From: Cardiobacteriaceae bacterium
Lineage (GTDB): Bacteria; Pseudomonadota; Gammaproteobacteria; Cardiobacteriales; Cardiobacteriaceae
Assembly: GCA_017934275.1 (NCBI GenBank)
Contig: JAGBJT010000043.1
Coordinates: 1-34,336 of the forward strand
Direction of reading: 5' to 3'
Length of the DNA stretch: 34,336 nt
Positions 1-34,336 of the stretch are shown piece after piece; position 1 is the stretch's first letter, and each line of letters opens with the position of its first letter. The translations under genes were made by a program, and so were the position numbers. The notes below the pieces were generated by a model, which saw only the letters and a program-made list of their open reading frames with translations, was not told the DNA's origin and searched no databases.

Positions 1-2
1 AA

Positions 3-194
3 GCCGAAGGACCGTGGGAAACCAGCGTCGCGGTTGCTAGCGTAGTGCCGATAGTCAAACCATTTACCAAAGGCAAAAAGGCTTTCGATGGTTTAAATAA
101 GGCGGAAGATGCTGCTAAAGCTGCTAAAAACACTGCAACAGGAGGTAAAAAATACAGAGAAGAGTGCGGGAAAATCTCAAAAACAAGCAAATAA
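3..194 (+). CDS. C-terminal linker fragment of a polymorphic toxin (5' end outside window, frameshifted)
   Basis: Open from the left edge in frame 3. It reads AEGPWETSVAVASVVPIVKP, then a Lys/Ala-rich linker (GLNKAEDAAKAAKNTAT), and stops at 192-194. The linker also occurs at 869-948 in front of a second toxin domain, so it is the conserved junction where toxin C-termini are exchanged. Near position 140-146 this copy has one extra base (ggaggtaaa against ggggtaaa in the other copy), which moves the toxin domain into frame 1. The parent protein (MafB-, RHS- or CdiA/FhaB-like) cannot be told from this piece. I infer one gene broken by, or misread at, a single base. Confidence 0.6.
   Translation, partial: AEGPWETSVAVASVVPIVKPFTKGKKAFDGLNKAEDAAKAAKNTATGGKKYREECGKISKTSK
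88..168 (+). repeat. Toxin-linker direct repeat, copy A
   Basis: 81 bp that match 869-948 with a handful of substitutions and one extra base in copy A (gga-ggt against gg-ggt near 141-145). It encodes the GLNKAEDAAKA...KNTEKSA linker. Such linkers are the homology used to swap toxin tips in polymorphic toxin loci. Confidence 0.85.
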
Positions 195-492
195 CCACAT
201 CGATGCAAAAACAACTAGCAACAACATTGCTAATGGACACGCTTATGAAAAACATGTTGTTAAACAAAAAGAGTTTACAGATCTGGGAATAAAAACTAGA
301 GCTCAATTTGCTGAACATATTGAAAGAATCATAAATAATCCAAGCGATGTTAAAAAACTGGAAAATGGTAGAACTGCTTATTGGGATGATAAAACTGGAA
401 CGATTGTCATAGTTAATCCAAAAGCAAAAGACAGTGGTTCGGCTTATAGACCTACCGATGGCAAAGATTATTTTAATAGAAGGATTAAATAA
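109..492 (+). CDS. Toxin C-terminal domain, CdiA-CT/BECR-like nuclease (separated from its linker by a +1 shift)
   Basis: This frame continues the linker (NTEKSAGKSQKQ) and then carries a compact domain at about residues 40-127. Visible features are GHAYEKHV (H44, H49), NGRTAYWDDKTGTIVIVNP (R88, D93) and DSGSAYRPTDGKDYF (R114). This layout, with an early His pair, an NGR-aY strand, a TGT-V-I strand and a YRP...YF ending, matches my memory of CdiA C-terminal tRNase-like domains of the barnase/EndoU/colicin/RelE group; that is family knowledge, not a search result. The ATG at 109 lies inside the linker and is probably not the true start. The natural product is the fusion with the upstream frame. 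An immunity gene follows 5 nt downstream, the standard toxin-immunity layout. Substrate unknown. Confidence 0.65.
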   Translation: MLLKLLKTLQQEVKNTEKSAGKSQKQANNHIDAKTTSNNIANGHAYEKHVVKQKEFTDLGIKTRAQFAEHIERIINNPSDVKKLENGRTAYWDDKTGTIVIVNPKAKDSGSAYRPTDGKDYFNRRIK

Positions 493-497
493 ATTCT

Positions 498-833
498 ATG
501 AAGATAATATTTAAAGGCAGGGAAACTACTTTAATAAGTTTAGATGCAAAATCCTTAAAGTTTATTAAAGAAGCATTTAATAATGTCGCAACAAATTTTA
601 TTCCAGAAGAATTTGAAACCATAATTGGCTGTGAATATGAAGATTTTTTACATATTTATCATCAAATACATTCCATAACAGGTGATGAACTACACATCAA
701 AAACGAATACAATTTGACGATTTACAATGTATTAAACGAATCTACTCACGCCATTGGAATAAAAGGCATGTCGCCATACAACAAAAAATATCTCGATGAC
801 TTAATGGACATACTAGCCAGTGTAATCGATTGA
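498..833 (+). CDS. Probable immunity protein for the upstream toxin domain
   Basis: A 111-residue acidic cytosolic-type protein with no signal peptide or membrane segment, beginning 5 nt after the toxin stop. I do not recognise a named immunity family. The assignment rests on size, acidity, tight spacing to a toxin domain and the terminator right after it (840-868). The upstream sequence aggattaaataaattct gives only a weak ribosome-binding site, which would fit translational coupling to the toxin. The expected role is to bind and block the nuclease domain encoded at 109-492 in the producing cell and its siblings. Confidence 0.6.
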   Translation: MKIIFKGRETTLISLDAKSLKFIKEAFNNVATNFIPEEFETIIGCEYEDFLHIYHQIHSITGDELHIKNEYNLTIYNVLNESTHAIGIKGMSPYNKKYLDDLMDILASVID

Positions 834-839
834 ACATAC

Positions 840-868
840 GCGGAAGAATTTTCTTCCGCTGTTTTTTT
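840..868 (+). terminator. Rho-independent terminator after the first immunity gene
   Basis: Inverted repeat gcggaag / cttccgc around an aatttt loop, followed by tgttttttt. It closes the first toxin-immunity unit and leaves the following cassette (869 onward) outside that transcript. Confidence 0.7.
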
Positions 869-948
869 ATGGTTTAAACAAGGCGGAAGATGCTGCTAAA
901 GCTACTAAAAATACTGCGACAGGGGTAAAAAATACAGAGAAGAGTGCG
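869..948 (+). repeat. Toxin-linker direct repeat, copy B (start of silent cassette)
   Basis: 80-bp partner of 88-168. It starts abruptly, directly after the terminator of the first unit, with no start codon in frame. This is the mark of an orphan (silent) toxin cassette. Copy B keeps the linker and toxin in one frame, which identifies copy A as the one carrying the extra base. Confidence 0.85.
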
Positions 949-1431
949 AGTAATTCTGGCAAAACGAACAAAAATGAAACTCAAGCAGTCAAAGATTTAA
1001 CAAAAACAAAAATCGAAACGGGCAAACAAAATAAACACATTGAAGGCACAAATGAATACAAAACCGCTGGTCAAAATAACAGTAGAAGTATTCTAACAGC
1101 TGATCCACAATCTTTAACTTCCAAATTCGGCACAGGAGAACAAATTGGAAATATATAGTCGTTTCACTTCAAAATAATACTGCGTTGGCTTCACCTCGCC
1201 GTATTCCGCATACTGTCTTCGGCTCGCCGCCTTGTCTTATTTTGAATTGAAACGACTATACCTGTAGGACAACCAGGTTCAAAAGAAAGAATTGATTTTG
1301 GAAAAAATATTGGTTATCACATCGAACAAGGTAGCACAACAAAAACTCCAACAACTGTCGGAACTGTTCATTACAGTAAAAAAGGGGCACATATTGTTCC
1401 TGCTCGCCCAAAATCAAATCAGCAAAAGTAA
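871..1431 (+). pseudogene. Silent toxin cassette, polymorphic toxin type 50 (Ntox50)-like, split by a mobile element
   Basis: Frame 1 reads GLNKAEDAAKATKNTATGVK from 871, then GKQNKHIEGTNEY and SKFGTGEQIGNI, and stops at 1156-1158 on the first codon of an inserted repeat. After the repeat the same frame resumes at 1261 with PVGQPGSKERIDFGKNIGYH, then TPTTVGTVHYSKKGAHIVPARP, ending at 1431. The NKHI.GTNEY...G..KERIDFGK..G......TPTT....HYSK.G.HIVPARP pattern is what I know as the type-50 toxin domain. There is no start codon upstream of the linker, so the cassette is silent and would need recombination with an expressed toxin gene; the insertion breaks it further. Confidence 0.7.
1156..1258 (+). 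mobile_element. Correia-like miniature inverted-repeat element, copy 1 (inside toxin cassette)
   Basis: 103 bp with ends TAGTCGTTTCACTTCAAAAT and ATTTTGAATTGAAACGACTA, flanked by TA on both sides (1154-1155, 1259-1260). The interior carries GC-rich blocks (cctcgccgtatt, ggctcgccgccttgtc) that can pair with each other. Removing the element and one TA leaves ggaaatatacct, reading G-N-I-P in frame, so this copy gives direct evidence of TA target duplication. Its size and TATAGT ends resemble Neisseria Correia elements, but the internal sequence differs from the Correia sequence I know. No transposase is encoded. Confidence 0.85.
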
Positions 1432-1435
1432 AACG

Positions 1436-1732
1436 ATGGATACTAAAACGCGAATTTCTTTACTGCTTTCTGCACAAAGAGCATTGTTAGGGGAAATTAC
1501 ACCAAATATCAGACAAATACTTGTAGGTTTGGTCGATAAAACCATTCAATTTGTCGTTATTTTTGATGGTGAAATATCCGAAGATGATGAAGATAATATG
1601 TCCTGTGTTGGAACAGAAATTATTTCTGATTTTTGTGATTTGTTTATCAATGAGCAATTCCTTTCTGTTTCTCCACCTAATAGATATGAAATACCAGAAG
1701 ATTACTTATTGGTTTATGCAAGAAAGGAGTAA
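1436..1732 (+). CDS. Probable immunity protein of the silent Ntox50-like cassette
   Basis: The frame is open from 1292, but the upstream part overlaps the toxin domain. The ATG at 1436, 4 nt after the toxin stop, gives a 98-residue protein starting MDTKTRISLLLSAQRALLGE. Visible blocks are LLLSAQRALLGEITPNIRQI, a VVIFDGEISEDDEDNMSC stretch, and a C-terminal LLVYARKE. I recall a small family with this AQRALLGEvTPnlR...fDGEiSEed layout sitting beside toxins, so the immunity role is family memory plus position. It is acidic, cytosolic and intact, unlike its toxin. No strong ribosome-binding site is visible, which fits coupling to the toxin frame. Confidence 0.6.
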   Translation: MDTKTRISLLLSAQRALLGEITPNIRQILVGLVDKTIQFVVIFDGEISEDDEDNMSCVGTEIISDFCDLFINEQFLSVSPPNRYEIPEDYLLVYARKE

Positions 1733-1745
1733 AAGGTGAAAAAAT

Positions 1746-1776
1746 AAAGCGGAAGAGTTAAATCTTCCGCTTTATT
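1746..1776 (+). terminator. Terminator after the second immunity gene
   Basis: Stem aaagcggaag / cttccgcttt around an 8-nt loop, followed by att. It resembles the terminator at 840-868 (same gcggaag stem), in keeping with cassettes duplicated as units. Confidence 0.65.
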
Positions 1777-1820
1777 ACATTCAACGCAATTCAAAATTAA
1801 GACAATGCAGTGGGCTCATA

Positions 1821-1921
1821 TAGTCGTTCCATTTCAAAATAATACTGCGGGAGCTTCCTCGCCGTATTCTGATACTGTCTTTAAGCTCGCTGCCTTGTCT
1901 TATTTTGAACTGAAACGACTA
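1821..1921 (+). mobile_element. Correia-like element, copy 2
   Basis: 101 bp, ends TAGTCGTTCCATTTCAAAAT and TTTTGAACTGAAACGACTA, flanked by TA (1819-1820, 1922-1923). It shares gttccatttc, tctttaagctcgct and gaactgaaac with copy 5 at 33853, so these two form a subfamily distinct from copies 1, 3 and 4. The rest of the gene-free stretch 1733-2083 holds only the terminators at 1746 and 2023. Confidence 0.8.
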
Positions 1922-2022
1922 TATTTATTTGCAAAACAAATCTGCCGCCCGCGACGCGGAGTCAAATCCTTTTTTTTCTGCGATTTATTCCTGCGTAAAT
2001 CATTTCAACTTAAATAAAAAAA

Positions 2023-2045
2023 CGGCAAGAGTATTACTCTTGCCG
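2023..2045 (-). terminator. Terminator of the TonB-dependent receptor gene
   Basis: Perfect 9-bp stem cggcaagag / ctcttgccg with a 5-nt loop, preceded on the plus strand by aaaaaaa, which is a U run for the minus-strand transcript. It lies about 40 nt after the receptor stop codon. Confidence 0.75.
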
Positions 2046-2083
2046 CTTTTTAGTTTCACCGTTAAATCAATAAAACCACACTC

Positions 2084-4486
2084 TTAATCAAATTTATAAC
2101 CAAATTCAAGCCAAATTTGCCGTCCTAAATCGTAGCTTGTTCCCGAACTACTTTTATCGGAAGTGTTTTGTTTATTGAGCAAGTTATAAACATTGTATTC
2201 CGCACCCAATTTCATATCCCAAGTAAAGCGGCTGGGAATGCGCATTTCGTCGTAAAAATCCAGCCATTTATAACCGTTCATATTGGTGTAATCACCGTAA
2301 TTAGCGAGGGCGTAATATTCCCCTGTATAGCCAAATTTTTTATACGATGATGTCCAATTAAAGGTGTTATTTAAGTTCCATTTACCACCCAACATATTCC
2401 ATTCTGAATTTGTATTTAACTTAACGGTATAAGGACTGGAAAAGTTTTGAGTTGTTTGCGGTCTTTGGGAATAACGAATAATCTCACCGTTATACATAAT
2501 GTAATAGTCATTCAATTCATAGTTCGACACTGAACCGTAATCCACGAAATTGCGTTTAGTATCCGTCCAATCCAGAGATAATTTAACCGTGTTATCCACA
2601 CCATAAATATTGATTGGTTCTTTATTTTCCAGCATCAAACTCACTACATTTGTGCGACTTTTTCCTTCATTTGTATAAAAATAGTAGTTACTTGTGTATT
2701 TATCATCATCTTTTCCATCTTCTCCTATTCCGTCGGAATAAAGCCCTGTTTTCCAACGGCGGCGGATATCGTCTTTGCCTTCACGGTAAATATATTTTCC
2801 CGTGAAATCCCAATTGCCAACTTGTTGATTGATTGCAAAAGATAATTCATCGGTATGCGGAACTTTTAGATCGCTGTAACGGGTATCGTCTTTGGTTTTG
2901 GTGTAGCAATTTGTATCTTTTGTGCCATCGCATTCGTGGTCGGCTTCAAACCAATCTTTGCCTGGATCGTTACGGCGGTAAGAAGTCATCAAACTATCAA
3001 TACCGTCTTGTAGTTTTAAGCCATAAATCTGCCCTTCGTAATATCTATTCGCACCGAAAGTCAGGCTGGTTTTATATTTTGAGTTATCGTCGAAATTCCA
3101 CGGTGCTTGATAATCAATTGAAAGTCGCGGTGCTTTTGTAGTCTGCTCGGCAAATTGGCTTCTATCAATCCGAATACCAGGACGAACACCTAATTCACCG
3201 TATTTTTTATTGTCTCCCAAGGAAAAACGGATATCGTCTTGCAGGAAAAACGCGAGATTTTTATCGGTTATTTTGAATTTTGCAGGCTCGTAGTAATAGC
3301 CGTAAGTGAAAAATTGTCCGTATAAATACTTCGGCAAACGGTATGTACCTCCTGTGTATGGATTTGTATACTCTTCCACCACAGCATTTACCCCATCGGT
3401 GTAATTATTGATGGTATTTTGAGCATCGGTGCGGTTAGAAATATAAGCAACGGACGGATCGCAGAATTGCATATCGGTTTGCAAACAGCGCTCTTGTTGT
3501 TCTTTGGTCATATAGCTTGGATTATTAGCTTTCGAACCAGTTGAAGCCCGCCAAAAACCTTTATCTCGCTCATAAGTTGCATCAAGATATTCAAATTCGA
3601 AACCAGCTTTAATTTTGTGCTCGATGTTTTCGCCCGTTTTGAACGGTGTCAGGTCAATTTTGAAGGTATCTTTCAAGGCAGTTTCGGTTTGAATTCCTGG
3701 AACATAACCGCCTTCACGGGCAATTCCGCCCCAAGTACTCCAATTTTTATTTTCACTGGAAATCCAATACCGCAAAGCGTCATAACCGTTTGCTTCGTTT
3801 TCGTCGGATTTAATTGAATAGTTCAATTCATTAGAAATCTTACCGATATCGGTGTTTATATATTGATTGGCGGTAATAATATGACCACCGTGATTTATAT
3901 CCGTCCAAGTATTCGGGCTCGTGCCAGGAATATAAACTCTTTCCGAACTCGGTGCATATGTATAAGAGAATTCTAAATTTACATCTTCCGTTGGGTCATA
4001 ATAGACTTTTGCCATTCCGTTATAGTTATAATTTTTCTTATTAACTTTATATTTGTGATAACCGCCGCTTTTTTCGAGCGGAGTTGCGTAATTAGCATAA
4101 GTCTCGTCATCGACATATTCGTTTGATAAATAAAGCGGAATTTTTGAATAAGTTCGATCTAATTGCCAAACAACACCGAGCTCTTGCGTCGGTTTTGCCT
4201 CACCTGAAATTTGCGTAACCTGCTTGTAATATTCAGGCTGATTTGTAGAAAAATCGCTGGTATAAGCCCTTGAAAAATCCTTTTGCTTATCTTCTTGAAT
4301 GTGATATTTCGTCAAGGAATGCGGAAAACCTTTGTCGTAATTACCGTTTGTATATTTATGACTAATTTTTACCGCCAAATCTTTTTCGGGCTTTTTGATT
4401 TTTGCCTCAACCACACCGCCGCTAAAACTACCGTGCGAAGCATCGACATTCATATCCTGCACTTCAATGCTGTCTAATAAATCCAC
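2084..4486 (-). CDS. TonB-dependent receptor, C-terminal part (plug end and beta-barrel), separated by frameshift
   Basis: 800 codons from a GTG at 4486, opening with DLLDSIEVQDMNVDASHGSF and SGGVVEAKIKKP, the end of a TonB-receptor plug domain. It continues as a long series of amphipathic, aromatic-rich beta strands and ends LEFGYKFD, close to the usual aromatic C-terminus of an outer-membrane barrel. The plug start is in the next frame upstream (4495-5226). The two frames overlap only around 4490-4505, in an aaagtaaagtataagt stretch, where one added base would join them. Together they would make about 1045 residues, a normal size for the large members of this family. The ligand cannot be read from the sequence; iron or another metal chelate is the usual guess. 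Confidence 0.8.
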   Translation of the reverse strand: MDLLDSIEVQDMNVDASHGSFSGGVVEAKIKKPEKDLAVKISHKYTNGNYDKGFPHSLTKYHIQEDKQKDFSRAYTSDFSTNQPEYYKQVTQISGEAKPTQELGVVWQLDRTYSKIPLYLSNEYVDDETYANYATPLEKSGGYHKYKVNKKNYNYNGMAKVYYDPTEDVNLEFSYTYAPSSERVYIPGTSPNTWTDINHGGHIITANQYINTDIGKISNELNYSIKSDENEANGYDALRYWISSENKNWSTWGGIAREGGYVPGIQTETALKDTFKIDLTPFKTGENIEHKIKAGFEFEYLDATYERDKGFWRASTGSKANNPSYMTKEQQERCLQTDMQFCDPSVAYISNRTDAQNTINNYTDGVNAVVEEYTNPYTGGTYRLPKYLYGQFFTYGYYYEPAKFKITDKNLAFFLQDDIRFSLGDNKKYGELGVRPGIRIDRSQFAEQTTKAPRLSIDYQAPWNFDDNSKYKTSLTFGANRYYEGQIYGLKLQDGIDSLMTSYRRNDPGKDWFEADHECDGTKDTNCYTKTKDDTRYSDLKVPHTDELSFAINQQVGNWDFTGKYIYREGKDDIRRRWKTGLYSDGIGEDGKDDDKYTSNYYFYTNEGKSRTNVVSLMLENKEPINIYGVDNTVKLSLDWTDTKRNFVDYGSVSNYELNDYYIMYNGEIIRYSQRPQTTQNFSSPYTVKLNTNSEWNMLGGKWNLNNTFNWTSSYKKFGYTGEYYALANYGDYTNMNGYKWLDFYDEMRIPSRFTWDMKLGAEYNVYNLLNKQNTSDKSSSGTSYDLGRQIWLEFGYKFD

Positions 4487-4494
4487 ATCAATAC

Positions 4495-5226
4495 TTATAC
4501 TTTACTTTGCGCGCGACCGCGAGGACGACCGAGCCAAGAGCCGTGATTCCAGCTTGTTCCGTCCGTTCCCGTTGCAGCGGGATCGATGCGAGAAGTCAAG
4601 CTTGCACCGTCCAAAGTTATTTTGTTCGAGTAATACTTTCCGCCTGAAATCGAAATATTTTTCGGATCAATTTGACCAGGATTAGTCGAAGAATTAGATG
4701 TATTCGAATATCGGACATTTGGCAGCGTTCGAAGCGCAGATGCAATATCACCGTTACCCGTTGATGATGTTTGCAATTGTTGGCGGTTTATTTTTGCGGT
4801 GTATTCATTTGTCTTATTATTCTGGACACCTGTAACCGTAATTATGCCTAAATCACTACTCACCGCTGATGTTGTATTACTTTGACTGATATTTGTATAT
4901 TGATTATCTGTATTTGTAATATTTTCGCTATCTTCAACTATTCCAACATCGCCATAATTTTGCGGTAAAACGCTTGTATCAATAAATTCATTTGGCAATG
5001 TTGTTGCTATTTCAGCGTTATTTGTAATACTTGGTAATTCATTTGGAATAACTATGCCGTAACTTGTCGTATTTTGAGCTACAAATTGATTAGCTTGCGG
5101 TTCGGCTTCACCAAAATTTATCGCGGAAACACGAGAGACTGGCGCGGTGAATTCTTCGGCAAAACTAGCGGTTGAAACAATGGTGGCGACTGCATAAGTT
5201 AATTTTTTGTGGTTAATTTGCGACAT
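4495..5226 (-). CDS. TonB-dependent receptor, N-terminal part (signal peptide, TonB box, plug), separated by frameshift
   Basis: 243 residues, opening MSQINHKKLTYAVATIVSTA then SFAEE, a plausible signal peptide. A long Asn/Thr/Ser-rich linker follows, then GIITVTGVQ (TonB-box-like, about residue 125), and plug motifs LPNVRYSNT, NISISGGKYYSNKITLDGAS and WLGRPRGRAQ. It then runs into a stop at 4495 instead of continuing to IDVDLLDSIEV in the other frame. Start choice: ATG at 5226 with aggac about 6 nt upstream on the minus strand. Most of the plug is here, so this fragment alone cannot form a channel. Either the gene is broken, or one base is missing in the assembly. Confidence 0.8.
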   Translation of the reverse strand: MSQINHKKLTYAVATIVSTASFAEEFTAPVSRVSAINFGEAEPQANQFVAQNTTSYGIVIPNELPSITNNAEIATTLPNEFIDTSVLPQNYGDVGIVEDSENITNTDNQYTNISQSNTTSAVSSDLGIITVTGVQNNKTNEYTAKINRQQLQTSSTGNGDIASALRTLPNVRYSNTSNSSTNPGQIDPKNISISGGKYYSNKITLDGASLTSRIDPAATGTDGTSWNHGSWLGRPRGRAQSKV

Positions 5227-5258
5227 AAAAAGTCCTAATTTAGTGGTTAAAATAAAAA

Positions 5259-5277
5259 TCTAATGATAATTTTTCTT
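5259..5277 (-). promoter_or_regulatory. Possible Fur-type operator upstream of the receptor gene
   Basis: tctaatgataatttttctt contains one clear GATAAT hexamer and a second degenerate one (tctaat), within an AT-rich stretch about 35-50 nt before the receptor start. TonB receptors are often Fur-controlled. The match is partial and the surroundings are AT-rich, so chance is possible. Confidence 0.3.
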
Positions 5278-5481
5278 ATTTTAATCATTTTTTGTGGTTC
5301 TTTTACAATAAATTAAACTTTTTTTAGCAAATATGGAAAAAATTAGCAAAAATGCAAGTTGCATCTCAACGCTAAATGATTTAAGCGAAAAAAATGCTCT
5401 TTTTTTGAAAACTGCCTGTAACAAGCAGTTTTACCGCTCACACAATAAAATTCAGCGATTTTTTTGACATTAAATAATTAG

Positions 5482-5602
5482 AGGGCGCATCTAAAAATTC
5501 GTCATTCTGAACCGAAGGTGAAGAATCCTTATCAGTAGATCCTTCGCTACGCTCAGGATGACGGCGGTAAAAACCATTTTTTTTATTTTTTGGATGCGCC
5601 CT
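5482..5602. mobile_element. Second inverted-repeat element family (AGGGCGCATC ends) with an internal REP-like hairpin
   Basis: Ends AGGGCGCATCTAAAAA and, on the other strand, AGGGCGCATCCAAAAAA, 121 bp apart. Inside are cgtcattctgaaccgaagg and a near-complementary cttcgctacgctcaggatgacg, making a long imperfect hairpin of the GTCATTCTGAGCG type. One end recurs at 13251. It forms most of the leader before homoserine dehydrogenase. The rest of the gene-free stretch 5227-5623 is AT-rich, with a short aaaactgc / gcagtttt hairpin at about 5408-5433 of unknown use. Confidence 0.6.
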
Positions 5603-5623
5603 AGAGATTTTCAGGACATAAAA

Positions 5624-6967
5624 ATGAGCAAAAACCACGAAATTCAAAAAGAAATACAAATAGGCATCATCGGATACGGCACGGTTGGCAGCGGTGTCGT
5701 TGAAGTATTAGAAAAAAATAATGATGAAATTGCCCGCCGCACGGGATACCAAGTAAAAATCAAAACCGTTGCCCGCAGAAATTGGACAGGTTTTGATTGC
5801 GAAAAATTAAATTTTCACTGCACGGAAAATCCCCGCGAAATTGTCGATGATCCAGAAATCGCGGTAGTTTTAGAGCTCATCGGCGGTGAAGAACCAGCTC
5901 GCAGCTTGATTATTCAAGCGATGAAAAACTCCAAGCACATCATTACCGCCAATAAAGCACTGATTGCTGAATGTGGTGAAGAGCTATTTCAAGTCGCCAA
6001 AGAACAAGGAGTTTCGCTTTCTTATGAAGCAGCGGTTGCGGGCGGAATACCCGTAATTAAAGTGTTACGGGAGGCGATGAGCGGTAACAAAATCGACCGT
6101 GTTGCGGGAATTATTAACGGCACTTGCAATTTCATACTTTCCCAAATGCAGGAGAAAAAAGCGAATTTCGCTGATGTCTTGCATAAAGCACAAGAACTCG
6201 GTTATGCCGAAGCCGATCCGAGTTTTGATATTGACGGTATTGATGCCGCGCATAAATTGACCATTCTTGCCTCACTTGCTTTCGGTGTGCCGCTGCAATT
6301 TCAGAAGGTTTTAGTCGAAGGTATTCGCAATATCAGCGCGGAAGATATTGAAAATGCTGCCGAACTCGGTTTTGTTATCCGTCATTTAGGAATTGCCCGC
6401 CGCCGTGAAAACGGTATTGAACTTCGCACCCACCCTACTCTCATCAACGAAGATGCAATGCTGGCGCGCGTTTCTGGCGTGATGAATGCGGTGCAAATTG
6501 AAGGAAATGCCGTCGGCAAAACGCTTTATTACGGTTCAGGAGCAGGAAAATTACCGACTGCATCTGCGGTTGTTGCGGATTTAATCGACACCATTCGCGA
6601 TCTCGACGATGACCGCGCAAGCCGCATTGCACCACTTGGTTACAGCGAAATCGCCTACGACACGCTCTCTAAACATAACGAACTCTCGCCGCTTAGCCCA
6701 GATGAATTCAAAAGTGCCTTTTATTTACGGCTCGGAGTAAAAGATGAAGTAGGAACCTTGGCGCAAATCACCAAAATTCTTGCCGATAACGGGATTTCCA
6801 TCGCTTCAATTTTGCAAAAAACCGAACTTGACACCGACGGCATCGTGCCTTTGATTATTTTGACCGACCCTGTGATTGAAAAAAATATGAATTTAGCCGT
6901 CAGTGCAATTGAAAATCTACCGCAAACCGTCGGAAAATTGCAAAAAATCCGCGTCGGTAAGTTCTAA
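5624..6967 (+). CDS. hom: Homoserine dehydrogenase
   Basis: 447 residues from ATG 5624, which has tcagga 7 nt upstream. The frame is open further left, but that part runs through the inverted-repeat element. It reduces aspartate semialdehyde to homoserine with NAD(P)H, the branch point to threonine and methionine. Visible: the nucleotide-binding GIIGYGTVGSGVVE near residues 14-27, the catalytic-domain blocks SYEAAVAGGIPVIK, INGTCNFILSQM and YAEADPSFDIDGIDAAHK (substrate-binding and catalytic Asp/Lys), and a C-terminal ACT domain beginning FYLRLGVKDEVGTLAQITKI, through which threonine normally inhibits. Monofunctional type; no aspartokinase is fused. clpS follows after 28 nt. Confidence 0.95.
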   Translation: MSKNHEIQKEIQIGIIGYGTVGSGVVEVLEKNNDEIARRTGYQVKIKTVARRNWTGFDCEKLNFHCTENPREIVDDPEIAVVLELIGGEEPARSLIIQAMKNSKHIITANKALIAECGEELFQVAKEQGVSLSYEAAVAGGIPVIKVLREAMSGNKIDRVAGIINGTCNFILSQMQEKKANFADVLHKAQELGYAEADPSFDIDGIDAAHKLTILASLAFGVPLQFQKVLVEGIRNISAEDIENAAELGFVIRHLGIARRRENGIELRTHPTLINEDAMLARVSGVMNAVQIEGNAVGKTLYYGSGAGKLPTASAVVADLIDTIRDLDDDRASRIAPLGYSEIAYDTLSKHNELSPLSPDEFKSAFYLRLGVKDEVGTLAQITKILADNGISIASILQKTELDTDGIVPLIILTDPVIEKNMNLAVSAIENLPQTVGKLQKIRVGKF

Positions 6968-6995
6968 ATTTAACTTTATATATAAATTATTTGTT

Positions 6996-7319
6996 ATGAC
7001 AACAGCACTCAAAGCTACAGAAGCTATCAAAGAAAAGCAAAAAGCAACGGAAAAATTACAACCGCCAGCAAAATATGCGGTAATTCTGCATAACGATGAC
7101 TACACCACGATGGAATTTGTCGTCGATGTTTTACAGCGTTTTTTTCAGAAAAATTTGCAAGAAGCCGAAGAAATAATGCTAAAAGTGCATAACAACGGTG
7201 AAGGTATCGCGGGCATTTATCCATATGAAATCGCGGAAATGCGCGTTTTGCAAACCGAGGAATATGCTTACGAACATTCACAACCTTTGCAAGTATCGCT
7301 ACGGAAAATCGAAGATTAA
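6996..7319 (+). CDS. clpS: ATP-dependent Clp protease adaptor ClpS
   Basis: 107 residues from ATG 6996; the longer open frame overlaps hom and is not needed. ClpS hands N-degron substrates to the ClpAP protease. Visible: the N-degron pocket LHNDDYTTMEFVVDVLQRFF (Asn-Asp-Asp conserved), then KVHNNGEGIAGIYPYEIAEM with the conserved His. An N-terminal flexible tail of about 30 residues precedes the core, as in the family. ClpS is usually followed by clpA; here no clpA is present, and a terminator follows. No good ribosome-binding site is visible, so it may be translated by read-through from hom, 28 nt upstream. Confidence 0.93.
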   Translation: MTTALKATEAIKEKQKATEKLQPPAKYAVILHNDDYTTMEFVVDVLQRFFQKNLQEAEEIMLKVHNNGEGIAGIYPYEIAEMRVLQTEEYAYEHSQPLQVSLRKIED

Positions 7320-7370
7320 ATTGCACTGTCCTTAATATTTTTTCACACTATTTTGCTTATTTAGCATTCA

Positions 7371-7396
7371 AAAACGGCAGATTTTGCCGTTTTTTT
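7371..7396 (+). terminator. Terminator after clpS
   Basis: aaaacggca / tgccgtttt stem with a short loop and a run of seven T. It closes the hom-clpS unit. Confidence 0.75.
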
Positions 7397-7518
7397 ATTT
7401 GCGCATTTTTTTAGCAGTTTCGCAGATTTTTGCTTCAATTTTGTGCAAATTCATCACTTATTATTTTTATAACTCATTGATTTATAAAGAAAAAACTCTT
7501 GGCATAGACAAAACATAA

Positions 7519-7890
<372 letters not shown>

Positions 7891-7964
7891 CCTTTGCGCT
7901 TTTTTATTACACCATTAAATGAAAATTTTTATACCGTTATATGAATTTTTAAGGATTTTTAATT

Positions 7965-9212
7965 ATGAATACGGATATTATCGAGCTTAAATACTGCCTC
8001 GACAGTTTATATTTATTGCTGACGGGAGCACTGGTTTTTTGGATGGCAGCAGGTTTTACTATGCTGGAATCAGGAATGGTTCGAGCAAAAAACACCAGCG
8101 AAATTTTGACTAAAAATATTGGCATCTTTTGTATTGCAACTATTTGCTATTTTTTATTCGGATATGCTCTCGCATATAGCGAAAACCCACTTAATTCATT
8201 CCTGCCAAGTTTTAATTTTGGAGTTTCAATTCAGGATAATTCAATAGCTGATTTAACTAATAATGAAAAGCCTGATTCTTATTCAAAATTAAGCTTCTTT
8301 TTCTTTCAAATAGTATTTGTTGCAACCGCAATGAGTGTAGTTTCTGGTGCAATTGCCGAAAGAATGAAAATTTGGAGCTTTTTTATCTTCGCAATGGTTA
8401 TGACTAGTTTAATTTACCCCGTGCAATGTTATTGGAAGTGGGGAGGTGGCTTTTTAGATAAACTTGGATTTATTGATTACGCAGGTTCTGGTGTAGTACA
8501 TTTGTGTGGTGCAAGTGCGGCATTAGCAGGCGTTTTACTGCTCGGAGCAAGACGAGGAAAATATTCCCAATCGGGAAAAATTAACGCCATAGTCGGTGCA
8601 AATATGCCGTCAGTCGCGCTTGGCACTTGGATTTTATGGCTTGGTTGGCTTGGTTTTAACGGCGGAAGTCAGCTAATTATTTCGACCATAAATGATGCAA
8701 ATATCGTCGCCAAAGTTTTTTGCAACACCACAATTTCCGCCGCAGCAGGAGGTTTTGCAAGTAGCATTACCGCCAAAATCATAATGAAAAAATTAGACTT
8801 CACAATGCTTTGTAACGGCATTTTGGCAGGACTTGTAGCAATCACTGCAGCACCTGATACACCGACTTTATTTCAAGCTATGTTTATTGGTTTAATTTCT
8901 GGGGTCTTGGTGCTATTTTCAGTCTTATTTTTAGATAAATTAAAGCTTGATGACCCAGTTGGAGCAATTTCCGTGCACGGCACTTGTGGAATATGGGGAT
9001 TGATAGCTGTTATATTCAGTCAAGATGATAAATTACTTCCCCAAATTATCGGTATATTTTCTATTTTCAGTTTTGTATTTATTTCAAGCTTTATTGTTTG
9101 GTTTATTTTGAAAAAAACTATCGGAATTCGAGTAGAAGATTTTGTCGAACACGATGGAATTGATATTCACGAATGTGGAATAAATGCCTATCCTGAATTT
9201 GTGAAAATTTAA
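7965..9212 (+). CDS. amtB: Ammonium transporter AmtB
   Basis: 415 residues with about eleven hydrophobic segments and an N-out start. It conducts ammonium across the inner membrane as a trimer and is plugged by the P-II protein encoded 74 nt upstream. Visible: WMAAGFTMLESGMVRAKN, SGAIAERMK, and the twin pore histidines H179 (SGVVHLCGA) and H338 (ISVHGTCGIWG). The cytoplasmic tail VEDFVEHDGIDIHECGINAY is the P-II docking segment. The start is supported by aagg about 10 nt upstream. No N-terminal signal peptide like that of the E. coli protein is obvious; the chain begins near the first membrane helix. Confidence 0.95.
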   Translation: MNTDIIELKYCLDSLYLLLTGALVFWMAAGFTMLESGMVRAKNTSEILTKNIGIFCIATICYFLFGYALAYSENPLNSFLPSFNFGVSIQDNSIADLTNNEKPDSYSKLSFFFFQIVFVATAMSVVSGAIAERMKIWSFFIFAMVMTSLIYPVQCYWKWGGGFLDKLGFIDYAGSGVVHLCGASAALAGVLLLGARRGKYSQSGKINAIVGANMPSVALGTWILWLGWLGFNGGSQLIISTINDANIVAKVFCNTTISAAAGGFASSITAKIIMKKLDFTMLCNGILAGLVAITAAPDTPTLFQAMFIGLISGVLVLFSVLFLDKLKLDDPVGAISVHGTCGIWGLIAVIFSQDDKLLPQIIGIFSIFSFVFISSFIVWFILKKTIGIRVEDFVEHDGIDIHECGINAYPEFVKI

Positions 9213-9238
9213 CTTAATTCAACTTAAAAAAATATAAG

Positions 9239-9260
9239 AGCGGAATTTATTTCCGCTTTT
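9239..9260 (+). terminator. Terminator after amtB
   Basis: agcggaa / ttccgct stem with a tttat loop and a short T run, 26 nt after the amtB stop. It ends the glnK-amtB operon. Confidence 0.7.
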
Positions 9261-9353
9261 ATTGATTATTTATGCAATAAAAATCAACTCGATGCTATAA
9301 TTATTTTCACAAAAAAATACATTTTTTTCTTTACCAGCAATAGAGTTATAAGA

Positions 9354-10712
9354 ATGGAACAAGTTAATAAAATACTTTCAGATATTAGTTCATTTATTTG
9401 GGGACCACCGCTTCTAATTTTGCTAGTCGGAACGGGAATTTTTTTAACCTTTCGCCTTTTATTTTTACAGTTTCACGCTCTTCCTTTTGCCCTCAAACAA
9501 ACTTTTATCTCGCACGATAAACATAATCACGAAGGAGATGTGTCGCATTTTGCAGCACTAATGACGGCACTTTCCGCCACAATCGGCACGGGGAATATCG
9601 CAGGCGTTGCAACCGCCGTTGTTTTAGGCGGACCTGGCGCGGTATTTTGGATGTGGATAACCGCGCTCGTCGGAATGGCAACAAAATATGCCGAATGCTT
9701 ACTCGCGGTGAAATTCCGCACAACCAACAGCAAAGGCGAAATGTCAGGCGGTCCGATGTATTACATCGAAAACGGGCTCGGCAAAAATTGGAAATGGCTC
9801 GCGATTTTGTTCGCGCTTTTCGGAACACTCGCGAGTTTCGGTATCGGTTCTTCGGTGCAGGCAAATGCGGTCGCCAGCGCGGTTGAACAAAGTTTCGGCA
9901 TAAATACGGCAATTTGCGGCGCGACACTCACCGTTTTAACCGCAATCGTCGTGCTCGGTGGAATTAAATCGATTGCTCGGGCAGCTTCTATCATCGTGCC
10001 GTTAATGGCGATTTTTTATGTCGTCGGAGGAATAATAATTATCTCGCTGCATCTGGAATTAGTCGGCAAAGCATTTATGCTAATTGTCAATGATGCTTTT
10101 ACGGGACAAGCGGTTGAGGGCGCGGTTTTAGGAACTGCCGTGCGTTACGGTGTCGCCCGCGGATTATTTTCCAACGAAGCAGGTTTAGGCTCTGCGCCAA
10201 TTGCGGCGGCAGCGGCAAAAACCGATCACCCCGTCCGTCAAGCATTGGTTTCAATGACGGGAACTTTCCTCGACACCATCGTAGTTTGCTCAATCACAGG
10301 TCTGGTGCTGGTTATCGGTTACATTTCGGCGGAAAACTCTTTTGGAGAATTAAAAGGTGCGGCTTTAACCACGGCATATTTCAATAACTTAATGCCAGGT
10401 CCTGGCGGTTGGATTGTCGCTTTCGGTCTAATATTTTTCGCCTACTCAACAATTCTCGGCTGGTGCTATTACGGGGAAAAATGCGCAGGCTACCTTCTCG
10501 GTGAAAAAGCCGTGCTTCCTTACCGCATTATTTATACCCTCACGGTTATGGCAGGAGCAGTTTTAAGCCTCGATTTAGTCTGGAATTTAGCCGATATTTT
10601 TAACGGTCTAATGGCAATACCGAACTTAATTGCATTACTTCTACTATCAAATGTCGTTGCACGCGAGACAAAAGATTTTGTCAAACGCCGTAGAACTGGT
10701 GAGTTGTATTAA
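9354..10712 (+). CDS. Sodium:alanine/glycine symporter, AGCS family
   Basis: 452 residues with roughly ten or eleven hydrophobic segments, normal for the family. It imports alanine or glycine with sodium across the inner membrane. Visible family blocks: SATIGTGNIAGVATAVVLGG, GPGAVFWMWITALVGMATKY, ARGLFSNEAGLGSAPIAAAA, TGTFLDTIVVCSITGLVLV and the late FAYSTILGWCYYGEKC. It stands alone between two terminators/repeats, although amtB upstream suggests a small nitrogen-uptake neighbourhood. The substrate cannot be fixed to Ala, Gly or Gln from sequence alone. Confidence 0.93.
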   Translation: MEQVNKILSDISSFIWGPPLLILLVGTGIFLTFRLLFLQFHALPFALKQTFISHDKHNHEGDVSHFAALMTALSATIGTGNIAGVATAVVLGGPGAVFWMWITALVGMATKYAECLLAVKFRTTNSKGEMSGGPMYYIENGLGKNWKWLAILFALFGTLASFGIGSSVQANAVASAVEQSFGINTAICGATLTVLTAIVVLGGIKSIARAASIIVPLMAIFYVVGGIIIISLHLELVGKAFMLIVNDAFTGQAVEGAVLGTAVRYGVARGLFSNEAGLGSAPIAAAAAKTDHPVRQALVSMTGTFLDTIVVCSITGLVLVIGYISAENSFGELKGAALTTAYFNNLMPGPGGWIVAFGLIFFAYSTILGWCYYGEKCAGYLLGEKAVLPYRIIYTLTVMAGAVLSLDLVWNLADIFNGLMAIPNLIALLLLSNVVARETKDFVKRRRTGELY

Positions 10713-10733
10713 ATTTGTATAAATTAGCAATAT

Positions 10734-10836
10734 TAGTCGTTCCACTTCAAAATAATACTGCGTTGGCTTCGCCTCGCCGTATTGGGCATACTGTCTTCGG
10801 CTCGCCGCCTTGTCTTATTTTGAATTGAAACGACTA
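10734..10836 (+). mobile_element. Correia-like element, copy 3
   Basis: 103 bp, nearly identical to copy 1 (cgttggcttcgcctcgccgtatt, cttcggctcgccgccttgtc). The right side has TA (10837-10838). The left junction reads tatTAGTCG, with one extra T compared with the other copies, so the left TA is displaced by one base. It sits in the short gap between the symporter and coaD. Confidence 0.8.
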
Positions 10837-10846
10837 TACTTTTGAC

Positions 10847-10869
10847 AGGAGCGCAGACCGCTCCTTTTT
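10847..10869 (+). terminator. Terminator before coaD
   Basis: aggagcg / cgctcct stem with a cagac loop and a T run. It follows the mobile element and probably ends symporter transcription, leaving coaD to its own promoter. Confidence 0.7.
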
Positions 10870-10896
10870 ATTTTTCACCGTAAAAGGAAACGACAA

Positions 10897-11394
10897 ATGC
10901 AAAAAGCAATTTTTCCAGGAACTTTCGACCCACCTACCGTCGGACATCAAGATTTAATCCGCCGCGCTGGAAAATTAAGCGATTTTTTGTATCTCTCCGT
11001 CGCACAAGCGCATCACAAAAAAACACTTTTTACATTAGAAGAACGAAAAAAAATGCTGGAACTAACCGCCGCGGAAGTATTAGAGAAAAATAAATTCACG
11101 GTGATTACATTTGACGGACTTTTGATTGATTTATGTCGCAAATTGCAAACAAATGTCGTAATCCGCGGACTGCGCGACAGCCGCGATTTTGAATATGAAC
11201 GGCGCATCGGAGGAGTAAATCAAATTATGTTCGAGGAATTTGAAACGGTTTATCTGCAAAGTTACGGAAATACCGCCAGCATTTCTTCCGAAATTCTCCG
11301 CGAAGTCATAAAACTAAACGGCAATACGGAAAAACTTCTGCCAAAAAGCATTACAGATTTTGTGCGAGAAAAAATAATCAATAAAACGGCATAA
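10897..11394 (+). CDS. coaD: Phosphopantetheine adenylyltransferase
   Basis: 165 residues, the usual length, with aaagga 8 nt upstream. It joins ATP and 4'-phosphopantetheine to give dephospho-CoA, the penultimate step of CoA synthesis. Visible: the nucleotidyltransferase signature PGTFDPPTVGH (T14, H17), HKKTLFTLEERKKML, VIRGLRDSRDFEYE (phosphopantetheine/ATP site) and the second signature ISSEILREV. The common FDPiTnGH has become FDPPTVGH and the usual SFISS segment reads TASISS; both are conservative. The terminator after it is shared with isocitrate lyase arriving from the opposite strand. Confidence 0.95.
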   Translation: MQKAIFPGTFDPPTVGHQDLIRRAGKLSDFLYLSVAQAHHKKTLFTLEERKKMLELTAAEVLEKNKFTVITFDGLLIDLCRKLQTNVVIRGLRDSRDFEYERRIGGVNQIMFEEFETVYLQSYGNTASISSEILREVIKLNGNTEKLLPKSITDFVREKIINKTA

Positions 11395-11397
11395 AAA

Positions 11398-11422
11398 AAC
11401 GCCCTCTTCAAAGAGAGCGTTT
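11398..11422. terminator. Bidirectional terminator between convergent coaD and aceA
   Basis: aacgccctct / agagagcgtt stem with one C-A mismatch and a short loop, A-run on the left and T-run on the right. It can serve both converging transcripts. Confidence 0.65.
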
Positions 11423-11446
11423 TCGGTTTCAGATAACTTCAACTAA

Positions 11447-13030
11447 TTAGTCGAATTGATGAGAGGTGTTATCTTTACCAGCGGCTTTCAGAGCGGCTGC
11501 ACCAGCGAAGTATTCTTTGTGGTTATCGCCAATATCTGAACCTGCCATGTTTTGGTGTTTAACAGTTGCCAATCCGTTGCGAATTTCGCGGCGTTGAACA
11601 CCTGCAACATACGCCAACATTCCCAAATCACCGAAGTAACCTTTTGCCAAGTCGTCTGTTGATAACGCTGCGGTGTGGTAAGTCGGCAAGGTAATCAAGT
11701 GATGGAAAATGCCTGCACGAGCGGAAGCGTCTTTTTGGAAAGAACGGATTTTCTCATCTGCGGCTTTGGATAATTCGCTGTCGTCATATTCCGCACTCAT
11801 CAAGTTGTTTTCGTCATAAGCGGAAACATCTTTACCTTCTGCTTTCCAAGCTTCAAACACTTGTTTGCGGAAATTCAAAGTCCAGTTGAAAGATGGGCTG
11901 TTGTTGTATACCAATTTAGCGTTTGGAATAACTTTGCGGATTTGATCCATCATGCCAGCAATTTGTTCTACATGAGGTTTTTCGGTTTCAATCCACAACA
12001 AGTCGGCACCGTTTTGTAAAGAGTGAATGCAGTCCATAACTACGCGATCAACGCCTGAACCTTTCTTGAATTGGAACAAGCCGCTTTGCAATTTGGTTGG
12101 GCGAATAACTTTACCAGCGGTTTTAACAATAACATCACCTGGTTTGATTTGTGATAAATCGGTTACTTCTTCGCCGTCCAAGAAACTGTTGTAACGGTCG
12201 CCAATATCGCCTTCCTTGCTTGACACTGCGATTTGTTTAGTTAAACCTGCACCCAAAGAGTCAGTGCGAGCAACGATTACACCGTCATCAACGCCCAATT
12301 CCAAGAATGCGTAACGAACTGCATTGATTTTCGCGATGAAATCATCGTGAGGAATAGTTACTTTACCGTCTTGGTGTCCGCATTGTTTCTCGTCCGCCAC
12401 TTGGTTTTCGATTTGAATCGCACATGCACCTGCTTCAATCATTTTTTTAGCAAGTAAGTAAGTTGCTTCAACATTACCGAAACCTGCGTCAATGTCAGCG
12501 ATGATTGGCACAATGTGAGTTTGGAAGTTGTCGATTTGATCCAAGATTTCTTTTTCTTTGGCAGCGTCTTTGTCTTCACGAGCTTTATCCAAAGCGGTGA
12601 ATAACAAGTCTAATTCACGAGCATCTGCTTGTTTCAAGAAAGTGTAGATTTCTTCAATCAAATCAGCCACAACGGTTTTTTCGTGCATAGATTGGTCAGG
12701 CAAAGGACCGAATTTAGAACGAGTGCCAGCAACCATCCAGCCTGAAAGATATAAATAACGGCGTTCGGTTGATTTGAAATGTTTTTTAATTGAAATCAAT
12801 TTTTGTTGAGCGACAAAACCGTGCCAGCAACCCAAAGATTGGGTGTATTTAGAAGTATCTTTGTCGTATTCAGCCATATCACGACGCATAATCGCGGCGG
12901 TATATTTAGCAATATCTAAACCTGTTTTGAAACGGTTTTGCAAACGCATACGAGCGGCAAATTCTGGGTTGTAATTACCAATTGCTTTTGAAGCTTCTTT
13001 AATAGCTTCGCTGTATTTCAATGAAGTCAT
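11447..13030 (-). CDS. aceA: Isocitrate lyase, long (about 530-residue) class
   Basis: 527 residues; ATG at 13030 has aggat 8 nt upstream. It cleaves isocitrate to succinate and glyoxylate, opening the glyoxylate shunt for growth on acetate or fatty acids. Visible: the catalytic-loop motif DEKQCGHQDGKV (Cys217), IVPIIADIDAGFGNVEATYL (metal site), GVIVARTDSLGAG, LLWIETEKPHVEQI and YNNSPSFNW. KQCGH in place of the KKCGH of the E. coli enzyme, plus the length, put it in the Pseudomonas/Acinetobacter-type subfamily. It is a lone gene between terminators; no malate synthase is in the window. Confidence 0.95.
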   Translation of the reverse strand: MTSLKYSEAIKEASKAIGNYNPEFAARMRLQNRFKTGLDIAKYTAAIMRRDMAEYDKDTSKYTQSLGCWHGFVAQQKLISIKKHFKSTERRYLYLSGWMVAGTRSKFGPLPDQSMHEKTVVADLIEEIYTFLKQADARELDLLFTALDKAREDKDAAKEKEILDQIDNFQTHIVPIIADIDAGFGNVEATYLLAKKMIEAGACAIQIENQVADEKQCGHQDGKVTIPHDDFIAKINAVRYAFLELGVDDGVIVARTDSLGAGLTKQIAVSSKEGDIGDRYNSFLDGEEVTDLSQIKPGDVIVKTAGKVIRPTKLQSGLFQFKKGSGVDRVVMDCIHSLQNGADLLWIETEKPHVEQIAGMMDQIRKVIPNAKLVYNNSPSFNWTLNFRKQVFEAWKAEGKDVSAYDENNLMSAEYDDSELSKAADEKIRSFQKDASARAGIFHHLITLPTYHTAALSTDDLAKGYFGDLGMLAYVAGVQRREIRNGLATVKHQNMAGSDIGDNHKEYFAGAAALKAAGKDNTSHQFD

Positions 13031-13210
13031 TGTTAAATCCTATATATCAGAAATGGTGAAAAGTAACGCAAGCAATATTAACGCAGTAGATATTATCCTT
13101 GCTTAATATCGCAAACATTACGGCAGCGGATTATACATATTTTTCCAAAATCAAACAGAAAAACATTTAGTTTTCCGTTATTTTCTGTTGCATTTTTACC
13201 GCAAGGCATA

Positions 13211-13240
13211 AAAAAACCACAGCCGTAACTGTGGTTTTTT
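13211..13240. terminator. Terminator in the aceA-fba interval
   Basis: Strong 12-bp stem aaaaaaccacag / ctgtggtttttt with a 6-nt loop. In the minus direction it would end the aldolase transcript about 155 nt after its stop codon. Confidence 0.7.
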
Positions 13241-13250
13241 TAATTAACAA

Positions 13251-13377
13251 TAGGGCGCATCTAAAAATTCATTTTTTACCGCTCTCCGAAAAGAAAAAGA
13301 GAGGGGCTTGTGGGGCGGCTGCCCCACTCCCCGCTTTTTTGAATTTGCAAATCAACCGTCAAATATCAATTTTTAGA
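13251..13377. mobile_element. Degenerate copy of the AGGGCGCATC element
   Basis: It begins tagggcgcatctaaaaattc, the same end as at 5482, but the right side (caatttttagac) lacks the matching GATGCGCCCT end. It encloses a 7-bp GC hairpin gtggggc / gccccac at 13310-13327. With the terminator at 13211 this accounts for most of the gene-free 13031-13393; the remainder (13031-13200) is the AT-rich aceA leader with nothing I can name. Confidence 0.45.
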
Positions 13378-13393
13378 CAAACCCAATAAATAA

Positions 13394-14473
13394 TTACAGA
13401 ACATCACGACAATTCAAATCATCAAATGCTTGTTCGAGCCGTGCGGAAATTCCCTCTTCCATTTTGCGCAACCAAACTCTTGGGTCGTAATATTTTTTAT
13501 TCGGAGCATCTTCGCCTTCTGGATTACCGAGTTGTCCTTGCAAATAATCTTTCTTCTCGTTGTAGAACTTCAAAATACCTTCCCAAGCTGCCCATTGCGT
13601 GTCGGTATCGATATTCATTTTGACTACACCGTAAGAAATTGCCTCACGAATTTCTTCGCGACTAGAACCTGAACCGCCGTGGAAAACCAAATCCAGCGGA
13701 TTCGCCGATAAACCGCGTTCTTTGGCAACAAATTCCTGAGAACGACCCAAAATTGACGGAGTTAATTTCACATTGCCAGGCTTATAAACTCCGTGCACAT
13801 TCCCGAATGCCGCCGCAACCGTAAAGCGGTTCGAAATCGGAGAAAGTTGGTCATAGACATATAAAACATCAGACGGTTGCGTATAAAGCCGTGCGTTATC
13901 AACTCCCGTGTTATCAACACCGTCTTCTTCACCGCCCGTAACCCCGATTTCAATTTCCAAAGTCAAGCCGATTTTGCTCATTCTTTCAAGATATTTACGG
14001 CAAGTTGCGAGATTTTCTTCCATCGGATCAGCTGATAAATCAATCATATGAGAGGAAAACAGCGGTTTACCCGTGTGTTCGAAATGCCGTTCGTTAGCTT
14101 CGAGCATTCCATCAATCCAAGGCAGCAATTTTTTCGCGGCGTGGTCGGTATGCACAATTACAGGAATTCCATATTCTTCGGCTACCGCGTGGCAATGCCG
14201 TGCTGCCGCAATCGCACCGATAACATCAGGACGCGCACCGCTTGCTGGTTTGAGACCTTTTCCCGCATAAAACGCACTACCGCCGTTTGAAAATTGCACG
14301 ATGATTGGCGTGCGGATACGGGCAGCGGTTTCGAGTGCCGCATTGATTGAATCAGAACCAACACAGTTCATCGCAGGAATCGCAAATTTATTTTCTTTCG
14401 CAAACGCAAAAATCTTTTGCACATCATCGCCCACAACTACACCTGGACGGACTATATCAAGTAGTTTTGCCAT
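13394..14473 (-). CDS. fbaA: Fructose-bisphosphate aldolase, class II (FbaA type)
   Basis: 359 residues, matching the E. coli enzyme along its whole length. It interconverts fructose-1,6-bisphosphate with dihydroxyacetone phosphate and glyceraldehyde-3-phosphate. Visible: MNCVGSDSINAALETAARI, the zinc/catalytic segment VIVHTDHAAKKLLPW, the second metal site LEIEIGVTGGEEDGVDNTG, VHGVYKPGNVKLTP, FHGGSGSSREEI, VVKMNIDTDTQWA and the C-terminal PNKKYYDPRVWLRK. The ATG at 14473 has aggaaat about 8 nt upstream. Monocistronic. The enzyme serves both glycolysis and the gluconeogenic flow that could feed the nearby glycogen genes. Confidence 0.96.
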   Translation of the reverse strand: MAKLLDIVRPGVVVGDDVQKIFAFAKENKFAIPAMNCVGSDSINAALETAARIRTPIIVQFSNGGSAFYAGKGLKPASGARPDVIGAIAAARHCHAVAEEYGIPVIVHTDHAAKKLLPWIDGMLEANERHFEHTGKPLFSSHMIDLSADPMEENLATCRKYLERMSKIGLTLEIEIGVTGGEEDGVDNTGVDNARLYTQPSDVLYVYDQLSPISNRFTVAAAFGNVHGVYKPGNVKLTPSILGRSQEFVAKERGLSANPLDLVFHGGSGSSREEIREAISYGVVKMNIDTDTQWAAWEGILKFYNEKKDYLQGQLGNPEGEDAPNKKYYDPRVWLRKMEEGISARLEQAFDDLNCRDVL

Positions 14474-14784
14474 AGTTATTTCCTCTTTGTTTAGCTAGAA
14501 ATGAATGAAATAAAACGAAAAATAAAGATATACGCAAAAATCCTGCAAAGGATTAGCAGGCTATTTTCACGGTTGAGATAATAAAGAAATATATAAATTT
14601 TTATTGCGGTCTCAAAAATTACAAATGAGAAAAATTCCACAGAATTTCAATTAAAACGCAAAAATGTTGCATTGCAGCAAAAGACGAAATATTGCGTTTT
14701 TTGCTCATTTTTCTAGAAAATATCGTTGATTTTATTGAAAATTCATAAATAACAACAAAAAGAATACAAAATAAAACAAAAAAC

Positions 14785-14812
14785 TTGACGCATTGCAACA
14801 AAACTATATAAT
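14785..14812 (+). promoter_or_regulatory. Consensus sigma-70 promoter in the fbaA / glgA-operon interval
   Basis: TTGACG at 14785-14790, a 16-nt spacer, and a perfect TATAAT at 14807-14812, followed by a GC-rich start region (gcccgcca). No gene follows on this strand before the terminator at 14865-14892, so it most likely drives a short RNA. Confidence 0.7.
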
Positions 14813-14818
14813 GCCCGC

Positions 14819-14892
14819 CACATCATCGATGTTATCTCCTCTATATCCTCCTTTGGTGGTTGTTAGCCTGCTTTAATTAGCGGGCTTTTTTT
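14819..14892 (+). ncRNA. Candidate small regulatory RNA with CU-rich anti-Shine-Dalgarno segments
   Basis: Predicted transcript of about 74 nt between a consensus promoter (14785-14812) and an intrinsic terminator (stem agcctgc / gcgggct with one G-U pair, then seven T). It contains a small hairpin acatc-atc-gatgt near 14820-14832, then an apparently unpaired tatctcctctatatcctcc and tttggtgg segment. cctccttt equals the 16S anti-Shine-Dalgarno core and could pair with ribosome-binding sites. No open frame of note lies inside. The design recalls the Neisseria sibling sRNAs (NmsR/RcoF), which silence central-carbon genes through CU-rich loops; that link is inference. The remaining gene-free 14474-14784 is AT-rich, presumably the fbaA promoter region. 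Confidence 0.55.
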
Positions 14893-14938
14893 ATGCCCAT
14901 CTGCAAAACAATACACAACAAACAAATTAGGCATAAAA

Positions 14939-14959
14939 AACGCGGATAAAAAATCCGCG
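14939..14959 (-). terminator. Terminator of the glgA-exported protein transcript
   Basis: aacgcggat / atccgcgtt with a short A-rich loop. Read on the minus strand it ends in TTTTTT. It lies just after the stop codon of the 414-residue gene. Confidence 0.7.
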
Positions 14960-14979
14960 TTCTTCAAATCAATTTATTT

Positions 14980-16224
14980 TTACGGTATTGAATATGTGCA
15001 GAACTCACCGTTAATTTTGTGCTGATGACATTCTTTTTTGGTGGATTTTTCCCGTAAATTTTCTGCCTCTTTCAACGCTTTTTCGACAAAAAAATTAACA
15101 TCGGAAAATTGCAAAAGTCCATACTCTGGCTCGCCATTTTTTCCCCTCTTTTGATTTTGCCAAGATAAAAATTCATCGTTTGAATAAGCGGAATTTACCG
15201 CAATCATTTCTTCATTATTTACATTCTTATCGCCGTAATAAGCAATTGTTCCATCTTTATTCAAAATATAACTAACCGTCTTTTTATTTTCTCCCCTCTT
15301 TTCATTATTTAAGCTATAAACCGAGCTTTCTGCTAATAATATTTTTCCATCACGGAAATAAATATTGAAGTTATATGTAATATTTTTACCATCTTTGCTT
15401 GGAATTTCGAAGTTATAAAACAAAGTTAGCGGTTGATTTTTAGCATCAAAACTCATTATTAAAGATGGGTTTTTATACTCTGTTACATCTTGAATTTCAT
15501 ATAACGGTGCAATATTTTCCCATTTGTAATTAGTTGTATTTTTGATTTTATAAATATTATAAGAATATGCCAAAACTTTATTCGGTTCAACATCAGTATT
15601 TACCGCGATATTTTTTGTTTTTTTTAATAATTCCTTTGCTTCTAACTCACAAATCCTGCAATTTTTATATTCACCTTCTATTCTTTTTCCTTCCTCTCCT
15701 GGCTTATAAAAACTAAGCTCTCCGTTCTTAAAATAATATTGTTCCGAAACTGGCGGCTTGCTAACAAAAGCTGCGAATAATTCCTCATCAATAAAATAGT
15801 ATTGTGTATAGCCATCAAATTTGTCTTCATTATTAAATTGTGTTGCTGAAATTTTTACAACTTTGTCATCAAGCAAGATATATTCCAGCTCTCTTACCGT
15901 ATTATTATTCCTCTCTCGCCTGTGAATTTTCTCCCCTCTAAATGACAACATTTCCAATTGCATTATCATTTTGCCAATATCTTCTTTTTTCCAATTTTTA
16001 TCTAATTTTATTTCCCCTGTTAGGTCCAATTCTTCCCTTAATGGACGAAGTTTTTCAGCCTCCATTTGCATTTGTAATGCCGCCCGTTCCTGTGGAGACA
16101 TAGACAATACTTCGTTTAATTTGTCTATTGAAACAACTTTTATTGTTGTAGTTGCATTATTTTCTGCTTCTTCTGCCAAAACACTACAACTTAAAAACAA
16201 AGCAATCAATAAGCGTATTTTCAC
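14980..16224 (-). CDS. Exported protein of unknown function, translationally coupled to glgA
   Basis: 414 residues starting at a GTG whose last bases overlap the glgA stop (GTGA), so it is translated by coupling. The N-terminus MKIRLLIALFLSCSVLAEEA is a signal peptide with likely cleavage after VLA; LFLSC is a poor lipobox. The mature part is hydrophilic, Lys/Glu/Asn-rich, with repeated YYF, NGELSFYKP and DGTIAYYGD-like segments that suggest beta-rich, MORN-like character, and a CRIC pair. I recognise no family. A periplasmic or surface protein locked to glycogen synthase is odd, because glycogen is cytoplasmic. In Pasteurellaceae-type clusters glgP sits at this place. Base use is AT-rich like the neighbours. 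Confidence 0.7.
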   Translation of the reverse strand: MKIRLLIALFLSCSVLAEEAENNATTTIKVVSIDKLNEVLSMSPQERAALQMQMEAEKLRPLREELDLTGEIKLDKNWKKEDIGKMIMQLEMLSFRGEKIHRRERNNNTVRELEYILLDDKVVKISATQFNNEDKFDGYTQYYFIDEELFAAFVSKPPVSEQYYFKNGELSFYKPGEEGKRIEGEYKNCRICELEAKELLKKTKNIAVNTDVEPNKVLAYSYNIYKIKNTTNYKWENIAPLYEIQDVTEYKNPSLIMSFDAKNQPLTLFYNFEIPSKDGKNITYNFNIYFRDGKILLAESSVYSLNNEKRGENKKTVSYILNKDGTIAYYGDKNVNNEEMIAVNSAYSNDEFLSWQNQKRGKNGEPEYGLLQFSDVNFFVEKALKEAENLREKSTKKECHQHKINGEFCTYSIP

Positions 16225-17681
16225 AACTCTTCCTCTTCTTTTTTTCCACTCTTAATACCGAAAGATAAATACATATCCAAATAATTATTTGCCGCTTTTT
16301 CCCAAGAATGTTCTTCTTGCATCGCTGCTGTCTGCATTGCTTCAAATTGTTTTTGATTTTTCCAAGTTTGTAAAAAACGGTCGATTGCGAGACCCAAATC
16401 GTGCTCGTATTCATAATTAAATACAAATCCGTTTTCGCCTGCAACTCCTTCAAAAACCGTATCGGCAAGCCCGCCCGTGCGCCGCACAATCGGCAAAGCA
16501 CCATAAGCCAAACCGTAAAGCTGTGTCAAACCACAAGGCTCAAAACGGCTCGGAATAACAATTGCATCTGCCGCCGCCACAATTTCGTGCGAAAGAGATT
16601 CGTTGTAACCGATATACGCCGCAATATTTTTCGGATCGCGCCAAGCAAGATAGTTAAACCAATCTTCCAGATATTTTTCACCGCTACCCAAAATCACAAA
16701 TTGGAAGTTCAAACCTCCAGCGTCAAGGCGGTTTTCCAGATTTCGTGCTAGCAAATCCGCGCCTTTTTGTTCCGCCAGACGGGAAATCATCACAATTAAC
16801 GGCAATCTGCGTCGCGTATTCAAGCCAAGATTACGGCGCAAAGTGTTTTTGCAAATCTTTTTATTTGCGAGTTTTTTCGCCGTGAAGTTTTTAGAAATAA
16901 GTTCGTCAGTTGCGGGATTCCAAATATCGCTATCAATACCGTTCAAAATTCCCGTTAAGCGTTTTTCGCGCTTACGGGCGGCGAGCAATCCTTCCATACC
17001 GTTTCCCGCTGGATAACGGGTTATTTCCGCGGCATAAGTCGGCGAAACCGTGCTTACTTGGTCGGAGTAAAAAATTCCCGCCTTCAAAAATGAAACATTG
17101 CCGTAAAACTCCAAACCTTCCATCTGAAACATCATCGGATCGAGCCAAATTTTCGCTAAATCACAACCGATAAACACACCTTGATATGCAATGTTGTGAA
17201 TAGTAAAAACACTTTGCACGCTGCTGCCCCAATGCCGTAAATACGCCGCTGCCAAACCAGTTTGCCAGTCGTGAGCGTGGAGAATGTCCGCCTTACCCCA
17301 AAGTTGATCAGCACCGTCTGCAATCGCCGCAGCCGCCCAAGAAAGAAGCGCAAAACGGCTGCAATTGTCGGCGTAGTCGCGGTAGTAGCAGTCGTAATAC
17401 GGATTACCGTCGCGGTTGTAAAGATGCGGTGCGTCAATCAGATAAAGCTTCAAACCTTGATATTCACCGTAACGCAGAGTTACATCGCCCGCAAAAGAAT
17501 CTGTGCGAAAAATCGCGTGCGTTTCAGAAATTTTCTCGCGCAAGGCGGAATAAAACGGCAAAATCACCCGCGCATCACAGCCGAGATTTTGCTGATAAAG
17601 CGGTAAAGCACCGACAACATCAGCAAGACCGCCAGTTTTAATTAACGGGAAACATTCACTTGCAGCGTGCAAAATTTTCAT
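16221..17681 (-). CDS. glgA: Glycogen synthase (ADP-glucose), GT5
   Basis: 486 residues, close to the usual 475-480. It extends alpha-1,4-glucan from ADP-glucose in the cytoplasm. Visible: the N-terminal ADP-glucose site KTGGLADVVGALP (Lys15), ILHAHDWQTGLAAAYL, VFTIHNIAYQG, GILNGIDSDIWNP, VMISRLAEQKGADLL and the C-terminal catalytic block PSRFEPCGLTQLYGLAYGAL followed by RRTGGLADTV. ATG at 17681 with gagattgaaatg: ggaga lies about 6 nt upstream. It is separated from glgC by a terminator and a mobile element, so its expression may be partly uncoupled from the upstream glg genes. Confidence 0.96.
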   Translation of the reverse strand: MKILHAASECFPLIKTGGLADVVGALPLYQQNLGCDARVILPFYSALREKISETHAIFRTDSFAGDVTLRYGEYQGLKLYLIDAPHLYNRDGNPYYDCYYRDYADNCSRFALLSWAAAAIADGADQLWGKADILHAHDWQTGLAAAYLRHWGSSVQSVFTIHNIAYQGVFIGCDLAKIWLDPMMFQMEGLEFYGNVSFLKAGIFYSDQVSTVSPTYAAEITRYPAGNGMEGLLAARKREKRLTGILNGIDSDIWNPATDELISKNFTAKKLANKKICKNTLRRNLGLNTRRRLPLIVMISRLAEQKGADLLARNLENRLDAGGLNFQFVILGSGEKYLEDWFNYLAWRDPKNIAAYIGYNESLSHEIVAAADAIVIPSRFEPCGLTQLYGLAYGALPIVRRTGGLADTVFEGVAGENGFVFNYEYEHDLGLAIDRFLQTWKNQKQFEAMQTAAMQEEHSWEKAANNYLDMYLSFGIKSGKKEEEEL

Positions 17682-17711
17682 TTCAATCTCCTTCGCATTT
17701 CACAACTTTTA

Positions 17712-17814
17712 TAGTCGTTTCAATTCAAAATAAGACAAGGCAGCGAGCCGAAGACAGTATGTCTAATACGGCGAGGCGAAGCTAACGCAGTATTATTTTG
17801 AAGTGGAACAACTA
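17712..17814 (-). mobile_element. Correia-like element, copy 4 (inside the glg operon)
   Basis: 103 bp with TA on both sides (17710-17711, 17815-17816), in the opposite orientation to the other four copies; internal blocks gacaaggcagcgagccgaag and cggcgaggcgaag are the complements of copies 1 and 3. It fills the glgC-glgA gap, about 30 nt before the glgA start, so it becomes part of the glgA leader. Confidence 0.85.
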
Positions 17815-17844
17815 TACAAAATCAAACTTCATCAAGACACTAAC

Positions 17845-17868
17845 AAAAAACGGCGGATTTACCGCCGT
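17845..17868 (-). terminator. Terminator directly after glgC
   Basis: Perfect acggcgg / ccgccgt stem with a 5-nt loop. On the minus strand it ends in a run of six T. It lies only about 10 nt beyond the glgC stop and before glgA, within what is otherwise a co-oriented operon. Confidence 0.75.
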
Positions 17869-17876
17869 CTTTTTAT

Positions 17877-19184
17877 TTATTCTTCGCCTGAATGTGCATT
17901 CCTTTCCGCGGTGATGTTTTCGAGCATCGCTTGATTTACCAGCACAATCCCCTGCTTACTCACTCGGAAATGCGCTTGGTCAAATTCGGCATTTACTCCA
18001 ATTTGCAAACCGTCTGGCACTTCGCAATATCGATCCAAAATCGCATTACGGATAACACAGTTTTTACCGACAAAGCAATCAGGCAGCATTACCGTCGATT
18101 CAATCACCGAGTTTTCCTTAATTTTGCAGCGCGGAAAAATCACCGAATGCGAAATTTCCGCATCTTCAATCACCGAACCGCCGCTCACCAGAGAATTGTC
18201 CAAAGTGCGGTCGCGCGGTGTTTTGTAGAAAAATCTCGTCGGCCAAGTTTGCTGCGGTCTGCCGAGGATTAGCCAGCTTTCGTCATACAAATTAAGTTGT
18301 GGATGCTCGGAACATAAATCCATATGCGCGCCCCAATAAGCGTCCAAAGTTCCGACATCGCGCCAATAAACAAGTCCGTCGTGCGTTCTACCGCGGCAAG
18401 AGCGTTCAAACGGATGCGCATAAACAACACCATCTTGCACCGCTTTCGGAATGATGTTTTTACCGAAATCGTGGTCGGTGTCGGTTGAAGTCGCTTCTTT
18501 TTCGAGAATTTCATACAAATAATCAGCATTGAAAACATAAATTCCCATCGAAGCCAGAGAATAATTCGGACGACCTGGAATAGTCGGCGGATCTTTCGGT
18601 TTTTCCACAAAGCCGACAACATTGAGCTGATCATTGACATCCATAATCCCGAACTCACCCGCTTCTTGTTTCGGAACTTCGATGCAAGCAACGGTGCATT
18701 TCGCGCCCGTCATTGAGTGATCGGCAAGCATTTTGCGGTAATCCATTTTGTAAATATGGTCGCCAGCGAGGATTAGCACATATTTACAGCGGTAATGGCT
18801 TTTCATAATCCGCATATTTTGATAAACAGAATCCGCCGTACCGCGATACCAAGTATGTTCATCAATCTGCTGACGGGCAGGCAGCATATCGATATATTGA
18901 TTTCGTTCATACGGCAAAAAACTCCAACCGCGTTGCAAATGCCGCAGCAGCGAATGCGCGGCATATTGCGTAACCACACCGATTTTTAAGATGTTGGAAT
19001 TGACACAATTCGAAAGCGCAAAATCAATAATCCGTCGATTACCGCCGAAATAAACCGCAGGTTTAGCACGGTTATCAGTAAGTTCATAAAGCCTTGAACC
19101 ACGACCACCAGCCAACACCAAAGCCAGAGTTTCTTCGGCAAGCTTGGTTTCGTCCTCGCTAGTTTTTTTGCTCTGTTTCATCAT
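17877..19184 (-). CDS. glgC: Glucose-1-phosphate adenylyltransferase (ADP-glucose pyrophosphorylase)
   Basis: 435 residues. It makes ADP-glucose from glucose-1-phosphate and ATP, the committed and regulated step. Visible: the nucleotidyltransferase signature LALVLAGGRGSRLYELTDNR, AKPAVYFGGNRRIIDFALSN, WYRGTADSVYQNM, ILAGDHIYKMDY, the glucose-1-phosphate Lys in VGFVEKPKDPP, and a C-terminal left-handed beta-helix (SVIEDAEISHSVIFPRCKIK). Where E. coli has Lys39, which binds the activator fructose-1,6-bisphosphate (TNKRAKPA), this protein has Asn (TDNRAKPA), so activation may differ. The gene begins 10 nt after glgX, in the same operon. Confidence 0.96.
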   Translation of the reverse strand: MMKQSKKTSEDETKLAEETLALVLAGGRGSRLYELTDNRAKPAVYFGGNRRIIDFALSNCVNSNILKIGVVTQYAAHSLLRHLQRGWSFLPYERNQYIDMLPARQQIDEHTWYRGTADSVYQNMRIMKSHYRCKYVLILAGDHIYKMDYRKMLADHSMTGAKCTVACIEVPKQEAGEFGIMDVNDQLNVVGFVEKPKDPPTIPGRPNYSLASMGIYVFNADYLYEILEKEATSTDTDHDFGKNIIPKAVQDGVVYAHPFERSCRGRTHDGLVYWRDVGTLDAYWGAHMDLCSEHPQLNLYDESWLILGRPQQTWPTRFFYKTPRDRTLDNSLVSGGSVIEDAEISHSVIFPRCKIKENSVIESTVMLPDCFVGKNCVIRNAILDRYCEVPDGLQIGVNAEFDQAHFRVSKQGIVLVNQAMLENITAERNAHSGEE

Positions 19185-19194
19185 TTTCTATCCC

Positions 19195-21678
19195 TCAAAC
19201 TTCGTCTTGAACCGCAACTTGCAACACCCAAATTCCCTGCCCCGCGAGCTTTATTCCTGACGGAAAACGGAATTCTTCCTTATTTGGTGCAAGCACTATG
19301 TCCTGTATTTCAATTCCTTTCGGCAGCCAAAATTCGTTTTCTTCATTGTTGCCATTTACTAATAAAAGTAAATTTTCTTTGCCGCGCAAAAGAATTTGTA
19401 TTAAAGGTTGTGTGGGGTTGTGCCAATTTTCGTCTTTCATCGGCAGGCCATGTTGATTAAACCAGTTTATTTCTTCTTCTTGCCAGAACTCACCGCGGTA
19501 AATATCGCTGTATTCCTCGCGGATTTGGATTAAAGCTCTGGTGTATGCAAATAAATTGTGATCCTGATTTTTCCAATCAATCCAGCTGATGGAATTGTCT
19601 TGGCAGTATGCGTTGTTATTGCCTTTTTGCGAATTGGCAATTTCGTCGCCTGCAAGCAGCATCGGTGTGCCATTAGATAAAAATAAAGTTGCGAGCATCG
19701 CGCGCCGTGCTTGGTCGCGCTGTTTGAGAATTTTTTGATTATTAGTTGTGCCTTCAACGCCGAAGTTATTGCTGTAATTAGCATTCGTGCCGTCGCGATT
19801 TTCTTCGCCGTTAGCTTCGTTATGTTTTTCTTGATAAGCGGTTAAATCCGCGAGAGTGAAACCGTCGTGGGCGGTTAAAAAATTGATTGAATTACTGGAC
19901 GCGCGGTCGGTAGAGAAAACATCGTGTGATGCGCAAAATCTTGTCGCCAAAGCGGATAAATCACCGCTATTACAAAGCCAAAAACGCCGAACATCATCAC
20001 GGAATTTATCGTTCCATTCGGCAAAATTGTTTGGATAGTTACCGAGTTGATAGCCGTAATCAGCAATATCCCAAGGTTCAGCTATAAATTTTTTCCCCCG
20101 CAAAATCGGATCTTGATACAAAGCAGCAAAGAACTTTCCATTACGGTTGAAATGCGGTTCGCGCGCCAAAATCGAGGCTAAATCAAAACGGAAACCGTCA
20201 ATGTGAAATTCCTGCACCCAATAACGCAAATTGTCTAAAAGCCAAGTGAGCACATTTTCATTACTGCAATTAACCGTATTTCCGCAACCTGACCAATTTT
20301 GATTTCCGCCTCGTTCATTCAACCAATACCAAGAACGGTTATCCAATCCGCGCTGACAGAGCATTTCACCGCCATCGCCGCCTTCCGCCGTATGGTTATA
20401 AACCACATCGAGGATTACTTCGATTCCCGCACGGTGCAAAGCTCGAACTGCAATTTTCATTTCATCATCGGCTTTATCGCAATCAAGCGCGTAATTCGGA
20501 TTAAGCGCGAAAGCCGCAACTGTGTTGTAGCCCCAATAATTCGTAAGACCGAGTTTTTTCAAATGCGGTTCATCGGCGGATTGCGCAACAGGCAGAAGTT
20601 CTACCGCGGTAACGCCGAGATTTTTCAAATAATCAATAACTGCTGGTTCAGCCAAAGCCGCAAAAGTTCCCGCTTTTTTACCGAGTTCAGGGAATTGTTT
20701 GGTGAGACCCTTGGGATGCGCTTCATAAATGATGGTTTTATCCCAAGAAATGTTCGGAGAAATGTCGGAATACCACTCAAAAGAATCTTTTTTGACAACT
20801 GATTTGTAATCGTCGGTTAATTTGCGGGAATACGGATCGAACAGAAGTTTTTCAGGATTGAATAAATCACCGCGAGCGGGATTGTTTTCACCGTAAGCGC
20901 GGTAGGCATAAACAATTCCCTCACCGACGGTTGCTAAAAATCCGCAGAACACATCACCGATTTTGCGCATTTCAAAGCGTTGTTCCTTGCCGTCATCATC
21001 AAATACGCAAAGTTCAATTTTCGTTGCAGAGCGAGAAAACACCGCGAAATTCACCCCGTAACGGTCGCAAGTTGCGCCTAGCGGATAAGGTTTTGCGTGT
21101 TCTGGTTCGTATTTCATTTGAGAAATTTCCGCACCAAAACCGTTGTCGTGCTTTAACACATCTTTCCAGCGATATTTACCGTCAGATTTACCGCGCACCG
21201 AAACACCGAAATAATTCAAAATCCGATACACAGTCGGTGCTTCTTCACCGATATCTTCGAAGTATTGCTTGTATTTACGGTAAAGCTCGACATTGCTTTG
21301 ACCAGGCTCTGATTCGTAAATATTGCGGAAATCTTTAATCCAGCGTTCTTCGTTGCGCTCTGGTTTGGTGTAAGACGCGGTTTCGTCATCATTGATGCCT
21401 GCACGCGGGCGGAGATAAATTTCTGGCTTCTGTTCTAATTTGACAGCGAGCTTGTATTGCTGAATCCATTGATAAATCGTTTCGCGAGATAGTCCTGTGC
21501 TTTCACGGAAATTCGCAGTTTTTGCCTCGCGGATTGCTTCCAAAATTTCGGCTGGTAGATCGCCTGTTTTCGATTTTTTGGCAAATTCCAAAACTGGAAC
21601 TGGGGTGTAGAGCAGATATTCAACGATTTTTACTCTCGCTCGCGCAACAGCAAGCTTTCCTCTATTTGTTTTCTTCAT
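19195..21678 (-). CDS. glgX: Glycogen debranching enzyme GlgX with an N-terminal Mu-transposase-like DNA-binding region
   Basis: 827 residues from ATG 21678; a longer TTG start (21723) lies on the -10 box and is unlikely. Residues from about 196 are a full GlgX: a CBM48 start (PYPLGATCDRYGVNFAVFS), then a GH13 barrel with YEAHPKGLT, ILDVVYNHTAEG, nucleophile segment DGFRFDLASIL (about 494), acid FIAEPWD (about 531) and LTAHDGFTLADL (about 603). It removes alpha-1,6 branches from limit dextrins. Residues 1-190 are extra: a basic start, a LPAEILEAIREAK segment, a helix-turn-helix (STGLSRETIYQWIQQYK, 59-76) and a helical module (DFRNIYESEPGQSNVELYRK to APTVYRIL, 116-154). These resemble the DNA-binding modules of Mu-type transposases without the DDE core. 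One uninterrupted frame. Confidence 0.92.
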   Translation of the reverse strand: MKKTNRGKLAVARARVKIVEYLLYTPVPVLEFAKKSKTGDLPAEILEAIREAKTANFRESTGLSRETIYQWIQQYKLAVKLEQKPEIYLRPRAGINDDETASYTKPERNEERWIKDFRNIYESEPGQSNVELYRKYKQYFEDIGEEAPTVYRILNYFGVSVRGKSDGKYRWKDVLKHDNGFGAEISQMKYEPEHAKPYPLGATCDRYGVNFAVFSRSATKIELCVFDDDGKEQRFEMRKIGDVFCGFLATVGEGIVYAYRAYGENNPARGDLFNPEKLLFDPYSRKLTDDYKSVVKKDSFEWYSDISPNISWDKTIIYEAHPKGLTKQFPELGKKAGTFAALAEPAVIDYLKNLGVTAVELLPVAQSADEPHLKKLGLTNYWGYNTVAAFALNPNYALDCDKADDEMKIAVRALHRAGIEVILDVVYNHTAEGGDGGEMLCQRGLDNRSWYWLNERGGNQNWSGCGNTVNCSNENVLTWLLDNLRYWVQEFHIDGFRFDLASILAREPHFNRNGKFFAALYQDPILRGKKFIAEPWDIADYGYQLGNYPNNFAEWNDKFRDDVRRFWLCNSGDLSALATRFCASHDVFSTDRASSNSINFLTAHDGFTLADLTAYQEKHNEANGEENRDGTNANYSNNFGVEGTTNNQKILKQRDQARRAMLATLFLSNGTPMLLAGDEIANSQKGNNNAYCQDNSISWIDWKNQDHNLFAYTRALIQIREEYSDIYRGEFWQEEEINWFNQHGLPMKDENWHNPTQPLIQILLRGKENLLLLVNGNNEENEFWLPKGIEIQDIVLAPNKEEFRFPSGIKLAGQGIWVLQVAVQDEV

Positions 21679-21724
21679 TTTTGATGGTCTCGATAGTTTT
21701 GTTTTACTGTAAATAACCACCAAA

Positions 21725-21779
21725 ATTATAAATAAAGATTTTTTACTATTTCGTATTTATGCAAAAAAAAAAAAAAAAA
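21725..21779 (-). promoter_or_regulatory. glgX promoter region with a 17-base homopolymer
   Basis: On the minus strand TATAAT (plus-strand attata, 21725-21730) lies about 47 nt before the glgX ATG. No good -35 is present. A run of 17 T (A at 21763-21779) begins 33 nt upstream of the -10 box, where an UP-element-like tract would sit. Tracts this long change length by slippage. The rest of the 21679-21922 gap is AT-rich with no other signal. Confidence 0.5.
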
Positions 21780-21922
21780 CGATTTTTTACAATTTTTTAA
21801 TATTTTGCGTTCAAGCTTGCAAATTGCTTCTTGGACAAGGCTTTTCAAAGATTATTTTTTTCAAACAAGAGCAAAGAAATTTCTGCATAAATTGAGATTT
21901 TTGAGTTTCAAGATGAATTGTT

Positions 21923-22507
21923 TTAGCGGTAATTTCTTAATTTTTCCGCATCTTCATCAATTTCACGGATAACGCGGCAAGGCACGCCAGCTGCCAAAAC
22001 TCCCGCGGGAATATCACGATTAACCACCGCTCCTGCCGCAATAATGCTTCCTTCACCGATATTCACACCAGCGAGCACTTGCACTCCTGCACCAATCCAA
22101 ACACTGTTTTCCACCGTAATCGCTTTGGCATATTCCAAGCCCAAATTGCGCCGTGCTCTATCCAAAGGATGCGCGGCGGTATAAAAACCGCAATTTGGCG
22201 CGATAAAAACATCGTTACCGAAAGAAACTTCGGCTGCATCGAGAATTACCAGATTGTGATTGGAATAAAAGTTTTCACCGATAGAAATACCGTCGCCGTA
22301 GTCGCAATAAAACGGTGCGGTAATTTCAAAATTTTTGCCCGTTTTTTTGAAAAGCTCGCGAATGATTTGTTCTTGTTCAGAAATCGCCGACGGCAGCAAA
22401 TGATTAAAACGAAAGCAAGCTTCTTTGGCAAAAAGCCTTCTTGCACGGATTTCAGGAGTATTCGGGTCGTAAAGCCCAAATGAATAGTCATTTAATCGTT
22501 TATTCAT
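21923..22507 (-). CDS. maa: Maltose/galactoside O-acetyltransferase-like protein (left-handed beta-helix)
   Basis: 194 residues from ATG 22507 (MNKRLNDYSFGLYDPNTPEI). The longer frame to 22540 runs through the glgB terminator and is rejected. It transfers acetyl from acetyl-CoA to a sugar hydroxyl. Visible: an N-terminal Mac-type helical cap (ARRLFAKEACFRFNHLLPSA), FYCDYGDGISIGENFYSNHN, the catalytic His in GFYTAAHPLDRARR, and hexapeptide repeats to the end (VWIGAGVQVLAGVNIGEGSI, GAVVNRDIPAGVLAAGVPCR). It sits inside the glycogen cluster, so maltose or short maltodextrins are the likely acceptors, but the family also takes glucose and galactosides. A terminator separates it from glgB. Confidence 0.85.
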   Translation of the reverse strand: MNKRLNDYSFGLYDPNTPEIRARRLFAKEACFRFNHLLPSAISEQEQIIRELFKKTGKNFEITAPFYCDYGDGISIGENFYSNHNLVILDAAEVSFGNDVFIAPNCGFYTAAHPLDRARRNLGLEYAKAITVENSVWIGAGVQVLAGVNIGEGSIIAAGAVVNRDIPAGVLAAGVPCRVIREIDEDAEKLRNYR

Positions 22508-22520
22508 AAGAAATAAAAAC

Positions 22521-22538
22521 GCGGGGCAAAAACCCCGC
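22521..22538 (-). terminator. Terminator after the malQ-glgB fusion gene
   Basis: Perfect 6-bp gcgggg / ccccgc stem with a 6-nt loop, ending on the minus strand in GTTTTTAT. It lies 17 nt beyond the glgB stop and 14 nt before the acetyltransferase start. Confidence 0.7.
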
Positions 22539-22555
22539 AATTTCGTCTGTAATTT

Positions 22556-25500
22556 TTATTCTTGACGGAATAAGAACACCGTTGCCAAAGGCGGTAAATC
22601 AATCGAAATTGAATATGGTTTGCCGTGTGCTTCTTGCTCTTGGGCGCGGAATTCTGGATAAATCGGATAACCGCTACCGTTATAAACCTTGTCGTCAGAG
22701 TTCAAAATCACACGGTATCTACCGCCACGATGCACACCGAAACGGTAAGCCTGCCGCACAACTGGCGTGAAATTGCTAATTACGATGATTTCATTACCAC
22801 CGTGGTCATAACGGCTAAACACGAATACCGAATTGTCCGCATCATCAACCACCAGCCATTCAAAACCGCCTGGATTTTGATCACGCTGATAAAGCGCGGG
22901 ATAACTCTTATAAACACGGTTCAAATCCCGCACAAAGTTTTGCACGCCTTTATGCCAACCGCCCTCTTCTTCGAGCAAATACCAATCCAAGCTTTCTGAA
23001 TAATTCCACTCTCTGCCTTGCGCGAATTCATCGCCCATAAACAAAAGCTTCTTACCTGGATACCCCCACATATAACCGTAATACGCCCGCAAATTCGCAA
23101 ATTTCTGCCAGCAATCACCAGGCATACGGTCGAGGATTGAGCGTTTTCCGTGCACAACTTCATCGTGCGAAAGCGGAAGAATGAAGTTTTCGGAGTATTG
23201 ATAAATCATTCCGAAAGTCATTTTGTTGTGATGGTATTTACGGTTAATCGGATCTTCCTGCATATAGCGCAGAGTGTCGTTCATCCAACCCATATTCCAT
23301 TTATATTGGAAAGCCAAGCCTTCATCGTGCGTTACACCGCCGAATGAAGTCGATTCTTCGGCAATACACATCGCCCCAGCAGCTTCCGTGCGCAACATTT
23401 GATTTGAACGGCGTAAAAACTCAATCGCTTCAATATTTTCCTTACCGCCGTATTGATTCGGAATCCACTCACCGTCTTCACGGGAATAATCGCGGTAAAT
23501 CATCGAAGCAACCGCATCAACCCGCAGACCGTCAAAGCCGAAGCGCTCAATCCAATAAAGCGCATTACCACGCAGGAAATTCGCAACTTCCGTGCGTCCG
23601 AAGTTGTAAATCAGCGTATTCCAATCTTTGTGATAACCCTCACGCGGATCTTGATGTTCATAAAGAGCAGTGCCGTCAAAGCGTTGCAAACCGCTTTCAT
23701 CGGTAGGGAAATGTCCGACAACCCAGTCCAAAATTACATTCAAACCCGCTTGATGCGCCGCATGCACAAAATCGCGCAACTCTTGCGGTGAGCCAAAACG
23801 AGAAGTCGGTGCATAAAGTCCAGTCGGTTGATAGCCCCAAGAACCGTCATATGGATATTCGGTAACGGGCATCAATTCGATATGCGTAAAGCCCATATCC
23901 TTGACATACTCAACCAAATCACGGGCAAAATCAGCGTAAGTGAGCCAAAAATTGTTTTCAGGATTGCGTCGCCAAGAACCGAGATGCACTTCATAAATAC
24001 TTATCGGTTTATCTACCGCATTCGCCTCAATACGGTTACGGACTTTACCCGCCGCCGCCGAGCGAGTTGGCAAACTGCGCACCAAAGATGCCGTTCCAGG
24101 ACGAAGCTCCGCACCGAAAGCGTACGGATCAGCTTTCATACGCAGATTGCCGTTTGCATCAAGAATTTCATACTTATATAAATCGTTTTCACAAACGCCT
24201 GGAATAAAAATCTCCCAAACACCGATATTGCTTTGCAGCCGCATCGGATTGCGCCGACCATCCCAAGCATTCCAATCACCGACTACCGAAACCCGTTTTG
24301 CATTCGGTGCCCAAACCGCGAAATGCACACCTTTAACACCGTCAAATTCCTGCAAATGCGCACCGAGATATTCAAACGGTCGCAAATGATTACCCTGCCC
24401 CAAAAGCCAACTGTCAATCTCACCAAGATATGAAGGAAAACGGTAAGGATCTTCAATAACCAAGCCGTCGCCGTTTTTGTAATCAATAGCGATGCGATAT
24501 TGAGTATCCGCCGAGGGCAAAACCGCCGCAAACAATCCGCGCGCATCAATTCTTTGCATTTCACAAATATTTCCGCCGTTATTGCGATTGACCAAATAAA
24601 CCGCATCGGCTTCGGGTTGAATTGTCCGCACTACAACCGAACCGTCCGCACGATGATGCTTACCGAGATAAGCAAAAGGATCGTTCTCCACGGCATTAAA
24701 TAGACGGTCAATAATTTCGCGCTCGCCGTTTTCGATTTTGTATGCAAGTTTGGCTTTTTTCATACGCTGATCTCCGAGTATTGAAAGTAATTGTGAAAAC
24801 TCACGATGTTTAGGCAGTTCTTCAAGGCTAATCGGCAGTTTTACCGCCCAATTTGGATAGCCTTCTGCCACACCTGGAAAGTTGAAGTTTTTATTCATCG
24901 CGATGAGATTTTCGAGCTGAATCCCATAAAGCTTCGCCGCAGTTTGCGCGGAAAATTGATGCACCGCACGGCGCAAAATTGAATTTCCACGGCGCGGATA
25001 TTTTTCGTTTTCGGTCAAAACACGGTTTTTTTGCATTGCAACAAAAAGCTGCATTTTTTCTGCATTACGGGCATCTATCGCTTTTTTAAGTTCCGCGTCA
25101 GTTGCGAATATGCCGAATTCCCGCATTTTTCTTAAATCAGTTTCCGCCCACCAAGCAGCAAACGGCGCAACATCGTGAGTAGAAATAACGCTAATCGATT
25201 GCGGATTGTCGTGCTGCGGACGGTTATGAAGATTGAAATACAAAACGCTATATGCAAAAACACCGCGCTTTTTGAGTAATTCGCGGAAACCATCAGGCAC
25301 AATTCCTAAATCTTCCCCGATGACCATACATTTCGCGCGCCTGCTCTCCACAATCAAAATTGCCAGCAGAATGTCCAAGGGATAGCGGATATACGCGCCA
25401 TTTTCCTCACCGTCAAAATTTTTAATCCACCAAAGACGGGCAAGCAACATCGCGTGATCGAGGCGCAAAATCGAATAGTTACGCATATTGGCGCGCAGGA

Positions 25501-26803
25501 GTTTGATAAAAAATTCAAAGCCCGTCGCTGCCAAAATTTTCGGATTGATAGGCGGCAAGCACCAATTTTGACCTTGCGGCGCAAGCGGATCAGGAGGAGC
25601 TCCAACTCCGCAATCTAGGCAATAAAGCTCGGAATTTAACCAAGTATCCGCACCGCCTTTCGCACATCCAACCGCCAAATCACCGTAAAAACCAAGCCGC
25701 ATTCCTAATTTTTCTGCCTGCTTTTGCAAACCTGCAAACTGCTCAGCAATCTGCCATTGCAAATACATATAAAAGTCAATTTCCGCCTCATTGCGAGCAG
25801 CAAAAACCGCTACCGCCGCCGATTTCGGTGATTGATATTTTTCTTCCCAAGCAAGCCAACCGTCGCCACGCTGGCGTAATTTGGGATTTTTGGCAATTTG
25901 CGCTTTATCTAGTGCTTCAAATAAAGCAAATCCACGCAAATCTTCACCGCCAGCACGGCAGAAATCAGCGAATTTTTTCTTCATATCCGCGCTACGGCTT
26001 GCCAAAAACGCCTTAAACGAAGCACGCAAAATCTCTTCTTTAACTCGCCAAACAGCGGCGTAATCCACAGTTTCAAGCTCGCGCAAGCGTGCAATTTCTG
26101 GTTCTAGTTTTTGATAAAGCTTTGCTACCGTCTGACTTTTGAAACCAACAACCCGTTCAACCGCTAAATAAATCGGATTAAGCCAAAGCCGCGATGAAGG
26201 GGAATAAGGAGAACACTGTTCGGGACGGGAAGAAAATAAAGCGTGAAGCGGATTGAGACCAATGAAATCAATTTGATATTGCGCGGTTTTCTTTAAGAAT
26301 TCAGATAAATCAACAAAATCACCGATACCGCAGTTACGCGCGCTACGCAAAGAATAAAGCTGCAAAGTGATGCCCGTTGCGGGTTTATCGTCAAGTTCGG
26401 GAATTTCGAAAACTCGCTCCTGGGCGGCAATTACGAAATAACTACGGACAGTTTCACCGTAAAGATTGATTTTGTAATAACCGTCAGCAAGCGGTGGAAC
26501 AAATGCGCGACATAAAGAATCACTGACTTTTTCCAAAGAAAGAACTGTTGTTTTACCGCTTTCATCTTGCAAATCCGCCCGCGTAAAGTTTTCTGCCTCG
26601 CAAGAAAAAAACTGCCAAGACGCAACTTCCGACTGCACCACATTCGCACCAGAGTATTGCCGTAATTTTTCAGGCACGACCTCCAAACGCCGCGCAAAAC
26701 CTTGAATTACCTTGTCAGAAATTTGATAAATATTGCCGTCCGCTCCGCAATATTGCCTCTCAACCAAGTTTTCTGTCTCTCGCGCGAAAAACTCTGTGCT
26801 CAT
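22556..26803 (-). CDS. malQ-glgB: Fused 4-alpha-glucanotransferase / 1,4-alpha-glucan branching enzyme (MalQ-GlgB)
   Basis: 1415 residues; ATG 26803 with gaggtgat upstream. Residues 1 to about 690 are a complete GH77 amylomaltase: [29 protein letters not shown], nucleophile segment [16 protein letters not shown] (about 447), [13 protein letters not shown] and [13 protein letters not shown]. From about 694 ([11 protein letters not shown]) to the end is a complete GH13 branching enzyme with CBM48: [50 protein letters not shown] (about 1091), CIAEEST (about 1144), [20 protein letters not shown] and a C-terminal [10 protein letters not shown]. MalQ rearranges maltodextrins, GlgB adds alpha-1,6 branches. 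In Pasteurella-like clusters malQ and glgB are adjacent separate genes; here the stop between them is gone. No frame break is visible. Confidence 0.96.
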
Positions 26804-26955
26804 AACATCACCTCGAAAATGTTTTTTATCTTTATTTATTTTTCAACCGTAAGTAAATAACTATTTATTTTTTACTAATTCACGATAACGGTAAAGATTT
26901 TCTAACAGCAAACTACAATGCCGAGCTCTTATCCACAAAACAATACGGACAAAAT

Positions 26956-28215
26956 ATGTTTGATTCGCAAATGAAAATAGCTGGTTTCGATGATGAACTC
27001 GCCCAAGCAATTGCAGCGGAAAATCAACGACAAGAAGATCACATCGAACTAATCGCATCAGAAAATTATTGCTCTCCAAGAGTGATGGAAGCACAGGGAA
27101 GCGCACTCACTAATAAATATGCCGAAGGTTATCCAGGAAAACGCTATTACGGCGGTTGTGAATTCGTCGATATCGTCGAACGGCTAGCAATCGAAAGAGC
27201 CAAAACATTATTCGGCGCAGATTATGCAAATGTGCAACCGCATTCTGGCTCACAAGCAAATGCCGCCGTATTTTTAGCTCTTCTCAAAGCTGGCGATACC
27301 GTTCTCGGTATGGATTTAGCATCTGGCGGACATCTCACCCACGGCGCAAAAGTCAGCTTTTCTGGCAAAACTTATAAATCTATCGGTTACGGATTAAATC
27401 CTGAAACAGGTTTAATCGATTATGAAAATCTGCAAAATCTCGCAAATGAACACAAGCCGCAAATGATTATTGCGGGATTTTCCGCTTACTCACAAATTCT
27501 TGATTTTGAAAAATTCCGTCAAATCGCGGACAGTGTCGGTGCTTATTTAATGGTGGATATGGCGCATGTAGCTGGATTGGTTGCCGCTGGTTTATATCCA
27601 AATCCTGTTCCTTTCGCTGATGTCGTTACTACAACCACCCACAAAACTTTACGCGGACCGCGCGGCGGTTTAATTTTGGCGAAGGCTAATCCTGAAATCG
27701 AGAAAAAACTCAATTCTGCAATTTTCCCTGGAATTCAAGGCGGACCGTTGATGCATGTGATTGCAGCAAAAGCGGTAGCCTTCCAAGAAGCTCTCGAACC
27801 AAGCTTTCAAGCCTATCAAGAACAAGTTATCGAAAACGCCAAAACAATGGCGAAAATTTTCAACTCTCGCGGCTACGATGTAATTTCAGGCGGCACGAAA
27901 AATCACTTAATGCTCATTAGCCTGATTAAAAAAGGAATTACGGGTAAAGCCGCCGATGAAGCACTCGGTCGCGCTCACATTACGGTGAATAAAAACGCCA
28001 TTCCAAATGACCCGCAACCACCGATGGTTACTAGCGGTTTGCGGATTGGAACGCCTGCGATGACTACTCGCGGTTTTGGTGTAGCGGAAGCGAAGAAGGT
28101 TGCCTCTTGGATTTGCGATATTTTGGACGACATCAACAATGAGGAAAAAATCATCGAAATCCGCGGAAAAGTCGCTGAATTGTGTGCGGAATTTCCCGTA
28201 TATCGTGCTAAATAA
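26956..28215 (+). CDS. glyA: Serine hydroxymethyltransferase
   Basis: 419 residues, normal length. A PLP enzyme converting serine and tetrahydrofolate to glycine and methylene-tetrahydrofolate. Visible: [69 protein letters not shown] and the PLP Schiff-base lysine Lys230 in [14 protein letters not shown], then GIQGGPLMH and the C-terminal [15 protein letters not shown]. It is divergent from malQ-glgB, with a 152-bp shared upstream region (26804-26955) that shows no clear riboswitch. The ribosome-binding site is weak (cgga 9 nt upstream). Confidence 0.96.
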
Positions 28216-28227
28216 TTTTTAAGCTGT

Positions 28228-28285
28228 GAGCGGCAAGGCTTGAAAAATAAATTTAAGTTTTTATAGTGCGCCGCTCTTTTTCTTT
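28228..28285 (+). terminator. Possible terminator between glyA and rpsU
   Basis: gagcggc (28228-28234) and gccgctc (28270-28276) can pair across an AT-rich 35-nt loop, followed by tttttctttt. The loop is long, so strength is uncertain. Confidence 0.4.
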
Positions 28286-28313
28286 TCATTTCAAATAAAT
28301 TTAAGGATATTCA

Positions 28314-28529
28314 ATGCCAAGTATTAAAGTTCGCGATAACGAACCATTTGATGCAGCAATGCGCCGTTTCAAACGCTCTTGTGAAAAAGCAGGAGTTCTT
28401 GCCGAAGTTAGAAGCCGTGAGTTCTACGAAAAACCAACTCAAGAACGCAAACGCAAATTAGTAGCCGCAATTAAACGCAACGCTCGTCGCATCAAAAAAG
28501 AAAAATCACGCTTTGAGCGTCTTTACTAA
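28314..28529 (+). CDS. rpsU: 30S ribosomal protein S21
   Basis: 71 residues, the standard length, with taagga 7 nt upstream. Small basic protein of the 30S subunit needed for initiation. Visible: [20 protein letters not shown], the [20 protein letters not shown] block, and a Lys/Arg-rich tail. It is the first gene of the classic macromolecular-synthesis operon, here rpsU-yqeY-dnaG-rpoD. The hairpin after it (28559-28587) corresponds in position to the E. coli T1 attenuator between rpsU and dnaG. Confidence 0.97.
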
Positions 28530-28558
28530 TTAAAAAGTAAAAATCTGATTTTTTGAAG

Positions 28559-28587
28559 CCGTCTGCCGTTATTTTTACGGCAGACGG
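28559..28587 (+). terminator. Attenuator-type terminator after rpsU
   Basis: Perfect 11-bp stem ccgtctgccgt / acggcagacgg, 7-nt loop, then tttgtt. The T tract is short, which suits partial read-through into yqeY-dnaG-rpoD. Confidence 0.75.
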
Positions 28588-28618
28588 TTTGTTATTTAGT
28601 CTTGAAACTGGAATATTT

Positions 28619-29065
28619 ATGACAATTCGTGAAGACATTAACTCTGCGGTAAAAGACGCTATGCGCGCCAAAGATACCGCCACTCTGCAAACTTTAAGAA
28701 TGCTTACTGCGGCTCTCAAACAAATCGAAATTGATGAAGGTATCGAAATAAATGACGATATCGCAATCAAGGAATTACAACGGCAAGTCAAGCAACGCAA
28801 AGATGCAGCCGCGCAATATCACAAATCTGACCGTCCAGATTTAGCCGAAAAAGAAGAAGCGGAAATTGCGGTGATTTACCGTTTTATGCCCGCGCAAATG
28901 AGCGAAGAAGAAATTGCGCAGTATGTTGATAAAGTTTTTGCAGAAAGCGGACTGCCTGCGACAATTGCATCGATGAGTGTTTTGATGAACAAAATGCGTC
29001 CTGAACTTGAAGGTAAGGCAGATTTGGCTTTGGTCGGTAAATATCTCAAAAGCAAATTGCAATAA
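28619..29065 (+). CDS. yqeY: GatB/YqeY domain protein
   Basis: 148 residues from ATG 28619; the longer frame passes through the terminator. Free-standing YqeY resembles the tail domain of the GatB amidotransferase subunit, which contacts tRNA. Its job alone is not established. Visible: an N-terminal helical part MTIREDINSAVKDAMRAKDT with TLRMLTAALKQIEIDEG, and the C-terminal FMPAQMSEEEIAQYVDKVFA with NKMRPELEGKADLALVGKYL. The family often sits between rpsU and dnaG, as here. The ribosome-binding site is weak. Confidence 0.93.
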   Translation: MTIREDINSAVKDAMRAKDTATLQTLRMLTAALKQIEIDEGIEINDDIAIKELQRQVKQRKDAAAQYHKSDRPDLAEKEEAEIAVIYRFMPAQMSEEEIAQYVDKVFAESGLPATIASMSVLMNKMRPELEGKADLALVGKYLKSKLQ

Positions 29066-29085
29066 AGCATTTTTTCCTTTCGTTA

Positions 29086-29118
29086 TTAAGCGCAATTTCA
29101 ACTTTAAGTTGCGCTTAA
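29086..29118. repeat. Perfect inverted repeat between yqeY and dnaG
   Basis: ttaagcgcaa and ttgcgcttaa flank a smaller nested palindrome caactt-taagttg. Neither side carries a T run, so it is not a normal terminator. It could be an RNA processing hairpin or a protein site within the operon. Confidence 0.5.
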
Positions 29119-29161
29119 AAAATTCCCGTTTTCACAGCATTCCAAAATTTCCGCTCACTCG

Positions 29162-30844
29162 ATGAATAGACGCATTGAAAATTCTTTCATTAACGAACTA
29201 TTGGAGCAAGGCGATTTGAAAGCTTTGCTTGTTTCCAAAGGTATCGAGTTCAAAAAAAATTCTGGCAATGATTCTTTTGCCAACTGCCCTTTTCATAATG
29301 AAAAAACTCCGTCTTTTGCGGTGCATCGCAATGAGCAGTATTACTACTGTTTCGGCTGCCACAAAAGCGGTAATGCCTTGCGTTTTTTGATGGATTATGA
29401 AAATTTGAGTTTTGTTGAGGCGGTTGAAAGTTATGCGGAATTTGTAGGTCTTGCTGTTCGTTACGAGCAAAATTCCTACTTCAACCCCGAAAAATCGCAG
29501 GAAGAAAAGGCAAAAATCGAGTTGGGATTAGAACTTTTGGCGGAAGCCGCAAATTTCTTCAAGGAGCAGCTCTTTCATCTTCCGAACGCCGAAGCAGCCC
29601 GTAATTACATCAATTCCCGCAAGTTAAATCGGCAATCGTTGGACAATTTTGCACTCGGTTATGCGCCATTCGGAAATTTGGTTTTGGAGCGATTTGCGGA
29701 TAAATACGGCAGAAATTTGCTGCAAGAAGTCGGGCTTGTCCGTGAAAAAGACGGTGATTTTTATGACTATTTCCGCGATCGGATAATTTTTCCCATTCAC
29801 AACCGTCGCGGTCAGATTATTGCTTTCGGTGCGCGCTCACTCGGTAAACAAGAACCAAAATACTTAAATTCTCCCGACAGCAACTGGTTTCACAAGGGTA
29901 GCGAGTTTTACGGCTTATTTCAAGCAAAGCAAAATCGCGCAAAGTCGCTAATCGTTTGCGAAGGTTATATGGACTGCATCAAACTCGCGCAATACGGTTT
30001 TACAAATGCGGTAGCCGCACTGGGAACAGCTTTCGGCGAAAAACATTGCGAAATTCTCAAAAAAAATTGCGAGCAGGTTTATTTTTGTTTTGACGGTGAT
30101 ACCGCGGGATTGAATGCGGCAAAAAAAGCTCTGCAAATCGTTTTCAGCAATTTTGAGGAAAAAATCGATTGGCGTTTTGTATTTATGCCCGACGGTGAAG
30201 ATCCTGATTCCTTGCTGGATAACAACGGTCGCGACGGATTTTTACGGGTTTTAGATGCAGGAATTAGTCCTTCGCAGTTTTTGGAAAAATTGCTCGGCAT
30301 CGACGAAAAAAGCCGTAAATCCAAGCGCAATGTCGAAGAAACAAACCGCCTTGCATTTGAGGCTGGCAATTGGCTTTCACTTTTACCGAATTCGAATTAC
30401 CGTGATTTACTCCAACAGCAGCTGCAAAACCAGCTGGCATCAGCAATTACGCTAGAAGGTAGAAATTATCAAAACCCAAGGCAGCAGCAAAATCGCTCCT
30501 CATATTCATACAGCAAAACCGCTAATCCGCCGCCAAAACGCGAACACCGTCTGCTCGCAATGTTTGCTAACCACCCGAATTGGCGGATAAATCAGGAAAT
30601 CAGCCCTGCTCTCGCCGATTTATCTCTTGAAATGCCGCATCTCAACGAGCTTATTTACCTTGCCCGTTCTGGCGCGGACAGCGTCCTACTCAAAGAAAAA
30701 TTACAGGAGTGGCAAATTTTTATCCGTGAAACAAAAAATCAATTAGACGAAGAACAGCAAAAAAACGAATTCACCGCCGCTCTGCAAACGCTAGAAGAAA
30801 AATGCCGTGAGGTTCGCCTGCGGCTTGAAAAATTCAAGGCATAA
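29162..30844 (+). CDS. dnaG: DNA primase
   Basis: 560 residues, slightly shorter than the 581 of E. coli. It makes RNA primers at the replication fork. Visible: the CHC2 zinc finger C42-x2-H45 ... C63-x2-C66 ([23 protein letters not shown]), the RNA-polymerase domain with [20 protein letters not shown] and [14 protein letters not shown], and the Toprim core LIVCEGYMD plus [18 protein letters not shown] low-complexity Gln/Asn/Ser linker (about 430-460) leads to the C-terminal DnaB-binding helical domain. Fourth function in the macromolecular-synthesis operon; rpoD starts 41 nt downstream. Confidence 0.97.
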
Positions 30845-30885
30845 CTCCATTTTCCGCCCGCCTCAAACAAAAAGGACATTTCATA

Positions 30886-33840
30886 ATGGCTACAAAAACC
30901 ACTTCTTCCAAAACATCTTCCAAGGCAAAATCATCTTCAACATCCGCAAAATCCAACAAAACAACTAGCAAAACCACGAGCAGCAATAAAAAAGAAAACA
31001 CGGATAACAACAAACTCTCCGCCAAGGAAAAGGTTAAAGCTGCACTTCTAGCAAAAAAATCAGCTAGCAAAGCAACAAACAAAACTGCGGAAAAGGCGGT
31101 AAGTAAAGCAACAAATAAAACGGATAAAAAAACAGCTACTACTGAAAAAACTGCGGCAAAAAAATCCGCAAGTCAAAAAAACACTACCAAAACTACCGCT
31201 GCAAAAAAAGACACTAAATCAGCAACCGCAAGCAGCAATAAAACGGCAAAAAATGCTGCGACTAAAACTACAAAAAACGCTCAAAAAGACACTAAAACTG
31301 CAAATAAAACAACAGCAAAGACCGAAATAAAAGCTAAAAAAACAACTGCAAAGACAACTCTCAAAGAAGAAATCACTGCTAGCAGGAGAAAAAACAGCCC
31401 AGCGGATACAAAAACAACCGCCAAAACAACAACCGAAAACCGCCGAAATTTGCTTGCACTGACGGCACATACGGATACAAAAACAACCGCCAAAGCAACA
31501 ACTGAAAACACCAGCGCAAAAAAAGTAGCGGAACAAAAAACTAGTAATAAACCGTCCAAAGCTCTGATTAGAGACCTACTCGCTCGCGGCAAAGAAAAAG
31601 GAAAAATCCGCTTCGGTGAAATCAAAAAAGTGCTGCAAATCACGGAAGAAAACGATGCAATCGTCGTCAAAAATCCTGTCGTGCTGAAAGTGTTAAACGC
31701 CTTCGCGGAACTAGATATCCGTATTACAGGTCTTCCGAATACGAAAAAAATTCCAATAGCAATCGAAAAAGAAGAAGTTAAACAGGAAGTTAAAACCAAA
31801 GAACTTTCCTATGAATTAAAAGAAAAACTTAAAGTCTTACGGGAAGCAAGCGCGAAGCAAGCTAATCAAACCATCGAAGAAGACGAATTGGAGCTCGAAG
31901 CCGAAGAAGAAATGCAGGAAATTCTCGACGAATTAGTCGAGCGCGGCAGAGATAACGGCGAAATTACCTTCGAAGAAATCAAAGACATTCTTCCGAATGA
32001 AATCTCGCTGGAAAGCAAAAATATGACTAACAACAGTCTTATCAACAAAATTTTGCAATATCTCACCGAGCAGGAAATAACCGTCATCGACGCGCCAGAA
32101 CTTGACGCAACCGCTGGCGAAATCAAAGCCGAAGACGAAAAACAACAAACCAAAAACACCGAAGTCGGTCGCACTACCGATCCCGTGCGGATGTATATGC
32201 GCGAAATGGGGCAATATTCCCTCATCAATCAATCAACCGAAATCGAAATCTCTAAACGCCTTGAACACGGTTTAAGCAGTGTGCGCGATAGCTTGGCGCA
32301 GTTTCCACTCTCGATGATGACTTTGTCGGATATCTTCCAGCGCACGGAAAGCGGTCAATGGAAGCTCGGCGACTTCATTACTGACTACTGCCTCGTTGAA
32401 GATATGGACGATAAATCCCTAGAAGCATTAGCCGCAAATCAGGCAGCAGCAGAAGCCGCAGCTAATCAAGAAAATTCAGACGATGCGGAAAATTTAGATG
32501 ATGACAATCAAGAAGTCCCCGACGATATTGCAGACGAAGATTCTTCCGACGACGACGAAGAAAACGAAGACGGCGAGCCAAATAAACCTTTCGGTAAAAA
32601 AAATAAACCGAATCCCAACAACGCAAAAGCAGAAAAATTACAACGGGCACGAGAAAAAATGCTCGAATTTGAAGAGCTCATCGCTAAATTACGCGACACA
32701 TACTCCAAAGGTAGCAAAGCATTAGAAAGCAAGGCGGGACAAAAACTGATGAGCGATATTCAGGAATTTCACCGCGGATTTTTCTTCACCAATAAAGCTG
32801 TTGAATTGATGGAAGCAAGAATCCAAAAACCAGCCGAACAAATCAGCAAAATCGATCAAAAAATCCGTCAAATCGCGGTAAATAAAGCAGGTTTGCCAAC
32901 GAGATATTTCATCAAAGCTTTTAACGGTAACGAAGAAAACCCAAATTTCCTAAACGAAGAACTCAAAAAGAAAACGCTTTATGCAGAAAGATTGCGCAAT
33001 TTGATGCCCGAAATCAACAAACTGCAATTGGAACTGGTCGCAATTTCCGAAAAATATCAAATGCCATCAGAAAAAATCCGTAGTCTGTATAAAACCATCA
33101 TCGCAGGACATAAAGAAGCTTTCAAAGCCAAAGAGGAAATGGTGCATGCCAACTTGCGGCTAGTAATTTCAATTGCAAAAAAATTCGCCAACCGCGGAAT
33201 GTCATTTATCGACCTCATCCAAGAAGGAAATATCGGTTTGATGAAAGCCGTAGATAAATTCGAATACCGTCGCGGATTTAAGTTTTCAACTTATGCAACT
33301 TGGTGGATACGGCAGGCAATTACCCGTTCAATCGCCGACCAAGCCCGCACTATCCGCGTCCCAGTTCATATGATTGAAACCATCAACAAAATGAAACGAG
33401 CCTCACGCGCTCTCGAACAGCAACTCGGTCGTGAACCAACTACCGAAGAAATCGCCCAAGAAATGGGTATCGATGAGCAAAAAATTCTCAAAGTTATCAA
33501 AATTGCAAAAGAACCCGTTTCTACCGAAAGCCCCGTCGGTGATGATGATGATGCACATCTCGGCGATTTCATCGAGGATACAAATATCCGCTCACCTGTT
33601 GAAAGCGCAACCGATAAAGCATTGGAAGAAGCAGTCAATACCGCTTTGAAAGGATTATCTCCTCGCGAAGAAAGAGTTTTACGAATGCGCTTCGGTATTG
33701 GTCTTACAACAGATCACACTTTGGAAGAAGTCGGTAAGCAGTTCGAAGTTACCCGCGAGCGAATCCGCCAAATCGAAACCAAAGCTATCCGCCGCCTCAA
33801 ACACCCAAAACGAGCAGAAATTATCAAATCCTTTATTTGA
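30886..33840 (+). CDS. rpoD: RNA polymerase sigma factor RpoD with H1-like N-terminal extension and two region-1.1-like modules
   Basis: 984 residues against 613 in E. coli; ATG with aaagga 10 nt upstream. Residues 1 to about 222 are Lys/Ala/Thr/Ser low-complexity sequence ([20 protein letters not shown] and onward), like histone H1 tails. Two similar modules follow: [22 protein letters not shown] (from 225) and [21 protein letters not shown] (from 345), both resembling sigma region 1.1. Region 1.2 begins about 430 ([15 protein letters not shown]). An acidic nonconserved segment spans about 520-590. Region 2 has [20 protein letters not shown] and [20 protein letters not shown], region 3 [20 protein letters not shown], and region 4 ends [20 protein letters not shown]. 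This is the housekeeping sigma. Many betaproteobacterial RpoDs have a Lys/Ala-rich tail; I do not know the doubled 1.1 module elsewhere. Confidence 0.97.
31405..31509 (+). repeat. Internal 36-bp direct repeat in the rpoD tail
   Basis: Two 36-bp copies starting at 31405 and 31474 (69 bp apart) with two mismatches, encoding [12 protein letters not shown] and [12 protein letters not shown]. The spacer ([10 protein letters not shown]) is unlike the surrounding Lys-rich sequence. It shows how the extension grows by duplication. Confidence 0.75.
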
Positions 33841-33852
33841 TATTGCTTACTA

Positions 33853-33954
33853 TAGTCGTTCCATTTCAAAATAATAGCGTTCTCTTCGCCTTGCCGTATT
33901 CTAGATACAGTCTTTAAGCTCGCTACTTTGTCTTATTTTGAACTGAAACGACTA
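33853..33954 (+). mobile_element. Correia-like element, copy 5
   Basis: 102 bp, flanked by TA (33851-33852, 33955-33956), 12 nt after the rpoD stop. It shares gttccatttc, tctttaagctcgct and gaactgaaacgacta with copy 2, and lacks part of the central actgcg block. Confidence 0.8.
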
Positions 33955-33987
33955 TACAAGCAAACTATTCTCTAAAAAAATAAAAAA

Positions 33988-34020
33988 TCCGCCGTTTTTT
34001 TTACACGGCGGATTTTTTAT
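33988..34020 (+). terminator. Terminator of the rpsU-yqeY-dnaG-rpoD operon
   Basis: aatccgccg / cggcggatt stem with a T-rich loop and a following T run. It lies about 150 nt after rpoD, with the mobile element in between. Confidence 0.75.
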
Positions 34021-34026
34021 TTTCAC

Positions 34027-34183
34027 CGTCATTGCGAGGCTTACCAAGGGCAAGGCGTGGCAATCTCCTGACCGTTACCGTCATTTTGAGCGCAGCGAAA
34101 AATCTCACCGCAACCGTCATTTTGAGCCGTCAAACGAAAAATCTCACAGCAACCGTCATTTTGAGCCGCAGGCGAAAAATCTC
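34027..34183 (+). repeat. Four tandem REP-like units (CGTCATTkTGAGCsG...AATCTC)
   Basis: Units start at 34027, 34079, 34115 and 34154. Each opens CGTCATT(G/T)(C/T)GAG and ends AATCTC; units are about 30-42 bp. The unit at 34079 reads cgtcattttgagcgcagcg then aaaaatctc. They are related to the gtcattctgaaccgaagg arm at 5500. They occupy most of the gene-free stretch 33841-34277 together with the element at 33853 and the terminator at 33988. Confidence 0.7.
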
Positions 34184-34197
34184 TGCCGCAAATCTTC

Positions 34198-34225
34198 TTG
34201 ACAAATTCTTATTCATTTTTATAAT
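34198..34225 (+). promoter_or_regulatory. Consensus sigma-70 promoter before the right-edge gene
   Basis: TTGACA (34198-34203), 16-nt spacer, TATAAT (34220-34225): both hexamers perfect. The predicted start at about 34232 leaves a leader of about 45 nt to the ATG at 34278. Such a strong promoter suggests a highly expressed product to the right of the window. Confidence 0.7.
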
Positions 34226-34277
34226 CGCCCTGCTTTATTCGTAAAGCGTAATTTTTAATTTATTACAGGAAATTTAT

Positions 34278-34336
34278 ATGAAAAATTTATTGACAAACTC
34301 GTCGAAAGATGGTACGATGAGCCATCGGATGGCGGG
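34278..34336 (+). CDS. Start of an unidentified gene, cut by the window edge
   Basis: ATG at 34278 with acagga 7 nt upstream and a perfect promoter before it. The 19 visible codons read MKNLLTNSSKDGTMSHRMA and do not identify a family. A caution: TTGACA-17-TACGAT occurs at 34290-34318 inside this frame, so the true downstream feature could instead be a stable-RNA operon with tandem promoters. Confidence 0.35.
   Translation, partial: MKNLLTNSSKDGTMSHRMA

Follow-up and report, generated by a model that had tools for sequence, protein, structure and literature searches.

Our analysis shows that the glycogen debranching enzyme GlgX of a Cardiobacteriaceae bacterium carries a 187-residue N-terminal extension that is homologous to the Ibeta-Igamma region with which Mu-type transposases bind transposon ends. 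In the window, i.e., the whole 34,336-nt stretch of DNA that was analyzed, the fused gene forms a single uninterrupted frame of 827 codons on the minus strand (19195..21678), running from an ATG at 21678 to a stop codon at 19195; an in-frame TTG is located 15 codons upstream of this ATG, at 21723. The same fusion is present in a sister genome (G001, a MAG of the Cardiobacteriaceae recovered from the reticulum of roe deer; locus L032 on contig JAFUTP010000063.1), where it likewise spans 827 codons in the same frame without any indel or stop. The two fused proteins are 92.5% identical over 827 aa, and the extensions on their own share 90% identity at the protein level and 87% at the DNA level. 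The fusion is known from these two species, each represented by an incomplete draft genome (63 contigs and 73% completeness for the source genome, 86% completeness for the sister). With a probability of roughly 0.4, we propose that the captured Mu end-binding region, joined in frame, makes GlgX a trigger enzyme that regulates glycogen genes.

GlgX proper comprises residues 188-827 (19198..21117, minus strand), as delimited by the start position in relatives and by a score of 775.9 bits against the GlgX model TIGR02100, which lies above the cut-off of 640.9 bits and identifies it as an equivalog. Pfam places the CBM48 domain at residues 199-284 and the alpha-amylase catalytic domain at residues 348-726, and the match to GlgX_C is slightly below threshold (23.1 versus 25.8 bits). 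Residue 188 is a methionine (MKYEPEHAKPYPLGA...) at about the position where the shorter GlgX proteins of relatives begin; it is followed by KYEPEHAKPYPLGA, and the relatives' proteins start a few residues ahead of the same motif (MKARAYPLGV... in genome G004). The extension itself consists of three parts, all encoded on the minus strand. An Ibeta-like module (residues 10-90; 21409..21651), delimited by hhalign and VIA-align, contains the segment LPAEILEAIREAK and a helix-turn-helix at residues 60-76 (21451-21501). It is followed by an Igamma-like module (residues 105-162; 21193..21366) and by a linker (residues 163-187; 21118..21192) that is the counterpart of the pre-DDE segment of Mu transposases and has kept G163, G167 and W171. 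Both Ialpha and the DDE domain are missing; the fused protein has no Pfam match to rve or Mu-transpos_C, and GlgX domains alone are found after residue 188.

In the Mu transposase, specific contact with the Mu ends is the task of Ibeta and Igamma, Ialpha attaches to the enhancer, and the DDE residues are part of IIalpha (PMC3362531). We compared the extension with Mu-like transposases that were gathered from contigs of phages and prophages and trimmed to the stretch ahead of the DDE domain. Residues 10-161 align to a profile of 26 such transposases with a probability of 96.5 and an E-value of 9.5e-10 in hhalign, at a score of 63.1 versus 21.5 for the best of 100 shuffled sequences. In hmmsearch, the Mu profile scores 37.4 bits on the extension and 39.1 bits on the sister copy, compared to at most 12.2 bits among 20,000 shuffled sequences. 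The alignment takes in Ibeta, Igamma and the conserved G...G...W linker ahead of the core, and residues F117, Y133, P148 and V150 of the extension are invariant with 23 phage transposases. In line with this, the Mu transposase family PHROG 310 matches residues 35-155 of the fused protein (E 7.9e-5); when searched over the whole draft genome, its sole match is the fused gene (E 4.2e-5), and in the sister genome its sole match is the orthologue (E 1.3e-4). Pfam detected the helix-turn-helix of the extension by sub-threshold matches only and gave no match to HTH_Tnp_Mu; NCBIfam matches were likewise sub-threshold, and the results of the two collections include HTH and IS481 models. This silence of Pfam is uninformative, since Pfam recognizes only Ialpha and the core of a bona fide phage transposase (L054) and likewise misses its Ibeta-Igamma stretch.

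Structure prediction points in the same direction. An AlphaFold2 model of the extension built with the transposase alignment reaches a pLDDT of ∼94 at residues 10-50 and of 87-91 at residues 60-90, is of moderate confidence in the Igamma part, and drops below 50 in the linker, at residues 162-168 and 181-188; the helix-turn-helix is intact in the predicted model. The same helices appear in a low-confidence model (57) for which the two glgX sequences were the only input, with no transposase in the alignment. When this two-sequence model was ranked against 358 chains by VIA-align, the top three places were taken by TnsB, TnsB and MuA (Z 5.2-5.7; all others at most 4.5), with MuA (4fcy, residues 98-165) superimposing at an rmsd of 2.6 over 61 residues. 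TnsB and MuA also head the list for the model with the phage alignment, again at their end-binding residues. Over both models, the Z-scores of 4.9-5.7 are low in absolute terms, and the weight lies on the fact that related chains head the list. Foldseek found nothing of significant E-value for the extension model in the PDB or BFVD, and the transposase profile had no match when it was searched against the sequences of solved structures; as MuA itself was missed, the latter search is uninformative. A preliminary description of this DNA had placed about 190 extra residues ahead of GlgX in one unbroken frame at 19195-21678; the coordinates are right, the extra residues number 187, the GlgX part is complete, and the segments cited at the time (LPAEILEAIREAK, STGLSRETIYQWIQQYK, DFRNIYESEPGQSNVELYRK and APTVYRIL) all lie within the extension. 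Its reading of these segments as Mu-type end-binding modules in that order agrees with hhalign, the shuffles, PHROG 310 and the fold ranking, and the catalytic DDE part, which it held to be absent, is indeed not detected by Pfam. As for the checks it had suggested, the predicted structure ranks the end-binding domains of TnsB and MuA first, whereas the profile search yielded the Mu match with hhalign and PHROG 310 but the helix-turn-helix only below the Pfam threshold.

Comparison of the two species showed a dN/dS of 0.136 for the extension (bootstrap 0.07-0.24) and of 0.081 for GlgX; within the extension, the ratio is 0.10 for Ibeta, 0.095 for Igamma and 0.28 for the linker. Third codon positions hold 46 of the 72 differences between the two extensions. 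Based on the low dN/dS and this share of third-position differences, the extension is very probably translated and constrained. The ten other Cardiobacteriaceae genomes searched lack the extension on their GlgX, and no other GlgX carries it among 369 sampled gammaproteobacterial genomes, 83 of which have a match to the GlgX model. Conservation and purifying selection (dN/dS 0.14) are as expected of the domesticated module postulated in the preliminary description, and the survey of relatives that it had recommended as a check on an assembly join gave the same junction in the sister species and GlgX proteins free of the extension in the other family genomes searched.

The fused gene stands at the head of a group of glycogen genes on the minus strand. 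Downstream, glgC follows after 10 bp (17877..19184), in the same order as in the sister genome, and is probably co-transcribed with the fused gene; glgA comes next (16221..17681). Upstream, a maltose O-acetyltransferase-like gene with Mac and Hexapep domains (21923..22540) separates the fused gene from malQ-glgB. The 4-alpha-glucanotransferase MalQ and the branching enzyme GlgB are encoded as one frame of 1415 residues (22556-26803, minus strand), and this long frame also occurs in G002, G003, G004 and other members of the family. In these three genomes, which represent three other genera of the family, glgX lies directly after glgB, and the same holds for G029, a genome that belongs to a different family within the order. 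In this genus, ∼1.4 kb lie between malQ-glgB and glgX, made up of the acetyltransferase-like gene, an AT-rich spacer and the transposase-derived region. Among the relatives examined, the acetyltransferase-like gene is found at this place in this genus only, and it may have arrived together with the transposase fragment. The 245-bp AT-rich spacer ahead of the fused gene is well conserved between the two species. At 21763-21779 it contains 17 consecutive A (T on the coding strand), and the sister species has a comparable homopolymer in the corresponding position; this tract is a candidate for slippage-based changes of expression. A scan for consensus promoters upstream of glgX found nothing. Elsewhere in the window, a TonB-dependent-receptor-like gene is split over two adjacent frames on the minus strand (4495-5226 and 2084-4486), perhaps by a frameshift, and an RpoD-like sigma factor of 984 residues (30886-33840, plus strand) has a long N-terminal extension of low complexity that is rich in Lys, Ala, Ser and Thr.

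The spacer upstream of glgX also harbors two copies of a 14-bp repeat (AAATWGTAAAAAWT), 44–45 bp apart in both species. In the window, these are AAATAGTAAAAAAT (21738..21751, minus strand), upstream of the start codon of the fused gene, and AAATTGTAAAAAAT (21782..21795, minus strand), 44 bp from it. A third copy with one mismatch, AATTAGTAAAAAAT (26867..26880, minus strand), is located upstream of malQ-glgB, again in both species. The malQ spacer has a length of 152 bp. If the pattern is widened to take in the third copy, it has seven matches in the source draft genome and nine in the sister, three of which in each genome are those in the glgX and malQ-glgB spacers. As the pattern was derived from the glgX region itself, and as 3 of the 12 intergenic regions of the window have some 14-mer in common with the glgX spacer in a null test, we regard the repeats as a weak lead to possible shared operator sites for the fused protein.

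We envisage that, in an ancestor of the genus, part of the gene of a Mu-type transposase, comprising Ibeta, Igamma and the linker, landed between malQ-glgB and glgX, that an acetyltransferase gene landed at the same place alongside it, in an order of events that we infer, and that the transposase part was fused in frame immediately ahead of the codon at which GlgX had formerly started. The chimera would be made as one protein from the ATG at 21678, as suggested by codon-level constraint through the modules and the linker, and GlgX would thereby carry a two-module helical DNA-binding domain. As a trigger enzyme, it could bind DNA, in the simplest case ahead of its own glgX-glgC-glgA genes and perhaps of malQ-glgB too, so that transcription of the glycogen genes would be tuned by whether a glucan substrate occupies GlgX. 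On the level of homology, the protein combines an enzyme and a putative DNA-binding domain in one chain, which is the build of a trigger enzyme. With predicted pI values of 9.3 for the extension, 9.5 for its Ibeta module and 5.0 for the GlgX part, the basic extension makes DNA binding plausible, and the location of glgX at the head of a glgX-glgC unit behind an AT-rich spacer of 245 bp would count for autoregulation. By analogy, the fusion most likely works like a trigger enzyme of the PutA/BirA type. The more detailed version, in which GlgX with its domesticated Mu end-binding domain would bind operators of both glgXCA and malQ-glgB and couple the glycogen state to transcription, is a doubtful one.

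What the extension would recognize on DNA is addressed by its residue pattern. At alignment columns conserved in at least 75% of the phage transposases, the extension is identical in 21 cases, similar in 12, different in 21 and gapped in 4. The retained residues, which include A12, R15, A52, W71, P91, W113, F117, Y133, P148, V150, G163, G167 and W171, belong mostly to the core; the recognition-helix Arg at position 66 is replaced by Glu, and several other conserved basic residues are also changed. Because of these replacements, DNA specificity is probably at least altered relative to the phage transposases, and the pattern would fit a domain that has kept its fold and has changed or lost its DNA preference. 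Retention of fold residues along with loss of conserved basic ones also favors a different view, namely that the extension is kept as an interaction, folding or tethering module, e.g., for non-specific DNA or nucleoid tethering, oligomerisation or the positioning of polymer granules, and is no longer a sequence-specific regulator. Constraint on both modules would agree with such a role, as would the extensive protein-protein contacts that Igamma makes in the Mu transpososome (PMC3362531). However, the Ibeta module is still basic, the helix-turn-helix is intact in the predicted model, and a gene that leads the glg unit is well placed for a regulator; we consider such a module a somewhat unlikely explanation.

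A fusion without a purpose of its own would be either functionless read-through or a gene from which GlgX is mainly made from Met188, with a separate product or leader upstream. The proximity of Met188 to the ancestral start would allow for this, but no clear Shine-Dalgarno sequence precedes Met188 in either species, no stop separates the two parts, dN/dS is far below 1 across modules and linker, and the differences within the extension fall largely on third codon positions as given above, so that we hold this to be improbable. A separate upstream gene was rejected, as there is no stop between the parts and codon-level constraint runs through the linker.

Searches for a close donor of the extension found none in GTDB genome contigs, where only the sister genome was recovered, in IMG/VR, in plasmids or in the 369 gammaproteobacterial genomes, and none in phages, where the best match is the transposase of a Mannheimia Mu-like phage with an E-value of about 1. 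A search of the 369 genomes for Ibeta-Igamma regions attached to other proteins returned, apart from the fused gene, four frames of 700–817 codons, approximately the size of an ordinary transposase. Truncated transposases block other elements by occupying their ends, and the extension could in principle defend against transposition by occupying the ends of Mu-like elements in this way, with GlgX as a passive carrier. What was captured corresponds exactly to the end-binding portion and leaves out catalysis, and Mu-type transposases exist in the family (G002 and G008). Such a defence is nevertheless very improbable, as no Mu-type transposase was found in the source or the sister genome (73% and 86% complete), the recognition-helix Arg is changed, and there is no reason to link this function with the glg operon. 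That assembly or sequencing united two genes can be dismissed, as the source genome is fragmented but the second genome repeats the identical junction and frame at 87% DNA identity without indels, and GC and GC3 are alike on either side of the junction between extension and GlgX.

The extension resembles the MuA family (phage Mu, Mannheimia phage vB_MhM_3927AP2, PHROG 310) in its profile, in the order of the two helical modules and in the linker ahead of the core. In contrast to MuA, it lacks Ialpha, the DDE core and the MuB-interacting C-terminus and is attached to a glycoside hydrolase; its identity to any phage transposase compared is about 18–25%, with several conserved basic residues changed. 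With ordinary GlgX (TIGR02100; E. coli GlgX), the fused protein shares a complete CBM48 and GH13 catalytic domain and the glgX-glgC-glgA unit, and differs in its 187 additional N-terminal residues and in a GlgX_C match just below the Pfam threshold. Among the open-access papers searched, we found no precedent for a fusion between a bacterial enzyme and the end-binding domain of a Mu-type transposase.

PutA, BirA and NadR are trigger enzymes with an added DNA-binding domain, and PutA binds operators beside its own gene in the absence of substrate (PMC8249747). The fused GlgX is similar in that a metabolic enzyme and a DNA-binding module would share one chain beside pathway genes, which is a comparison of how it may work only; in contrast to these proteins, its putative DNA-binding module is transposase-derived. 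The locus could serve as a natural experiment on two questions, namely how a single step can give rise to a trigger enzyme and whether enzymes of glycogen metabolism are able to sense and govern the operon that encodes them; relatives with a plain GlgX directly behind malQ-glgB offer the pre-fusion state for comparison. In eukaryotes, host-transposase fusions and transposase capture have been described (PMC12062965, PMC8700633), in which a transposase DNA-binding domain is likewise kept in frame with a host protein, whereas the fusion reported here is bacterial, of Mu type, on a metabolic enzyme and wholly devoid of the catalytic domain. TldR proteins, domesticated TnpB regulators of bacteria and phages (PMC13418256), are a further case of a mobile-element protein turned regulator, but they are relatives of an RNA-guided nuclease and are not fused to an enzyme.
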